Below are positions 1 through 64,000 of a stretch of DNA of 64,000 bases, piece after piece. A program made the position numbers and the translations under genes. The notes under the pieces are model-generated. The model did no database searches and was not told the origin of the DNA. It saw nothing but the letters and a program-made list of their open reading frames with translations. The number at the start of each line of letters is the position of its first letter. Position 1 is the stretch's first letter. This DNA comes from Hyphomicrobiales bacterium (lineage in GTDB: Bacteria > Pseudomonadota > Alphaproteobacteria > Rhizobiales > Beijerinckiaceae): positions 1,919,001 to 1,983,000 of the forward strand of contig CAKNFJ010000001.1 of the NCBI GenBank assembly GCA_930633495.1, read 5' to 3'.

Positions 1-358
1 CGGTGTGCTGCATGTAGAACGAGGTCTTGCCCTGGCGCTGCGCCATCTGCATGCGCCCGTCGAAGGTGCGCAGCGTCATCATGTGGCGCAGGCCGCGGAT
101 CAGGTCCTCATGCGAGAGATCGGGCACCCAGGGGCCGACCGCCTCGCCCTCGCGATTGAGCACGCGGATGATCGAATAGGCGAGGTCGCGGATGTCCTTG
201 GGGTCGACATCGACCGGCGGGCGGGCAACCGAACCCGCCTTCGGGATCACGACATGGGAGAAGTCCGGCTTCTCGCCTGGGCGACTGGCGGGCTTGGGGA
301 CGTGAAACTGCAGTGGCTGGGTTGCTGCCGGCGCCTGGCCTGCCTTGTCGCTGCTCAT
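1..358 (-). CDS. bkdA1: Branched-chain 2-oxoacid dehydrogenase E1 alpha subunit, N-terminal part (runs off the left edge)
   Basis: This is the 5' part of a thiamine-diphosphate-dependent E1 alpha gene; the rest lies left of the window. The E1 component decarboxylates branched-chain 2-oxoacids from Val, Leu and Ile breakdown. About 119 residues are visible. They include an N-terminal linker rich in Pro and Ala, the stretch IRDLAYSIIRVLNREGEAVG, and then MMTLRTFDGRMQMAQRQGK, which is typical of the start of the E1 alpha fold. The start at 358 has GGAG about 6 nt upstream; an in-frame ATG at 370 is also possible. The gene diverges from an Lrp-type regulator, as bkd operons often do. Family assignment is good; the substrate is inferred. 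Confidence 0.78.
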   Translation of the reverse strand, partial: MSSDKAGQAPAATQPLQFHVPKPASRPGEKPDFSHVVIPKAGSVARPPVDVDPKDIRDLAYSIIRVLNREGEAVGPWVPDLSHEDLIRGLRHMMTLRTFDGRMQMAQRQGKTSFYMQHT

Positions 359-536
359 GAGCGCCTCCATCCCTGACGCCGCCAGCATTCCGCCTTCGCG
401 CGCATCCCGCAAGCGACTCTCGCGCTCTTCGTGATGCGGCGGGACGCACAGCCGGCCGGCGATCGTTCCCCTTGCAACCAACGCTAGCTGTGCAGCGACG
501 GAGGTTCATTCCGAATTTGCCGGCAATCACGAAATC

Positions 537-557
537 AGGCAGAAGATATTTCTGCCT
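537..557. promoter_or_regulatory. Candidate Lrp-type operator in the bkd divergent promoter region
   Basis: A perfect inverted repeat AGGCAGAA-N5-TTCTGCCT lies 29 nt before the regulator start, inside the 227-nt gap between two divergent genes. Lrp/AsnC proteins bind AT-centred dyads and often autoregulate, so it may control both directions. The symmetry is seen; binding is inferred. Confidence 0.45.
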
Positions 558-585
558 GCCAGGGATTTTGCAGAATGATCGGCCG

Positions 586-1083
586 ATGAACAAAAAGAGC
601 CTGAACGGTCCTGCTCTCGATCTGATCGATCGCAAGATTCTTGCTGCGCTGCGGGAGGACGGGCGCCTCACGACGCAGGCATTGGCGGAGAAGGTCGGGC
701 TCTCGCCTTCCCCGTGCTGGACGCGGGTGAAGCGGCTGGAGGAATCCGGCGCGATCGAGAAATACGTCGCGCTGCTCGACCACAAGGCGCTCGGCTACAA
801 CAACATCGTCTTCGTCGAGATCACGCTCGACAAGCATGACGACAAGGTGCTCGACCAGTGCGGCGAGGCGCTGAACCGGGCGCCCGAGGTGGTCGAGGCG
901 CATCTCGTGACCGGCGAGTACGATTATCTCGCCAAGGTCGTGGTCAGCGGCACCGACCATTACGAGCGCTTCCTGCGCGGAACGATCTACCGCATTCCGG
1001 GGGTGCGCCAGACGCGGACGACCTTCGGGCTCAGGGCGCTGAAGCGGACATTGTCCGTCGATCCGCTGAAGGTTGTGGGGTGA
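586..1083 (+). CDS. bkdR: Lrp/AsnC family transcriptional regulator, probably of branched-chain oxoacid dehydrogenase
   Basis: 165 residues, the normal length for the family. Residues about 10-60 carry the Lrp-type helix-turn-helix (LDLIDRKILAALREDGRLTT, then ALAEKVGLSPSPCWTRVKRL). Residues about 75-150 form the RAM ligand-binding domain. The gene is divergent from the E1 alpha gene and faces away across a short gap holding a perfect dyad, the same arrangement as bkdR and bkdA1 in pseudomonads. It probably senses a branched-chain amino acid and activates bkd. The start at 586 gives the canonical N-terminus; a longer reading frame upstream has no good start. The regulator family is clear; the target is inferred from position. 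Confidence 0.8.
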   Translation: MNKKSLNGPALDLIDRKILAALREDGRLTTQALAEKVGLSPSPCWTRVKRLEESGAIEKYVALLDHKALGYNNIVFVEITLDKHDDKVLDQCGEALNRAPEVVEAHLVTGEYDYLAKVVVSGTDHYERFLRGTIYRIPGVRQTRTTFGLRALKRTLSVDPLKVVG

Positions 1084-1106
1084 GCGGTGGCGATGACAGG
1101 CGCGGG

Positions 1107-1249
1107 GAACCCCTCTCCCGGGTGGGAGAGGGGCAGGGGTGAGGGCCTGCCATTGATCGTTGAAACGGAGCGGCGCCGCTGCGCCCTCAGCGGTGACGGC
1201 GGGCCCTCATCCGGCCCTCCGGGCCACCTTCTCCCATCCGGGAGAAGGA
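1107..1249. repeat. Intergenic palindromic repeat, family A, copy 1
   Basis: The segment holds nested inverted repeats built on CCCTCTCCCGGGTGGGAGAGGG at one end and CTTCTCCCATCCGGGAGAAG at the other. It sits between the Lrp-type gene and the LLM oxidoreductase gene. A diverged copy in the opposite orientation lies at 24617-24766. It probably folds into strong hairpins in RNA. No coding signal was seen. Confidence 0.75.
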
Positions 1250-1282
1250 AACAGCGTCGCGGCGTCAGAGCCGACCGGCCCC

Positions 1283-2320
1283 TTACGCCAGCATCTCCCG
1301 CACCAGCGGCACGACCTTCTCGCCGTAGAGCCGGATGCACTCCATCGCCTTCTCATGCGCCAGCGGGCCGGCGCTGTACTTCAGCTGGAAGCGGGCGATG
1401 CCCAGCCCCTTGGCGGTCGCAGCGATCTTGCGCGCCACCGTCTCGGGCGAGCCGAGATAGAGCGAGCCGCGCGCGACCTCCTGCTCGAACTCGTCACGGC
1501 CCATCGGGGGCCAGCCACGCTCGGCGCCGATGCGGTCGCGCATCTGCTTGTAGGCCGGGAAGAACTCCTCCTTCGCCTGCTCGTCGGTCGCCGCGACATA
1601 GCCCGGCGAATGCACGCCGACGGGCTTGGCCGGCTTTCCGATCTGGCCATAGGCACGGTGATAGAGATCGACGAAGGGTTTGAAGCGCAGCGGATCGCCC
1701 CCGATGATGGCCAGCATCATCGGCAGGTCGTGGCGCACGGCACGGATCACCGATTCCGGGCTGCCGCCGACGCCGATCCAGGTCTTGAGCGGACCGTGCT
1801 CGATCGGCGGATAGACGCGCTGGTCCTGGAGCGGCGGCCGGATCGAGCCCTGCCAGCTCACCGGCTCCTGCGGCAGCAGCGCAGCGAAGAGATCGAGCTT
1901 CTCCTCGAAGAGCTTTTCATAGTCGCGCAGGTCGAAGCCGAAGAGCGGGAAGGATTCGGTGAAGGAGCCGCGCCCGAGAATGACCTCCGCGCGCCCGTTC
2001 GAGAGCGCGTCGACGGTCGAGAAGCGCTGGAAGACGCGGATCGGGTCGTCCGAGCTCAGCACGGTGACGGCCGAGCCGAGCTTGATCCGGCTGGTGCGCG
2101 TGGCCATGCCGGCCAGCACCGTCTCCGGCGAGGACACCGCGAAATCGGCCCGATGATGCTCGCCGACGCCGATGAAATCGATCCCGACGCTGTCGGCCAG
2201 GACGGCTTCGTCGACGAGATTGCGGATCACCTGCGCATGCGGCAGCGGCTGGCCGTCCGCCCCGTTGGTGACGTCGCCGAAGGTGTCGAGCCCGAATTCC
2301 AGTTCCTGTGCCATGATCAT
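1283..2320 (-). CDS. LLM class flavin-dependent oxidoreductase (luciferase-like)
   Basis: About 345 residues with the bacterial-luciferase-like TIM-barrel signature: GLDTFGDVT at the N-terminus, GIDFIGVGEHHRADF, RIKLGSAVTVLSSDDPIRVF and ALSNGRAEVILGRGSF. Such enzymes use reduced FMN or F420, usually as monooxygenases; the substrate cannot be told from the sequence. Two close ATGs (2320 and 2314) are possible starts. The gene is divergent from the formate-dehydrogenase regulator but has no obvious link to it. Family strong, function open. Confidence 0.85.
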   Translation of the reverse strand: MIMAQELEFGLDTFGDVTNGADGQPLPHAQVIRNLVDEAVLADSVGIDFIGVGEHHRADFAVSSPETVLAGMATRTSRIKLGSAVTVLSSDDPIRVFQRFSTVDALSNGRAEVILGRGSFTESFPLFGFDLRDYEKLFEEKLDLFAALLPQEPVSWQGSIRPPLQDQRVYPPIEHGPLKTWIGVGGSPESVIRAVRHDLPMMLAIIGGDPLRFKPFVDLYHRAYGQIGKPAKPVGVHSPGYVAATDEQAKEEFFPAYKQMRDRIGAERGWPPMGRDEFEQEVARGSLYLGSPETVARKIAATAKGLGIARFQLKYSAGPLAHEKAMECIRLYGEKVVPLVREMLA

Positions 2321-2408
2321 CCCGAGGCCGCGACGCGGCCTGTTGCCTGCCGGCCATCCCGGCCTTCCGGAATTAGGGTCGGGCTTGCCGCTGCGCAATT
2401 CTCCCGGC

Positions 2409-2448
2409 GTTGCCACTCCGGCAACAGCCTGTTTGCATGGTTGCAACC
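2409..2448. promoter_or_regulatory. Candidate LysR boxes upstream of fdsR
   Basis: GTTGCC-N5-GGCAAC at 2409-2425 contains the T-N11-A pattern expected of LysR-type binding sites (2411-2423). A second perfect palindrome, GGTTGCAACC, lies at 2439-2448. Both are in the divergent gap before fdsR and fit autoregulation. The function is inferred. Confidence 0.4.
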
Positions 2449-2523
2449 GCGGAGCTTGCGCCAACCGCGCGCGATGCCGATGCTCGGGCACGCGGCGACA
2501 CCGGCCGCCTCCGAGCCGACGCC

Positions 2524-3438
2524 ATGATCATTCGCCAGCTGGTTTATCTCGACGCGCTCGCCCGCGAGAAGCATTTCCGCCGTGCGGCCGAGGCCTGCCA
2601 TGTCTCGCAGCCGACGCTCTCGGCCGCGATCGTGCAGCTCGAGGAAGAGCTCGGCGTGCTGATCGTCGAGCGTGGCCGGCGGTTCCAGGGCTTCACCAAG
2701 GAGGGCGAGGTCGTGCTCGCCCATGCCAGGCGCATCCTGGCCGAAGCCGAGGTGATGAAGGAATCCGTCGCGGAGCTGCGCGCGGGCACCGGCGGGCGGA
2801 TCCGGCTCGGCGCGATCCCGACCGCGCTGCCGATGATCGCCCACATCACGGCGCCTTTCTCCGAACGCTATCCGGGGGTCTCGCTGACCGTGCTCTCGCT
2901 GACCTCGCAGGAGATTCAGGAGGGCATCGATAATTTCGAGCTCGATGTCGGGCTGACCTATCTCGACAACGAGCCGCTCGACCGGGTTATCTCCAAGCCG
3001 ATCTACCAGGAAGCCTATGTGCTGCTGACGCGCGAGGACGGGCCGCTCGGCACGCGCAAGACCATTTCATGGGCGGAGGCCGCGGAGCAGAAGCTTTGCC
3101 TGCTCACCGGCGACATGCAGAACCGGCGCATCATCGACGGCATCTTCCGCGCGGTCGGAGCGGCGCCGCGCCCGGCGATCGAGACCAACTCGATCTTCAA
3201 TCTCTGCTCCCATGCCGGCATCCAGGGGGTTTCCAGCATCGTCTCGCTGCAATTGCTGGAGTTTTTCGGCGTGCCGCTCGGCACCAAGGCGCTGCGGCTG
3301 GTCGAGCCCGAGGCGCAGCGCACCATCGGCCTCATCGTCGCCGACCGCCAGCCGATGGCGCCGCTGGCGCGCAACCTGATGACGATGACCCAGCCCGTCT
3401 CCGAGGCCGGGGTGCCGCGACAGCCGACGGAGCGATAG
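2524..3438 (+). CDS. fdsR: LysR family transcriptional regulator of the formate dehydrogenase operon
   Basis: 304 residues. An N-terminal winged helix-turn-helix lies at about 3-62 (FRRAAEACHVSQPTLSAAIV), followed by a type-2 periplasmic-binding-like effector domain from about 90. It lies just upstream of fdsG on the same strand, separated by 211 nt that contain T-N11-A symmetry. This matches the place of FdsR, the LysR-type regulator described for fds operons in Cupriavidus. The start at 2524 (MIIRQLVYLDAL) gives a standard LysR N-terminus. Regulation of fds is inferred from position; the family is certain. Confidence 0.85.
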   Translation: MIIRQLVYLDALAREKHFRRAAEACHVSQPTLSAAIVQLEEELGVLIVERGRRFQGFTKEGEVVLAHARRILAEAEVMKESVAELRAGTGGRIRLGAIPTALPMIAHITAPFSERYPGVSLTVLSLTSQEIQEGIDNFELDVGLTYLDNEPLDRVISKPIYQEAYVLLTREDGPLGTRKTISWAEAAEQKLCLLTGDMQNRRIIDGIFRAVGAAPRPAIETNSIFNLCSHAGIQGVSSIVSLQLLEFFGVPLGTKALRLVEPEAQRTIGLIVADRQPMAPLARNLMTMTQPVSEAGVPRQPTER

Positions 3439-3542
3439 CCTCGACCTATCGCTGCGGTGCAACAGCCTGCGCCGGCCCGGCGCTTTTCAGCGGAAACATG
3501 AAGCTGCGACCGCAGGCCGCTCTGGATCGGCGCCATATTTCA

Positions 3543-3586
3543 ATAGTCAAAAACTATCATACAGTCGAAACAAACGATTTGAAATC
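3543..3586. promoter_or_regulatory. AT-rich fds promoter region with LysR-type box
   Basis: An AT-rich island in otherwise GC-rich DNA holds the perfect dyad ATAGT-CAAAA-ACTAT (3543-3557), which contains T-N11-A. A second dyad, GATTT-G-AAATC, lies at 3576-3586. They sit 93 and 64 nt before the fdsG start, where an FdsR activation site and promoter would be expected. Confidence 0.5.
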
Positions 3587-3649
3587 ATTCCAAGCTTGGC
3601 GTCTTCTTCTGGCTGAATGCACCCGGAAAACCGGGTCGATGGAGGAACG

Positions 3650-4120
3650 ATGGCCGGATATTCCGTCTGGGACGAGGAGAGCGCCCGTTCGATCATCGCA
3701 GGGCTTGCGCATCTGGAAGGCGCCACGCTACCGATGCTGCACGCTCTTCAGGACGAATTCGGCTATGTCGACCCGCAGGCCGTTCCTCTGATCGCCGAGG
3801 CGCTGAACCTGTCGCGCGCCGAGGTTCATGGCGCGATCTCGTTCTACCACGACTTCAAGACCACCCCGCAGCCAGCCCGCACCATCAAGCTCTGCCGCGC
3901 CGAGGCCTGCCAGGCGCTGGGCTGCGAGAAGGTGGTGGACGAGCTCGCGCGCGAACACGGCATCGCGCTGGACAGGCACCATTCCGGTGAGGCCGCCATC
4001 GAAACAGTGTATTGTCTCGGCAATTGCGCGCTTGGGCCCTCGGCCCTGGTCGATGGCGAATTGATCGGGCGCGTCGACGCGGCCCGCATCGCCGGGCTGT
4101 GCCAGCACGGAAGGGCGTGA
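3650..4120 (+). CDS. fdsG: NAD-dependent formate dehydrogenase gamma subunit
   Basis: 156 residues, a thioredoxin-like [2Fe-2S] protein related to NuoE of complex I. The four cluster cysteines are visible as C82-x4-C87 and C122-x3-C126. It passes electrons between the diaphorase subunit and the catalytic subunit of the soluble, oxygen-tolerant molybdenum formate dehydrogenase. It is the first gene of the fdsGBA-fdhD-fdsD operon. The start at 3650 has a strong GGAGGAA site. The next gene begins 2 nt after its stop. Confidence 0.95.
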   Translation: MAGYSVWDEESARSIIAGLAHLEGATLPMLHALQDEFGYVDPQAVPLIAEALNLSRAEVHGAISFYHDFKTTPQPARTIKLCRAEACQALGCEKVVDELAREHGIALDRHHSGEAAIETVYCLGNCALGPSALVDGELIGRVDAARIAGLCQHGRA

Positions 4121-4122
4121 GC

Positions 4123-5688
4123 ATGAGCGCCGCCTCGGTCCGCATCTTCGTCCCCATCGATGCCGCCGCCTTGTCGGTCGGCGCGGAAGCCGTCGCGCAG
4201 GCCGTGGCACGCGAGGCGGCGGAGCGTGGGCTTGCCGTCGAGATCATCCGCAATGGCTCGCGCGGCATGCTCTGGCTGGAGCCACTGGTCGAGGTCGAGA
4301 CGGCCGAGGGGCGCATCGCCTACGGGCCGGTCGCGGCGAAGGACGTCGCCTCCCTGTTCGAGGCCGGTTTCGTCTCGGGCGGCGCGCACGCGTTGCGCCT
4401 CGGTAAGACCGAGGAGCTCGACTGGCTGAAGCGCCAGCAGCGCCTCACCTTCGAGCGCGTCGGCGTCATCGATCCGCTCTCCATTGCCGACTACCGCGCC
4501 CATGGCGGGTTCAAGGGTCTGGAGCGGGCGCTCGGCCTGACCGGCAACGAGATCGTCCAGACGATCAAGGCGTCGGGCCTGCGCGGGCGCGGCGGCGCCG
4601 GCTTCCCGACCGGCATCAAATGGCAGACGGTCCATGATGCGCAGGCGGAACAGAAATACATCGTGTGTAATGCCGACGAGGGCGACAGCGGCACTTTCGC
4701 CGACCGCATGCTGTTCGAAGGCGACCCCTATCTCACCATCGAGGGCATGGCGATCGCGGCCATCGCGGTCGGGGCGACGCGCGGCTACATCTATCTGCGG
4801 TCGGAGTATCCGCACGCCTTTCGCACGCTCCAGCGCGCCATCTTGAAAGCGGAAGCCGCCGGGCTGATCGGTGCCTCCATCATGGGCTCGCAGCACGCCT
4901 TCCACCTGGAAGTTCGGCTCGGCGCCGGCGCCTATATCTGCGGCGAGGAAACCTCGCTGCTCGAAAGCCTCGAAGGCAAGCGCGCCATCGTCCGCGCCAA
5001 GCCGCCGCTGCCGGCCCTGCAAGGGCTCTTCGGCAAGCCGACCATCGTCAACAACGTGCTCTCCTTCGCCGCCGTGCCGTGGATCATGGATCATGGCGCT
5101 GAAGCCTATGCAGATTACGGCATGGGCCGCTCGCGCGGCACGCTGCCGGTGCAGCTTGGCGGCAATGTCAGGCGCGGCGGGTTGATCGAGCTCGCCTTCG
5201 GCATCTCGCTGCGCGAGATCATCGAAGATATGGGCGGCGGCACCTTGTCGGGCCGGCCGATCCGCGCCGTGCAGGTCGGCGGGCCGCTCGGCGCGTACCT
5301 TACGGCCGAGCAACTCGACGTGCAGATGGATTACGAGGCACTCGCCGCGATGCGCGCGATGCTCGGCCATGGCGGCATCGTGGTCTTCGACGACACCGTC
5401 GACATGGCCAAGCAAGCGCGCTTCGCCTTCGCCTTCTGCGCCAAGGAAAGCTGCGGCAAGTGCACGCCCTGCCGCATCGGGGCTACGCGCGGCGTCGAGG
5501 TGATGGACCGCATCATCGCCGGCACCGAACGGCCGAAGAACATCGCGGTGCTGCGCGACCTCGCCAAGCTGATGACCGACGCCTCCCTCTGCGCCATGGG
5601 CGGGCTGACGCCGATGCCGGTCATGAGCGCGCTCAACCATTTCCCCGAGGATTTCGACCGTCCTCCGCTGCCTCTGGCGGCCGAGTGA
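4123..5688 (+). CDS. fdsB: NAD-dependent formate dehydrogenase beta subunit
   Basis: 521 residues, related to NuoF with an extra N-terminal thioredoxin-like domain (about 1-110). The FMN/NADH region shows GLRGRGGAGFPTGIKW and NADEGDSGTF. A [4Fe-4S] cluster motif ESCGKCTPCR lies near the C-terminus, with the fourth Cys about 40 residues on. This subunit hands electrons from the enzyme to NAD+. It starts 2 nt after fdsG and is followed after 10 nt by fdsA, so the three are clearly co-transcribed. Confidence 0.95.
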   Translation: MSAASVRIFVPIDAAALSVGAEAVAQAVAREAAERGLAVEIIRNGSRGMLWLEPLVEVETAEGRIAYGPVAAKDVASLFEAGFVSGGAHALRLGKTEELDWLKRQQRLTFERVGVIDPLSIADYRAHGGFKGLERALGLTGNEIVQTIKASGLRGRGGAGFPTGIKWQTVHDAQAEQKYIVCNADEGDSGTFADRMLFEGDPYLTIEGMAIAAIAVGATRGYIYLRSEYPHAFRTLQRAILKAEAAGLIGASIMGSQHAFHLEVRLGAGAYICGEETSLLESLEGKRAIVRAKPPLPALQGLFGKPTIVNNVLSFAAVPWIMDHGAEAYADYGMGRSRGTLPVQLGGNVRRGGLIELAFGISLREIIEDMGGGTLSGRPIRAVQVGGPLGAYLTAEQLDVQMDYEALAAMRAMLGHGGIVVFDDTVDMAKQARFAFAFCAKESCGKCTPCRIGATRGVEVMDRIIAGTERPKNIAVLRDLAKLMTDASLCAMGGLTPMPVMSALNHFPEDFDRPPLPLAAE

Positions 5689-5698
5689 GGAGGCCAGG

Positions 5699-8581
5699 AT
5701 GAGCCTGATCAAGGAAATCGACTACGGCACGCCGATCCGCCTCTCCGAGCACACGGTGACGCTGACTATCGACGGCCAGAGCGTCACGGTGCCGGCCGGA
5801 ACCTCGGTGATGGCGGCGGCGATGAGCCTGGGAACGACCATCCCGAAGCTCTGCGCCACCGACTCGCTCGAACCCTTCGGCTCCTGCCGACTCTGCCTCG
5901 TCGAAATCGAGGGGCGGCGCGGCACGCCCGCCTCCTGCACAACGCCGGCGGAAGACGGCATGGTCGTCCGCACCCAATCGGAGAACCTCGCCTCGCTGCG
6001 CAAGGGCGTGATGGAGCTCTACATCTCCGACCACCCGCTCGATTGCCTGACCTGCTCGGCCAATGGCGATTGCGAATTGCAGGACATGGCCGGCGCCGTC
6101 GGCCTGCGCGAGGTGCGCTATGGCTATGAGGGCGAGAACCACGTCTTCGCCAAGGGCAAGGACGGGCTCGCCAACGAGAACTGGCTCGCCAAGGACACCT
6201 CGAACCCGTATTTCACCTACGACCCCTCGAAATGCATCGTCTGCAATCGCTGCGTGCGCGCCTGCGAAGAGGTGCAGGGCACCTTCGCGCTGACGATCAC
6301 GGGGCGTGGCTTCGAGTCGCGCGTCGCTGCCGGCCCGACCGATTTCCTCGGCTCCGAATGCGTCTCTTGCGGTGCCTGCGTGCAGGCGTGCCCGACGGCG
6401 ACGCTGATCGAAAACAAGGTCATCGAGCATGGCCAGCCCGAGCATTCCGTGGTCACGACCTGCGCCTATTGTGGCGTCGGCTGCTCGTTCAAGGCGGAGA
6501 TGCAGGGCGACCGCGTCATCCGCATGGTGCCCTACAAGGACGGCAAGGCGAACGAGGGTCATAGCTGCGTCAAGGGCCGCTTCGCCTGGGGCTATGCCAC
6601 CCACAAGGACCGCATGACCAAGCCGATGATCCGGGCGAAGATCACGGACCCGTGGCGCGAGGTCTCCTGGGAAGAGGCAATCAATTACGCGGCTTCCGAG
6701 TTCAAGCGCATCCAGGCCAAGCATGGCCGCGAGTCGGTCGGCGCTATCACCTCCTCGCGCTGCACCAATGAGGAGGTATTCCTCGTCCAGAAGCTGGTGC
6801 GTGCCGCCTTCCGCAACAACAATGTCGATACCTGCGCCCGCGTCTGCCATTCGCCGACCGGCTACGGCCTGAAGACGACGTTCGGCACCTCGGCCGGCAC
6901 GCAGGATTTCAAATCGGTCGACAGATCCGACGTCATCCTCGTCATCGGCGCCAACCCGACCGACGGCCATCCGGTCTTCGCCTCGCGGATGAAGAAGCGC
7001 ATCCGGCAGGGCGCCCGCCTGATCGTTGCCGATCCGCGCCGGATCGACATGGTGCAGTCGCCGCATATCAAGGCGGATTATCATCTGCCGCTGAGGCCCG
7101 GCACCAATGTCGCGCTGCTCAATGCGCTCAGCCATGTCGTCGTCACCGAAGGGCTGATCGACGAGGCTTATGTGCGCGAGCGCTGCGACCTGGCCGATTT
7201 CGAACACTGGGCTCGCTTCGTCGCCCGCGAGGAGAACTCGCCGGAGGCCAGCGAGCACTATACCGGCGTTCCGGCGGCGGATGTGCGCGCCGCGGCGCGG
7301 CTCTACGCCACCGGCGGCAATGGCGCGATCTATTACGGGCTGGGCGTCACCGAGCACAGCCAGGGCTCGACCACGGTGATGGCGATGGCGAACCTCGCCA
7401 TGGCGACCGGGAATATCGGCCGCGACGGCGTCGGCATCAATCCGCTGCGCGGGCAGAACAATGTGCAGGGCTCCTGCGACATGGGCTCCTTCCCGCATGA
7501 GCTCTCGGGCTATCGCCACGTCTCCGACGATTCGACCCGGCAGGTCTTCGAGACGCTCTGGGGCGTGGCGCTCGATCCCGAGCAGGGCCTGCGCATCACC
7601 AACATGCTGGACGAGGCGGTCGAGGGCACGTTCAAGGGTCTCTATGTCCAGGGTGAGGACATCGCCCAGTCCGATCCCAACACCCGGCACGTCACGGCGG
7701 GGCTGGCCGCGATGGAATGCGTCGTCATCCAGGACATCTTCCTGAACGAGACGGCGAAATACGCCCATGTCTTCCTGCCGGGCGCCTCCTTCCTGGAAAA
7801 GGACGGCACCTTCACCAATGCCGAGCGGCGCATCAACCGCGTGCGGCAGGTGATGGCGCCGCTTTCCGGCAAGGAGGAATGGCAGGTCACGATCGAGCTT
7901 GCCCGGGCGCTCGGCTACGAGATGGGCTACAGCCACCCGAGCGAGATCATGGACGAGATCGCCCAGCTGACACCGAGCTTCGCCGGCGTCTCCTACGGCA
8001 AGCTGGACGCGCTCGGCTCGGTGCAGTGGCCCTGCAACGACAAGGCGCCGGAAGGCACGCCGCTGATGCATGTCGACCGCTTCGTGCGCGGCAAGGGCAA
8101 GTTCATGATCACCGAATACGTCCCGACCGAGGAACGGACCGGCCCGCGCTTCCCGCTGCTGCTCACAACCGGCCGCATCCTCTCGCAATACAATGTCGGC
8201 GCGCAGACGCGGCGCACCGAGAACGGCACCTGGCATGACGAGGACGTGCTGGAGATCCACCCCTTCGACGCCGAGAGTCGCGGCATCCGCGACGGCGACC
8301 TCGTCGCGCTGAACAGCCGGTCCGGCGAGATCGCGCTTCGCGCCGAGATTTCGGAGCGGATGCAGCCGGGCGTGGTCTACACCACCTTCCACCACGCAAA
8401 GACCGGCGCCAACGTCATCACGACGGATTTCTCCGACTGGGCGACGAATTGCCCGGAATACAAGGTCACCGCCGTCGAGGTGCGCCGGACCAACCACTAC
8501 TCGCCGTGGCAGGAGAAGAATTTCGAGGAGGACGTGACCCTGCGCCGGATCGCGGAGCGCCTGCCCGATGCCGCGGAGTAA
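5699..8581 (+). CDS. fdsA: NAD-dependent formate dehydrogenase catalytic alpha subunit
   Basis: 960 residues. In order: a [2Fe-2S] ferredoxin domain (C52, C63, C66, C80), a His/Cys [4Fe-4S] motif (DHPLDCLTCSANGDC, 111-125), two ferredoxin-like [4Fe-4S] clusters (about 179-231), and a molybdopterin-type [4Fe-4S] site (CAYCGVGC, 255-262). The bis-MGD oxidoreductase domain follows. C383 in the motif CARVCHSPT is the expected molybdenum ligand; the codon is TGC, so this is the cysteine and not the selenocysteine type. It oxidises formate to CO2. The next gene, fdhD, overlaps its end by 14 nt. Confidence 0.95.
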   Translation: MSLIKEIDYGTPIRLSEHTVTLTIDGQSVTVPAGTSVMAAAMSLGTTIPKLCATDSLEPFGSCRLCLVEIEGRRGTPASCTTPAEDGMVVRTQSENLASLRKGVMELYISDHPLDCLTCSANGDCELQDMAGAVGLREVRYGYEGENHVFAKGKDGLANENWLAKDTSNPYFTYDPSKCIVCNRCVRACEEVQGTFALTITGRGFESRVAAGPTDFLGSECVSCGACVQACPTATLIENKVIEHGQPEHSVVTTCAYCGVGCSFKAEMQGDRVIRMVPYKDGKANEGHSCVKGRFAWGYATHKDRMTKPMIRAKITDPWREVSWEEAINYAASEFKRIQAKHGRESVGAITSSRCTNEEVFLVQKLVRAAFRNNNVDTCARVCHSPTGYGLKTTFGTSAGTQDFKSVDRSDVILVIGANPTDGHPVFASRMKKRIRQGARLIVADPRRIDMVQSPHIKADYHLPLRPGTNVALLNALSHVVVTEGLIDEAYVRERCDLADFEHWARFVAREENSPEASEHYTGVPAADVRAAARLYATGGNGAIYYGLGVTEHSQGSTTVMAMANLAMATGNIGRDGVGINPLRGQNNVQGSCDMGSFPHELSGYRHVSDDSTRQVFETLWGVALDPEQGLRITNMLDEAVEGTFKGLYVQGEDIAQSDPNTRHVTAGLAAMECVVIQDIFLNETAKYAHVFLPGASFLEKDGTFTNAERRINRVRQVMAPLSGKEEWQVTIELARALGYEMGYSHPSEIMDEIAQLTPSFAGVSYGKLDALGSVQWPCNDKAPEGTPLMHVDRFVRGKGKFMITEYVPTEERTGPRFPLLLTTGRILSQYNVGAQTRRTENGTWHDEDVLEIHPFDAESRGIRDGDLVALNSRSGEIALRAEISERMQPGVVYTTFHHAKTGANVITTDFSDWATNCPEYKVTAVEVRRTNHYSPWQEKNFEEDVTLRRIAERLPDAAE

Positions 8582-9410
8582 CCCGCCCGCACAGCCACCG
8601 GCCTCGGCAGCCGTCGCGGCCGCGCCGCTGCGCTTCGGTGCGGTGCAGGAGGGCCACCGCGAGATCGAGGTCGCGGTCGAGACGCCGATCAACATCGTCT
8701 ACGGCACCATGCCCTATGCGGTGATGATGGCGAGTCCGTCGGACCTCGAGGATTTCGTCACCGGCTTCAGCCTGACCGAGGGCATCGTGCGCGGGGCGGA
8801 CGAAATCCGTACCATCGCCGTCGAGCCGCAGGACGAGGGCGTCGTCGTCACGGTCGAGCTCGCGCCCGGCCGCTTTCGCGAGCATCTGGCGCGGCGGCGC
8901 AACCTGTCGGGGCGCACCTCCTGCGGGCTCTGCGGCGTCGAAACCATCGAGGAAATCCCGATGGCCGACGTCACGACGCGGGCCGCGCGGGCCGTGCCTG
9001 CCTCGGCGATCGAGGCGGCGCTCGCCGCGCTCGACCGGCACCAGCCGCTCAACCAGCTCACCCGCGCCGTCCATGCCGCCGCCTGGTGCGATCCGGCCGG
9101 CGCGATCCTGGCGGTGCGCGAGGATGTCGGCCGCCACAACGCGCTCGACAAGCTGATCGGCGCACGCCTGCGGGCCGGGGCGGATGCGAGCGAGGGCTTC
9201 CTGCTCGTCACCAGCCGCGCCTCCTTCGAGATGGTCGAGAAAGCGGCGATCTTCGGTGCTGGCACGCTGGTCGCGATCTCGGCACCGACCTCGCTCGCCA
9301 TCGAGCGGGCGAAGCATCTCGGCCTGACACTCGCCGCCGTGGCCCGGCGTGACGGCTGCATCGTCTTCACCGGCGCGCTCGCGCCCGAAGCGGAGGCCGT
9401 CGCCCGATGA
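8568..9410 (+). CDS. fdhD: Formate dehydrogenase accessory sulfurtransferase FdhD (FdsC)
   Basis: 280 residues. FdhD/FdsC proteins deliver sulfur to, or protect, the bis-MGD cofactor so that formate dehydrogenase becomes active. The conserved CxxC is seen as C119-GL-C122. The segments ETPINIVYGTMPYAVMMASP and REDVGRHNALDKLIGARL are typical of the family. The start overlaps fdsA by 14 nt and the end overlaps fdsD by ATGA, so translation is probably coupled. In fds operons this gene is also named fdsC. Confidence 0.93.
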   Translation: MPRSNPPAQPPASAAVAAAPLRFGAVQEGHREIEVAVETPINIVYGTMPYAVMMASPSDLEDFVTGFSLTEGIVRGADEIRTIAVEPQDEGVVVTVELAPGRFREHLARRRNLSGRTSCGLCGVETIEEIPMADVTTRAARAVPASAIEAALAALDRHQPLNQLTRAVHAAAWCDPAGAILAVREDVGRHNALDKLIGARLRAGADASEGFLLVTSRASFEMVEKAAIFGAGTLVAISAPTSLAIERAKHLGLTLAAVARRDGCIVFTGALAPEAEAVAR

Positions 9411-9664
9411 CGGAAACCGGCATGACCACCGATCACCATGCTGAAAACGTCGCGAAGCTCCGGCGCATGGCCGGGCAGATCGCCGATTTCTTCAAGGCCT
9501 ATCCGGAGGAGGAAGCCGCCGCCTCCATCGCCGACCACATCAACCAGTTCTGGACCGTGCGGATGCGCGCGGATTTCCTCACCGCCTTCGCCGAGCGGCC
9601 GGACGATCTCACGCCCCTGCTGCGGCGAACCCTGCCGCACATCCGGCCGGGACGTGGGGGATAG
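9407..9664 (+). CDS. fdsD: NAD-dependent formate dehydrogenase delta subunit
   Basis: 85 residues, matching the small FdsD family by size, place and sequence (KLRRMAGQIADFFKAYP, then ADHINQFWTVRMRADFLTAF). It is the last gene of the operon and overlaps fdhD by four bases. FdsD is needed for assembly or stability of the active enzyme in related bacteria. No cofactor motif is visible. Confidence 0.9.
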   Translation: MTETGMTTDHHAENVAKLRRMAGQIADFFKAYPEEEAAASIADHINQFWTVRMRADFLTAFAERPDDLTPLLRRTLPHIRPGRGG

Positions 9665-9718
9665 AGCGTCTTCAAGCGAAACGGCCCGAACCGGTATCCG
9701 CTTCGCCCGCTCAGGCCC
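9664..9718. repeat. Degenerate copy of a Rhizobiales-type intergenic palindrome
   Basis: The short gap after fdsD begins TAGAGCGTCTTCAAGCGAA and runs through GAACCGGTATCCGCTTCG. It resembles the fuller element at 59063-59168 (TTAGAGCATTTTCGAGCGAA). It may serve as the end of the fds transcript. Confidence 0.4.
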
Positions 9719-10014
9719 TATTTCAGCGACAAGGCGACCGAGCCGGCGATCGGGTCCGTGACGCCGAGGCCGCCGCCCAGATCATCGAGCGTGTGCCGAA
9801 AGCCGTTGAGCGTCGCGATCATCTGGGGACGTGCTGCTGCGAGCGCCTCGATGCTCTCCCATTCGGCGATGATGCAGTAGCGCCCATCGCCGGCCTCGAT
9901 GATGTTCGCGTGCCGCAGGCCCGGCCAGTCCTTGGCGACATCGCGATGGGCATCGAGAAAAGCGGTCTCCATCCCCGGCTTGATCTTGAAACGCACGGCA
10001 TTGAATGCGGTCAT
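9718..10014 (-). CDS. Small antibiotic-biosynthesis-monooxygenase (ABM) domain protein
   Basis: 98 residues with the dimeric alpha/beta-barrel ABM pattern: a strand NAVRFKIKPGMET, a helix, then NIIEAGDGRYCIIAEWES. Members include cofactor-free monooxygenases, haem-degrading enzymes and many uncharacterised proteins, so no substrate is proposed. It lies tail-to-tail with the fds operon and head-to-head with the osmC-like gene. The start at 10014 fits the domain boundary. Confidence 0.75.
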   Translation of the reverse strand: MTAFNAVRFKIKPGMETAFLDAHRDVAKDWPGLRHANIIEAGDGRYCIIAEWESIEALAAARPQMIATLNGFRHTLDDLGGGLGVTDPIAGSVALSLK

Positions 10015-10173
10015 CGCGGCCTCCAGCGTTCAGGGATGTGACCTTACGGCAATCTGCCTTCCTTGTCCCCCTGATGGTCACACTGCGGTGAACCCGAGGG
10101 GCTTTGCTTCGTTGTCAAAAGCAGCTTTGCGGCCGCAGGATATCCATCTGAAACCAGAACGGGAGACAGCGCC

Positions 10174-10605
10174 ATGGCGATCAACAGAACCGGCTCGGCC
10201 CATTGGGAGGGCGGCATCAAGGACGGCAAGGGCGCGATCTCGACCGAGAGCGGCGCGCTCAGCGCTTACCCTTACGGCTTCTCCAGCCGCTTCGAGGGCA
10301 AGCCCGGCAGCAATCCCGAGGAACTGATCGGCGCGGCCCATGCCGCCTGCTTCACCATGGCGCTCTCGCTGATCCTGGGCGAGGCCAATCTCAAGGCCGA
10401 TGCGCTCGACACCAGCGCGCGCGTCACGCTCGACAAGCTCGATGACGGCTACGCCATCACAGCGATCCACCTGATGCTCAAGGGCAAGGTGCCCGGCGCC
10501 GACCAGGCGACCTTCCAGTCGCTGGCCGACAAGGCCAAGGCCGGCTGCCCGGTCTCGAAGCTGTTCAAGGCGCCGATCACGCTGGAAGCGACGCTGGTGG
10601 GCTAA
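10174..10605 (+). CDS. osmC: OsmC family organic hydroperoxide reductase / peroxiredoxin-like protein
   Basis: 143 residues. The family's two cysteines are present, in AAHAACFTMALS and AKAGCPVSKLF; OsmC/Ohr proteins use such a pair to reduce organic hydroperoxides with a thiol donor. The start at 10174 is preceded by GGGAGA at a good distance. It appears to be a single-gene unit bounded downstream by a palindromic repeat. Ohr and OsmC differ in detail; the sequence looks closer to OsmC. Confidence 0.88.
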   Translation: MAINRTGSAHWEGGIKDGKGAISTESGALSAYPYGFSSRFEGKPGSNPEELIGAAHAACFTMALSLILGEANLKADALDTSARVTLDKLDDGYAITAIHLMLKGKVPGADQATFQSLADKAKAGCPVSKLFKAPITLEATLVG

Positions 10606-10622
10606 GCGCTGCGATCCACACC

Positions 10623-10713
10623 GTCATGCTCGCCCTTGTGGCGAGCATCCACATCTTGAACACCGCGTGGCCCGAAGGAAGACGTGGATGGTCGGGACAA
10701 GCCCGACCATGAC
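10623..10713. repeat. Intergenic palindromic repeat, family B, copy 1
   Basis: The element is a large inverted repeat (GTCATG ... CATGAC) containing two perfect hairpins, ATGCTCGCC/GGCGAGCAT and ATGGTCGGG/CCCGACCAT, joined through ATCCACATCTTG and GAAGACGTGGAT. It sits between convergent genes and could act as a bidirectional terminator. Other copies are at 24472-24593 and 34233-34323. Confidence 0.8.
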
Positions 10714-10727
10714 GGAAGAGCAACGCC

Positions 10728-11732
10728 TCAGGCGAAGTGGCAGGAGACGCTGACATCTCCGAGTTGCCGCAGCTCCGGACGTTCGACGCGGCAGCGATCG
10801 GCGGCCTGGGCGCAGCGCGGATTGAAGCTGCATCCAGGCGGCGGCGCGATCGGGCTCGGCACCTCGCCGGACATTGGGCGGCGCGCCCGGTTCGGCTGTT
10901 CGACATCCGGGATCGTGTCGAGCAGCAGCCGCGTATAGGGGTGCCGCGGACGGGTGAAGACCTCGTCGGCCGGTCCGGTCTCGACGAAGCGGCCGAGATA
11001 CATGATCGCGAGATCGTCCGACATGTGCCGGACCACCGAGAGATTGTGGCTGATGAAGAGATAGGTCAGCCCGAATTCCTTCTGCAGCCGCACCATCAGG
11101 TTGAGGATCTGCGCCTGCACCGAGACGTCGAGCGCCGAGGTCGGCTCGTCGCAGACGAGGAAATCGGCCTCGGTCGCGAGAGCACGCGCAATCGAGATGC
11201 GCTGGCGCTGGCCGCCGGAAAAGGCATGCGGATAGCGGCTCGCATCGGTGCGCGAGAGACCCACGACCTCCAGCAGGTCACCGACGCGCTGCTGGACCGC
11301 CGGCTCGTCCGGCCTGAGTTTCAGCTCGCGGATCGGCTCGGCGATGATGTCACCGACGCGCCAGCGCGGATTGAGCGAGGCGTAGGGGTCCTGGAAGATC
11401 ATCTGCACGCGCGGCGGGCCGAACGAGCCGTCGGCGCGGCGGATGTCGCGGAAATTGAGCATGCCCTCGGTCGGCGGCTGCAGGCCGACGACCATGCGCG
11501 CCAGCGTCGATTTTCCGCAGCCGGATTCCCCGACGATGCTGAAGGTGGTGCCGCGCTTCACGGTGAAGGAGACGTTCTCGACCGCGCGCAGGATGCGCCG
11601 TGGCTCCTTCGAGAACAGCCGCGACAGGGCCGGTGCCGAGACATCGAAGCGGCAGGAGGCCGCGGCGACATCGAGAATGATATCGTCGCGCACGGCTTGG
11701 CCCGGGGAGAGCGTCGAGGCCTGGTCACGCAT
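10728..11732 (-). CDS. Peptide/oligopeptide-type ABC transporter ATP-binding protein (DppF/OppF class)
   Basis: 334 residues. Walker A is GESGCGKST, the signature is FSGGQRQRISIARAL, and Walker B is DFLVCDEPTSALD. The C-terminal OppD/F region has the cysteine-containing stretch PPGCSFNPRCAQAADRC. It is the last gene of a six-gene leftward operon and overlaps the preceding ATPase gene by 8 nt. The two ATPases would form the heterodimeric motor of the importer. Confidence 0.92.
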   Translation of the reverse strand: MRDQASTLSPGQAVRDDIILDVAAASCRFDVSAPALSRLFSKEPRRILRAVENVSFTVKRGTTFSIVGESGCGKSTLARMVVGLQPPTEGMLNFRDIRRADGSFGPPRVQMIFQDPYASLNPRWRVGDIIAEPIRELKLRPDEPAVQQRVGDLLEVVGLSRTDASRYPHAFSGGQRQRISIARALATEADFLVCDEPTSALDVSVQAQILNLMVRLQKEFGLTYLFISHNLSVVRHMSDDLAIMYLGRFVETGPADEVFTRPRHPYTRLLLDTIPDVEQPNRARRPMSGEVPSPIAPPPGCSFNPRCAQAADRCRVERPELRQLGDVSVSCHFA

Positions 11733-12714
11733 GAGCCGCCTCCTTCAGGGGGAAATGACAGGCCGCGGCATGGGCCGCGAACGGCAGTCCCGGCTTGTTG
11801 TCGCGGCAGAACGCTTCGGCCCGGCCGCAGCGCGGGTTGAAGGCGCAGCCCGAGGGAATGGCGTTGAGGCGCGGCATGGCGCCGTCGATCTGGTTGAGGT
11901 GCTCGTGGCGGGCATGGACGCTCGGGATCGAGGCCATCAAACCGGCGGTATAAGGGTGGCTCGGCCGGCGCACGACCTCCTCCACCGGGCCCATCTCGAC
12001 GATGCGGCCGGCATACATCACGGCGACCCGGTCGACCGTCTCGGCAATGACGCCCATATCGTGCGTGACCAGCATGATCGCCGTGCCGTGCTCGCGGCAG
12101 AGACGCTTCAGCAGCGTGGTGATCTGCGCCTGGATCGAGACGTCGAGCGCGGTCGTCGGCTCGTCGGCAATGATCAACGAGGGCTCGGCGCAGAGCGCGA
12201 GCGCGATGACGACGCGCTGGCGCATGCCACCCGAGAACTGGTGCGGGAAATGGTCGATCCGCGTCTCGGCGGCGGGGATCCCGACTTCCTTGAGCAGGTC
12301 GAGCGCGCGCTTGCGCGCTTCCGCCCGGCTCACCGGCAGATGGGTCAGGATCGTCTCGACGATCTGGTCGCCGACCTTGAGCAACGGGTGCAGCGAGGTC
12401 AGCGGGTCCTGGAAGATCGCGCCGATGCGCCGCCCGCGCAGCTTGCGCATCTGTTCCGCCGGCAGGTTGTCGATGCGCTGGCCGGCGAGATGGATCTCGC
12501 CGCCGGCGATGCGGCCCGGCGGGTCGAGCAGGCCGATCACCGCCGTGCCGGTCAGCGACTTGCCCGCCCCGGACTCGCCGACCATGCCGAGAATCTCGCC
12601 GGGGGCAATGTCGAAGGTAATGCCGTCGAGCGCCGTCAGCGGGCCGTGGCGGCCGTCGAAGACGATGCGCAGGTCACGCACGGACAGGAGGGGCTCGGCG
12701 GCGGATGCTGTCAT
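11725..12714 (-). CDS. Peptide/oligopeptide-type ABC transporter ATP-binding protein (DppD/OppD class)
   Basis: 329 residues. Walker A is GESGAGKSL, the signature FSGGMRQRVVIALAL, and Walker B LIIADEPTTALD. The C-terminal oligopeptide/dipeptide region ends with the cysteine-containing stretch SGCAFNPRCGRAEAFC. The start overlaps the amidohydrolase stop by ATGA, and its own stop overlaps the DppF-type gene, indicating a single mRNA. Transported substrate is unknown. Confidence 0.92.
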   Translation of the reverse strand: MTASAAEPLLSVRDLRIVFDGRHGPLTALDGITFDIAPGEILGMVGESGAGKSLTGTAVIGLLDPPGRIAGGEIHLAGQRIDNLPAEQMRKLRGRRIGAIFQDPLTSLHPLLKVGDQIVETILTHLPVSRAEARKRALDLLKEVGIPAAETRIDHFPHQFSGGMRQRVVIALALCAEPSLIIADEPTTALDVSIQAQITTLLKRLCREHGTAIMLVTHDMGVIAETVDRVAVMYAGRIVEMGPVEEVVRRPSHPYTAGLMASIPSVHARHEHLNQIDGAMPRLNAIPSGCAFNPRCGRAEAFCRDNKPGLPFAAHAAACHFPLKEAAHA

Positions 12715-14216
12715 GCAATGGCCTCTCGGCGTTCGATCGCGTAGCTCGACGAGAAGATTTCGCTCATCGGCGGATGGCCGAGCGTGCGCTCGGGATAACG
12801 CGCCATCACCCCCTCGAACTGCTTCTGGGCGCGGGCATTGTCGGCGGCCTCGTCCTGGCCCGGAATGGCCCGGTTCTCCATGACGAAGCGCCCGTCGATC
12901 ACCACCGTCGCGAAGTCGCGGCCATGGCCCGTCAGCATCATCGTCTGGATCGGGTCGATGACCTGCCCGCTATGCGGCCTGTCGAGCTCGAAGACGGTGA
13001 TGTCGGCGCGCGAACCCGGCTGCAGGCGGCCGAGATCGGGCCGCTGCAAGGCATCGGCGCCACCCACGGTCGCGGCGTCGTAATAATCCTCCGAGCGCAC
13101 CGCGCTAACATTGCCGGCCATGGTGCGGGCGAGGATCATGCCGGCCTGCAGGTTCATCACCATGTCCGGCGGAGCGGTGTCGGTGCCCATGGCGATGTTG
13201 AGCCCCATCGCACGGTAGCGGCCGAAATGGTCGATGGCGCCGCCATGCCGGCCCGAGACCAGCGGGCAATGGACGATGCTCGCACCCGAATCCCGGATGA
13301 TCTCGAGATCGCGGCCCGGCCGGTCGATCAGACGGCTGCCGGAGACGACCGTGCCATGCGGCAGCAGGCAGCGCTCATTGAGGAAGCCGAGGCTTTCCAG
13401 CCATTCCGGCGGGCTCATGCCGTGCTGGGCGAGGACAAGGTCGTACTCGATCTTCGACTGGCAGCAATGCAGCCGGACCGGGATGTCGAGTTCGCGAGAG
13501 GCCGCCGCCGTGCGGCGCAGCAGCTCGGCCGTCGAGGTCTCGACGCGGTCCGGCGCGAACATCGCGCGGATCAGGCCGCCGGCCTGCCCCTCATGGCGCT
13601 TGGCGAAGTCGATCGCAGCGTCGAGCTCGGCGAGGCCGCGGGCTTCGTCGTAATGGGTGGTGATCCGCCCATCGGTCTCGACGACCTGGTTGCCGGTGCG
13701 GTAGGCCGGGCCGAGATAGGCGCGCATGCCAAGATCGGCGGCGGCTTCCGCCGCGTCCTCGAACTCCTGCGCCGTCTCGCCCCAGGCGCGGTAGAACAAC
13801 GAGGCGATCGGCAGCGCGGTGGTGATGCCGTTGCGGATCAGCTGGGAGAAAGCGTAGCGCTTCTGGAAGGCCAGCTCCTCGCGGGTATACATCTCGTAGG
13901 GGCCGGCATCGAGATAGCTGCGCGGCCAGACGCGGCCCTTCTTCCAGGCCGGCTGGTTGTCATAACCGAGGATGGTGGTGTCGAGGTCGGAGAGCGCGTC
14001 GCAGTCGACGAAGCCCGGCCCGATCAAGGCGTTGCCGTAGTCGATGCGGCGGGCGACCTCGCCCAGAAAGCCATGGCCGACGAAGACGATCTCGCCGTTC
14101 TCGAAGACGAGCTCGCCATTCTCATAGAGGCGATGGCGGCCGTCCTTATGGCCGACCACCCAGCGCGCGGTCATCAGGATGCGGCCTTCGGGCCGCTTCT
14201 TGGCTTGCAGGTTCAC
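12711..14216 (-). CDS. Amidohydrolase-superfamily protein lacking the usual HxH metal motif
   Basis: 501 residues from a GTG start (GAGGA site 7-8 nt upstream); an ATG at 14174 would give 487. The fold matches chlorohydrolase/cytosine-deaminase-like amidohydrolases. However, where GFxNxHxH is expected the protein has GPGFVDCDALSDLD (66-79), so both His are replaced (D73 and L75). The other ligand positions look kept: H248, H285, H314 and D344. It sits inside a peptide-type ABC operon between the permease and ATPase genes, so it probably acts on the imported compound. The exact reaction is unknown, and the altered metal site may mean a mononuclear or non-canonical centre. Confidence 0.8.
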   Translation of the reverse strand: MNLQAKKRPEGRILMTARWVVGHKDGRHRLYENGELVFENGEIVFVGHGFLGEVARRIDYGNALIGPGFVDCDALSDLDTTILGYDNQPAWKKGRVWPRSYLDAGPYEMYTREELAFQKRYAFSQLIRNGITTALPIASLFYRAWGETAQEFEDAAEAAADLGMRAYLGPAYRTGNQVVETDGRITTHYDEARGLAELDAAIDFAKRHEGQAGGLIRAMFAPDRVETSTAELLRRTAAASRELDIPVRLHCCQSKIEYDLVLAQHGMSPPEWLESLGFLNERCLLPHGTVVSGSRLIDRPGRDLEIIRDSGASIVHCPLVSGRHGGAIDHFGRYRAMGLNIAMGTDTAPPDMVMNLQAGMILARTMAGNVSAVRSEDYYDAATVGGADALQRPDLGRLQPGSRADITVFELDRPHSGQVIDPIQTMMLTGHGRDFATVVIDGRFVMENRAIPGQDEAADNARAQKQFEGVMARYPERTLGHPPMSEIFSSSYAIERREAIA

Positions 14217-14253
14217 GAGCTGGTCCTCATCGAAATACCATTACAGACAAATC

Positions 14254-15207
14254 TCAGCGCAGCTTCGGGTTCAGCGCGTCGCGCAGCCAGTCGCCGAGCA
14301 GGTTGACCGAGAGCACGATCAAGCCGAGCTGCAGCGAGGGGAAGACGACGAGCCACCAGGAGCCCGAGAACAGGTACTGGTTGCCGATGCGGATCAGCGT
14401 GCCGAGCGACGGCTGGGTGATCGGCATGCCGACGCCGAGGAAGGACAGCGTTGCCTCCGAGAGGATGGCGAGGCCGAGACTGAGCGTCGCCGAAACCAGC
14501 ACCGGCGTCATCGTGTTGGGCAGGATGTGGCGGCCCATGATCCGCGTCGCCGGCACCTTAATGATGCGGGCGGCCAGCACATATTCCTTGCGGCGCTCGA
14601 CCATGGTCAGCGCGCGCACGGTGCGGGCGTATTGCACCCAGCTCGTCAACGCGATCGACAGCACCAGCACCACGGCGGAGAAAGGCTCGCGCAGGGCCGG
14701 CGGCAGCATCTCGCGGAAGATCGCCGAGACCAGGATCGCCATCAGCAGCGTCGGGATCGAAAGCACGGTATCGCCGAGCCGCATCAGCAGGTTGTCGACG
14801 CGCCCGCCATAGAAGCCGGCGGCCAGCCCGATCGAAACGCCGATCAGCATCGAGACGACGACGGCGGAGAAGCCGATGATCAGCGAGATGCGCGAGCCGT
14901 AGAGGATGGCCGAAAGCACGTCGCGGCCCTGGGGATCAGTGCCGAGCAGGAAGGGCCATTCGCCGCCCTCCTGCCAGATCGGGGGAATCTCGGCCTTGTC
15001 GATGAAGACCTGGGCGAGGTCGTAGGGGTTCTGCGGCGCGATCAGCGGAGCGAAGAGCGCGCTCAGCACCAGCAGCGCCAGCACCAGCGCAGAGAGCCAG
15101 GCGACCGGCGTGTGGCAGAAGCTCCAGCCGATATCGCTGTCGAGGAAGCGGCGCAGGCGGCCGGGTTTCTTGACGGTGTCAGCGGGCCGGGTCTTCTCAG
15201 CGAGCAT
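14254..15207 (-). CDS. Peptide-type ABC transporter permease (DppC class)
   Basis: 317 residues with an N-terminal OppC-type segment, six predicted membrane spans and the EAA loop (YVLAARIIKVPATRIMGRHI). LLGTDPQGRDVLSAILYGSR is the typical DppC entry motif. The start at 15207 overlaps the upstream permease stop by 11 nt; a longer frame to 15258 would overlap it more and is less likely. It partners the DppB-type permease to form the channel. Confidence 0.9.
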   Translation of the reverse strand: MLAEKTRPADTVKKPGRLRRFLDSDIGWSFCHTPVAWLSALVLALLVLSALFAPLIAPQNPYDLAQVFIDKAEIPPIWQEGGEWPFLLGTDPQGRDVLSAILYGSRISLIIGFSAVVVSMLIGVSIGLAAGFYGGRVDNLLMRLGDTVLSIPTLLMAILVSAIFREMLPPALREPFSAVVLVLSIALTSWVQYARTVRALTMVERRKEYVLAARIIKVPATRIMGRHILPNTMTPVLVSATLSLGLAILSEATLSFLGVGMPITQPSLGTLIRIGNQYLFSGSWWLVVFPSLQLGLIVLSVNLLGDWLRDALNPKLR

Positions 15208-16189
15208 TGTCGCCTCCCGTGAGCGCGTCCTCGCGCAGGCGCGGATCGACCCAGGCATAGGTCAGGTCGACCAGCGTGTTGAGCGTGACGAAGATGAAGG
15301 AGACGACGATCAGATAGGCCGCCATCACCGGGATATCGACGAAGGTCACGGCCTGGACGAAGAGCATGCCCATGCCCGGCCACTGGAACACGGTCTCGGT
15401 GACCAGGGCGAAGGCGATGAGGTTGCCGATCTGCAGGCCCGTTACGGTGATGACCGGCATCAGGCAGTTGCGCAGCGCGTGGCCGAAATTGATGGCGCGG
15501 GCCGGCAGGCCGCGAGCCCGGGCGAAGCGGATGAAATCGGTGCGCATGGTCTCCAGCATCTCGGCCCGGACGAGACGCATCACCAGCGTGATCTGGAAGA
15601 GCGAGAGCGTGATGCCGGGCAGGATCAGAGCCTTGCGGCCGGAAGGCGTCAGGAAGCCGGTGCTCCACCAGCCGATCTGGACGACCTCGCCGCGGCCGAA
15701 GGCCGGCAGCCATTGCAGCGAAACCGAGAAGATCAGGATGAAGAGGATGCCGAGCGCGAAACTCGGCAGGGAGACGCCGAGCACGGAGACGAATTGCAGC
15801 GTCTTCGCCAGCAAGCTGTCTCGTCGGATCGCGGTGTAGACCCCGAGCGGAACGCCGACCGCCAGCGACAGGAAGGTGGCGACCAGCACGAGCTCGAAGG
15901 TTGCCGGGAAGCGCTCCGAAATCAGCGTGAAGACGTCCTGCTGGTTGCGGTAGGAGATGCCGAAATCGCCGCGCACGGCATTGCCGACGAAGGTCGCGAA
16001 CTGCATCACGAAGCCCTTGTCGAGGCCGAGACGGACGCGCAGTTCGTCGCGCTGCTGCTGGCTCGCCTGCTCGTTCAGCATCAGCTCGACCGGATCGCCG
16101 ACAAAGCGGAAGATCAGGAAGGCAAGGAACGCCACCGCCAGCATGACGCCAGCGGCGTTGAGCAGTCGCTTGAAGAGAAAGGCCGGCAT
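15197..16189 (-). CDS. Peptide-type ABC transporter permease (DppB class)
   Basis: 330 residues. It begins with the DppB hallmark FLFKRLLNAAGVMLAVAFLA and has six membrane segments and an EAA loop (TDFIRFARARGLPARAINFG). It is the second gene of the leftward operon, separated from the binding-protein gene by 170 nt that hold a palindromic repeat. Reduced expression relative to the binding protein would be expected. Confidence 0.9.
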   Translation of the reverse strand: MPAFLFKRLLNAAGVMLAVAFLAFLIFRFVGDPVELMLNEQASQQQRDELRVRLGLDKGFVMQFATFVGNAVRGDFGISYRNQQDVFTLISERFPATFELVLVATFLSLAVGVPLGVYTAIRRDSLLAKTLQFVSVLGVSLPSFALGILFILIFSVSLQWLPAFGRGEVVQIGWWSTGFLTPSGRKALILPGITLSLFQITLVMRLVRAEMLETMRTDFIRFARARGLPARAINFGHALRNCLMPVITVTGLQIGNLIAFALVTETVFQWPGMGMLFVQAVTFVDIPVMAAYLIVVSFIFVTLNTLVDLTYAWVDPRLREDALTGGDNAR

Positions 16190-16224
16190 GGTCTTGCGAC
16201 TCCCTGCGCTAGGCGGATGCTTTT

Positions 16225-16353
16225 GTCATTCCGGGGCGCGCCGGAGGCGCGAACCCGGAACCCACGACCGGGTGAGCGGCGCCTCAAGTCGTTTTGCGCG
16301 TGCAGCCCAGTCGTGGGTTCCGGGTTCTTCGCTATGCGAAGCCCCGGAATGAC
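16225..16353. repeat. Intergenic palindromic repeat, family C, copy 1 (inside an operon)
   Basis: This inverted repeat begins TTTTGTCATTCCGGGGCGCG region and ends GCCCCGGAATGAC, with inner arms AACCCGGAACCCACGAC and GTCGTGGGTTCCGGGTT. It separates the binding-protein gene from the first permease gene. Such hairpins often protect the upstream mRNA or thin out transcription. Related copies are at 33682-33801 and 39616-39653. Confidence 0.75.
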
Positions 16354-16359
16354 AACCGA

Positions 16360-17928
16360 TCACTTCATCATGGTCAGCCAGAGCCGCGGCTTGTTGTCCG
16401 AAGCCTGCACGGTCGAGGCGACGCTCGAGCGCATGGCCCAGGCCATCGGCTGCTGGTGCAACGGGATGAAGAGGTGCTGGGCCTTGGCGATCTTCAGCGT
16501 CTCCTTCATCAGCTCGATGCGCTTGGGCGTATCGAGCTCGACCCCGGCCTTGTCGATCAGCGCATCCATGCGCGGATCGCCCCAGCCGCCCCAGTTGAAG
16601 ACACCGCCCGTGCCGCTCTTGGAGTGCAGCACCTGCACCAGCAGGGAGTAGGCATCGATCATCGGCTCGTTGGCCCAGCCGAAGGAGATGACGTCGAAAT
16701 CGCCCTTGACGCGCTTCGGCGTCTGCTGGCTGCGCGGCGCCATGCTGAGGTTCGGCTTGAAGCCGGCACGCGACCACATCGCCGCCACCGCCTGGCAGAA
16801 CTCCTCCTCGTTGACGAGCGAGTCGCTCTGGCAGTTGATCTGGAAGGAGAAGCCGTTGGGATAGCCGGCATCGGCCAGCAGTTTCTTGGCGCCGTTCAGA
16901 TCGAAGGGCAGGCGCTCGTCCTGCGAGGGCTCGTAACCCGGGATCGCCGGGGCGACGAGCGCGCCGGTGTTACGCGACAGCCCGCGCATCGCGCGCTTCT
17001 GCACCGCATCGATGTCGATCGCACGATACAGGGCTTCACGGACGCGGATGTCCTTGAAGGGGTTTTTGTCCTTGACGTCGCTCTCAATCAACTTGTCGCC
17101 GAGGTTGAGCGCGAAGAAGACCGAGCGCAATTCGTTGGTCTGCAGAACCTTGACGTCCGGCGAGGCCGAGAGGCGCGGCAGGTCCTGCAGCGGCGCGACG
17201 TTGGTGTAATCGATCTCGCCGGAAAGCAGCGCCGCGACGCGGGTCGAGGACGAGGTGATCGGCGAGAACTCGATCACGTCGATATTGTGCTTCGGCTTGT
17301 CCCACCAGCTCGGATTCTTGACGAAGACCGTCTTGGAATCGGCGCGCCGGCTCTCGACCTTGAACGGGCCGGTGCCGTTGGCGTTGTCGGTGGCGTAGCC
17401 CTTCACGCCCTTGCCGGAATCGGTCGGCAGCAGCGAATTATTGGCCTCCATCCACTCCTTGTCGAAGATGAAGATGTTGGTGAGATCGTTCAGCAGCAGC
17501 GGATAGGGGCCGTTGACCTCGATCTCGACGGTATAGTCGTCGATCTTCTTCGAGCTCTTGTAGGCCGGCAGATTGCCCTTGAGCGGCGAGGTGTCGTGGG
17601 TGACGCGCGCCAGAGAGGCGATGACGTCGTCGGCGGTGAAGGGATTGCCGTTGTGGAACTTGACGCCTTGGCGCAGCTTGAAGCGCCAGACGGTCGGCGA
17701 CACGGTCTCCCAGGATTCGGCCAGGGCTGGCTCGATCTTGAGGTCGCCGGTATAGCGGACCAGACCTTCATAGACATGGTTCAGAACGGCGAGCGTGAAG
17801 GTCTCGCCGTAGGAATAGGGATCGAGCGAAGCGATCTCGCGCGACGCACCCCATTTGAGCGTCTTCGCCTCGGCGGAACCCGCCAAGGCGAAAGCAGCGA
17901 CGGCCGCCAGCAACCAGGCCTTCTTCAT
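16360..17928 (-). CDS. Periplasmic substrate-binding protein of a peptide-type ABC importer
   Basis: 522 residues, SBP family 5 (DppA/OppA type). A clear Sec signal peptide (MKKAWLLAAVAAFALAGSAEA) precedes the mature start. Family motifs include SYGETFTLAVLNHVYEGLVR and WRFKLRQGVKFHNGNPFTADD. The start at 17928 has the site GGGGAGAG; a longer frame is less likely because the signal peptide starts here. It opens the leftward operon whose later genes are two permeases, an amidohydrolase and two ATPases. The ligand could be a peptide, an opine or another amide; it cannot be told. Confidence 0.92.
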   Translation of the reverse strand: MKKAWLLAAVAAFALAGSAEAKTLKWGASREIASLDPYSYGETFTLAVLNHVYEGLVRYTGDLKIEPALAESWETVSPTVWRFKLRQGVKFHNGNPFTADDVIASLARVTHDTSPLKGNLPAYKSSKKIDDYTVEIEVNGPYPLLLNDLTNIFIFDKEWMEANNSLLPTDSGKGVKGYATDNANGTGPFKVESRRADSKTVFVKNPSWWDKPKHNIDVIEFSPITSSSTRVAALLSGEIDYTNVAPLQDLPRLSASPDVKVLQTNELRSVFFALNLGDKLIESDVKDKNPFKDIRVREALYRAIDIDAVQKRAMRGLSRNTGALVAPAIPGYEPSQDERLPFDLNGAKKLLADAGYPNGFSFQINCQSDSLVNEEEFCQAVAAMWSRAGFKPNLSMAPRSQQTPKRVKGDFDVISFGWANEPMIDAYSLLVQVLHSKSGTGGVFNWGGWGDPRMDALIDKAGVELDTPKRIELMKETLKIAKAQHLFIPLHQQPMAWAMRSSVASTVQASDNKPRLWLTMMK

Positions 17929-18035
17929 TCGACTCTCCCCTTTTTCCGGCACGCCGCGGATGCGCGCGAACCTCGATCACCCTCTGCCGTCCCTTTAGGC
18001 AGCCTGGCGCTTCATGCGCCATTTCGTGTGCAATC

Positions 18036-18077
18036 AGTGATCACTCTTGCATACGATATAAATAGCGTATTGTATGC
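18036..18077. promoter_or_regulatory. Candidate GntR/FCD operator in the divergent promoter region
   Basis: AT-rich DNA between the ABC operon and its divergent regulator holds the perfect palindrome AGTGATCACT (18036-18045) and the separated inverted arms GCATAC (18049-18054) and GTATGC (18072-18077). FCD regulators bind short dyads near their own promoter, so either may be the operator. Binding is inferred. Confidence 0.4.
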
Positions 18078-18170
18078 GATTATTGAAAACAAGCAGAAAC
18101 TGGATTGGAGCCCGCGATCGTGACATTGAGGCCGCGCAAGACGATCACACCAGATCGAAGGAAGGCCGAA

Positions 18171-18875
18171 ATGGGCGAACGTCGCACCCCGGTTCTGCGG
18201 GCGGAATCCGTTTACAGGGCGCTGCGCCGCGCCATCATCGAACAGGCGCTGAAGCCGGGCATGAAGCTGCCGGAGGACTCGATCGGCGAGCAGCTCGGCG
18301 TGAGCCGCACCCTGGTGCGCGAGGCCTTCGGCAGGCTCGCGGTCGAGGGGCTCGTCGAGCTCAAGCCCAATCGCGGCGCCTCCGTCGCCTACCCGACCCT
18401 GGAAGAGGCGCGCGACGTCTTCGAGGTCCGGCGCGGGCTGGAGCGGCTGGTCGCCGAAAGCCTGGCCGGTCGCCTGACATCCGCCCAGGCAGCCGAACTC
18501 GAAGCCCATGTCGAGCAGGAAGAACGGGCGCATGAGCAGGACGGGCCGGAGTCGATCCGCCTCTCCGGCGAATTCCACATCAAGCTCGCCACCATGACCG
18601 GCAATGCGCTGCTGCTGCGCTACGTCAAGGAAGCCTCGTCGCGCTGCTCGCTGATCCTCGCGATCTACGGACGGCCGCACTCCAGCGAATGCGCCGTCTC
18701 GGAGCATCGCCAGCTGATCGAAGCACTGCGCGCCGGCGATGCCGCCCGCGCCGCCGACCTGATGGACCATCATCTGCGCGCCGTCGTGACACGCGCGCTG
18801 CTGACGCCGCGCGTCGAGCGCGACATCCGCGACGTCCTCGCCCCCTACGCCCTCAGCGAGGGCCTGAATCCTTGA
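18171..18875 (+). CDS. GntR family transcriptional regulator, FCD (FadR) subfamily
   Basis: 234 residues. A winged helix at about 10-75 (SVYRALRRAIIEQALKPGMK, then EQLGVSRTLVREAFGRLAVE) is followed by an all-helical FCD effector domain at about 85-215 with the metal-site histidines typical of the group (FHIKLA, SEHRQLIEAL, DHHL). The start at 18171 has AAGGAAGG upstream; a TTG at 18105 in frame is less likely. It is divergent from the peptide-type ABC operon and probably represses it until the substrate or a breakdown product binds. Confidence 0.85.
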   Translation: MGERRTPVLRAESVYRALRRAIIEQALKPGMKLPEDSIGEQLGVSRTLVREAFGRLAVEGLVELKPNRGASVAYPTLEEARDVFEVRRGLERLVAESLAGRLTSAQAAELEAHVEQEERAHEQDGPESIRLSGEFHIKLATMTGNALLLRYVKEASSRCSLILAIYGRPHSSECAVSEHRQLIEALRAGDAARAADLMDHHLRAVVTRALLTPRVERDIRDVLAPYALSEGLNP

Positions 18876-18950
18876 CAGATCCGCTCCCATTGGAGACCGC
18901 CGACGCGCATCGGCTCCCCTGCCCAACGGAATAATCGGCGCACAAATCCA

Positions 18951-18997
18951 TGCATCAGATGCAGATCAATTAGTCTTTAGCCTATTTGATCTGCATC
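18951..18997. promoter_or_regulatory. Large symmetric element: three linked half-sites before the hydrolase gene
   Basis: The 321-nt gap 18876-19196 has no gene. It contains a perfect 12-nt inverted repeat, GATGCAGATCAA (18958-18969) and TTGATCTGCATC (18986-18997), separated by 16 nt. The left arm overlaps a second perfect dyad, TGCATC-A-GATGCA (18951-18963). This looks like a multi-site operator for the downstream hydrolase gene, or a strong stem-loop. The rest of the gap shows nothing clear. Confidence 0.5.
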
Positions 18998-19196
18998 AAG
19001 AACATTCCGCCCCCTGCGCTCAAGCCATGGCAGGCGGGGCCTCGATGCGCCATTCTGCCACCAACCGGTCCCAACGGCCAGATCAAGGCTGAACGACCGG
19101 AGGGCAGGCGACCCAACGTTTCAGGGAGGACGGGGCCATGTTCGGGACGATGGGCGCCAGCCGCGGCATCTCACGTCGCCTTCCAAGGAGGCGCGT

Positions 19197-20012
19197 ATGA
19201 CCGCCATTGCCGACATCACCGATTTCAAGGTCACGACTCCGGACGGCGCGATCCTGCACGCCTTCAAGGAAGGGCACGGCCAGCCGCTGCTGCTGGTCAG
19301 CGGCTTGAGCGGCAGCGCCGCCTTCTGGAAGGATATCGCCGCGACGCTGTCGCGCTCGTTCCAGGTGATCCGCTTCGACCAGCGCGGCATCGGAGCCAGC
19401 ACGCGCGGCGACGCCGCCTGCGACATCGAGCTGCTCGCCCGCGACAGCCTCGCCGTCCTCGATGCCGCCGGCGTCGAGCGGGCCGTGGTGCTCGGCCATT
19501 CGACTGGCGGATGCATCGCCCAGACCATCGCCAAGCTCGCCCCCGGGCGTATCGATGGCCTGATCCTCAGCGCAAGCTGGCTGGCTCCGAGCCGCTTCCT
19601 GAACGCCCTGTTCGGCGCGCGGCTCGCGGTCCTCGAGGCGGACCCTTACGCCTATGCCGCGATTTCGATCCTTGGCGGCTACCAGCCGCGCTGGATCGAG
19701 CAGAACTGGCATATCTACGATGCGGCTCTGGAGGCGGCGCCCGTCAGCGAACATGCCAAGACCGTCACGCGCGAGCGGCTCAACGCGCTGCTCGCCTTCG
19801 ACGGCACGGCCGATATCGACGCGCTGCCGATGCCCATCCTGATCCTCGGCACGCGCGACGACATGGTCGTGCCCGTCTATCATCAAGAGGCTCTCGCCGC
19901 CGCCCTGCCCGGATGCCGCCGGGCCATCATGGAAACCGGCGGGCACCTGTTCCCGGTCTCGCGGCCGGACGCCTTCACGGCCACCGTGGCGGAATGGATC
20001 GGCGAGCTCTGA
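19197..20012 (+). CDS. Alpha/beta-fold hydrolase
   Basis: 271 residues with the full alpha/beta-hydrolase pattern: oxyanion region LLVSGLSGSAAFW, nucleophile S102 in GHSTGG, acid D221 or D222 in LGTRDD, and H250 in ETGGHLFP. The start at 19197 follows a strong AAGGAGG. It lies next to the GntR regulator of the ABC/amidohydrolase operon on the far side of a large palindrome and could act on the same compound class. RutD-like or esterase activity is possible; the substrate is unknown. Confidence 0.82.
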   Translation: MTAIADITDFKVTTPDGAILHAFKEGHGQPLLLVSGLSGSAAFWKDIAATLSRSFQVIRFDQRGIGASTRGDAACDIELLARDSLAVLDAAGVERAVVLGHSTGGCIAQTIAKLAPGRIDGLILSASWLAPSRFLNALFGARLAVLEADPYAYAAISILGGYQPRWIEQNWHIYDAALEAAPVSEHAKTVTRERLNALLAFDGTADIDALPMPILILGTRDDMVVPVYHQEALAAALPGCRRAIMETGGHLFPVSRPDAFTATVAEWIGEL

Positions 20013-20108
20013 GACGGAGATACGGAAGCCACGGCGCCGCGCGGCGAAATGGCCCATGCGACGCGGCGCGACTTCGGGTTAAATGAGAACGCTTCCAAGT
20101 CGAAAGAC

Positions 20109-20501
20109 ATGCCCATGCGCGCGCTTCTCCCGAGCCTTCTCCTCGTCCTGCCCTTCCTTGCCCAACCGGCCGCCGCACAGGACGCCGCTGCCGGCGAACG
20201 CTCCTTCAACAAGTGCCGCGCCTGCCACCAGATCGGCGAAAGCGCGCGTAATCTGGTCGGCCCCGAGCTCAACGGCCTGATCGGGCGGCACTCCGGCGCG
20301 GTCGAGGGCTACAGCTATTCGGCCGCCAACAAGAACTCCGGCCTGGTCTGGGACGAGACCACCTTCAGCGACTACATCAAGGATCCGCGGGCCAAGATTC
20401 CCGGCACCAAGATGATCTTCGCCGGCATCAAGAGCGAGAAGGAGATCAAGGATCTGATCGCCTTCCTCAAGCAGTTCGACAAGGACGGCAAGAAGCTCTG
20501 A
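20109..20501 (+). CDS. Class I c-type cytochrome (cytochrome c2/c550-like), periplasmic
   Basis: 130 residues. A signal peptide with Ala-rich cleavage region (AQPAAAQ) is followed by the haem motif CRACH (C36, C39, H40) and the distal ligand M102 in [11 protein letters not shown]. The length and the [13 protein letters not shown] stretch are typical of mitochondrial-like cytochrome c2. It would shuttle electrons in the periplasm. ATGs at 20109 and 20115 are both possible. It is followed by nhaA but has no functional link that can be seen. Confidence 0.9.
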
Positions 20502-20583
20502 TCCGCTCTGCGGCATCAGCGAATTTGGTCATTACCACCGGCCTGTCGTATCTCCGTCTGCCCGATCGACAGAGGAGAGCTTG

Positions 20584-21783
20584 ATGGCCGGCCCCGCCCC
20601 ACGCGCGAACAGACCCCTTTCCGCCCTGCGGGACTTCCTGCATAGCGAGGCTGCGGGCGGCATCGTGCTGATGGCAGTAGCGGCGCTCGCGCTCATCATC
20701 GCCAACTCGCCGGCTGCGCCCTTCTATTTCGGCTCGCTGAAGAGCTATGTGCTCGGGCTTTCCGTCCTGCACTGGATCAACGACGCCCTGATGGCGGTGT
20801 TCTTCCTGCTCGTCGGGCTGGAGATCAAGCGCGAGATGCTGGACGGGCAGCTTTCCAGCTGGGCGCGCCGGGCCTTGCCGGGCTTCACCGCGCTCGGCGG
20901 CATGATCGTTCCCGCCCTGATCTTCGTCGCCCTCAACCGCAATGCGCCCGACAGCCTGCCCGGCTGGGCGATCCCCACCGCCACCGACATCGCCTTCGCG
21001 CTCGGCGTGCTCTCGCTGCTGGGGCCGCGCGTCCCCGCCTCGCTCAAGGTCTTCCTGACGGCGCTCGCCATCCTCGACGATCTCGGCGCGGTGATCATCA
21101 TCGCCGTCTTCTACACGGAAGGTCTGTCCGGCCTGTATCTCGGCCTCGCGGTGGCGACGCTCGCCGTGCTCGCCGGCCTCAACCGCTTCGGCGTGATGCG
21201 CCTTGCGCCCTATCTCCTGCTCGGCATCGTGCTCTGGTATTTCACCCTGAAATCCGGCATCCACGCGACGCTGGCGGGCGTCGCGCTGGCCCTGACCATT
21301 CCGCTGAAGCCCTCCCCGGCCAGGCCCGACGACGTCACCTCGCCGCTGCACCGGCTGGAGCACGGGCTTCACCCTTACGTCGCCTTCCTGGTCATCCCCA
21401 TCTTCGGCTTCGCCAATGCCGGCGTCCCCTTCACCGGCCTCGGGCTTTCGACGCTCGCCGCGCCCTTGCCCCTCGGCGTCATGCTCGGCCTCTTCCTCGG
21501 CAAGCAGATCGGCGTCGTCGCCTTCGGCTGGCTCGCGATCCGGGCCGGGCTGGCCGACCTGCCGGCGCGCGCCTCCTGGGCGCAGTTCTACGGCATCGCC
21601 CTGCTCTGCGGCATCGGCTTCACCATGAGCCTGTTCATCGGGCTGCTCGCCTTCCCCTATTCGGAGGCGCTGCAGGGACAGACCAAGATCGGCGTGCTGG
21701 CCGGCTCGCTGCTCTCCGGGCTCGGCGGCTGGCTGCTGCTGCGGTTCTCGTCCAGCCAGACCAATCCGGCGAAACAGGGCTGA
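20584..21783 (+). CDS. nhaA: Na+/H+ antiporter NhaA
   Basis: 399 residues with about 12 membrane helices. The two motifs of NhaA are present: [17 protein letters not shown] (D135) and [17 protein letters not shown] (D165, D166), which align with D133, D163 and D164 of the E. coli protein. It exports Na+ in exchange for protons in pH and salt homeostasis. The ATG at 20584 follows GAGGAGAG; a TTG directly before it is in frame. It appears to be transcribed alone. Confidence 0.95.
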
Positions 21784-21908
21784 CCGATTCACTTTTTCGG
21801 CAGAACGCCTCTTCCATTTCTTCCAAGCGGTGCAATATTTATTCGCTTCGGCAGCCATCCTGATTCGCAGCCGGACTGGCTGCAGCCTGGAAGGAGCGCT
21901 CGGCATCG

Positions 21909-22358
21909 ATGAAGAAGGCGAAGCGGAAAGCAGGGGAGAAGCGATCGCAGATCGCCGCCATGCCGATCCGCCATGCGGCCGACGGGTCGACGGAAATCCT
22001 GCTCGTCACCTCCCGCACCACGCGCCGCTGGATCGTGCCCAAGGGCTGGCCGATGAAAGGCCTGAAGGACCGCGACGCCGCGGCCCGCGAAGCCTTCGAG
22101 GAAGCCGGCGTGATCGGGCGCATCAGCCGCGAGCCGGCCGGACGCTACACCTACTGGAAGCGGATGAACGACCATTTCGCTCTCTGCGAGGTCAAGCTCT
22201 ACCTGCTCGAGGTCGAGAAGCAGAACGACAGCTTCGCCGAGCAGCACCAGCGCGACCTGCACTGGTTCAAGCTGGCAGACGCCGCCGATCTGGTCGACGA
22301 GCCTGAGCTCAGCACGGCCATCCGCAAGCTGGAAACGCGGCTGGCCATCGCCGCCTGA
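21909..22358 (+). CDS. NUDIX hydrolase, DIPP-like
   Basis: 149 residues. The Nudix core REAFEEAG (60-67) is intact with the metal-binding glutamates, and the lead-in PKGWPMKGLKDRDAA is like that of diphosphoinositol-polyphosphate/dinucleoside-polyphosphate hydrolases. The upstream glutamate of the classic box is replaced by Leu (L52), as is usual in this subgroup. It would cleave a nucleoside-diphosphate-linked compound; the substrate is unknown. The start at 21909 gives a basic N-terminus. Confidence 0.85.
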   Translation: MKKAKRKAGEKRSQIAAMPIRHAADGSTEILLVTSRTTRRWIVPKGWPMKGLKDRDAAAREAFEEAGVIGRISREPAGRYTYWKRMNDHFALCEVKLYLLEVEKQNDSFAEQHQRDLHWFKLADAADLVDEPELSTAIRKLETRLAIAA

Positions 22359-22477
22359 GACGCACTCCCCGAAACAGGTGCCATCCCTCGCCCGCGCCAT
22401 TGCGCGGGCGTTTGGCATCGAGCGGCGCGGAAGGCAGCGAACATAGGGCTTGGGCGGAGACGCCCGGGATTGGTTTC

Positions 22478-22951
22478 TCAGACGAAGCCGACCCAGCGGC
22501 CCGCGACCAGCACGGCAAGCCAGAGCGTGAAGGAAGCGAGCGCGCTCGCCCGCACGCGCGCAGCCGGACGCTCCGTCGCGAGCGCCGCCGCCAGCGCCCC
22601 ACCGCGATGCTGGATCGCGATATTGGCGAGCGCCAGCCCGAGCAGGCCGAGCTTCCAGAGGAAAGCCGGGTTCGCCGCATATTCCAGCGGCTTCACCGTG
22701 AACAGCCAGGCGCCGGTCAGCAAGGCGAGCGCGAGGCCGAACCCGGCGGCCCGCGTCAGGAATGGCGCGAGCATGGCGAGCGGCGCGCCGCGGATCAGCC
22801 CGGCGAGTCGCAGATCGAGCGGCAGGATGGCGCCGACGAGCAGCCCGATGCCGAGGATATGCGCGGCATTGACGAAGAGATAGGCCGTGCCGGAGCGCTG
22901 CAGCCACAGCGCGCCCGGCCAATGCCCCGACGCTTCGAGCAGCGCCGCCAT
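22478..22951 (-). CDS. Four-helix membrane protein (DUF6644-like)
   Basis: About 157 residues with four hydrophobic segments: AYLFVNAAHILGIGLLVGAI, FLTRAAGFGLALALLTGAWL, LWKLGLLGLALANIAI and a C-terminal ASFTLWLAVLVAG. A conserved histidine (AAHILG) in the first span resembles haem- or copper-linked small membrane proteins such as CopD-like families. It is downstream of the exported DUF6152-like protein on the same strand, and the two probably work together. I do not know the function; the family name is from memory and uncertain. Confidence 0.65.
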   Translation of the reverse strand: MAALLEASGHWPGALWLQRSGTAYLFVNAAHILGIGLLVGAILPLDLRLAGLIRGAPLAMLAPFLTRAAGFGLALALLTGAWLFTVKPLEYAANPAFLWKLGLLGLALANIAIQHRGGALAAALATERPAARVRASALASFTLWLAVLVAGRWVGFV

Positions 22952-23033
22952 CACGGGGCTGCCGCGCCCATGCCATCATCCGTTTTCAGCATCGGCCTTC
23001 CTCGAAAACCGGGTCCCAGATTTCGGGCCGACG

Positions 23034-23420
23034 CTAGTTCGTCCGGATGCGCTCCGGATACATGTCGTAGTTCTTGCCGGCGATGGTGATGCGCACCGCC
23101 TTCATGTGCAGCTTGCTCTTGTCGAGATGGCGGTTGCCCAGCGCCGTGACGGCATCACCGGGCTTCGCCGTATCGCCACGGAAGCCGGAGCGCTCGGTCT
23201 GATTGGGATTGCCGAGATCGACCTGCCAGAGCCCTCCCTGCGCCTCGACCATCAGCATCGGATGCGGCGGCGCCATCGAGATCTGGCGTATCGTGCCCTG
23301 CAGGGTCATCTGCTCGCCCTCGGCCCAGGACCAGCCATGATGGGCGAGCGCCGGGCCGGCAATCGCGGCGGCAAGGCCGGCCAGCGCGAGCGGCAGGCGG
23401 CGGCGGTTCAGCGTCGTCAT
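23034..23420 (-). CDS. Exported small protein, DUF6152-like
   Basis: 128 residues. A signal peptide (RRRLPLALAGLAAAIAGPALA) ends before AHHGWSWAEGE. The mature part holds a short beta domain with MTLQGTIRQISMAPPHPMLM, DLGNPNQTERSGF and KPGDAVTALGNRH. Proteins starting AHHGW at the mature end are recognised as DUF6152. The HH near the mature N-terminus could bind metal. It is followed 82 nt later by a four-helix membrane protein, an arrangement suggesting a two-gene unit. Confidence 0.7.
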   Translation of the reverse strand: MTTLNRRRLPLALAGLAAAIAGPALAHHGWSWAEGEQMTLQGTIRQISMAPPHPMLMVEAQGGLWQVDLGNPNQTERSGFRGDTAKPGDAVTALGNRHLDKSKLHMKAVRITIAGKNYDMYPERIRTN

Positions 23421-23575
23421 GCAACCTCTCCCCGGTGAATGCGCCCGGCGGGCGCTGCTCCCGACAACCAGCCTGCCACGGCACGGTTGCGCCCGGCCCA
23501 TCACATCTGCGTTGGCGCTGGCGCGCAGCATCAAGTTGACGTAAGGTCATTCGACTCCCGACACAGGGCCAGGCG

Positions 23576-24382
23576 ATGCCCGACCAGACACGCCATGACT
23601 CATGGCAGGCCGGCGAGAATTATGATCGCTATATGGGGCGCTGGAGCCGCGAGCTCGCGCCGCGCTTCGTCGACTGGCTGAATCCCCTGCCCGGCTTCGA
23701 CTGGCTCGATGTCGGCTGCGGCACCGGCGCGCTCACCGAGGCGCTTCTGGGGGCGGCGGTTCCGGTCAGCATCGTCGCGGTCGATCCCTCGGAAGGCTTC
23801 CTCGCGCTGGCGCGCGCGCGCATCGCCGATCCGCGCGTCGATTTTCGCGAGGGCAGCGCCGAGGCGCTGCCGGTCGAGACCGCGAGCTGCGACGCCGCGG
23901 TCGCGGCGCTGGTGCTCAACTTCGTGACGGACCGGGACGCGGCCCTGGCGGAGATGCGCCGCGCGGTCAGGCCGGGCGGGATCGTCGGCTTCTGCGTCTG
24001 GGACTATCCGGGCGGCGGCATGCAGTTCATGCGCGCCTTCTGGACCGCCGCGACGACGCTGGACCCGCAGGCTGCCGATCTCACCGAGGCGCAGCGCTTT
24101 CCGTTCTGCACCGCGCAGGCGCTGACCGAGCTGGCGACGACCGCCGGGCTGACCGATATCGCCTGCGAAGCGATCAGCATCCCGACGCTGTTCCGCGATT
24201 TCGACGATCTCTGGCAGCCCTTCACCCTCGGCACCGGCCCGGCGCCGGGCTATTGCGCGAGCCTGCCGCCCGAGGCGCGCGAGCAGCTACGGCTGCGGCT
24301 GCGCGAAAGCCTGCCGACGGCGGCCGATGGCAGCATCCCGCTCGCGGCCCGCGCCTGGGCCGTGCAGGGCATTTCGCCCTGA
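23576..24382 (+). CDS. Class I SAM-dependent methyltransferase
   Basis: 268 residues of the Methyltransf_11/25 type. Motif I is WLDVGCGTGALTEALLG, motif II VAVDPSEGFLALARAR, and the post-II acidic region DFREGSAEALPVETASCDAAV. The C-terminal half with PTLFRDFDDLWQPFTLGTGP resembles small-molecule methyltransferases. Substrate unknown. The start at 23576 follows a moderate CAGGGCCAGG site. No operon partner is seen. Confidence 0.85.
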   Translation: MPDQTRHDSWQAGENYDRYMGRWSRELAPRFVDWLNPLPGFDWLDVGCGTGALTEALLGAAVPVSIVAVDPSEGFLALARARIADPRVDFREGSAEALPVETASCDAAVAALVLNFVTDRDAALAEMRRAVRPGGIVGFCVWDYPGGGMQFMRAFWTAATTLDPQAADLTEAQRFPFCTAQALTELATTAGLTDIACEAISIPTLFRDFDDLWQPFTLGTGPAPGYCASLPPEAREQLRLRLRESLPTAADGSIPLAARAWAVQGISP

Positions 24383-24471
24383 GGCAGGCGCGGCGCGCGA
24401 GACAAAGGCGAGACGAAAGCAAAGATGGATGGGGCGATCGTAGTGGGAGGATATGCGATAGCGCCTCCACC

Positions 24472-24593
24472 GTGATGGTCGGGCTCGTCCCGACCATCCA
24501 CGTCTTGGCCGTAGCTGCGCGAGCCAATTCCGATGAGACCGCCTGCCGGCAACGCCGCAAGACGTGGATGCTCGGCACAAGGCCGAGCATGAC
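24472..24593. repeat. Intergenic palindromic repeat, family B, copy 2
   Basis: GTGATGGTCGGGCTCGTCCC and CCATCCACGTCTTG at the left match inverted GACGTGGATGCTCGGCACAA and GCCGAGCATGAC at the right. The layout is the same as at 10623-10713, but with a longer centre. It is part of a 456-nt gene-free stretch (24383-24838) that is almost wholly made of repeats. Confidence 0.75.
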
Positions 24594-24616
24594 GCGGGGC
24601 ACTGGAACCGCGACGC

Positions 24617-24766
24617 TATCCTTCTCCCGGAGGGGAGAAGGTGGCGCGGAGCGCCGGATGAGGGTGTGCGGCTTCAATAAGAGGCGCTGCGGCGCCGTTG
24701 CGGCTTGGCGATAAGCGGCAGGCCCTCACTCAGCCCCTGTCCCATCCGGGAGAGGGGTTCCCCGCG
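24617..24766. repeat. Intergenic palindromic repeat, family A, copy 2 (inverted relative to copy 1)
   Basis: The segment runs from CCTTCTCCCGGAGGGGAGAA to CCCATCCGGGAGAGGGGTTC. Read on the other strand it follows the layout of 1107-1249 closely, including GAGGGCCTGCC and CCCTCATCCGGC. The remaining 72 nt to the next gene hold a small GC hairpin and nothing else clear. Confidence 0.75.
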
Positions 24767-24838
24767 TCTCACTTCATCGCGCATCGAACATTTGCTTTGG
24801 GAACGGCAAAGCTCGGCCTTTGGCCGGGCCATAAGGCA

Positions 24839-25795
24839 TCAATCCTCTAGAGCCTTCTTCTGTGCTTCTAGCATGTTTATCAGCTTCTGAATCTCGACAG
24901 CGCCAATATCTCCTTCGCCACGGTATGAGATTTGGACCTGCTTGGACGGACCAACCTTAGCTCGGAACCATTCCGCAAACCCCTCATTCGACATGCCGAC
25001 ATTTGGTGGAGGCGTTTGGGGAACAGGGAATGTCGGCGCAGCCGCCACGAAGACGGGAGTAGAATTAGGCGCTGCACTTTCAACCATCACTTCACTCATA
25101 GGGATGCCTGTTTCGCTTCCCTCGACCGCGACCCATTGGCCGTCGTCAGTGACAAGCCGCACACGCCGAGGCTGCTGGAACTGCAACGCTCCGGCCGATT
25201 CCCATTGAACGAGGTCACCAACCCGAGCGCCCCCAAACTTCGTAGCCACTCCAGGTTCCGACGTGTTCGAGTCCACTGATTCTCTATCGTCTGCCCCGGA
25301 AGGGCCATTACTTTCGAATGCTTTTTCCTGCTCCAGAAAGCGAACCGTATCGAGGTAAGCGGCAACCACTGGACCAATCGCTCGGTCGAGAAAACTCTCA
25401 CGGGTGAGCCACGACTTCAACGCGCCCTCCGATGGGGTGCCATCAGCAAACCGATCGCGAATCTCTGCAAAAATATTGGGATGGAATGCAGCTTCCAATA
25501 GCGCCTTCTTTCGGTCTGCGCCCGGAGCGGGGTGAAGAATATCCACGGCCAACTGCGTTATCCGCATTTGGCCTTTCCCCGACCGTTCAACCAACCCGTA
25601 GTGCGCGAGCGAGCCAAGCGTTTTTTCTGACGCCCCGCTTGTACCACTGTACCCCATATGCTTCGCCGCTACCTCGCGATCAATGGGGTTTCGGCGATCC
25701 GCGCTATGGATGCTGCGCGCATATCCGAGGGCCTTTGATAGGCTAAAATTGGGGTATCCGGGGCTTTGAGAGCGAGCCATACCTGTTACCTTCAT
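24839..25795 (-). CDS. Protein of unknown function with winged-helix-like N-terminus; base composition unlike neighbours
   Basis: 318 residues from 25795, or 313 from the ATG at 25780, which has AAGG at better spacing. I do not recognise a named family. Residues about 10-80 look like a winged helix (AAKHMGYSGTSGASEKTLGS, LAHYGLVERSGKGQMRITQL). Residues about 95-150 are helical. A Pro/Ser-rich linker leads to a C-terminal segment with GAVEIQKLINMLEAQKKALE that I have seen in other uncharacterised rhizobial proteins. Codon choice is visibly more AT-rich than in flanking genes, suggesting acquisition by transfer. It is divergent from a structured RNA candidate, and symmetric sites lie between them. 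A DNA-binding role is inferred only. Confidence 0.7.
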   Translation of the reverse strand: MKVTGMARSQSPGYPNFSLSKALGYARSIHSADRRNPIDREVAAKHMGYSGTSGASEKTLGSLAHYGLVERSGKGQMRITQLAVDILHPAPGADRKKALLEAAFHPNIFAEIRDRFADGTPSEGALKSWLTRESFLDRAIGPVVAAYLDTVRFLEQEKAFESNGPSGADDRESVDSNTSEPGVATKFGGARVGDLVQWESAGALQFQQPRRVRLVTDDGQWVAVEGSETGIPMSEVMVESAAPNSTPVFVAAAPTFPVPQTPPPNVGMSNEGFAEWFRAKVGPSKQVQISYRGEGDIGAVEIQKLINMLEAQKKALED

Positions 25796-25860
25796 TGACC
25801 TGCGGCGGCGGCCTTATAGCGCAACAGCGCATTTTAGGCAATTTTTTGCGCAAGAACCTT

Positions 25861-25920
25861 ACCTGTTTCAGGTAGTTTTTTGAGGTACCCGAAAAATTTT
25901 AATTGCTTAAACTACCTCAA
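25861..25920. promoter_or_regulatory. Cluster of nested inverted repeats between the unknown gene and the RNA candidate
   Basis: AT-rich DNA holds ACCTG-TTT-CAGGT (25861-25873), AGGTAGTTT (25870-25878) with its complement AAACTACCT (25909-25917), and TTGAGGTA (25880-25887) with TACCTCAA (25913-25920). The shared core GAGGTA/TACCTC appears on both strands, so a regulator probably binds several half-sites here and controls both directions. Confidence 0.55.
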
Positions 25921-25931
25921 TTACGCATAGT
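25903..25931 (+). promoter_or_regulatory. Promoter-like sequence for the structured RNA
   Basis: TTGCTT (25903-25908), a 17-nt spacer and CATAGT (25926-25931) resemble a sigma-70 promoter pointing right, with a start near 25938. The spacer overlaps the symmetric AAACTACCTCAA site, so binding of a regulator there would block the promoter. Confidence 0.4.
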
Positions 25932-25934
25932 CCG

Positions 25935-26128
25935 ATTGTCGCAACGCCTTGAAGGATTCGCGAACATGCTCAGGAGGGTGAGAGCCCCATCGTTCGGCCG
26001 ACCGACGCGTGGGGCAGGGAAAAACAGGAAGGGCCGCTACCCGAGCCCCTGACAAGGAAGGTAGCAGCCCTAAATCGGCAGATCGCCAATGCTGGCCGGC
26101 AGAGAAAAATCTCTGCCGGCCAGCTCTT
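25935..26128 (+). ncRNA. Candidate structured small RNA of about 190 nt, family unknown
   Basis: No reading frame fits this gap, but the sequence is highly structured. The ends pair (ATTG at 25935-25938 with CAAT at 26087-26090, flanked by CG/CG). Inside are CTCA/TGAG (25969-25982), a hairpin GCCCCA...TGGGGC (25984-26015) with inner TCGG/CCGA, and an 11-bp stem with one C/A mismatch, AGGGC-c-GCTACC with GGTAGC-a-GCCCT (26030-26071). A 15-bp terminator hairpin follows. A promoter-like sequence lies just upstream. The string GGAAGGTAGCAGCCCTAA resembles the apex of bacterial SRP RNA, but those bases are taken up by the 11-bp stem and the SRP 5' half is absent. I cannot name the family. Confidence 0.5.
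26091..26128 (+). terminator. Strong Rho-independent terminator
   Basis: A perfect 15-bp stem, GCTGGCCGGCAGAGA with TCTCTGCCGGCCAGC, closes a 4-nt A loop and is followed on the + strand by TCTTATTTA. The T-rich side faces right, so it fits the RNA candidate best; it could also end uvrB transcripts from the other side. Confidence 0.75.
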
Positions 26129-26186
26129 ATTTACATATCAGAATCAGCGGTTTTGGTCCAGCTCATCGCGCCCCGGTCAAGTTGAA

Positions 26187-28853
<2,667 letters not shown>

Positions 28854-28927
28854 GGCGGCAATATGGTCCCGAACGCGGCGCGATGCGAGGGGGGCCAGCA
28901 CCCGAACGGGCAGATTGGTGACAGGAG

Positions 28928-28982
28928 TTGACAGGATCGCAAAACACACTCTTAGGTTGCATTTCTTGATGTAGAACAACCT
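28928..28982 (+). promoter_or_regulatory. Promoter region of the restriction-methylation gene
   Basis: TTGACA at 28928-28933 is a consensus -35 box, though the -10 at the right distance is weak. Downstream, AGGTTG (28954-28959) and CAACCT (28977-28982) form an inverted repeat just before the ribosome-binding site, in an AT-rich patch. It may be an autoregulatory site. Confidence 0.35.
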
Positions 28983-28995
28983 GAGGAGACGGACC

Positions 28996-31900
28996 ATGTC
29001 GGGGGGCGGGTCCGGGTCGGATACGACGGATGTCGAGGCCTTCATCACGCGCTGGCGCGTCTCGGAAGGGGCGGAGCGCGCCGCCTATGCGCAGTTCCTC
29101 AGCGAGCTCTGCCGGCTGATCGGGGTGGAGGCCCCGCAGCCGCCGACCAGTGATTCCGATGCGGTGACCTATCGCTTCGAATATCCGGTGCGCTTTCCCG
29201 ACGGGCAGGGCGGGCATACGACCGGGCGGATCGACCTCTACAAGAAGGGCACCTTCGTCCTTGAAGCCAAGCAGAGCCGTCTGAAGGGCGGCGCGAAGGA
29301 ATTGCTGCCGGCGCAGGGCGCCCTGCCCTTCGCCGAACCTGCCGGACCGCGCGGCCGACGCGGCGCCGATCGCGCCTGGGACGTGCTGATGCTCAACGCC
29401 AAGCGACAGGCCGAGGACTACGCCAAGGCGCTGCCGGCGCCGCATGGCTGGCCGCCTTTCCTGATCATCTGCGATGTCGGGCACTGCTTCGAGCTCTACG
29501 CCGACTTCACCGGGCAGGGTAAGAACTACGTCCAGTTTCCCGACCGGCAGCGCTACCGCATCTATCTCGACGATCTGCGCGACGAGGCAGTGCGTCAGCG
29601 CCTCGCCGCAATCTGGATCGACCCTTTCGCACTCGACCCCGCACGCCATGCCGCCCGCGTGACGCGCGCCATAGCCGAGCGGCTGGCAGCGGTGTCGAAG
29701 GCGCTGGAGCGCAACCACGACCCCGAGGAGGTGGCGCTGTTCCTGATGCGCTGCCTGTTCACGATGTTCGCCGAGGATGTCGGGCTGATCCGCAAGGACG
29801 CTTTTAAGACCCTGCTGCGCGAATGCCGCGAAGATCCCGCTTCCTTCCTGCCACTGGTCTCCGAGCTCTGGCAGGCGATGGACAAAGGCCAATACTCGAC
29901 TTCGGTGCGCGAGCGGATGAAGCGCTTCAACGGCAAGCTCTACGAGGACGCGAAGGTCTACCCGCTCGGACGCGAGGAGATCGGCGAATTGCTCGCCGCG
30001 GCCGAGCATGACTGGAAGGAGGTCGAGCCCGCGATCTTCGGCGCGCTGCTGGAACAGGCGCTGGACGCGGAGGAACGCGCCCGGCTCGGCGCGCATTACA
30101 CGCCGCGCGCCTATGTCGAGCGGCTGGTCGTCGAGACGGTGATCGGCCCGCTGCGCGAAGACTGGCGCGCCGTGCTCGGCGCCGCGCAGCAGGCCCGCGA
30201 CGGCGGCGACGCGAAGAAGGCGTTGGCGCTCGTCGAGGGCTTTCACGAGACGCTCTGCGCAACGCGCGTGCTCGATCCTGCCTGCGGTACCGGCAATTTT
30301 CTCCATGTTTCGCAAGAACTCATGAAGAAGCTGGAGGGCGAGGTGCTCGATGCGGCGAGCGAACTCGGCAGCGTCGAGACGCTCGGCGGCTTTGCCCGGC
30401 ATGCCGTGGGGCCGCAGCAATTCCTCGGCCTGGAGACCAACCGCAGGGCGGTCGCCATCGCCGATCTCGTGCTCTGGATCGGACATCTGCAATGGCACTT
30501 CCGGACGCGCGGTTTCGCCCCAAAGGAGCCGATCCTCGAAAAGCTGGATCATATCTACAAGCGCGATGCGGTGCTGAGCTGGGATGGCTGGCCGATCCCG
30601 CAATGGCGCGATGGCGGCGAGGCCCTGCCGAACCCGCGCCGCCCGGAATGGCCGGAGGCCGAATTCATCGTCGGCAACCCGCCCTTCATCGGCGGCAAGG
30701 ACCTACGAAGTCGCCTCGGCGACGTCTATGCGGAGGCGCTCTGGGCCGCGCATCCGCAGATGAACGAGAGTGCGGATCTCGTGATGTACTGGTGGGACCA
30801 CGCGGCCGAGCGGCTGATACGGCCGGGCACGCTGCTGCGGCGCTTCGGCTTCGTCACCACCAACTCGATCACCCAGCTCTTCCAGCGCCGGACGGTGGAA
30901 CGGCATCTCGACGGCAAGCGACCGCTCTCGCTTGCCGTGGCGATCCCCGATCATCCCTGGACCAAGGCAGGCAAGGACGCCGCCGCCGTCCGGATCGCCA
31001 TGACCGTCGCGCAGGCGGGGCTGCATGAAGGGAAGCTGCTGGAGGTCGTCTCGGAGGCAGGCCTCGACGGCGACCAGCCGCAGATCGGGCTCGTCGAGAG
31101 GCGGGGGCGGATCAATGCGGATCTGACGATCGGAGTGGATGTCGGCCAGGCCTCGGGGCTTCGCGCCAATACCGGCCTCAGTTCCCGCGGGATGATGCTG
31201 TTCGGCTCCGGCTTCATCGTGACGCCACAAGAGGCGATGGCCCTGGGCCTCGGGAAGAGGCCCGGTCTGGAGAAGCATATTCGCGCCTATCGAAACGGCC
31301 GCGACCTGACTGCTCGGGCGAGAGGCGTGATGGTGATCGACCTTTATGGCCTCCGGCCCGAAGAGGTCCGGGAACGGTATCCGGAAATCTATCAGCACCT
31401 TCTGCGGACGGTCAAAATCGAGCGCGACCGCAACAGGGACTCCGACATCAAAGCGCGCTGGTGGCTATTCGGCCGGACGCGCGACGAAATCCGGCCCGCG
31501 CTCGCCCATCTCCAGCGCTATATCGCCACCGTCGAGACCGCGAAGCATCGCGTCTTCCAGTTCCTCGATACCGCGATCCTGCCCGACAACAAGATCATCG
31601 CCATCGGCTTGTCGGATGCCTACGCCCTTGGCGTGCTGTCTTCGCATATCCACGAGGCCTGGTATCTCGCCGGCGCGGGCAAGCTCGGCGTCTATGCGCG
31701 CGACGCGGTCTATGTGAAATCCCGCTGCTTCGACCCGTTTCCCTTCCCCGACGCAACCGAGCTCCAGAAGGAGGCCATCCGCCGGCCTGCGGAGGCACTC
31801 GACGCATTGCGCAAGCAGGTTCTGGCCGATCATAGCGATCTCACCCTCACCAAGCTCTACAACATCCGCGAAGCGATCCGCGGCGGCCACGCGCTGAGCG

Positions 31901-32418
31901 ATACAGAGACCGACATCCGCGACCGCGGGCTGGTGCTGATCCTCGACGAGCATCACGAGGCGATCGATGCCGCCGTCGCCGCAGCCTATGGCTGGCCGGC
32001 CGATCTGCCCGACGAGCAGGTGCTGGCGCGTCTCGCCGCCCTGAACCGGCAGCGGCTGCAGGACGAGGCGCGCGGCACCGTGCGCTGGCTCAGGCCGGAC
32101 TATCAGCGCCCGCGCTTCGGCCGCGCCGGCAAGGGCGGCGAGCAAATCGAGGCGGAAGGGCTGGTCGCGGCGCTGCCGGCGAGCGCAGGGCGACCGCCAT
32201 TCCCCACCGATCCGGTGGAACGGGTCGCCTGCGTGCTCTCGGCCCTGGCCCGGACCCAGGCCGCGCTCGATGCGGCCGGGATCGCCATCCGCTTCCGGCA
32301 AGGCCGCAAGGTCGAGCGCGCCATCCGCGACATCCTGATCTCGCTCGCGCGTGTCGGCGAAATCTCGACCGTCGATGGCGGGCACAGCTTCGCGCGTCGG
32401 TTGACGGCGAACAGGTAG
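28996..32418 (+). CDS. Single-chain restriction-modification enzyme, MmeI-like (Type IIL/IIG)
   Basis: 1140 residues. An N-terminal PD-(D/E)xK-type nuclease motif is visible as D80-x9-E90-A-K92 in [19 protein letters not shown] helical connector follows. The DNA methyltransferase has motif [13 protein letters not shown] (about 421-432) and catalytic motif IV GNPPF (about 560-564), the adenine-N6 type. The region from about 720 to 960 should be the target-recognition domain, followed by a C-terminal helical part. No separate specificity or nuclease gene is nearby, so cutting, methylation and recognition appear to be in one chain. It is larger than MmeI (about 920). The AGGAG site precedes ATG 28996. 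It is divergent from uvrB. Confidence 0.85.
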
Positions 32419-32442
32419 GGATGGCGGCGCGGAGCCTGCTGC

Positions 32443-33660
32443 CTACCTTCGGAACAGCCAATTCCCGATGCCCTCGGCCGCGGCGACGCCGGTGGCGAAG
32501 CTTGCCTGCAGCAGATAGCCGCCGGTGGGCGCCTCCCAGTCGAGCATCTCGCCGGCGACGAAGACGCCCGGCAGCCGCGTCAGCATGAAGCCGGCATCGA
32601 CCTCCTCATGCATCACGCCGCCGGCCGTCGAGATGGCGCGGGCAATCGGCATCGCGCCATCGAGGCGCAACGGAGCGACCTTGATCAGCGCGGCGAGTTC
32701 GGCCGGTTCGGCCGGCAGAGCGTTTCCCGCCGCTTCGCGCAGCAGCGCGGCGGCAACGGGCGCGAGGCCGGCGGCCTTGCGCAGATGATTGCTCAGCGTC
32801 TCCCCCTTGCGGCGCCTCGCGAGGCGGGTAGCGATGTCCTGCACCGAAAGATCGGGCCGCAGGTCGATCCGGATCATGGCCGCGCCGTCGCGCCGGAGAG
32901 CCTCCCGGATCGGCGCCGAGAGTGCATAGATTGCTCCGCCCTCGATGCCGTCCGCATCGATCATCGCCTCTCCGGCCGCTTCCTCGCCGCCGAAGCGGAT
33001 GACGATGCGCTTGAGCGGTTGACCGGCGAAACGCTCCCGCATCAGCGGCGACCAGGCGACCGTGAAACCGCCATTCGCCGGCCGGAGCGGAGACATCGCA
33101 ACACCGCGCTCGGCCAGCAGCGAAACCCAGCCACCATCAGCGCCGAGCCGCGGCCAGCTCGCGCCACCCAGCGCCAGCAGCGTCGCATCGGGGCGAACGG
33201 CTTCCGTTTCGCCATTCCCGAGGCGGAAGCGCAGCGTGCCATCGGCGTCCCAGCCGGTCCAGAACCGCCCGGATGCGAGCCTGACGCCGAGGGCATCGAG
33301 GCGGCCGAGCCAGGCGCGCAGCAATGGCGAGGCCTTCATCGCGCGCGGGAAGACCCGGCCGCTCGAACCGACGAAGGTCTCGGCGCCGAGCCCGTCGGCC
33401 CAGTCGCGCAGGGCTTGCGGCGGGAACGCCCGCAAAGCCGGTTCGAGCCAGTCCTTCGCCTCACGATAGCGGCCGAGGAAGGCATCGAACGGCTCGGAAT
33501 GGGTCAGGTTCAGGCCGCCGCGCCCTGCCAGCAGGAACTTGCGGGCCGGCGAGGCCATACGCTCATAGATCGTCACGCGATGTCCGGCACCGGCCAGACG
33601 CTCGGCGGCGATCAACCCGGCCGGTCCGGCTCCGATGATGGCGATCTCTCGCGTTTGCAC
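32443..33660 (-). CDS. BaiN/YhiN-like NAD(P)/FAD-dependent flavoprotein
   Basis: 405 residues from a GTG start. The N-terminal Rossmann FAD site is IAIIGAGPAGLIAAERLAGAG, with the family motif RKFLLAGRGGLNLTHSE next. The C-terminal FAD closure is VFVAGEMLDWEAPTGGYLLQ. This matches the HI0933/YhiN (TIGR03862-like) flavoprotein family, whose members are mostly of unknown function, some acting as ene-reductases. It is convergent with the restriction enzyme gene (24-nt gap). The first residues of the longer frame overlap a palindromic repeat, which supports the GTG start. Confidence 0.85.
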   Translation of the reverse strand: MQTREIAIIGAGPAGLIAAERLAGAGHRVTIYERMASPARKFLLAGRGGLNLTHSEPFDAFLGRYREAKDWLEPALRAFPPQALRDWADGLGAETFVGSSGRVFPRAMKASPLLRAWLGRLDALGVRLASGRFWTGWDADGTLRFRLGNGETEAVRPDATLLALGGASWPRLGADGGWVSLLAERGVAMSPLRPANGGFTVAWSPLMRERFAGQPLKRIVIRFGGEEAAGEAMIDADGIEGGAIYALSAPIREALRRDGAAMIRIDLRPDLSVQDIATRLARRRKGETLSNHLRKAAGLAPVAAALLREAAGNALPAEPAELAALIKVAPLRLDGAMPIARAISTAGGVMHEEVDAGFMLTRLPGVFVAGEMLDWEAPTGGYLLQASFATGVAAAEGIGNWLFRR

Positions 33661-33681
33661 GACATACCCCAAGGTCGAACC

Positions 33682-33801
33682 GTCATTCCGGGCGCAGCGA
33701 AGCGGAGACCCGGAATCCATCGTAGAGCCAAGTCCATGACAAGGATCGGCCCTTCGATGGATTCCGGATCGGCGCCGCTTTCGCGGCTTGTCCGGAATGA
33801 C
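33682..33801. repeat. Intergenic palindromic repeat, family C, copy 2
   Basis: GTCATTCCGGGCGCAGCGAA on the left is mirrored by GGCTTGTCCGGAATGAC on the right, with inner arms GGAATCCATCG and CGATGGATTCC. It fills most of the gap between the flavoprotein gene and ynfA, which are transcribed divergently. Confidence 0.75.
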
Positions 33802-33872
33802 GATGTGTTTCGTTCGCTCCCTGCATTACCCTGCCCGGCTCAACGCCGAAACTGCCCAGGACATCGATTTCC

Positions 33873-34193
33873 ATGCCCAGCATCGCCGCCTATATCGGCG
33901 CCGCACTCTTCGAGATCGCCGGCTGCTTCGCCTTCTGGGGCTGGTTGCGGCTCGGCAAGCCGATCTGGTGGCTGCTGCCGGGGCTCGCCTCGCTCGCGCT
34001 CTTCGCCTGGCTGCTGACGCGGGTCGAGAGCGCGGCGGCAGGGCGCGCCTTCGCCGCCTATGGCGGAGTCTACATCGCCGCCTCGCTCGGCTGGCTCTGG
34101 GCGGTCGAGGGCGTGAGGCCGGACCGCTGGGACCTGACCGGCGGCGCCATCTGCCTCGCCGGTGCCGCGATCATTTTGGCAGCGCCGCGGTAG
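33873..34193 (+). CDS. ynfA: YnfA family small membrane protein
   Basis: 106 residues with four membrane helices. The family motif [14 protein letters not shown] and the third-helix stretch [20 protein letters not shown] are clear. YnfA proteins resemble small multidrug-resistance transporters in fold; efflux activity has been reported for some. Length matches the family. It seems to be a single-gene unit with repeats on both sides. Confidence 0.92.
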
Positions 34194-34232
34194 CGGCGGC
34201 GTCACTTTGCGAAGCCTTGCGTCGCCGCACCC

Positions 34233-34323
34233 GTCATGCTCGCCCTTGTGGCGAGCATCCACGTCTTGAACACGGCGCTCGACCAATGAAGACGTGGATG
34301 GCCGGGACAAGCCCGAGCATGAC
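34233..34323. repeat. Intergenic palindromic repeat, family B, copy 3
   Basis: It is nearly identical to 10623-10713 over the left arm (GTCATGCTCGCCCTTGTGGC) and uses the same right arm GAAGACGTGGATG...GAGCATGAC. Here it lies between the convergent ynfA and Na/phosphate cotransporter genes, again a position suited to a two-way terminator. Confidence 0.8.
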
Positions 34324-34361
34324 GACGGGACGGCGCGCGCCCTGATCGAAACACCGGACCT

Positions 34362-36089
34362 TCACCGCCCCCCATGCGGGGCGGGGATGAGCACGGCCGG
34401 CGTCTCGCGCTGCTCGGCCGCGGCCTTCGTCTCGCGCAGGCGACTTTCGCGCAATTCGTTGGCGCTCTCGAGGATCGGATAGGCGATCGAGACGACATGG
34501 CCGTGGATGCGCTTCAGATCCCGGATGATGTCGAGATGGATCGCGCTGGTCTCGATCGATTCCGGCCGGCCGGAGCGCAGGCGCTGGAAGTGGCTGTCCG
34601 TGGCGCGCCGCTCGGCATCGCGCATGGCGGCCTTGTCGGCGAAGAGCTGCCGGGCGAGCACCAGATCGCGCGTGGCGAAGACGTTGAGCGCCAGCGCCAG
34701 CGCCGCAGCGACGCGCTGATGAAAATCGCGGATCTCAGCCAGCCCCTCGGGCGAGAAGGTGTAGCGCTTGCGGATCTTCTTCTCGGCGAGTTCGCGCAGG
34801 TTCTTGTCGATGATGTCGCCGATATGCTCGAGATTGGTGATCAGCGTGATGATCTCGAACAGGCGTCGGCTCTCCTCCTCGGTCAGCTCGTTGCGCGAGA
34901 CCTTGACCAGATAGAGCTTGATCGACTCGTGGATGGTGTCGACGCCGTCATCGGCCTGAGCGATGGCGCGGGAGAGCTTCAGCTCGTCCTTCTCCAGCAG
35001 CGTCATGGTATCGCGCAGCATGCCCTCGACCCGGTCGCCGAGGCGCAGGGCCTCGCGCATGGCGCCGCCGAGCGCCTCGGTCGGGCTGTCGAGCGCGTTG
35101 GGGTCGAGATAGCGCGGCGCCACCGCCTCCGCCTTCTCCTCCTTGCCGGGCATGAAGCGCTCGACCAGCGCCGAGATCGGGCCGACGAAGGGCAGGAAGA
35201 CGATCGCACCGATGACGTTCAGCATGACGTGGAATTCGATGGCGAGCCGGCCATCCGACGGGGACAGGCTCAGCAGCCAGGCAGAGAGCGGGCCGACGAA
35301 GGGCAACACGGCGAGCGCCAGGATCAGGCGAGTTAGCAGATTGCCAACGGCGGCACGGCGCTGGGCGGCGGGCGCGCCGAACTGGTCGAGCACGGGAATC
35401 AGCGCATTTCCGAGATTGGCGCCGATCACCAGCGTCAGGGCCGTCGCCGGCGGGAACAGACCGGAGGCTGCGAAGGTCGCGACCAGCAGGATGATGGCGA
35501 TGCTGGAATGCACGATCCAGGTCGCGGCAATGGCGGCGAGGATGCCAAGCAGCGGCTCGGAACCCATGGCGGCGAGGACGACGCGGAAGGTCGGCGACTG
35601 GGCAAGCGGCGCCGCCGCAGTGTTCAGCTCGATCAGCGAGAGCAAGATGAGGCCGATACCGACCAGGACGCGGCCGATATTGCGCGGACGCTCCATCGCC
35701 TCGCTCGACAGGTACATCGCGACGCCGATCGCGACGCAGAGGCCCCAGAGCCAGCCGAGATCCATCGAGATGACGAACGCCGCGAGCGCTGTGCCGAGAT
35801 TGGCGCCGAGCAGGACGGCGAGCGCCATAGCCGGCACGATCAAGGCCTGTCCGGCGAAGGACGAAACCAGCAGGGTCGTCGCCGTGGAACTCTGCAGCAC
35901 CATGGTCACGATGATGCCACTGCCGAAGGCGGCAAAGCGATTGCGCGTGAAACTCTGCAGCGCCTGCCTGAGCTGCGAGCCGAAAGCGCGCATCGCGCCG
36001 GTTCGGACCAATCTGACCGCCCAGATCAGCAGCGCGACGCCGCCCGCCAGGTGGATCATGATGTTGGTTGCGCTCTCGCCCGTGGCCAT
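34362..36089 (-). CDS. Na/Pi cotransporter family protein with PhoU-like tail
   Basis: 575 residues. The N-terminal half (about 1-310) has eight or so membrane segments in two inverted repeats, with the paired QSSTATTLL-type motif (MVLQSSTATTLLVSS) and VHSSIAIILLVATF in the second half. Residues about 345-545 form a helical PhoU-like domain. Such proteins import phosphate with Na+. A nearby candidate operon may release phosphate from an organic ester, but there is no direct link. The start at 36089 fits the first helix. Confidence 0.9.
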   Translation of the reverse strand: MATGESATNIMIHLAGGVALLIWAVRLVRTGAMRAFGSQLRQALQSFTRNRFAAFGSGIIVTMVLQSSTATTLLVSSFAGQALIVPAMALAVLLGANLGTALAAFVISMDLGWLWGLCVAIGVAMYLSSEAMERPRNIGRVLVGIGLILLSLIELNTAAAPLAQSPTFRVVLAAMGSEPLLGILAAIAATWIVHSSIAIILLVATFAASGLFPPATALTLVIGANLGNALIPVLDQFGAPAAQRRAAVGNLLTRLILALAVLPFVGPLSAWLLSLSPSDGRLAIEFHVMLNVIGAIVFLPFVGPISALVERFMPGKEEKAEAVAPRYLDPNALDSPTEALGGAMREALRLGDRVEGMLRDTMTLLEKDELKLSRAIAQADDGVDTIHESIKLYLVKVSRNELTEEESRRLFEIITLITNLEHIGDIIDKNLRELAEKKIRKRYTFSPEGLAEIRDFHQRVAAALALALNVFATRDLVLARQLFADKAAMRDAERRATDSHFQRLRSGRPESIETSAIHLDIIRDLKRIHGHVVSIAYPILESANELRESRLRETKAAAEQRETPAVLIPAPHGGR

Positions 36090-36244
36090 TTTCGTGCGGT
36101 CTTCCCCGATTCAGATGCGGATCATCGGCTCATAACTATCAATTTTTGATTAGCCAACTCAACAGAAATACACACCGAAAGTGCTGACAATGCGGCGGCA
36201 TCGTCATTCCTGCGACGGGCTCTCCGAAGCGGAAACGAAGCCGT

Positions 36245-37312
36245 TCAGGCCGGCGGAATCAACGTCACGCCCGATTTCGCGAAGGAAACCCCGACCGGAG
36301 CGCCCTGCTCCAGCAATTCGCGAGCGCCGTATTGCACGACGAAGAGCTCGCCGACCTCGGTGTCGACCATGATATCGAGGTGATTGCCGAGATAGGCGCA
36401 TTTGCGGATCGTGCCCGGCAGCGTGCCGGCCTGTCCCGCCTCTCCGAGGAGCAGCGCCTCAGGGCGGATCGCCGCCTTGGCCGGGCCGGGGCCGAGCCCG
36501 CGCGCGGGCAGCGAAACCGTAGCCGAGCCGATGCCGACATCGGCACGGCCCTCGGCCACCGCCTTCACGGTGACGTCGACCAGATTGGCATCGCCGATGA
36601 AATCCGCGACGAAGGCATTGGACGGCTGCTCGTAGAGGTCGCGCGGAGCGCCCTGCTGGGCGATCTTCGCATTCGACATCACGATGATGCGATCGGAGAC
36701 GGCGAGCGCCTCTTCCTGATCGTGGGTGACATAGGCTACGGTCAGGTTGAGGTCCTGCTGCAGCTCACGGATTTCCTCGCGCACGCGGCGGCGCAGCTTG
36801 GCATCGAGATTGGAGAGCGGTTCGTCGAAAAGCAGCACCTGCGGCTCCAGAACGAGCGCGCGCGCCACCGCGACGCGCTGCTGCTGGCCGCCGGAGAGCT
36901 CTGACGGGTAGCGGTTCTCGAAGCCCTTGAGGCCGACGAGCGCCAGCTTCTCCAGCGCCATCTGCTTCGCCTGCTCCTTGCCGAGCCCCTTCACCGTGGG
37001 ACCATAGGCGGCATTCTCCAGCACGCTCATATGCGGGAAAAGCGCATAGGACTGGAACACCATCGAGACGTCGCGGTCGGCGGCGGAGAGCTTCGTCACG
37101 TCCTTGCCGCCGATCAGGATTTGGCCTTCGCTGGCGATCTCCAGCCCGGCGATCATGCGCAGCGTCGTGGTCTTGCCGCAGCCGGAGGGGCCGAGCAGCG
37201 TGACCAGTTGTCCGGCCTCGATGGTGAAATTGACGTTGTCGACCGCCGTCACCGCGCCATAGCGCATGGATACGTTGCGGAACTCGACGGAAGCGGGCCC
37301 GGCCTTCGTCAA
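36245..37312 (-). CDS. ABC transporter ATP-binding protein, AfuC/FbpC-like
   Basis: 355 residues. Walker A is GPSGCGKTTT, signature ELSGGQQQRVAVARAL, Walker B VLLFDEPLSNLDA, with a C-terminal TOBE domain. The start is a TTG whose bases overlap the permease stop (TTGA), so translation is coupled. The sequence alone would be called a ferric-iron or putrescine/phosphonate-type ATPase; the operon context with an inositol-type dehydrogenase and phosphatase suggests a phosphorylated polyol instead. It is the last gene of the leftward cluster. Confidence 0.88.
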   Translation of the reverse strand: MTKAGPASVEFRNVSMRYGAVTAVDNVNFTIEAGQLVTLLGPSGCGKTTTLRMIAGLEIASEGQILIGGKDVTKLSAADRDVSMVFQSYALFPHMSVLENAAYGPTVKGLGKEQAKQMALEKLALVGLKGFENRYPSELSGGQQQRVAVARALVLEPQVLLFDEPLSNLDAKLRRRVREEIRELQQDLNLTVAYVTHDQEEALAVSDRIIVMSNAKIAQQGAPRDLYEQPSNAFVADFIGDANLVDVTVKAVAEGRADVGIGSATVSLPARGLGPGPAKAAIRPEALLLGEAGQAGTLPGTIRKCAYLGNHLDIMVDTEVGELFVVQYGARELLEQGAPVGVSFAKSGVTLIPPA

Positions 37313-39525
37313 CTTGCTGCTCCTTGGCTGATGGGGTCGGAGACCGAACTGGAAAGCGCCACGGTCTTGCGGCGGCCGAGCTTGCGCTCGCCGACGCCGA
37401 GCTGAATGAGGCCGATGCCGAGCGCCATGAAGACGATCAGCACCGAGGAATAGGCGATGGCGAGGCCGAACTCGCCCGCCTCCACGCGCCCGACGATATA
37501 GGCGGTGGCGAGGTTGTACTCGGCCGAGACCAGGAAGATCACGGCGCTAACCGCCGTCATCGAGCGCACGAAGGAATAGACCAGCGCCGAGACCAGCGCC
37601 GGCTTGAGCAGCGGCAGCACGACGCGCCAGAGCGTGGTGAAGCTGCGGGCGCGCAGCGTCGTCGAGGCCTCGTCCAGGCTCTTGTCGATCTGCGACAGGC
37701 CGGCGATGCCGGAGCGGACGCCGACCGGCATGTTGCGGAAGACGAAGGCGATGACGAGGATCAGCCCGGTGCCGGTGATCTCGATCGGCGGCACGTTGAA
37801 GGCGAGGATATAGGCGACGCCGAGCACCGTGCCGGGAATGGCGAAGGACAGCATCGTCGCGAATTCCAGCGTCGAGCGACCACGGAAACGCTGGCGCGTC
37901 AGCAGATAGGCGGTGAGCAGGCCGATCAGGGCCGTCAAGGGTGCCGAGATCGCCGCGACCTTGACCGTGGTGAAGAAGGACGGCCAGGCCGAGCCCTGGA
38001 AATAGATGCCGTTGCTGAAGTCGATGGCGAAGCCGGTGAGATAGTGCTGCAGGGTGGGCGTGAAGTCGCGGCCCATATTGCGCACGAAGCCGCCGATCAG
38101 GATGACAATGTAGATCACCAGCGTCAGCGCCACCCAAGGCACGATCACCGCCACCGACAGCCAGGTGATGCGGCGCGGCAGCGGCGTCGGCAGGCCGGCA
38201 TCGCCCTTGCCCGTCACGGTCGTGTAGGATTTGCCGCCGAGCCAGCGCTGCTGCACCCAGAAGGCGCCGAGCGTGAAGGCGAGCAGCACGATGGCGAGCA
38301 CCGCCGCCTGGCCCTGATTGTAGGAGGCGCCGACCACCGCGAAGAAGATCTTGGTCGAGAGCACCTCGTAATTGCCGCCCAGCACCAGCGGATTGCCGAA
38401 ATCGGCCATGCTCTCGACGAAGCCGAGCAGGAAGGCGTTGGCGATGCCGGGTTTGAGCAGCGGCCAGGTCACGGTCCGGAAGGTCTGCCAGCGCTTGGCG
38501 CCGAGCGTCTGCGAGGCTTCCTCCAGGCTCGGCGAGATGCCCTGCACCACGCCGATCAGGACGAGGAAGGCGATCGGGGCGAAGGCGAGCACCTGCGCCA
38601 GCAGCACGCCCGGCAGGCCGTAGAGCCAGCGCGAGCGCGGAATGTCGAACCACTCGTAGAGCAGCGTCGAGACCGCGCCGGCGCGGCCGAAGAGCAGGAT
38701 GAGCGCGAGGCCGATGACGAAGGGCGGCGTGATGATCGGCAGCACGGTGAGCGCGCGCATGATGCGCTTGCCCGGCATGCCGGTGCGCAGGATCAGGAGC
38801 GCGCAGGCGAGCCCGAGCAGCGTCGTGATGACGCCGCAGAGCACCGCGAGGATGAGCGTGTTCCAGGCGACGCCGCAATTGGTGTTGCTGGTGATGCAGC
38901 CCAGCCCCCAGATCGAGGAATCGAGGAAGCGCGCGACGAAGGCCGAAAGCGCGAAGGCGCCGTTCTGGTCGACCAGCGCGCTCTTCAGGATGATCGCGAC
39001 CGGGAAGAAGATGAAGACGCCGATCAGCAGGATGATCAGGCCGATCGTCGAGGTGGTGAAGAGGTCGCCGCGGCAGACGCCGCGATAGGCGAGGCCATGG
39101 GCAAGCAGGAAGAGCAGCGAGAGCAGCGTGACGAAGGCGCCGCCGCCGATGCCGCCCTGCGCCGCGCCGGCGCCGCCGAGCAGAGCCGCCAGCCAGCCGA
39201 TGCCCTGGTCCTTCAGCACGATGGCAAAGGCCTGGGCGAAGAAGAGGAGCATGCCGAGGAGACCGGCCCAGAGCAGCACGGATGCCGTCCTCTGGCGATT
39301 TTGGCTGTTCCAGAACAGCGTCGCCGCCGCCAGCGCGACACCCATGGGCAGGAGCCAGGGCGCCTTGCCGGAGAGAGCGAGCGCCAGCGCGCTGCCGGCC
39401 TTGCCGAACGGATACTCGCGGAGCCAGCCCCAATTCGTCAGGCTCATGCCTTCGACGAGGTACCAGGGCATCAGCGCATAGCCGAGCCAGCCGATCAGCA
39501 GCACGATTCTCGTCGCTGGCGCCAT
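37309..39525 (-). CDS. ABC transporter permease with two fused permease domains, AfuB/FbpB-like
   Basis: 738 residues, two BPD-type permease modules in one chain as in FbpB, SfuB and AfuB. EAA-like loops are seen at SLEEASQTLGAKRWQTFRTV in the first half and SLDEASTTLRARSFTTLWRV in the second. The N-terminal ~150 residues add extra membrane helices. The start at 39525 gives a good membrane entry (TRIVLLIGWLGYALMPWYLV). A 180-nt gap with a short palindrome separates it from the binding-protein gene. Confidence 0.9.
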   Translation of the reverse strand: MAPATRIVLLIGWLGYALMPWYLVEGMSLTNWGWLREYPFGKAGSALALALSGKAPWLLPMGVALAAATLFWNSQNRQRTASVLLWAGLLGMLLFFAQAFAIVLKDQGIGWLAALLGGAGAAQGGIGGGAFVTLLSLLFLLAHGLAYRGVCRGDLFTTSTIGLIILLIGVFIFFPVAIILKSALVDQNGAFALSAFVARFLDSSIWGLGCITSNTNCGVAWNTLILAVLCGVITTLLGLACALLILRTGMPGKRIMRALTVLPIITPPFVIGLALILLFGRAGAVSTLLYEWFDIPRSRWLYGLPGVLLAQVLAFAPIAFLVLIGVVQGISPSLEEASQTLGAKRWQTFRTVTWPLLKPGIANAFLLGFVESMADFGNPLVLGGNYEVLSTKIFFAVVGASYNQGQAAVLAIVLLAFTLGAFWVQQRWLGGKSYTTVTGKGDAGLPTPLPRRITWLSVAVIVPWVALTLVIYIVILIGGFVRNMGRDFTPTLQHYLTGFAIDFSNGIYFQGSAWPSFFTTVKVAAISAPLTALIGLLTAYLLTRQRFRGRSTLEFATMLSFAIPGTVLGVAYILAFNVPPIEITGTGLILVIAFVFRNMPVGVRSGIAGLSQIDKSLDEASTTLRARSFTTLWRVVLPLLKPALVSALVYSFVRSMTAVSAVIFLVSAEYNLATAYIVGRVEAGEFGLAIAYSSVLIVFMALGIGLIQLGVGERKLGRRKTVALSSSVSDPISQGAAS

Positions 39526-39615
39526 GGTTGCCCTGTTCCCCTGTCGTAGAGCGGCCCGGACCGGTTCGAGCCGGCCTTCACGGTTTTGAATGCGATGGCG
39601 CGGGAGCCTCACCCC

Positions 39616-39653
39616 GTCATCCCGAACGGAGCGGAGCGGAGACCCGGGATGAC
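39616..39653. repeat. Short palindromic repeat, family C, minimal copy
   Basis: GTCATCCCGAACGGAGCGGA and GACCCGGGATGAC give a compact inverted repeat inside the ABC operon, between the binding-protein and permease genes, the same relative place as 16225-16353 in the other operon. It may stabilise the binding-protein mRNA. Confidence 0.6.
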
Positions 39654-39705
39654 GGCGGAGGTTCGGATAGGAAGCCTCGCGCCGTCATGGCAGGACGGTG
39701 TTGCC

Positions 39706-40743
39706 TTACTTCGGCAGCGCCTTGACTTCCTTGTCCCACTTGGCCAGCAGGCGTGTGCGCTCGGCCGAGGAGCCGTACTTCACGAAGTCGTAGTTGATCA
39801 GCTTCATCTGATCCATTTTCGGCGACTGGGCCGGCACCGGCGCAGCCTTGTTCGACGGGACCTGATAGGACTTGGCCGGGGCGGCGAGCGCCTGGGCGGC
39901 CGGCGTCAGGGCCCAGTCGTAGAACTTCTTGGCGTTCTCGAGATTGCGCGCGCCCTTGACGATCGACATCGAGCCGATCTCGTAGCCGGTGCCCTCGCAG
40001 GGGGCGACCGGCTTGATCGGGTCGCCCTGCACCGCGAAGACCACCGCATCATGGACGAAGACGATGCCGACGGCAGTCTCGCCGAGGCTCGCCGCCTTGG
40101 CCGGCGCGGCGCCCGACTTGGTGTACTGGCTGATGTTCTTGTGGAGCTGCTTCAGGTAGTCGAAGCCCTTCTCCTCCCCCATCAGCTGGACGACGGTGGC
40201 GAGCAGGTTGTAGGCGGTGCCGGACGAGTTCGGGTCGGCGACCTGGACATCGTCCTTGAGCTTGGGATTGAGCAGGTCCGCCCAGCATTTCGGCTCGGGC
40301 AGGCCCTTCGCCTTGATCTGCTCGGTGTTGTAGCCGAAGCCCAGCGCGCCGGCGTAGATGCCGACCGACCGCTGCTTGGCGGCCTTCCACTGATCGAGCG
40401 CCCAGCTGTGCAATTCGGCGTTCTTCGGCGATTCGTATTCGAGCGTCAGCCCCTCCTCCGCCGCCTGGAGATGCGGATCGCCGGTGCCGCCCCACCAGAT
40501 GTCACCGCGCGGATTGGAGGATTCAGCCTTGAGCTGGGCATAGATCTCGCCCGCCGATTTGCGGGTCATGGCGACCTTGATGCCGGTGTCCTTCTCGAAG
40601 GCCGTCGACATGGCGCGGCACCATTCCTCCTGGACGCCGCAATACATGACGAGCGAACCTTGGGCGCGGGCCGGGGTTGCGGCGAAGGCCGCGGTGGCGA
40701 GCGCGGCAAAAAGCCCCGCCTTGAGCCAGGATTTCGATGACAT
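39706..40743 (-). CDS. Periplasmic binding protein, AfuA-like (candidate sugar-phosphate binder)
   Basis: 345 residues with a signal peptide (LFAALATAAFAATPARA) and a type-2 periplasmic fold. It belongs to the ferric-binding/AfuA/PhnS group. The paired tyrosines that hold iron in FbpA are not seen. Instead H231-D232 (VFVHDAV) and E255 (CEGTGYE) are spaced exactly as the H205, D206, E229 trio that I recall contacting the sugar of glucose 6-phosphate in Actinobacillus AfuA. A phosphorylated sugar or cyclitol is therefore a better guess than iron. GGGAGG precedes the ATG. A phosphatase and an inositol-type dehydrogenase lie just upstream. Confidence 0.85.
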   Translation of the reverse strand: MSSKSWLKAGLFAALATAAFAATPARAQGSLVMYCGVQEEWCRAMSTAFEKDTGIKVAMTRKSAGEIYAQLKAESSNPRGDIWWGGTGDPHLQAAEEGLTLEYESPKNAELHSWALDQWKAAKQRSVGIYAGALGFGYNTEQIKAKGLPEPKCWADLLNPKLKDDVQVADPNSSGTAYNLLATVVQLMGEEKGFDYLKQLHKNISQYTKSGAAPAKAASLGETAVGIVFVHDAVVFAVQGDPIKPVAPCEGTGYEIGSMSIVKGARNLENAKKFYDWALTPAAQALAAPAKSYQVPSNKAAPVPAQSPKMDQMKLINYDFVKYGSSAERTRLLAKWDKEVKALPK

Positions 40744-40846
40744 GGTAACCTCCCTGATCGAAGAGACCGGCTTCTGTGTCCGGTTTCCGTGAGTGCTGTG
40801 AAACTGAGACGAACGACGACAAAAGATCAATGCAATACGGCGCCGG

Positions 40847-41629
40847 CTAAGCGATTCCTGTGATCTCCCTGAGCACCGGGGCCAGTTCCGGCGTGCAGCA
40901 CAGGATCGGATTGCCCTTTGCGATTCCCTCGCCGGCGAAGAAATCGTTGATCAAGGCGCCGGCCTCGCCGGCGATGACGATGCCCGCCGCGACGTCCCAG
41001 GCATTGATATGCAGTTCGGCATAGGCGTCACTGCTGCCGCCCGCGACATGGCAAAGGCCGAGCGTGCCCGAGCCGCCGCGCTTCATCGCGGCGCCCGCCG
41101 CATAGCCGCGCTCGATCACCTTGAGATAGTTCGCCGCCGGCACGCGCGTCGACCAGCCGAGCTCGACCGAGGCGCGGGCGATGTCCGCCGCACCCGAGAC
41201 CTTGATCGGATCGCCGTTCAGGGTCGCCCCGGCGCCGCGCCGCGCGGCATAGACCTCGCCCAGCGCCGGCGCCGCCACGACGCCGATCTCCGGCTTGCGG
41301 TTCGCCAGGAAGCCGATCGAGATGCACCAGTTGCGATCGCCATGGGCGAAGTTGGCGGTGCCGTCGATCGGATCAAGGATCCAGACCGCGTCGGAAGCTT
41401 GGCCGCCGCCCTCCTCGCCGATGACGGAGTCGTTCGGGAAGAGCGCGGACAGGCGCTGGCGCAGGAAGTCCTCGACCTTGCCGTCGGCCACCGTCAGCCA
41501 GTCCTGCGCGCCCTTCATCGTGACGCCGAGCGACTCGCGCCTATTGAAATAGCCCAGCGCCAGATGGCTCGCCTCGGCGGCAAGGCCCAACGCCGCGTAA
41601 TAGCGCAGATCGCGTTCCGCCGGGGTCAT
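40847..41629 (-). CDS. Inositol-monophosphatase family phosphatase
   Basis: 260 residues with the full metal-site pattern: E72 in GEEG, D86-x2-D89-G-T in WILDPIDGTANFAHG, and W211-D212 in INAWDVAAG. These Mg2+-dependent enzymes remove phosphate from inositol phosphate, bisphosphonucleotides or similar esters. The ATG overlaps the stop of the upstream iolG-like gene by one base (TGATG). It is followed after 103 nt by the AfuA-like binding protein. In this setting inositol phosphate is an attractive substrate; CysQ-like activity remains possible. Confidence 0.88.
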   Translation of the reverse strand: MTPAERDLRYYAALGLAAEASHLALGYFNRRESLGVTMKGAQDWLTVADGKVEDFLRQRLSALFPNDSVIGEEGGGQASDAVWILDPIDGTANFAHGDRNWCISIGFLANRKPEIGVVAAPALGEVYAARRGAGATLNGDPIKVSGAADIARASVELGWSTRVPAANYLKVIERGYAAGAAMKRGGSGTLGLCHVAGGSSDAYAELHINAWDVAAGIVIAGEAGALINDFFAGEGIAKGNPILCCTPELAPVLREITGIA

Positions 41630-42627
41630 CACTTGCCCCCCAGATCGACGCGGACCGGCTTGCCGGACTGCGCGGATTCGGTCGCGGCATCGGCCAGAAT
41701 CTGCGCCTTCAGCCCGTCGAGGCCGGTCGGCGAAGCCGCGGCCTTGCCCTGGCAGGCCGCGATGAAGGCATCGAGCTCGGCGCGATAGGCCGCGGCATAA
41801 CGCTCCAGGAAGAAATTCTGCACCGGATCGGCCCGGAAGCCCTGCCCCGTCGCGATCTCGACGGTGGTCTCGTGGATGTTGCCCGCGCGCAGCATGCCCT
41901 TGGAGCCGTGCACCTCGATCCGCTGGTCATAGCCGTAGGTTGCGCGGCGGGAATTCGAGATCTGGGCGATCCTGCCCGAAGCCGTCTTCATGACGACGGC
42001 GGCGGTGTCGACGTCGCCGGCCTCGCCGATCGCCTTGTCGACGAGTGCGGAGCCCAGCGCGAAGACCTCGACCGGCTCCTCGGCCAGCAGGAAGCGCGCC
42101 ATGTCGAAGTCATGGATCATCATGTCGCGGAAGAGGCCGCCCGAACGCTTGACGTAGTCGACCGGCGGCGGCGCGGGATCGCGCGAGATCACCGTGACAA
42201 GCTCGATCGCGCCGGCCTCGCCCGCGCGCAGACGCTTCTCCAGCGCCGCGAAATTCGGATCGAAGCGACGGTTGAAGCCGATCATCAGCGGCTTGCCCGA
42301 CTTCTCGACCGTCGCGAGGCAACGGCGGATGCGGGCTGCGTCGAGATCGACCGGCTTCTCGCAGAACACGGCCTTGCCGGCCGAAACCGCCTGCTCGATC
42401 AGGTCGGCATGGGTATCGGTCGGCGTGCAGATCAGCACGGCGTCGATGGCGGCGTCGGCGAGGATCGCCTCGGCGCTTACCGCTTTCGCACCTGCAGCGG
42501 CGGCCAGCGAGGCGGCAGCCTCCGGCATCGCGTCGGTGACGGCGACCAACTCGGCATCGCCGCGCGCCGCGACGTTCAGCCCGTGGATGCGCCCGATGCG
42601 GCCGGCGCCCAGCAATCCGATCTTCAT
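41629..42627 (-). CDS. iolG: Gfo/Idh/MocA oxidoreductase, probable inositol 2-dehydrogenase
   Basis: 332 residues. An N-terminal Rossmann domain (KIGLLGAGRIGRIHGLNVA) is followed by CEKPVDLD (catalytic K91) and DMMIHDFDM (D168, H172), the triad of inositol dehydrogenases with the same Asp-x3-His spacing. It would oxidise myo-inositol, or a related cyclitol or sugar, to the 2-keto compound with NAD+. The start at 42627 gives a clean Rossmann N-terminus. It follows the SDR gene by 61 nt and is translationally coupled to the phosphatase. Substrate is inferred, family certain. Confidence 0.85.
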   Translation of the reverse strand: MKIGLLGAGRIGRIHGLNVAARGDAELVAVTDAMPEAAASLAAAAGAKAVSAEAILADAAIDAVLICTPTDTHADLIEQAVSAGKAVFCEKPVDLDAARIRRCLATVEKSGKPLMIGFNRRFDPNFAALEKRLRAGEAGAIELVTVISRDPAPPPVDYVKRSGGLFRDMMIHDFDMARFLLAEEPVEVFALGSALVDKAIGEAGDVDTAAVVMKTASGRIAQISNSRRATYGYDQRIEVHGSKGMLRAGNIHETTVEIATGQGFRADPVQNFFLERYAAAYRAELDAFIAACQGKAAASPTGLDGLKAQILADAATESAQSGKPVRVDLGGK

Positions 42628-42688
42628 GGTCGTCTTCAGTCCCGTGGTCTCGTCCCGCGGCGGTCCTGCCGCGATAGTGGCCGGGGCG

Positions 42689-43489
42689 CTAGTCGTGCGC
42701 ACCGAGAATCGTCTGGTCGAAATCGATATTGGCGCCGGTCATCAGCCCCGATTCCCCGGAAGCGAGATAGGCGACCGCCTTGGCGACCTCGCGCGGATCG
42801 ATCAGCCGGCCGAAGGGCTGGCCGGCGGAAGCCTCGTCCAGCCAGCCATCCTTGGCGTCGTGACGCAGCTTCATGATCGCATCCTCGCCGGGCGTCGCCA
42901 TCCAGCCGATATTGAGGCCGTTGACGCGGATGCGATGCTTGAGCAGGCCATAGGCCGCATTCTTCGTCAGCACGGCGAGCGCGCCCTTCGAGACGCTGTA
43001 GGCCGAGAGAAAGGGCTGGCCGCCATGGGCCGACATCGACTGGATGTTGACGATGGCGCCTTCGATGCCCTGCCGGCGCATCAGCTCGGCCGAATCCTGG
43101 ATCAGGAAGAACGGCGCGCGCAGATTCACCGCCATGATCCGCTCGTAAAGTATCGGCGACGTGTCGAAGATCGTGCCGCGATCGGTATCGCCCGCCGCGT
43201 TGACGAGGATGTCCAGCCTGCCGAAAGCGCCTTCCGCCGCCGGGACGACCTGCCGCACCGCGTCGAGATCGGCGAGGTCGACCTGGTGGAAGCGAGCCTC
43301 GCAGCCCTCGGCCCGCAGGCTTGCCGCCACAGCCTCGCCGCGGGCAGCGTTTCGCCCGGTCAGCAAGAGGCCGCGAGCGCCGCGCGCCGCAAATTCCCGG
43401 GCGATCGCCTCGCCAAGGCCCTGACTGCCGCCCGTGACGATAGCCGCCTTGCCGTCCAGATCGCGGCCGAAAGCGTTAGGTTGCCGCAA
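42689..43489 (-). CDS. Short-chain dehydrogenase/reductase (SDR)
   Basis: 266 residues, classical SDR. The cofactor motif is VTGGSQGLGEA (18-28), then NAAG (97-100), and the catalytic Y164-x3-K168 in SAYSVSKGA. The start is a TTG with GGGAGG 8 nt upstream; no ATG fits. It is the first gene of a leftward cluster with iolG-like and phosphatase genes and probably oxidises or reduces a polyol or keto-sugar in the same pathway. An IolR-type palindrome lies 48 nt upstream. Confidence 0.87.
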   Translation of the reverse strand: MRQPNAFGRDLDGKAAIVTGGSQGLGEAIAREFAARGARGLLLTGRNAARGEAVAASLRAEGCEARFHQVDLADLDAVRQVVPAAEGAFGRLDILVNAAGDTDRGTIFDTSPILYERIMAVNLRAPFFLIQDSAELMRRQGIEGAIVNIQSMSAHGGQPFLSAYSVSKGALAVLTKNAAYGLLKHRIRVNGLNIGWMATPGEDAIMKLRHDAKDGWLDEASAGQPFGRLIDPREVAKAVAYLASGESGLMTGANIDFDQTILGAHD

Positions 43490-43536
43490 GTCACCTGCCT
43501 CCCGAAAACGGCAGGAATTTTTTACGCTCCCTGCTC

Positions 43537-43556
43537 AATGGAATAAACATTCCATT
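43537..43556. promoter_or_regulatory. Perfect palindrome matching the IolR site GGAA-N6-TTCC
   Basis: AATGGAATAAACATTCCATT is a perfect 8+4+8 dyad. Its core GGAA-TAAACA-TTCC (43540-43553) is the pattern reported for the RpiR-type inositol repressor IolR in Sinorhizobium. It precedes the SDR-iolG-phosphatase genes. The remaining gap up to 43983 (494 nt in all, 43490-43983) shows no gene and no other strong element. Confidence 0.6.
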
Positions 43557-43983
43557 CCTGGCACAGGCGAGTCAAGGTGCCGCGAACCGCGACGCGGAAA
43601 AAAGGGGGCCCGGCGAGCGAACGTGCACCAGCGCTGCAGAGGGGTTCGCCGCGCGCTCCGTTGCGGGAGCAGCGGTTTCCGACAGAGCACCCACTCGACG
43701 CCCCCGGAACGGACGCCGCCTCTCTTCGGTCACAGCGTTCTCAACTGAGAGAAAACTGTCGTATTTGCCGGCCGCCCCGCATAAAATTGCGACAGGCCGA
43801 AAATGGAAGACACATTCATGCTTTGCACTCGCCTTCCGCCGGCCTTCGGCCGTCGTCAAAGCATGCCTGCTCTGCGTTGCCCAGTTGACGCTTTCGTTGG
43901 CACATGCCTTGCTGAGGGCATCAACGAGAAAACGGCGCGAAAGCGCTGAGGGCGATTTTTTGTTTAAAAGTGGAGGCTACCCG

Positions 43984-45771
43984 ATGAACGAACAGGAAAT
44001 CCGCGGTCTTGTCGCGGATGTGAAGGAAGGCTCGCTGTCGCGACGCTCCTTCATCCAGAGAATGGCGGCGGTGGGTATCACCGCGCCGATCGCGAGCCAG
44101 ATCCTGGTCTGGAGCGATGTCGCGATGGCGAACGCCACGCTGCCCTACAAGCCGACGAAGGCCGGTGGTGGCGGGCCGCTGAAGATCCTGCTCTGGCAGG
44201 CGCCGACCCTGCTCAACCCGCATTTCGCCTCGGGCACCAAGGACCAGATCGCCTCGCGCGTCTTCTATGAGCCGCTCGCCGGCTGGGACAAGGAAGGCAA
44301 CCTCATCCCGCAGCTCGCCGCCGAGGTTCCGACCAAGGCCAATGGCGGCCTGTCCGCCGACGGCAAGGTCGTGACATGGAAGCTGAAGCCGGGCGTGAAG
44401 TGGCATGACGGCAAGCCGGTTACCGCCGACGACGTCGTCTTCACCTGGGAATATGCCGCCGATCCGGCGACCGCCGCCTATACCTCGGGCTCCTACACCA
44501 ACATCAAGGTCGAGAAGGTCGACGACCTCACCGTCAAGGTGATCTTCCAGGAGCCGACGCCGTTCTGGGCCGACCCCTTCGTCGGCGTCTCCGGCATGAT
44601 CATCCCGAAGCATCATTTCGGCGAGTACAAGGGCGCCAAGTCGCGCGAGGCGCCGGCGAACCTCAAGCCGGTCGGCACCGGAGCCTACAAGTTCGTCGAG
44701 TTCAAGCCGGGCGACATCCTGACCGGCACCCGCAACGAGGACTACCACGTCAAGGTCCAGCCGCATTTCGACACGATCGAACTCAAGGGCGGCGGTGACG
44801 CGGTCTCGGCGGCGCGCGCCGTGCTCCAGACCGGCGAATACGACTATGCCTGGAACCTGCAGGTCGAGGACGAGGTCCTCAAGCGCATGGAGACCGGCGG
44901 TCGCGGCAAGATCAGCGCCGTAGCCTCGGGCGATATCGAGTTCATCATCCTGAACACGACTGATCCGTGGACCGAGGTCGATGGCGAGCGCTCGAGCGTC
45001 AAGACCAAGCATCCGACGCTGTCGGACCCGGCGGTGCGCCAGGCGATCAACCTGCTGATCGACCGCGACTCGATCCAGAAGTTCATCTATGGCCGCGGCG
45101 GCACGGCGACGGCGAGCTTCGTCAACGAGCCCAAGCAGTTCAAGTCGCAGAAGCTCAAATACGAGTTCAACATCGACAAGGCGAACAAGATCCTCGACGA
45201 CGCCGGCTGGAAGAAGGGTGCCGACGGCATCCGCGAGAAGGACGGCAAGAAGCTCAAATACGTCTACCAGACCTCGATCAACGCCCCGCGCCAGAAGACC
45301 CAGGCGATCATCAAGCAGGCCTGCCAGCGCGCCGGCATCGACCTCGAGCTCAAGTCGGTCACCGCTTCGGTGTTCTTCTCGTCGGACGTCGCCAACCCCG
45401 ACACCTACACCAAGCTCTATGTCGACATGGAGATGTACACCACGACTCAGCCGCAGCCCGATCCGGAGCGCTTCCTCAACCAGTTCGTCTCCTGGGAGGT
45501 CGCCAACAAGGAGAACAAGTGGCTGGGACGCAACGTCTCGCGCTACTCGGACCCCGAGGCCGACAAGGCCTACAAGGCCGCCCAGAAGGAGCTCGACCCG
45601 GCCAAGCGCGCCGCGCTGCTGATCAAGGTCAACGAGATCTTCTGCGAGGCCAACGTCATCCTGCCGATCCTGTCGCGCACCCGTGTCGCCGCCTCGGTGA
45701 ACAACCTCTCGCACGACCATTCGGGCTGGGACGTCGATACCTGGAACCTCGCAGCCTGGTATCGCAGCTAG
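43984..45771 (+). CDS. Peptide-type ABC transporter substrate-binding protein, Tat-exported
   Basis: 595 residues, SBP family 5. The N-terminus carries a twin-arginine signal, SRRSFIQRMAAVGI (R20-R21), instead of a Sec leader, suggesting export in folded form. Family motifs follow: WKLKPGVKWHDGKPVTADDV and NLLIDRDSIQKFIYG. GGAGG precedes the ATG at 43984; upstream in-frame codons are not plausible. It heads an operon of two permeases and a fused ATPase. Ligand unknown. Confidence 0.93.
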   Translation: MNEQEIRGLVADVKEGSLSRRSFIQRMAAVGITAPIASQILVWSDVAMANATLPYKPTKAGGGGPLKILLWQAPTLLNPHFASGTKDQIASRVFYEPLAGWDKEGNLIPQLAAEVPTKANGGLSADGKVVTWKLKPGVKWHDGKPVTADDVVFTWEYAADPATAAYTSGSYTNIKVEKVDDLTVKVIFQEPTPFWADPFVGVSGMIIPKHHFGEYKGAKSREAPANLKPVGTGAYKFVEFKPGDILTGTRNEDYHVKVQPHFDTIELKGGGDAVSAARAVLQTGEYDYAWNLQVEDEVLKRMETGGRGKISAVASGDIEFIILNTTDPWTEVDGERSSVKTKHPTLSDPAVRQAINLLIDRDSIQKFIYGRGGTATASFVNEPKQFKSQKLKYEFNIDKANKILDDAGWKKGADGIREKDGKKLKYVYQTSINAPRQKTQAIIKQACQRAGIDLELKSVTASVFFSSDVANPDTYTKLYVDMEMYTTTQPQPDPERFLNQFVSWEVANKENKWLGRNVSRYSDPEADKAYKAAQKELDPAKRAALLIKVNEIFCEANVILPILSRTRVAASVNNLSHDHSGWDVDTWNLAAWYRS

Positions 45772-45777
45772 GAACCA

Positions 45778-45818
45778 GTCAGCCCCGCGCGGAGAAAGCT
45801 TCTCCGCGCGGGGCTGAC
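45778..45818 (+). terminator. Perfect 19-bp hairpin between binding-protein and permease genes
   Basis: GTCAGCCCCGCGCGGAGAA pairs with TTCTCCGCGCGGGGCTGAC around a 3-nt loop, starting 6 nt after the stop codon. There is no T-run, so it is more likely an mRNA-stabilising or attenuating hairpin that lets the binding protein be made in excess than a full terminator. Confidence 0.7.
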
Positions 45819-45916
45819 GCACCGGCCCGGCTCGCGGCCTCCGGCAGCCGCGTGACCGGGCGGGTGGCAACCGGCGTCCAGTCCGCGGCGACGCCGCGCA
45901 AAAGAGAAGAAACTAC

Positions 45917-46876
45917 ATGGCGACATATCTGATACGGCGGCTTCTCATCGCCATTCCAAGCCTTCTCGGGATCAGCCTCATCCTGTTTACGGTGCTGGCG
46001 CTCGCACCGGGCGATCCCTTCTCCGAAATGGCGACGAATCCGAACGTGCCGCCCGAGGTGCGCGAGGCCATCCGCGCCAGCTTCGGCCTGAACGATCCGA
46101 TCATGGTGCGTTATCTGCGCTGGCTCGGCGCCATGGCCCAGGGCGACTGGGGCTTCTCCTTCGCCAGCCGCATCAATGTCGACCAGCTCATCCTGCAGCG
46201 CGTACCGACGACGCTGTTCGTGGTCGGCTCCTCGCAGATCCTGGCGCTGTGCATCGCCCTGCCGGTCGGCATCTACGCGGCGACGCGGCCCTATTCGGTC
46301 TTCGATCAGATCGCCAACACGCTGGCCTTCGTCGGCTTCTCGCTGCCGACCTTCTTCACCGGCCTGCTCTTCATCCTGATCTTCTCGGTGACGCTGGACT
46401 GGTTCCCCTTCGTCTATCGCTCCGACGTCGCGGCGACGGGCTGGCGCTGGTACTGGGAGATGTTCCGCCAGGCGATCATGCCGATCATGGTGCTTGGCCT
46501 GTTCCAGGCGGCCTCCTACACCCGCTACGTCCGTTCGGCCGTGCTCGACGTCATCCGGCTCGACTACGTCACCACGGCACGCGCCAAGGGCCTCAGCGAG
46601 CGCAAGGTCACGCTGCGCCACATCACGCGCAACGCCCTGATCCCGGTCGTGACGCTGGTCGCGCTCCAGATGCCCGCCGTCTTCGGCGGCGCCATCGTGA
46701 CTGAGCAGATCTTCCGGATCCCGGGCATCGGCTCGCTTCTGATCGATGCGATCCTCGCCAACGACACACCGGTGATCATGGCCGTGACCTTCGTCTTCGC
46801 CTGCCTAGTCGTCCTGTTCAATCTCATCGCGGATATCCTTTATGGCTGGCTCGACCCTCGCATCTCCTTCGGCTGA
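45917..46876 (+). CDS. Peptide-type ABC transporter permease (DppB class)
   Basis: 319 residues starting with YLIRRLLIAIPSLLGISLIL, the DppB hallmark. There are six membrane segments and an EAA loop (LDYVTTARAKGLSERKVTLR). The first extracytoplasmic loop holds GDPFSEMATNPNVPPEVREA. It lies 145 nt after the binding-protein gene, beyond the hairpin, and its 3' end may overlap the next permease gene by 35 nt. Confidence 0.92.
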   Translation: MATYLIRRLLIAIPSLLGISLILFTVLALAPGDPFSEMATNPNVPPEVREAIRASFGLNDPIMVRYLRWLGAMAQGDWGFSFASRINVDQLILQRVPTTLFVVGSSQILALCIALPVGIYAATRPYSVFDQIANTLAFVGFSLPTFFTGLLFILIFSVTLDWFPFVYRSDVAATGWRWYWEMFRQAIMPIMVLGLFQAASYTRYVRSAVLDVIRLDYVTTARAKGLSERKVTLRHITRNALIPVVTLVALQMPAVFGGAIVTEQIFRIPGIGSLLIDAILANDTPVIMAVTFVFACLVVLFNLIADILYGWLDPRISFG

Positions 46877-47780
46877 TCCGACGATGACGGCAGCTGCCCC
46901 CGTCGCGGTCTCGCCGGGGCGCGAGACCTGGCGCCGCTTCCGCCGCCACAAGCTCGCCATGGCCAGCAGCTTCGTGCTCGCCTTCCTGATCCTCGGTGTC
47001 GTCGTCGGTCCCTGGTTCTGGACCATCCCGATCAACGACATCGACTTCTCGGCGCAGCTCCAGGGTCCGTCCTGGACGCATCCGTTCGGCACGGACGATC
47101 TCGGCCAGGATATCCTGGCGCGGATGATGTATGGCGGGCGGATCTCGCTCGCCGTCGGCCTGGCTGCGATGGTCGTCGCGACGACGGTCGGCGTCATCAT
47201 CGGCGCCTTCGCCGGCATGTCGCGCAAGGTCGTCGACCCCGTCCTGATGTGGGTGACCGACCTGTTCCTGTCGCTGCCACAGCTGCCGCTGCTGCTGCTG
47301 ATCATCTACCTGTTCCGTGAGCAGCTGAAGGCGGTGTTCGGCGTCGAAGGCGGTGTCTTCGTGCTGATCGTCGTCGTCATCGGGGGCCTGCGCTGGATGC
47401 CGGTGGCACGCCTGGTGCGCGCGCAATTCCTCTCACTGCGCGAGAAGGAATTCGTCGAGGCGGCCCGGGCCCAGGGCGCGACCAAGATGCGTCAGATGAC
47501 GCGCCACATCCTGCCGAACGCGCTCGGCCCCGTGATCGTCGCCTCGACGATCGAGGTCTCCTCGGCGATCATCGCCGAATCGACGCTCTCCTTCCTCGGC
47601 CTCGGCTTCCCGCCGGACATCCCGACCTGGGGTCGCCTGCTGTTCGACGCCAAGGACCATCTCGACTCGGCGCCGCATTGGGCGCTGTTCCCAGGTGCCG
47701 CAATCTTCCTGACCGTGCTGTCGATCAACTTCATCGGCGACGGCCTGCGCGACGCCCTCGACCCCCGCCGCGTGATCTGA
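46842..47780 (+). CDS. Peptide-type ABC transporter permease (DppC class)
   Basis: 312 residues from 46842; a second ATG at 46884 gives 298 and avoids the overlap with the previous gene. Both lack a strong ribosome-binding site. DppC features are FGTDDLGQDILARMMYGGRI, six membrane helices and the EAA loop (FVEAARAQGATKMRQMTRHI). It is followed by the ATPase gene after 18 nt, so the operon is tight. Confidence 0.9.
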   Translation: MAGSTLASPSADPTMTAAAPVAVSPGRETWRRFRRHKLAMASSFVLAFLILGVVVGPWFWTIPINDIDFSAQLQGPSWTHPFGTDDLGQDILARMMYGGRISLAVGLAAMVVATTVGVIIGAFAGMSRKVVDPVLMWVTDLFLSLPQLPLLLLIIYLFREQLKAVFGVEGGVFVLIVVVIGGLRWMPVARLVRAQFLSLREKEFVEAARAQGATKMRQMTRHILPNALGPVIVASTIEVSSAIIAESTLSFLGLGFPPDIPTWGRLLFDAKDHLDSAPHWALFPGAAIFLTVLSINFIGDGLRDALDPRRVI

Positions 47781-47798
47781 TTCAGAGAAGGAGCCACA

Positions 47799-49649
<1,851 letters not shown>

Positions 49650-49672
49650 GCCTTCCAAAGCCCCAAACGATC

Positions 49673-49700
49673 AGCCCACGGCCACCGCCGTGGGCTTTGT
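49673..49700 (+). terminator. Rho-independent terminator after the ABC operon
   Basis: AGCCCACGG and CCGTGGGCT form a 9-bp stem with a 6-nt loop, followed by TTGT, 24 nt after the ATPase stop codon. It ends the 43984-49649 operon. Confidence 0.7.
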
Positions 49701-49798
49701 CATGCCGGCCTTTCTCTTGCTGAGTGTCGAGCCGGCGCGGTATCAGGATGCGTTCGCCGAAGCAGGCGGCCGGCCGACCCGAGGCAGATCCACCGCCC

Positions 49799-50821
49799 AT
49801 GACGATCTCAGCGAAACCCATCCTGGTGACCGGTTGCGCCGGCTTCATCGGCAACGCCACGGCCAAGAGCCTGCTCGAACAGGGCCACAGCGTCGTCGGC
49901 ATCGACAACGTCAACGACTATTACGATCCGAGCCTGAAGGAGGCCCGGCTCGTCAGGCTCGACAGTCTCGGCGACTTCACCTTCCACCGCACGGACATTG
50001 CCGATCGCGCAGCGATGGAGGCGATCTTCGCCAAGCACGGCCCCGGCCGCGTCATCCATCTCGCCGCTCAGGCAGGGGTGCGCTACTCGCTGGTCAATCC
50101 GCATGCCTATGCGCAGGCCAACCTGATCGGCTTCCTCAACATCCTCGAAGGCTGCCGGCATCATGGCGCCGAGCATCTGGTCTATGCCTCGACCAGCTCC
50201 GTCTACGGCGCCAACACGGCCATGCCCTTCTCGGTCGAGCAGAATGCCGACCATCCGCTGACGCTCTATGCCGCCTCCAAGAAGGCCAACGAGTTGATGG
50301 CGCACAGCTACAGCCATCTCTTCCGGCTGCCGACGACAGGTCTGCGCTTCTTCACGGTCTACGGCCCCTGGGGCCGGCCGGACATGATGATGTTCCTCTT
50401 CGCCAAGGCAATCCTGGAAGGGCAGCCGATCCGGATCTTCAACCGCGGCGAGATGATGCGCGATTTCACCTATGTCGACGACGTGGTCGAAGGCGTGATC
50501 AGGATTTCGGAACGGCCGGCCGCGGCCGATCCGGCCTGGAACCCGGCGGAACCCTCGCCCGGCAGCAGCAGCGCGCCGTTCCGCCTCTACAATATCGGCA
50601 ACAGCAGGCCGGAGCGCCTGCTCGACGTGGTCGATCTGCTCGAACGCCATCTCGGCAGGACGGCGATCCGCGAGCTCCTGCCAATGCAGCCCGGCGACGT
50701 GCCCGCGACCTATGCCGATGTCGAGCCGCTGGCGCGCGCCACCGGCTTTCGCCCGGACACGCCGGTCGATGTCGGCATCGGCCGGTTCGTCGACTGGTTC
50801 CGCAGCTACTACAAGGTCTAG
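49799..50821 (+). CDS. NAD-dependent epimerase, probable UDP-glucuronate 4-epimerase
   Basis: 340 residues. The Rossmann site is [12 protein letters not shown] and the SDR active site is Ser in YASTSSVYG with Tyr-Lys in [10 protein letters not shown]. The stretch [18 protein letters not shown] is characteristic of the LpsL/GAE type that makes UDP-galacturonate from UDP-glucuronate for envelope polysaccharide. It is convergent with a nucleotide-sugar dehydrogenase gene, but no other polysaccharide genes are close. The start at 49799 gives the normal N-terminus. Confidence 0.85.
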
Positions 50822-50840
50822 CGCGGCAACTGCACTCGGT

Positions 50841-52127
50841 TCAGGGCCGCCAGAGCGCGATGGCTTTCGGCTTGCTCTCGCGGCTCAGGACCGCCTTGAC
50901 GTCCATCACGAGCGTGGCGTCCGGCTTCAGCAAGGTCTCGACCAGCGGCCAGCCGCCTTCCAGGAACGGCCGGTGAGGCACCGCCAGGATCACCGCATCG
51001 GCTGGCGTCAACGCCTCCTGCGCAGTCAGGCCGATGCCGTATTCGTGCCGGCACTCCTGATCCGACGCCATCGGATCGAAGACCTGCACGGCGATGCCGA
51101 AGCCCTGCAGTTCCCGCACGATATCGGCAACCTTCGAGTTGCGGAGATCGGGCACGTTCTCCTTGAAGGTCATGCCCAGCACGGTCACCGTGAGATCGCT
51201 ACCCCTTCCGCCCTTCATCAGGCGCTTGACGCATTCGCGGGCGATCCACTCGCCCATCTGGTCGTTGATGCGGCGGCCAGCCAGGATCACCTGCGGGTAA
51301 TAGCCGATCCGCTCGGCCTTGTGGGTGAGGTAATAGGGATCGACGCCGATGCAGTGGCCGCCGACGAGCCCCGGCGTGAAGCGCAGGAAGTTCCACTTGG
51401 TCCCGGCCGCCTCCAGCACGTCGGCAGTGTCGATGCCAAGCCTGCTGAAGATCAGGGCGAGCTCGTTCATCAGGGCGATGTTGAGGTCGCGCTGGGCGTT
51501 CTCGATCACCTTGGCCGCTTCGGCGACCCTGATCGAGGGGGCGCGATGCACGCCGGCGGTGACGACCGAGCCGTAGACTTCCGCGACGATGTCTAGCGTG
51601 GCGGCATCCTGCCCCGAGACCACCTTGGTGATGGTCTCGAAGCGGCGCTGATGGTCGCCGGGATTGATGCGCTCCGGGCTGTAGCCGAGGGTGAAATCGA
51701 CGCCGCAGGCGAGCCCCGACTCCGCTGCGAGGATCGGCGCGCATTCCTCCTCGGTGAGACCGGGATAGACGGTCGATTCATAGACCACGATGGCACCCTT
51801 CCGCAGGGCGCGTCCGACCGTCCGCGAGGCGGCCGTCACCAGGCTGAGATCCGGCCGGTTGGCATCGTCGATCGGCGTCGGCACGGTGACGATGAAGAAA
51901 TCGGCTTCCCTGAGATCGGCGGGATCGGCGGTGAGCTTCAAGCCGCTTTCGCGCAGATCGCTCTCGCTGGTCTCGCGCGTGCGGTCGTGATGACCCCGCA
52001 ACTCCGCGATACGGGCGCGATCGATGTCGAAGCCCAGCACGCGGGCGCCCGATTTCGCGAAGGCGACCGCAACCGGAAGACCGACATATCCGAGGCCGAT
52101 GACCGCGATCGAGCGTTGATGCGCCAT
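50841..52127 (-). CDS. Nucleotide sugar dehydrogenase (WbpA/TviB type)
   Basis: 428 residues of the UDP-glucose/GDP-mannose dehydrogenase family. NAD site: IAVIGLGYVGLPVAVAFAKS. The catalytic cysteine is in GLVGGHCIGVDPYYLTHKAE, and TVLGMTFKENVPDLRNSK marks the UDP-binding domain. It would oxidise C6 of a UDP-sugar, most likely a UDP-N-acetylhexosamine given the TviB-like sequence, to the uronic acid. It converges on the epimerase gene with a 19-nt gap. Confidence 0.85.
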   Translation of the reverse strand: MAHQRSIAVIGLGYVGLPVAVAFAKSGARVLGFDIDRARIAELRGHHDRTRETSESDLRESGLKLTADPADLREADFFIVTVPTPIDDANRPDLSLVTAASRTVGRALRKGAIVVYESTVYPGLTEEECAPILAAESGLACGVDFTLGYSPERINPGDHQRRFETITKVVSGQDAATLDIVAEVYGSVVTAGVHRAPSIRVAEAAKVIENAQRDLNIALMNELALIFSRLGIDTADVLEAAGTKWNFLRFTPGLVGGHCIGVDPYYLTHKAERIGYYPQVILAGRRINDQMGEWIARECVKRLMKGGRGSDLTVTVLGMTFKENVPDLRNSKVADIVRELQGFGIAVQVFDPMASDQECRHEYGIGLTAQEALTPADAVILAVPHRPFLEGGWPLVETLLKPDATLVMDVKAVLSRESKPKAIALWRP

Positions 52128-52213
52128 TCTCACTACCCTGCGTCGGCCTTCGGGCCGGCGCTGCCTCATGCTGGTCTCAAGGCCTGATTGTCAACGCGGC
52201 AGCCGGACGGCGC

Positions 52214-54253
<2,040 letters not shown>

Positions 54254-54512
54254 CGTCACCCCGTCGGCCAGCAGGCATCGCGCCAGCCTCGCCCGCTTAT
54301 CGCGCAGGCGCGGGGACGGACGCAAGGAGAGCCGCGACAGGGCTGAGCCGATGCGGCGGTATGAAGCCAGCTGGGCCGCCATGGCGCGCTCTGTCCCATC
54401 CGCAGTTGGGCGAACGTCGCAGGGCCGCGCGATTGCCCGGCCGGGGCGCAAGCGGTATCCCTCAAGAGATCGAAGAGCGGATGTCACAGCCGCCGCCTGA
54501 CCGGGAAACGCC

Positions 54513-56177
54513 ATGTCCGACGCCGCTTCTTCCGACCGCCGCATGATCGGCACATTCGACTATGTAGTCGTCGGCGCGGGCTCGGCCGGCTGCGTCGTCG
54601 CCAACCGGCTCGCGGCCGATCCGGAGACCAAGGTCCTGGTGCTGGAGGCGGGCGGCAATGACGACTGGATCTGGTTCCACATCCCGGTCGGCTATCTCTT
54701 CGCCATCGGCAATCCCCGCGCCGACTGGCTGTTCCGGACCGAACCGCAACCCGGCCTCGGCGGGCGGGCTCTGGACTATCCGCGCGGCAAGGTCGTCGGC
54801 GGCTCCTCGGCGATCAACGCGATGGTCTATATGCGCGGCCAGGCGGCCGACTATGACGGCTGGCGCCAGCGCGGCCTCACCGGCTGGGGCTGGGACGACG
54901 TCCTGCCCTATTTCCTCAAGCACGAAGACCATATGGCGCCGCCGCCGGGCGGATTGCACAAGGCCGGCGGGGAATGGCGCGTCGAGCATCCGCGCGTGCG
55001 CTGGGCGATTCTCGACGCCATCCGCGACGCGGCCGAGGCCGCCGGCATCGCCAAGATCCCGGACTTCAACACCGGCGACAACGAAGGCTCGTCCTATTTC
55101 CAGGTAAACCAACGACGCGGCCGGCGCTTGAGCGCCTTTCGGGCCTTCCTGAAGCCGCTGCTCGACCAGAAGGAGCGCAGCAATCTCCGGCTCGAGACGC
55201 GGGTCCATGTCGAACGCATCGTCTTCGAGGACGGCCGGGCGAAAGCCATCGAGTTCACCCATGGCCTGGGCACGCCCAGCGAGGAGAAGCTGAAGGTCAA
55301 AGTCAGCGGGGAGGTCGTGCTGTCGGCCGGCGCCATCGCCTCGCCGCTGCTGCTCGAACGCTCCGGCATCGGCGGCGGCGCGCGGCTGCAGGGCCTCGGC
55401 ATCGAGACGCTGGTCGATGCGCCCGGCGTCGGGGAGAACCTGCAGGACCATCTACAGATCCGGCCGGTCTACAAGGTCCATGGCGTCAAGACGCTGAACA
55501 GCGATTACGCCAAGGTCTGGCGCCGGCCGCTGATGGCGCTGCAATGGGCCGCGCTGCGCTCCGGCCCGCTGACGATGGCGCCCTCGCAGGTCGGCGCCTT
55601 TGCCAAATCCTCGCCGCATTATGCGACGGCGAACCTGCAATATCACTTCCAGCCGCTCTCGCTCGACAGCTGGGGCTCGGGCCTCCACCCCTTCGACGCC
55701 TTCACCGCCAGCGTCTGCAATCTCAGGCCGACCAGCCGCGGCAGCGTGCATCTGCGCTCGGCCGACGTACGCGATACGCCTGTGATCTCTCCGAACTATT
55801 TCGACACGGAGGAGGATCGGCAGGTCGCGATCGACGCGATGAAGCTGACGCGCCGGATCGTGGCGCAGACGCCGCTCGCCCGCTTCCGGCCGGAAGAATA
55901 CATGCCGGGCGACGCCGCCCAATCCGACGAAGCCCTGCTTGAGGCCGCCGCCAGGCTCGGCACCACGATCTTCCACCCCGTCGGCACGGCGAGGATGGGC
56001 CGTGACGACGATCCGGGCGCGGTGCTGGACGGGCGGCTGCGGGTACGCGGCGTCTCGGGCCTGCGCGTCATCGACGCCTCGGTGATGCCGGCCATCACCT
56101 CGGGCAACACCGCCAACCCGACGATGATGATCGCCGAGAAGGGCGTGGCGATGCTGAAGGAGGATGCGCGCGGCTGA
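54513..56177 (+). CDS. GMC family FAD-dependent oxidoreductase (choline dehydrogenase-like)
   Basis: 554 residues. FAD site: [20 protein letters not shown]. The GMC signature region has [20 protein letters not shown], and the C-terminal catalytic His lies in [10 protein letters not shown] with the second conserved region [15 protein letters not shown]. It oxidises an alcohol; BetA-like or general alcohol dehydrogenase activity is possible. An alternative ATG at 54543 lies closer to the Rossmann fold. It stands alone, so the substrate is not shown by context. Confidence 0.9.
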
Positions 56178-56265
56178 ACGGCCGAACCTGGCGTCATTGC
56201 TTCGTCGCTTCGCGCCTCGCCATGACGGCAATGCCGCGGCATCGAATTGCCGCAAATCCGGGCTT

Positions 56266-56808
56266 ATGAATCCGGCTGCGATGTCCGACGACCTTCCGCC
56301 CTCGCCCATGCCCGAGTCCGGCCTCCTCAAGCGCGGGCTGCTGGCGGCATTGCGCGCCGTCCTCACCGTCTTCATCGTCCTCGACGAGTTGCTGCGACCG
56401 CTCTACCGGCCGCTGCTGCGCTGGCTTGCCGGCTTGCGGATCATGCACAAGCTCGAAGAAACGGTCGCCGCCCTGCCGCGTCCGCTCGTCCTGCTGGCGC
56501 TGGCGATCCCCTTCGCCATCGCCGAGCCGCTGAAGCTCTTCGGCCTGCTGCTGTTCGCGCGCGGCCAGTTCTGGGCCGGGCTCGTCGTGACGGCCTTCGC
56601 GCATCTGATGAGCTTCGTCTTCGTCGAGCGCGTCTATCAGGCCGGACGCGAGAAGCTGCTGAGCTATCGCTGGTTCGCCTGGATCATGGGCCAGGTCGTG
56701 CGCGTCCGCGACAAGGTGCTCGGCTGGGTCCGGGCGACGCCCGCCTATGGCTTCGCCATGCGGACGCGAGACGCAGCGCTGCGCTGGTGGCGCACCATGC
56801 AGGCCTGA
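56266..56808 (+). CDS. Membrane protein of unknown function
   Basis: 180 residues (or 175 from the ATG at 56281). I do not recognise a named family. Three hydrophobic stretches are visible: LLAALRAVLTVFIVLDELL, PLVLLALAIPFAIAEPLK and FWAGLVVTAFAHLMSFVFVE. The ends are basic. The tail has several Arg and Trp residues (VRVRDKVLGWVRATPAYGF). The gene lies between the GMC gene and a convergent MFS gene. Similar short proteins occur widely in Rhizobiales as far as I recall. Function unknown. Confidence 0.7.
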   Translation: MNPAAMSDDLPPSPMPESGLLKRGLLAALRAVLTVFIVLDELLRPLYRPLLRWLAGLRIMHKLEETVAALPRPLVLLALAIPFAIAEPLKLFGLLLFARGQFWAGLVVTAFAHLMSFVFVERVYQAGREKLLSYRWFAWIMGQVVRVRDKVLGWVRATPAYGFAMRTRDAALRWWRTMQA

Positions 56809-56817
56809 GACTTCGGC

Positions 56818-58038
56818 TCAGGCCCGGTGGCTGCGCGCCAGGAGCACGAGCGCTCCGGCTGCGAGCGCCGAGAACGCGACCAGCAGCAGCGTCGAGACCG
56901 TCACGCCGCCGCGTTCCAACGCGACCGCGAAGGCGAGCGGCGCCGCCGCCTTGATGACGAGGCCGGGCGCCGAGAGCTTGCCCATCGTCGCACCGAAACC
57001 GACCGGGCCGAAGAGCTGGAGCGGAACGGTGCCGCGCACGATCGAGCTCAGCCCCATACTGATGCCGAAGGCGACCGCGAAGAGCCCGGCGACAACCGGC
57101 AGCGCTCCTCCGGCGAGCAGGAGCAGAAGGCCCAGCGGCATCAACCAGGCGGACACCCATGCGGTGGTGACCGGCGAGACGGCGCGACCGAAGACCATCT
57201 CTGCCAGACGCCCCGCCACCTGCGACGGCCCGAGCATCGCTCCGATGCCGACCGCGACAGTGGCATCGAGCCCGAAGCCCTGCAGCAGCGCCAGCATGTG
57301 CACCGCCATGGCCGAGACGACGAAGCCTTGCAGCGAGAAGGCCAATGCCAGCAACAGGAAGGACCGGCGACGGGCATTGCCCGTCAGATAGGCGGTGTCC
57401 GTTTCCTGGTGCGGCGGCGGCACCGCGGAAGCGGCTTGCGCGACGACCGGCCGCTTCACCCGCCCCGGCAGGAAGACCAGATGCAGCGGCACGCAGACCA
57501 GGATCTGCGCGAGGCCATAGAGCCGGTAGACGCCGCGCCAGTCGAGAACGGCGAGCAGGCTCGAGGTCAGCGGCCAGAACAGCGTCGAGGCAAAGCCGCC
57601 GATCAGGGTGAGCTGGCTGATGGCGCGGCGCGCCTGGCTTCCGCGCGCCTGCGTCAGCGCCGCGAAGGCGGCATCGTAGAAGACCGCGGTCGTGACGGCC
57701 TGCAACGCGATCATCGCCAGGACGTAGCTCACGATGCCCCGCGCCTCGGCCAGCGCCAGCAAGGCCAGCCCCGCCAAGGCGGAGCCGACCGTCATGACCA
57801 GCCGCGTGCCGTAACGGTCGATCAGGCTGCCCGTGACGGGCGCGACCGCCCCGCCGAGAAAAAGGCCGATGGCGAAGCCGCCATAGGTCCATTCGGGCGC
57901 CCAGCCGAAGCTCGCGGTGATGCGCGGGGCCAGAACCGTGAAGGCATAATAAAGCGCGCCGTAGCCGAAGACCTGCGTGACGCCCAGCGCGTAGATCAGG
58001 GACGGCCCGCCGGGCCGGAACGACCTGAACCAGGACAT
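56818..58038 (-). CDS. Major facilitator superfamily transporter
   Basis: 406 residues with 12 predicted membrane segments. The loop 2-3 motif is present as GSLIDRYGTRLVM, and the second half has a matching loop after AGRLAEMVFGR. It resembles the monocarboxylate/oxalate-type MFS group (YALGVTQVFGYGALYYAFTV). The start at 58038 gives the canonical short cytoplasmic N-terminus. It lies 17 nt after the 2-hydroxyacid dehydrogenase gene on the same strand, so it may carry the substrate or product of that enzyme. Confidence 0.87.
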   Translation of the reverse strand: MSWFRSFRPGGPSLIYALGVTQVFGYGALYYAFTVLAPRITASFGWAPEWTYGGFAIGLFLGGAVAPVTGSLIDRYGTRLVMTVGSALAGLALLALAEARGIVSYVLAMIALQAVTTAVFYDAAFAALTQARGSQARRAISQLTLIGGFASTLFWPLTSSLLAVLDWRGVYRLYGLAQILVCVPLHLVFLPGRVKRPVVAQAASAVPPPHQETDTAYLTGNARRRSFLLLALAFSLQGFVVSAMAVHMLALLQGFGLDATVAVGIGAMLGPSQVAGRLAEMVFGRAVSPVTTAWVSAWLMPLGLLLLLAGGALPVVAGLFAVAFGISMGLSSIVRGTVPLQLFGPVGFGATMGKLSAPGLVIKAAAPLAFAVALERGGVTVSTLLLVAFSALAAGALVLLARSHRA

Positions 58039-58055
58039 GGCCGCGACCCGCCGCG

Positions 58056-59027
58056 TCAGACGATCTGGTTGCGCAGGCCGGCCTCGCCGCGTCCGAGGCG
58101 ATCCAGATTGTCGAGGAGGATGTCGATCACATTGGTCTCGTAGGCGCGGGTCTCGCCGGCGCTGTGCGGCGTGACGATGACCTGTGGCAGGCGCCAGAGC
58201 GGCGAGGCGGCCGGCAGCGGCTCCTCCGCGACGCAATCAAGCCCGGCGCCGGCGATCGAATGGGCTGTGAGGGCGGCGATCAGCGCCGCCTCGTCGACGA
58301 CACGGCCGCGCGCGACGTTGATCAGGAAGGCGGAAGGCTTCATCGCCGCGAGGATGCGGGCGTCGATCAGCCCTTCGGTTTCGGGCGTCAACGGGCAGGT
58401 CAACGCGACGAAATCGGCCTCGGCCACGGCCTCGACGAGCTTGTCGGGATGCATGACGGCCGCGACATGCGGCTGCGGTTCGGCGCTGCGGCGCACGCCG
58501 ATGACGCGCATGTCGAAGGCGCTCGCCAGCTTCGCCAGCCTGAGGCCGATGCGGCCGAGCCCGACGACGACCAGCGTCTTGCCGCCGAGCTCGTCCTCGC
58601 GGCGAGCCCGATCCCCGATCATCGGGCGCCAGTACGGCTTCGCCTGATTGTCGCGGGCGAAATGGATCTGGCGGGTGAGGCCGAGGATCAGCGACATCGC
58701 GTGCTCCGCCACCGCCCGCTCATTGCCGCCCTGCGCGCTGGCGAGGCGAATGCCGGCCGCGTCGATCGCCGCCTTGTCGAACTGGTCGGTGCCGGCGCTG
58801 ATCGACTGGATGAAGCGCAGCTTCGGCAGATGCGGCAGCAGATCGTTGCGCCACAGGCCGGAAGCCACGAGCACGTCCGCTTCCGGCGCGCGCTCGCGCA
58901 ATTCTTCGAGGCTGCGGACTTCGAAGCTGCTGGCCGCGCGGCCGCGCGTGAGGAACTCGTCACGGAGCTGGTAAGCGGCATGGGCGAAGCCGATCGTCAG
59001 GTCGCCTTCCGGCGGCAGGAATGCCAT
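58056..59027 (-). CDS. D-isomer specific 2-hydroxyacid dehydrogenase
   Basis: 323 residues. The NAD(P) motif is VVVGLGRIGLRLA. The catalytic Arg lies in INVARGRVVDE, Glu in CVAEEPLP, and His in VTPHSAGE. These interconvert 2-keto acids and D-2-hydroxy acids; glyoxylate/hydroxypyruvate reductase type is possible. A GGGGAGAGAG site precedes the ATG at 59027. A putative monocarboxylate-type MFS gene follows in the same direction, and together they suggest uptake and use of a hydroxy acid. Confidence 0.88.
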   Translation of the reverse strand: MAFLPPEGDLTIGFAHAAYQLRDEFLTRGRAASSFEVRSLEELRERAPEADVLVASGLWRNDLLPHLPKLRFIQSISAGTDQFDKAAIDAAGIRLASAQGGNERAVAEHAMSLILGLTRQIHFARDNQAKPYWRPMIGDRARREDELGGKTLVVVGLGRIGLRLAKLASAFDMRVIGVRRSAEPQPHVAAVMHPDKLVEAVAEADFVALTCPLTPETEGLIDARILAAMKPSAFLINVARGRVVDEAALIAALTAHSIAGAGLDCVAEEPLPAASPLWRLPQVIVTPHSAGETRAYETNVIDILLDNLDRLGRGEAGLRNQIV

Positions 59028-59062
59028 GCGTTCTCTCTCCCCGATTCCTCGTTCGGTCGACG

Positions 59063-59168
59063 TTAGAGCATTTTCGAGCGAAGTGGGCACCGGTTCGCGT
59101 GAAGAAAATGCGATAAAACAAAGAGCTAGAGAATTTCTGCGGTTCGGAGAAACGCGGAAATACTCTAG
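59063..59168. repeat. Rhizobiales-type intergenic palindromic element
   Basis: TTAGAGCATTTTCGAGCGAA, then GGGCACCGGTTCGCGTGAAG and AAAATGCGATAAAACAAAGA with a terminal CTAGAG/CTCTAG pair. This is the type of element found between genes in many Rhizobiales genomes. A degenerate copy lies at 9664-9718. Confidence 0.7.
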
Positions 59169-59211
59169 CCGCCACGCCGGCTCCTGTCCCCGCACTGGCC
59201 GCATGCAAGCT

Positions 59212-60222
59212 TCACGCTGATGACGATGCTTCCCGGGCATCGGGGGTCAGCGCCGCGCGCAGGCGCGACCAGCCGATCTCGTCCGCAGGCAGGCCGAAGC
59301 GCAGGCGATCCGGTGTGTTCTGGAAGCGGCGGGCATAGATGCCGCACCGGCCGAGACGGGCGAAGAGCGCTGCGGCTTGCGGCGTTTCGAGCAGTCGGAA
59401 CAAGCAGGTGCCGCCGACGATCCGGCCATGGGGCGCCAGCAAGGCATCGAAGCGCGCGGCGTCTCGCGCGCGATCCCGGCCGGTCCCGGCGAGCCAATCG
59501 GCATCGGACAATGCGAGCGCGCCGACATGGAGGGCGGGACCGGCGACCGACCATGGCCCAAGCATCGCCTTGAGCCGCGCCATCAGCTCGGGCGCGCCGA
59601 TGGCGAAGCCGAGCCGCAGCCCGGCAAGGCCATAGGTCTTGCCGAAGGAGCGCAGCACGATCGCGCCCGGCGGCAGATCCGGCACGATGCTGGTTTCAGG
59701 CGTGAAATCGGCAAAGGCCTCGTCGACGACCAGCAGGCCGCCGCAAGCGGCGCAGCGCGCGGCAAGGCTCACAAGCTCGTCCTGCGCCAATACGCGCCCG
59801 TCGGGATTGTTGGGGTTGACCACGACGACGGTGGCGGCCGCCTCCAGATGCGCAGCCGTCTCGCCGACCGCGAACCCCGCCTTGCGCCAGGAGTGGCCAT
59901 GCTCGGCATAGGTCGGGCCGAGAATGGCGACGGGGCCGGCCGGCGCCAGGCGCGGCAGCAATTCGATCAGGATCTGCGTGCCGGGCGCGGCGACGATGCC
60001 GGCGTGAGCGGGCAGGCGATAGGCGACGCGGGCGGCGGCGATCAGCGCCGCCTCGTCCTCTGCACCGGGCAGGCGCGTCCAGAGACTTAACGGCAGTGCC
60101 GGAAGCGGATAGGGGATCGGATTGATCCCGGTGGAGAGATCGATCCAGGGTTCCGGCGCCTCCGGAAAGAGCGTACGGGCCGTGGCGAGGTCGCCACCAT
60201 GCCAGATGTCGTCCTCAGCCAC
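59212..60222 (-). CDS. cobC: Threonine-phosphate decarboxylase (cobalamin side-chain synthesis)
   Basis: 336 residues from a GTG start with GGGTGGGA upstream. It is a class I/II PLP aminotransferase-fold enzyme: LSTGINPIPYPLPALP, NPNNPDGRVL, DEAFADF, and the PLP lysine in SFGKTYGLAGLRLGF. It makes aminopropanol phosphate for the lower loop of vitamin B12. A longer frame to 61170 exists but overlaps cobD entirely on the other strand and lacks similarity. The gene is divergent from cobD with 27 nt between starts. In rhizobial naming this is cobC; in enterics the enzyme is CobD. Confidence 0.9.
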   Translation of the reverse strand: MAEDDIWHGGDLATARTLFPEAPEPWIDLSTGINPIPYPLPALPLSLWTRLPGAEDEAALIAAARVAYRLPAHAGIVAAPGTQILIELLPRLAPAGPVAILGPTYAEHGHSWRKAGFAVGETAAHLEAAATVVVVNPNNPDGRVLAQDELVSLAARCAACGGLLVVDEAFADFTPETSIVPDLPPGAIVLRSFGKTYGLAGLRLGFAIGAPELMARLKAMLGPWSVAGPALHVGALALSDADWLAGTGRDRARDAARFDALLAPHGRIVGGTCLFRLLETPQAAALFARLGRCGIYARRFQNTPDRLRFGLPADEIGWSRLRAALTPDAREASSSA

Positions 60223-60249
60223 GATCCCACCCCCACGCGCGCGCCTTGC

Positions 60250-61227
60250 ATGAACCTGTCCGCCAGCCTGCCGCTGCTCGTCCTCGCCCTCGCATTCGAG
60301 GCGTGCTTCGGCTATCCGCAGCGCTTCTATGCCGCAATCGGCCATCCCGTCACCTGGATCGGGCGCTTGATCGGCGCGCTCGACCGCGTGCTCAATCGCG
60401 AGACTTCGTCCTTCATCACGCGCAAGGCGATGGGGGTGCTGGCGCTGGCGCTGCTGCTCGTCGTCACGATCGCGCTTTCGACGCTGGTGCAGCGCCTGTT
60501 CCTGTCCCTGGGGCCGCTGGGCCTGATCCCGCTGGCGCTGGCCGCCTCCACGCTGATCGCCCAGCGCAGCCTTCACGAACATGTCGCCCGCGTCGCCGCA
60601 GGGCTGGAGCAGACCGGACTCGAAGGCGGGCGGCAGGCGGTCTCGATGATCGTCGGGCGCAATCCGCAGACGCTCGATGAGGCCGGGGTGGCACGCGCAG
60701 CGATCGAGAGCCTTGCGGAAAATTTTTCCGACGGCATCGTCGCGCCCGCCTTCTGGCTGGGTGCGGGCGGGCTGCCGGGCATAGCCGCCTACAAGGCGAT
60801 CAACACGGCCGATTCGATGATCGGTCATCGCAGCCCTCGCTATCTCGCCTTCGGCTGGGCAGCCGCCCGCCTCGACGATCTCGTCAACCTGCCGGCCTCG
60901 CGGCTGACCGCGCTGTTGCTGGTCGTCTCGGCGGCTCTCGACCAGACGGCCGATGCGGGCGGGGCCTGCCGCGCGGTACGGCGCGACGCTGGACGGCATC
61001 GCTCGCCCAATGCCGGCTGGCCGGAGGCGGCCATGGCCGGAGCGCTCGGCCTGCGCCTGGCCGGGCCGCGCACCTATGGCGAAACCCGCATCGAGGACCA
61101 CTGGATGGGCGACGGCCGGGCCGAGGCGACCGCGGCCGACATTCGCCGCGCGCTCACGCTCTATCGGCACGCCTGCGGCCTGCTCTGGGCGCTGGCGGCG
61201 CTGCTCGCGGGCACGACGCTGCTCTGA
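60250..61227 (+). CDS. cobD: Adenosylcobinamide-phosphate synthase (CbiB/CobD)
   Basis: 325 residues, an integral membrane protein with about five helices. Family motifs include ACFGYPQRFYAAIGHPVTWI, ESLAENFSDGIVAPAFWLGA and YKAINTADSMIGHRSPRYLA. It attaches the aminopropanol (phosphate) arm to adenosylcobyric acid. An earlier ATG at 60199 would overlap the cobC start, so 60250 is preferred. Partner cobC is divergent. No other cobalamin genes and no cobalamin riboswitch were seen in the window. Confidence 0.93.
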   Translation: MNLSASLPLLVLALAFEACFGYPQRFYAAIGHPVTWIGRLIGALDRVLNRETSSFITRKAMGVLALALLLVVTIALSTLVQRLFLSLGPLGLIPLALAASTLIAQRSLHEHVARVAAGLEQTGLEGGRQAVSMIVGRNPQTLDEAGVARAAIESLAENFSDGIVAPAFWLGAGGLPGIAAYKAINTADSMIGHRSPRYLAFGWAAARLDDLVNLPASRLTALLLVVSAALDQTADAGGACRAVRRDAGRHRSPNAGWPEAAMAGALGLRLAGPRTYGETRIEDHWMGDGRAEATAADIRRALTLYRHACGLLWALAALLAGTTLL

Positions 61228-61230
61228 GGC

Positions 61231-62886
61231 TCAGTGCGACACCGGCACGGCGCGCAGGGCGATCGCCTGAAGATCGGCGCCCTGCGGCAGCGAGCCGAAA
61301 TGGCCGGACCAGCCGCCGGCCAGTCGCGAGGCGACATAAGCGTCCGCGACCGCATGCGGCGCGTGGCGGATCAACAGCGAGGCCGACAGGCCAAGCGCCA
61401 TGCGCTCGACGAAGCGCCGGGCCAGATGCTCATGCCTGAGCACATCGACCAGATCGGTCTCCAGCCCGGTCAGGAAGGCGTCGTAGCGCGGATCGCTGCC
61501 ACGGGCGGCACGCAACTCGTCGAGCAAAGCCGGCACGCAATCGGGATAGCGGCGGATCGAGCGGAGCACGTCGAGGCAGACGACATTGCCCGTGCCCTCC
61601 CAGATGCCGTTGAGCGGCGCCTCGCGATAGAGCCGCGCCATCAGATGGTCCTCGATGAAGCCGTTACCACCATGGCATTCGAGCGCCTCGACCACGACCG
61701 GCGTGGCGCGCTTGCAGTTCCAATATTTCGCGATGGGCGCACCGATGCGGCCGATCAGCTTCTCGGCTTCGCTCCCGCCTTCGCGGTCGAGCGCATGGAC
61801 GAAGCGGAAGGCGAGCCAGGCCGAAGCCTCGACCTCGAGCGCGAGGTCGGCGATCACATTCGTCATGATCGGCTGGTCGATCAGCGCCTTCTGGAAAGCG
61901 CGGCGGTGAGCGGTGTGATGCGCGGCCTGCGCCACAGCATGACGCATCAGCCCGGCCGACCCCACGGCGAAATCCAGCCGCGTATAGTGGTTCATCTCCA
62001 GCCCGGCGCGGATGCCATGGCCGGGCTCGCCGATCAGATGGGCGATCACACCGCGGAATTCGACCTCGGACGAGGCGTTCGACTTGTTGCCGCACTTGTC
62101 CTTGAGCCGCTGGATCTGCAGGCGGTTACGCGAGCCGTCCGGCAACCAGCCCGGCACGACGAAGCAGGAGACGCCCTCCTCCGTGCGCGCCAGCGTCAGG
62201 AAGACGTCGGAATGCGGGACGGAGAAGAACCATTTGTGGCCCGTGAGGGAATAGGTGCCGTCGGCATTGCGCGTCGCGACCGTCTGGGTCTGGCGTAGGT
62301 CCGAGCCTCCCTGCTTCTCGGTCATCGCCATGCCGACCGTGCCGCCGCGCTTCTGCGCCGCCGGCAACGGGCGTCCATCGTAGTCGGAGGAGGTGATCAG
62401 GCGACCGAACTCGGCCCAGCGCGCGGGATCGCGTTGCAGGACGGGAATCGCCGAATAGGTCATGCCGAGCGGGCAGCAGATGCCGTTCTCGCCCTGGTTC
62501 CAGAGATAGGAGACCGCCGCGCGCGCCACTTGCGCGCCTTGGCGCGGCTTCGTCCAGCACAGCGAATGGAACTCGTCGCGCATGGCGAGCCCCATCAATT
62601 CGTGCCAGGCCGGATGGAACTCGATCTGATCGACGCGCCGGCCCCAGCGGTCATGCGTGCGCAGTTCCGGCAGGCTGCGATTGGCCTGCCGCGCCAAATC
62701 CTGCACGCGTTGAGAGCCGACATGACCGCCGACCACGCTCGCCTGCTCGCGGAACCAGCCGGCGCCGAAGGCGTCGAGGATCGGCCCCAACGCCGGATCG
62801 GCCGCGAAGGCGTCGAAATCCGCCAGTGCCGGCGCCTGGTTCAGCACTTCATGCGTGTCGTAGCCGTAAGCATCGAGAGCGGTCAT
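61231..62886 (-). CDS. aidB: AidB-like acyl-CoA dehydrogenase
   Basis: 551 residues, close to E. coli AidB in length and sequence through the whole chain: FHPAWHELMGLAMRDE, GMAMTEKQGGSDLRQTQT, GHKWFFSVPHSD, RLKDKCGNKSNASSEVEF and LYREAPLNGIWEGTGNVVCL. AidB is an FAD protein induced by alkylation stress that binds DNA, with weak acyl-CoA dehydrogenase activity. The start overlaps the TetR stop by ATGA. Here it is paired with a TetR repressor and not with the Ada system, so its control may differ. Confidence 0.9.
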   Translation of the reverse strand: MTALDAYGYDTHEVLNQAPALADFDAFAADPALGPILDAFGAGWFREQASVVGGHVGSQRVQDLARQANRSLPELRTHDRWGRRVDQIEFHPAWHELMGLAMRDEFHSLCWTKPRQGAQVARAAVSYLWNQGENGICCPLGMTYSAIPVLQRDPARWAEFGRLITSSDYDGRPLPAAQKRGGTVGMAMTEKQGGSDLRQTQTVATRNADGTYSLTGHKWFFSVPHSDVFLTLARTEEGVSCFVVPGWLPDGSRNRLQIQRLKDKCGNKSNASSEVEFRGVIAHLIGEPGHGIRAGLEMNHYTRLDFAVGSAGLMRHAVAQAAHHTAHRRAFQKALIDQPIMTNVIADLALEVEASAWLAFRFVHALDREGGSEAEKLIGRIGAPIAKYWNCKRATPVVVEALECHGGNGFIEDHLMARLYREAPLNGIWEGTGNVVCLDVLRSIRRYPDCVPALLDELRAARGSDPRYDAFLTGLETDLVDVLRHEHLARRFVERMALGLSASLLIRHAPHAVADAYVASRLAGGWSGHFGSLPQGADLQAIALRAVPVSH

Positions 62887-63503
62887 GCGGCTTGTCCTTC
62901 CGAGTCTATCAAAGCGGCGAGGGAGAGATCGGCCAGGGCAGCGGCGATCTCGCGCCCGCGCTCGGGCGTGATCGGGCGTTCGGGCGAAAGCGGGCCGATC
63001 AGGGCTTCCATGAAGCCCCCGACGATCATCGCCGCCGCGGCATCGGGATCGACCGGCCGGAACGCCCCTTCCTTTCCGCCCTCGAGCACCAGCGAGCGGA
63101 AGATGCCGGCGATCTCGCGGCGGTAGGCGAGTCGCGTCGCATCGACAGCCGGATCGGCGGGTTCGGCGATCATCGACCACGCCAGACGGCGGTTGGCGAA
63201 GGCGCGCCGGGCAAAAACCTCGACCGCCGCGGCCAGGCGTTCCGCGACAGGGGCTTCGCTCAGGGCGATCTCTCGTAACACCTTGAGCTCGCGCGCCGAG
63301 ACGGTGGCGACGATCTCGGCCATCAGCTCGGCCTTGGACGAGAAGTAGGAATAGATGCTGCCGGTCGAGACGCCGCTGGCGGAAGCCACCGCTGCAATCG
63401 AGGTCTCATGGAAGCCGACCTCCGAGACAATGCTGCGCGCCGCAGAGAGGATCGCTTGGCGCTTGCCGGCCTTGCGTGGTTGCCTCGGGACCGTCTCAGG
63501 CAT
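62883..63503 (-). CDS. TetR family transcriptional regulator
   Basis: 206 residues. The N-terminal helix-turn-helix is RQAILSAARSIVSEVGFHET then ASGVSTGSIYSYFSSKAELM (about 15-60). The C-terminal ligand domain is all-helical. It is the first gene of a two-gene unit with aidB and probably represses it. A symmetric AT-rich site (63520-63535) lies directly before its start. The ATG at 63503 is preferred over a longer frame that reads through this site. Confidence 0.88.
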   Translation of the reverse strand: MPETVPRQPRKAGKRQAILSAARSIVSEVGFHETSIAAVASASGVSTGSIYSYFSSKAELMAEIVATVSARELKVLREIALSEAPVAERLAAAVEVFARRAFANRRLAWSMIAEPADPAVDATRLAYRREIAGIFRSLVLEGGKEGAFRPVDPDAAAAMIVGGFMEALIGPLSPERPITPERGREIAAALADLSLAALIDSEGQAA

Positions 63504-63519
63504 CGGCTCTTTCGAGAAA

Positions 63520-63535
63520 TTGAATCTGAATTCAA
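63520..63535. promoter_or_regulatory. Candidate TetR operator
   Basis: TTGAAT-CTGA-ATTCAA is a perfect inverted repeat with an inner palindrome TGAATTCA, 17 nt before the TetR start in a short AT-rich patch. It would let the repressor control its own operon. Confidence 0.5.
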
Positions 63536-63630
63536 ATTTAATCTGAGAGCGAATCCGCAACCCGTCAAGCAGGTGCCGCTGGCTGCCGCTTTTAAGGGAG
63601 CCATTCCGTCGCCCCGTCTCTCCACGCCGC

Positions 63631-63891
63631 TTACCCTCGAGCGGATCGAGGGAACAGAAGCTGGACGCTGCTGCTGCGGTAATAGAAATTCGGCGCCCAG
63701 CTCGGGCCGACCCGCGTCGCGATCTGCTGCTTGGGGATGCGGCGGCAGAAGTCGATTTTCCCCGCGGCCGGGTCGCGCGCCACGACGTCGAGATCGGGAT
63801 TCATCCAGAAGCGGTCGTAATAGCCCCTGGTAGGTATCGCGACTGTCTGTCCGCCGAACTCGACCTCGGTGAAAGACCGATCGATCTCCAT
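63631..63891 (-). CDS. Small protein of unknown function
   Basis: 86 residues from the ATG at 63891, which has AAAGG at good spacing; an ATG at 63900 is also in frame. I recognise no family. The sequence is mixed: TEVEFGGQTVAIPTRGYYDR, then NPDLDVVARDPAAGKIDFCR and a C-terminal part rich in aromatic residues (WAPNFYYR). There is no signal peptide or membrane segment. It lies upstream of the tetR-aidB unit on the same strand. Coding status is supported by codon pattern and ribosome-binding site only. Confidence 0.5.
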   Translation of the reverse strand: MEIDRSFTEVEFGGQTVAIPTRGYYDRFWMNPDLDVVARDPAAGKIDFCRRIPKQQIATRVGPSWAPNFYYRSSSVQLLFPRSARG

Positions 63892-64000
63892 CTGCGTCAT
63901 CCTTTCTGAGCCGAACCGCGCATCTGCCCGCGCGTGCCATGCTGGCCGCCAGCCTCATTGTCTGAAACCGTAACGTTGAACCGTGCTCCATGGTCAGCCG

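Follow-up and report, generated by a model that had tools for sequence, protein, structure and literature searches.

A candidate inositol phosphate import operon with an AfuA-family binding protein in a Bosea-type genome

AfuABC is described in the accessible part of PMC4546632 as an ABC importer of hexose and heptose phosphates in Actinobacillus and Citrobacter. According to the same part of that paper, alanine substitutions at H205, D206 and E229 of the binding protein AfuA abolished the binding of glucose-6-phosphate (G6P), and S37A lowered the affinity for G6P about 40-fold. As for inositol phosphates, the accessible part of PMC2597717 goes no further than to speculate that these and other derivatised inositols could be substrates of CC1314, a transporter of the HlyB family. 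No description of a bacterial inositol-phosphate importer, or of an operon with the composition reported here, was found among the open-licence papers listed by our searches.

In the window (the whole 64,000-nucleotide stretch that was analysed), which comes from a Bosea-type genome, six minus-strand genes at 36245-43489 encoded an SDR, IolG, an IMPase, a binding protein, a fused permease and an ATPase (Table 1). All of the ORFs were found where the first-pass annotation, made from the sequence alone, had placed six same-strand genes. Gene calling in the analysis scripts used a simple GC3 heuristic. The starts given here for IolG, IMPase, the binding protein and the permease were trimmed from mechanical ORFs that extend further upstream. 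From the SDR to the ATPase, the Pfam-type families were PF00106/PF13561, GFO_IDH_MocA, Inositol_P, SBP_bac_6, BPD_transp_1 and ABC_tran+TOBE_2, and the pairs IolG/IMPase and permease/ATPase touched or overlapped. A sigma-70 promoter scan gave 0 sites against 0.7 expected, and there were 7 terminator-like sites against 5.0 expected. The block is more than a chance arrangement, since it recurs in relatives. Downstream of the ATPase gene, on the same strand, lay a gene for a Na/Pi-cotransporter-family protein, which was found within 6.5 kb in 18/126 same-pocket loci, mostly Bosea-like ones; the remainder included Chelatococcus albus and a pair of genomes from a different family. This protein is a possible handler of released phosphate and a candidate, rather than an established, member of the transcription unit.

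Table 1. Features of the operon and its flanks (positions in the window)
Feature	Position	Strand	Basis and remarks
IolR-type operator palindrome GGAATGTTTATTCC	43540..43553	-	exact GGAA-N6-TTCC match
SDR-family oxidoreductase	42689..43489	-	NCBIfam NF004847 / PRK06198; TTG start, real start unsure
IolG, inositol 2-dehydrogenase	41629..42627	-	TIGR04380; PDB 4hkt
IMPase (inositol-monophosphatase-family phosphatase)	40847..41629	-	PF00459; motifs GEE, DPIDGT, WDVAAG
AfuA-family periplasmic binding protein, 345 aa	39706..40743	-	SBP_bac_6; sequence and model
Fused two-domain ABC permease, 738 aa	37309..39525	-	two BPD_transp_1 stretches
ABC transporter ATPase	36245..37312	-	ABC_tran and TOBE_2; TTG start
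Na/Pi-cotransporter-family protein with PhoU domains	34362..36089	-	PF02690 and PF01895

The binding protein carried a signal peptide-like N-terminus (judged by eye), and its nearest PDB sequences were 8x1a (a G6P-binding protein of Vibrio), AfuA and P5PA, at 261-310 bits compared with 46 for the next match. The same three were nearest in the structure comparisons of the model. Identity to AfuA was 46% in the structural alignment, and residues H231, D232 and E255, which the first-pass annotation had described as spaced like the G6P contacts of AfuA, did align with H205, D206 and E229. Residues Y103 and Q269 were also retained, as were the phosphate-site residues S148-T150 and S184-G185. Among the phosphate contacts T150 was kept, while S37 was Ala in the window protein and Ser in many relatives. 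In AfuA numbering, the changes in the pocket were T11Q, G36S, S37A and I186A, so that Q, S and A replaced the AfuA-type residues T11, G36 and I/V186, a residue set of our own choice rather than one from the literature. The source databases name the protein "iron(III) transport system substrate-binding protein". In FbpA, iron is bound by the adjacent Tyr pair Y195/Y196 (mutants of such pairs in ferric binding proteins are named in PDB titles). No Tyr-Tyr dipeptide was found anywhere in the sequence of the binding protein, in agreement with the earlier remark that the iron-binding pair was missing, and alignment and model comparison both placed AfuA rather than FbpA nearest. Judged by sequence and model, the protein is a member of the sugar-phosphate-binding AfuA family. 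A paralogue of the binding protein with 61% identity is encoded elsewhere in this genome, at 814920-815933; the stretch fetched around it contained neither IMPase nor IolG nor a permease that matched, and it was therefore uninformative on the ligand.

IolG passed the curated cut-off of the inositol 2-dehydrogenase model TIGR04380 (449.8 bits against 355) and matched the inositol 2-dehydrogenase 4hkt in the PDB at 404 bits. IMPase passed PF00459 (188.5 bits, cut-off 27), and its translation contained GEE, DPIDGT and WDVAAG, of which GEE, DPIDGT and WD are the metal motifs. Its scores fell under the NCBIfam equivalog cut-offs for SuhB, HisN and CysQ (HisN 139.7/275.15, PRK10757 inositol-1-monophosphatase 116.4/332, CysQ 98.3/228.8 bits). 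Enzymes of the IMPase family act on many phosphomonoester substrates, and 11 of them were encoded in this genome. The SDR scored 386.7 bits with NF004847 / PRK06198 (cut-off 240), had 4nim as its best PDB match and often adjoined IolG in relatives; we propose that it is an accessory of inositol metabolism, for which the second redox step suggested in the first-pass annotation would be one putative role.

Upstream of the first gene, the SDR, by about 50 bp lay the palindrome GGAATGTTTATTCC, an exact match to the GGAA-N6-TTCC motif published in PMC2597717. The strict form of this operator occurred at 7 places in the 5.94 Mb genome, and only two of these, at this operon and at iolC, were in promoter position. 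The iolC gene, which has the same operator in front of it and an RpiR/SIS regulator gene adjoining, lay with iolD, iolE and an iolB-like gene at ~3.66 Mb, away from the operon. The first-pass description of an uptake-and-use operon needs correcting on this point, as the six genes by themselves do not complete catabolism. Among the relatives tested, 36/79 had the operator upstream, with only 3/37 of the operons that start with IMPase. From the sequence match, IolR would be expected to bind at the palindrome.

The surroundings of the importer were compared among relatives within fetched stretches of about 20 kb, or less at contig ends. The named loci were the best 80 of 271 relatives, in which redundancy was high, and the argument therefore rests mainly on the even genome draws. 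IMPase lay within 6.5 kb in 76/80 named loci (best 80 of 271) and in 97/105 full-context S36-type loci; in the even draws it did so in 30/36 genomes with the same pocket type (S36), the other 6/36 of these S36 genomes having no IMPase within that distance. At AfuA-type loci the count was 0/12 (9 with full context), and no iol gene was found in the fetched stretches of these 12 loci. The position of IMPase varied by lineage: in some it preceded the binding protein, in others it followed the ATPase. IMPase neighbours were also seen at 6/15 G36-other and 5/23 other-type binding proteins, most of them in clusters that also contained an S36 copy; otherwise the protein concerned was that of a 29%-identical gene in locus L141. 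At least one of IolB, C, D or E was found in the fetched stretch of 30 of the best 80 relatives and of 6/21 evenly drawn genomes other than the own one. In locus L085 the layout was SDR-IolG / IolD-IolE-IolB-IolC-IMPase-SBP-permease-ATPase, with IolG, IolD, IolE and IolC above the curated cut-offs and IolB below (108.5 against 205). Conversely, 37 of the best 80, mostly Microvirga, had no iolB/C/D/E, IolG or linked SDR in the fetched stretch. Homologous operons thus do not consistently lack the phosphatase and the dehydrogenase: the phosphatase was close by in most of the named loci, while IolG was missing nearby in many, mostly Microvirga.

At the level of whole genomes, IolD was present in 16/21 SBP-positive genomes other than the own one and in 19/267 SBP-negative ones (Fisher p ~1e-12). 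A test of the pocket signature on held-out genomes, set down before it was run, gave IolD in 28/32 signature-positive and 4/17 signature-negative genomes (p 1.4e-5). When four further genomes were added, the signature-negative count became 8/21 against the same 28/32 (p 2.6e-4); five second binding-protein copies in signature-negative held-out genomes were also signature-negative and left the counts unchanged. The held-out misses were G561, G736, G775 and G677. G775 had a truncated IolD and IolC at a contig start near the binding protein, the contig of G736 was only 3.6 kb, and in G561 (L223) the signature-positive protein stood beside a phosphonate-type transporter without IolD. Four S36-T37 proteins were signature-negative, yet occurred in IolD-positive genomes, and four AfuA-type genomes had IolD elsewhere in the genome. 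The iol-linked rows were spread over several separate branches of the tree. A single origin of the signature was not supported: the S36 pocket class needed 5 changes on a quick tree (SH-aLRT support only) and was not one clean clade; the signature was therefore used as a correlate rather than as a clade.

Considering the gene content, families, fold, conserved contacts, genomic linkage and operator sequence computed here, we infer that the operon, under IolR-type control, encodes an uptake system for an inositol phosphate, most likely a monophosphate, which would supply IMPase and IolG (probability about 0.74). The binding protein would capture the ligand in the periplasm, with His231, Asp232 and Glu255 contacting the ring and the Ser/Gly/Thr-lined site holding the phosphate, and the fused permease and ATPase would carry it into the cell. 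IMPase would then strip the phosphate in the cytoplasm, IolG would oxidise the freed inositol at C2, the iolC/D/E/B products would finish the breakdown, and the Na/Pi-type protein may handle the phosphate set free. The order of import, dephosphorylation and oxidation put forward in the first-pass annotation for a phosphorylated cyclitol is supported, on sequence and model evidence, by the iol linkage, the IMPase linkage, the IolR-type operator and AfuA as the nearest structure.

The least improbable of the alternatives, though still unlikely, is an AfuABC-like importer of hexose or heptose phosphates, in which IMPase would act on sugar phosphates in general and IolG would be present by coincidence. 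The 46% identity to AfuA, the same ring contacts and the retained Y103 and Q269 would suit it, but T11, G36 and I186 of the pocket are replaced, G6P and F6P are usable without dephosphorylation, the operator is of the type that belongs to inositol genes, and the 12 AfuA-type loci examined had neither an IMPase within 6.5 kb nor an iol gene in the fetched stretch. An imported phosphodiester such as glycerophosphoinositol, cut by another enzyme before IMPase acts, would fit the iol and IMPase linkage. Compounds of this type stem from eukaryotic membranes. We consider such a ligand improbable, as general inspection of the conserved block showed no phosphodiesterase, and AfuA closes on a terminal phosphate according to the accessible part of PMC4546632. 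Import of free inositol, with IMPase serving internal inositol phosphate, would suit the operator and the iol linkage if these are taken alone. It is very unlikely, given that the phosphate-site residues are kept, that IMPase stays near the transporter even in many loci without nearby iol genes, that AfuA binds neither glucose nor fructose (accessible part of PMC4546632) and that a separate type of importer, IbpA-IatAP, is known for free inositol (accessible part of PMC2597717).

The ferric iron reading is the one the database names convey, and the closest model of the ATPase was also ferric-type, at 381.5 bits below its cut-off of 496. It was rejected as scarcely credible because the Tyr pair is missing, ferric binding proteins (16-22% identity) ranked well below AfuA in each of the two structure comparisons, and the neighbours and operator concern inositol. 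Import of 2-aminoethylphosphonate (PhnS2-type) was suggested by TIGR03261, the top NCBIfam model of the binding protein; its 221.1 bits are far under the cut-off of 392.75 and no phosphonate-degrading gene was among the six, and this reading was likewise rejected as extremely unlikely.

Phosphorylated inositol is a major phosphorus compound of soil, and bacteria are generally thought to dismantle inositol phosphates outside the cell. It is fairly likely that a large branch of the importers labelled "iron(III)", which is spread over the Alphaproteobacteria and reaches at least one genome outside this class, serves specifically to take up inositol phosphates in intact form. A phosphatase inherited together with the importer and, in Bosea-like lineages, the IolR operator would tie it to inositol catabolism. 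If so, this would be a widespread, previously unassigned bacterial route to inositol phosphate use. With a specific importer and their own phosphatase, soil and plant-associated bacteria would take up the whole molecule, gaining carbon and phosphorus together and putting both beyond the reach of competitors. A large set of proteins that at present go by the name of iron transporters would be re-annotated, and the ligand, the regulator and the residues are directly testable predictions.

Among known systems, the FbpA-type ferric binding proteins differ from the window protein, with which they share 16-22% identity and which has no Tyr-Tyr pair. The alphaproteobacterial IbpA-IatA-IatP and IolR module shares with this genome the catabolic pathway, the GGAA-N6-TTCC operator and an RpiR/SIS-type regulator gene at the iol locus, whereas its transporter is of another type and imports free inositol, no phosphatase being mentioned in the accessible part of PMC2597717. 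AfuABC and Vibrio VcA0625 (PDB 8x1a) have in common with the present system the fold and family of the binding protein, the contacts H205/D206/E229 to the ring, the greater part of the phosphate site, the SBP-permease-ATPase unit and an old ferric misannotation. The window system differs from AfuABC by the four pocket substitutions, by IMPase, IolG, the SDR and the IolR-type operator, and by its predicted ligand, an inositol phosphate. The pyridoxal-5-phosphate importer P5PA/P5PB (PMC8427247) has Ala at the D206 and E229 positions, where the window protein keeps both residues, and it is a second proof that relatives of AfuA evolve new phosphorylated ligands.

The window (G000:C1:1919001-1983000; G handles denote genomes, G000 being the window's own, and L handles denote fetched loci of about 20 kb or less) came from a Bosea-type alphaproteobacterium, and the nearest named relative of its binding protein, among the best 80 of 271, was the copy of Bosea thiooxidans (98% identity). 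All six genes that the first-pass annotation had placed together on one strand were present, and their families were confirmed by Pfam and NCBIfam. Among the NCBIfam matches listed, IolG and the SDR passed curated cut-offs (449.8 vs 355 bits for TIGR04380 and 386.7 vs 240 bits for the subfamily model NF004847, respectively). The NCBIfam cut-offs ruled out a SuhB-type, HisN or CysQ identity for the phosphatase and PhnS2 for the binding protein. A divergent oligopeptide-type (SBP_bac_5) binding-protein gene began just upstream of the operon (window 43987-45768, plus strand). Chelatococcus albus (L043) and two genomes from another family (L226 and L258) also have Na/Pi-type genes like the downstream one close to a transporter of this kind, which hints at a role in the export or handling of released phosphate.

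Features of the operon, its surroundings and the iol locus of the same genome
Feature	Position	Strand	Remarks
Six-gene operon: SDR oxidoreductase, IolG, IMPase-family enzyme, periplasmic binding protein, fused two-domain permease, ATPase	36245-43489	minus	Pfam and NCBIfam concordant
Na/Pi-cotransporter-family gene with PhoU domains	34362-36089	minus	directly downstream of the operon, same strand
IolR-type palindrome GGAATGTTTATTCC	43540-43553	minus	some 50 bp upstream of the SDR start
TRAP transporter (DctP, DctQ-DctM fusion)	L123:13322-16376		adjacent to the own-genome iol cluster and its RpiR-type regulator

The fold and contacts of the binding protein, the gene linkage and the operator sequence were established by computation. 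Of the 80 named loci (best 80 of 271), 76 had an IMPase gene no more than 6.5 kb from the binding protein. When only loci with 6.5 kb or more of flanking sequence on each side were counted, this held for 97 of 105 loci of the S36 type (Ser36 in AfuA numbering), and the even draws alone gave 30 of 36 S36-type genomes. No IMPase was found within 6.5 kb of AfuA-type (T11, G36) loci (0/9 with full context, 0/12 overall), and those near 6 of 15 G36-other and 5 of 23 other-type binding proteins were there mostly because the cluster was shared with an S36 copy. In one lineage set the IMPase preceded the binding protein, and in another, which includes G634 (L220), a genome of a different class, it followed the ATPase; the pairing was therefore kept through rearrangement. 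Among the same best 80 of 271, iolB, C, D or E was inside the fetched stretch in 30 loci (including Bosea, Bradyrhizobium, Chelatococcus, Beijerinckiaceae, Microvirga massiliensis and unclassified Alphaproteobacteria), and 37, mostly Microvirga, had no iol gene, IolG or SDR there. The iol-linked rows were dispersed over the tree. At L085, the neighbouring IolG, IolD, IolE and IolC domain were all above curated cut-offs and IolB was below its own (108.5 vs 205).

An even draw at class level covered 289 genomes, of which 22 carried the binding protein (E 1e-60 or better) and 36 carried IolD. With the own genome excluded, IolD was present in 16 of 21 genomes that carry the binding protein vs 19 of the 267 that lack it (Fisher p ~1e-12), and iol genes were within the fetched stretch in 6 of the 21. 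Binding proteins of IolD-positive genomes in this draw had Ser36 and Ser/Ala37, a signature whose prediction was fixed in writing before further genomes were drawn. In the held-out set (phylum and order draws minus genomes already used), 28 of 32 signature-positive vs 4 of 17 signature-negative genomes were IolD-positive (p 1.4e-5), or 28/32 vs 8/21 (p 2.6e-4) when four further order-draw genomes were included, which are IolD-positive with S36-T37, hence signature-negative, binding proteins; both p-values overstate independence because the genomes share ancestry. Of the four signature-positive misses, one (G775) carried a truncated IolD and an IolC at a contig start close to the binding protein. 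Five second copies present in signature-negative genomes also lacked the signature. The signature-positive transporter at L223 adjoined a phosphonate-type ABC transporter in a genome (G561) with no IolD match, and this system may use an organophosphate for phosphorus only.

The palindrome GGAA-N6-TTCC was defined in alphaproteobacterial inositol promoters, and mutation of one copy in Caulobacter raised iolC promoter activity (Boutte et al., PMC2597717). It occurred three times in the window vs 0.68 expected. The strict form GGAAT-N4-ATTCC was found at only seven places in 5.94 Mb (reversed control, 0), two of them in promoter position, at the window operon and at iolC. The iolC site began about 30 bp before the called start and overlapped the very end of the RpiR ORF; the other five lay well inside ORFs, as called by a simple GC3-heuristic gene caller. 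Among relatives, 36 of 79 loci had GGAA-N6-TTCC no further than 260 bp from the first gene (0.003 expected per locus): 29/32 with the SDR first, 2/5 with IolG, 2/5 with the binding protein and only 3/37 with the IMPase. In Bosea-like L012 and L013, without SDR, IolG or IMPase nearby (L013 at a contig edge), the motif stood roughly 200 bp upstream of the binding-protein gene itself.

At about 3.66 Mb the own genome encoded iolC and iolD, both recognised by curated models, together with iolE and a gene matching iolB weakly; these were adjoined by an RpiR/SIS regulator and the TRAP transporter, which may import free inositol or a related polyol. Outside the window (G000:C1:814920-815933; L113, L122), the same genome has another AfuA-family binding protein, which shares 61% identity with the window copy. 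The fetched stretch contains no matching permease next to it; a PfkB kinase and a different ABC transporter are among its neighbours. At six loci (L065:6037, L066:13342, L125:12699, L126:14054, L135:10997 and L079:13239, the last with Phe-Ala in place of H205-D206), an additional binding protein with a different pocket type was located between permease and ATPase, and one pump may there serve two ligands. A related branch from IolD-positive genomes (L211, L212, L213 and L214) had Glu at AfuA position 11, with H103 and N269 in three of the four and no IMPase near the binding proteins; its ligand is possibly different.

The ligand, transport, regulation and reaction order of the operon are predicted. 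Inositol phosphate would be captured by the binding protein, imported by the ABC pump of permease and ATPase and dephosphorylated by the IMPase; IolG would then oxidise the freed inositol at C2, and the product would enter the iol pathway. The rival explanations are importers of hexose phosphate, of glycerophosphoinositol, of free inositol, of iron or of phosphonate. Searches of open-licence papers found no description of such an operon or of a bacterial inositol-phosphate importer. Its parts are all of known families, and its transporter would work in the same mode as AfuABC; what is new relative to AfuABC is the predicted ligand, the conserved IMPase coupling and the iol link.
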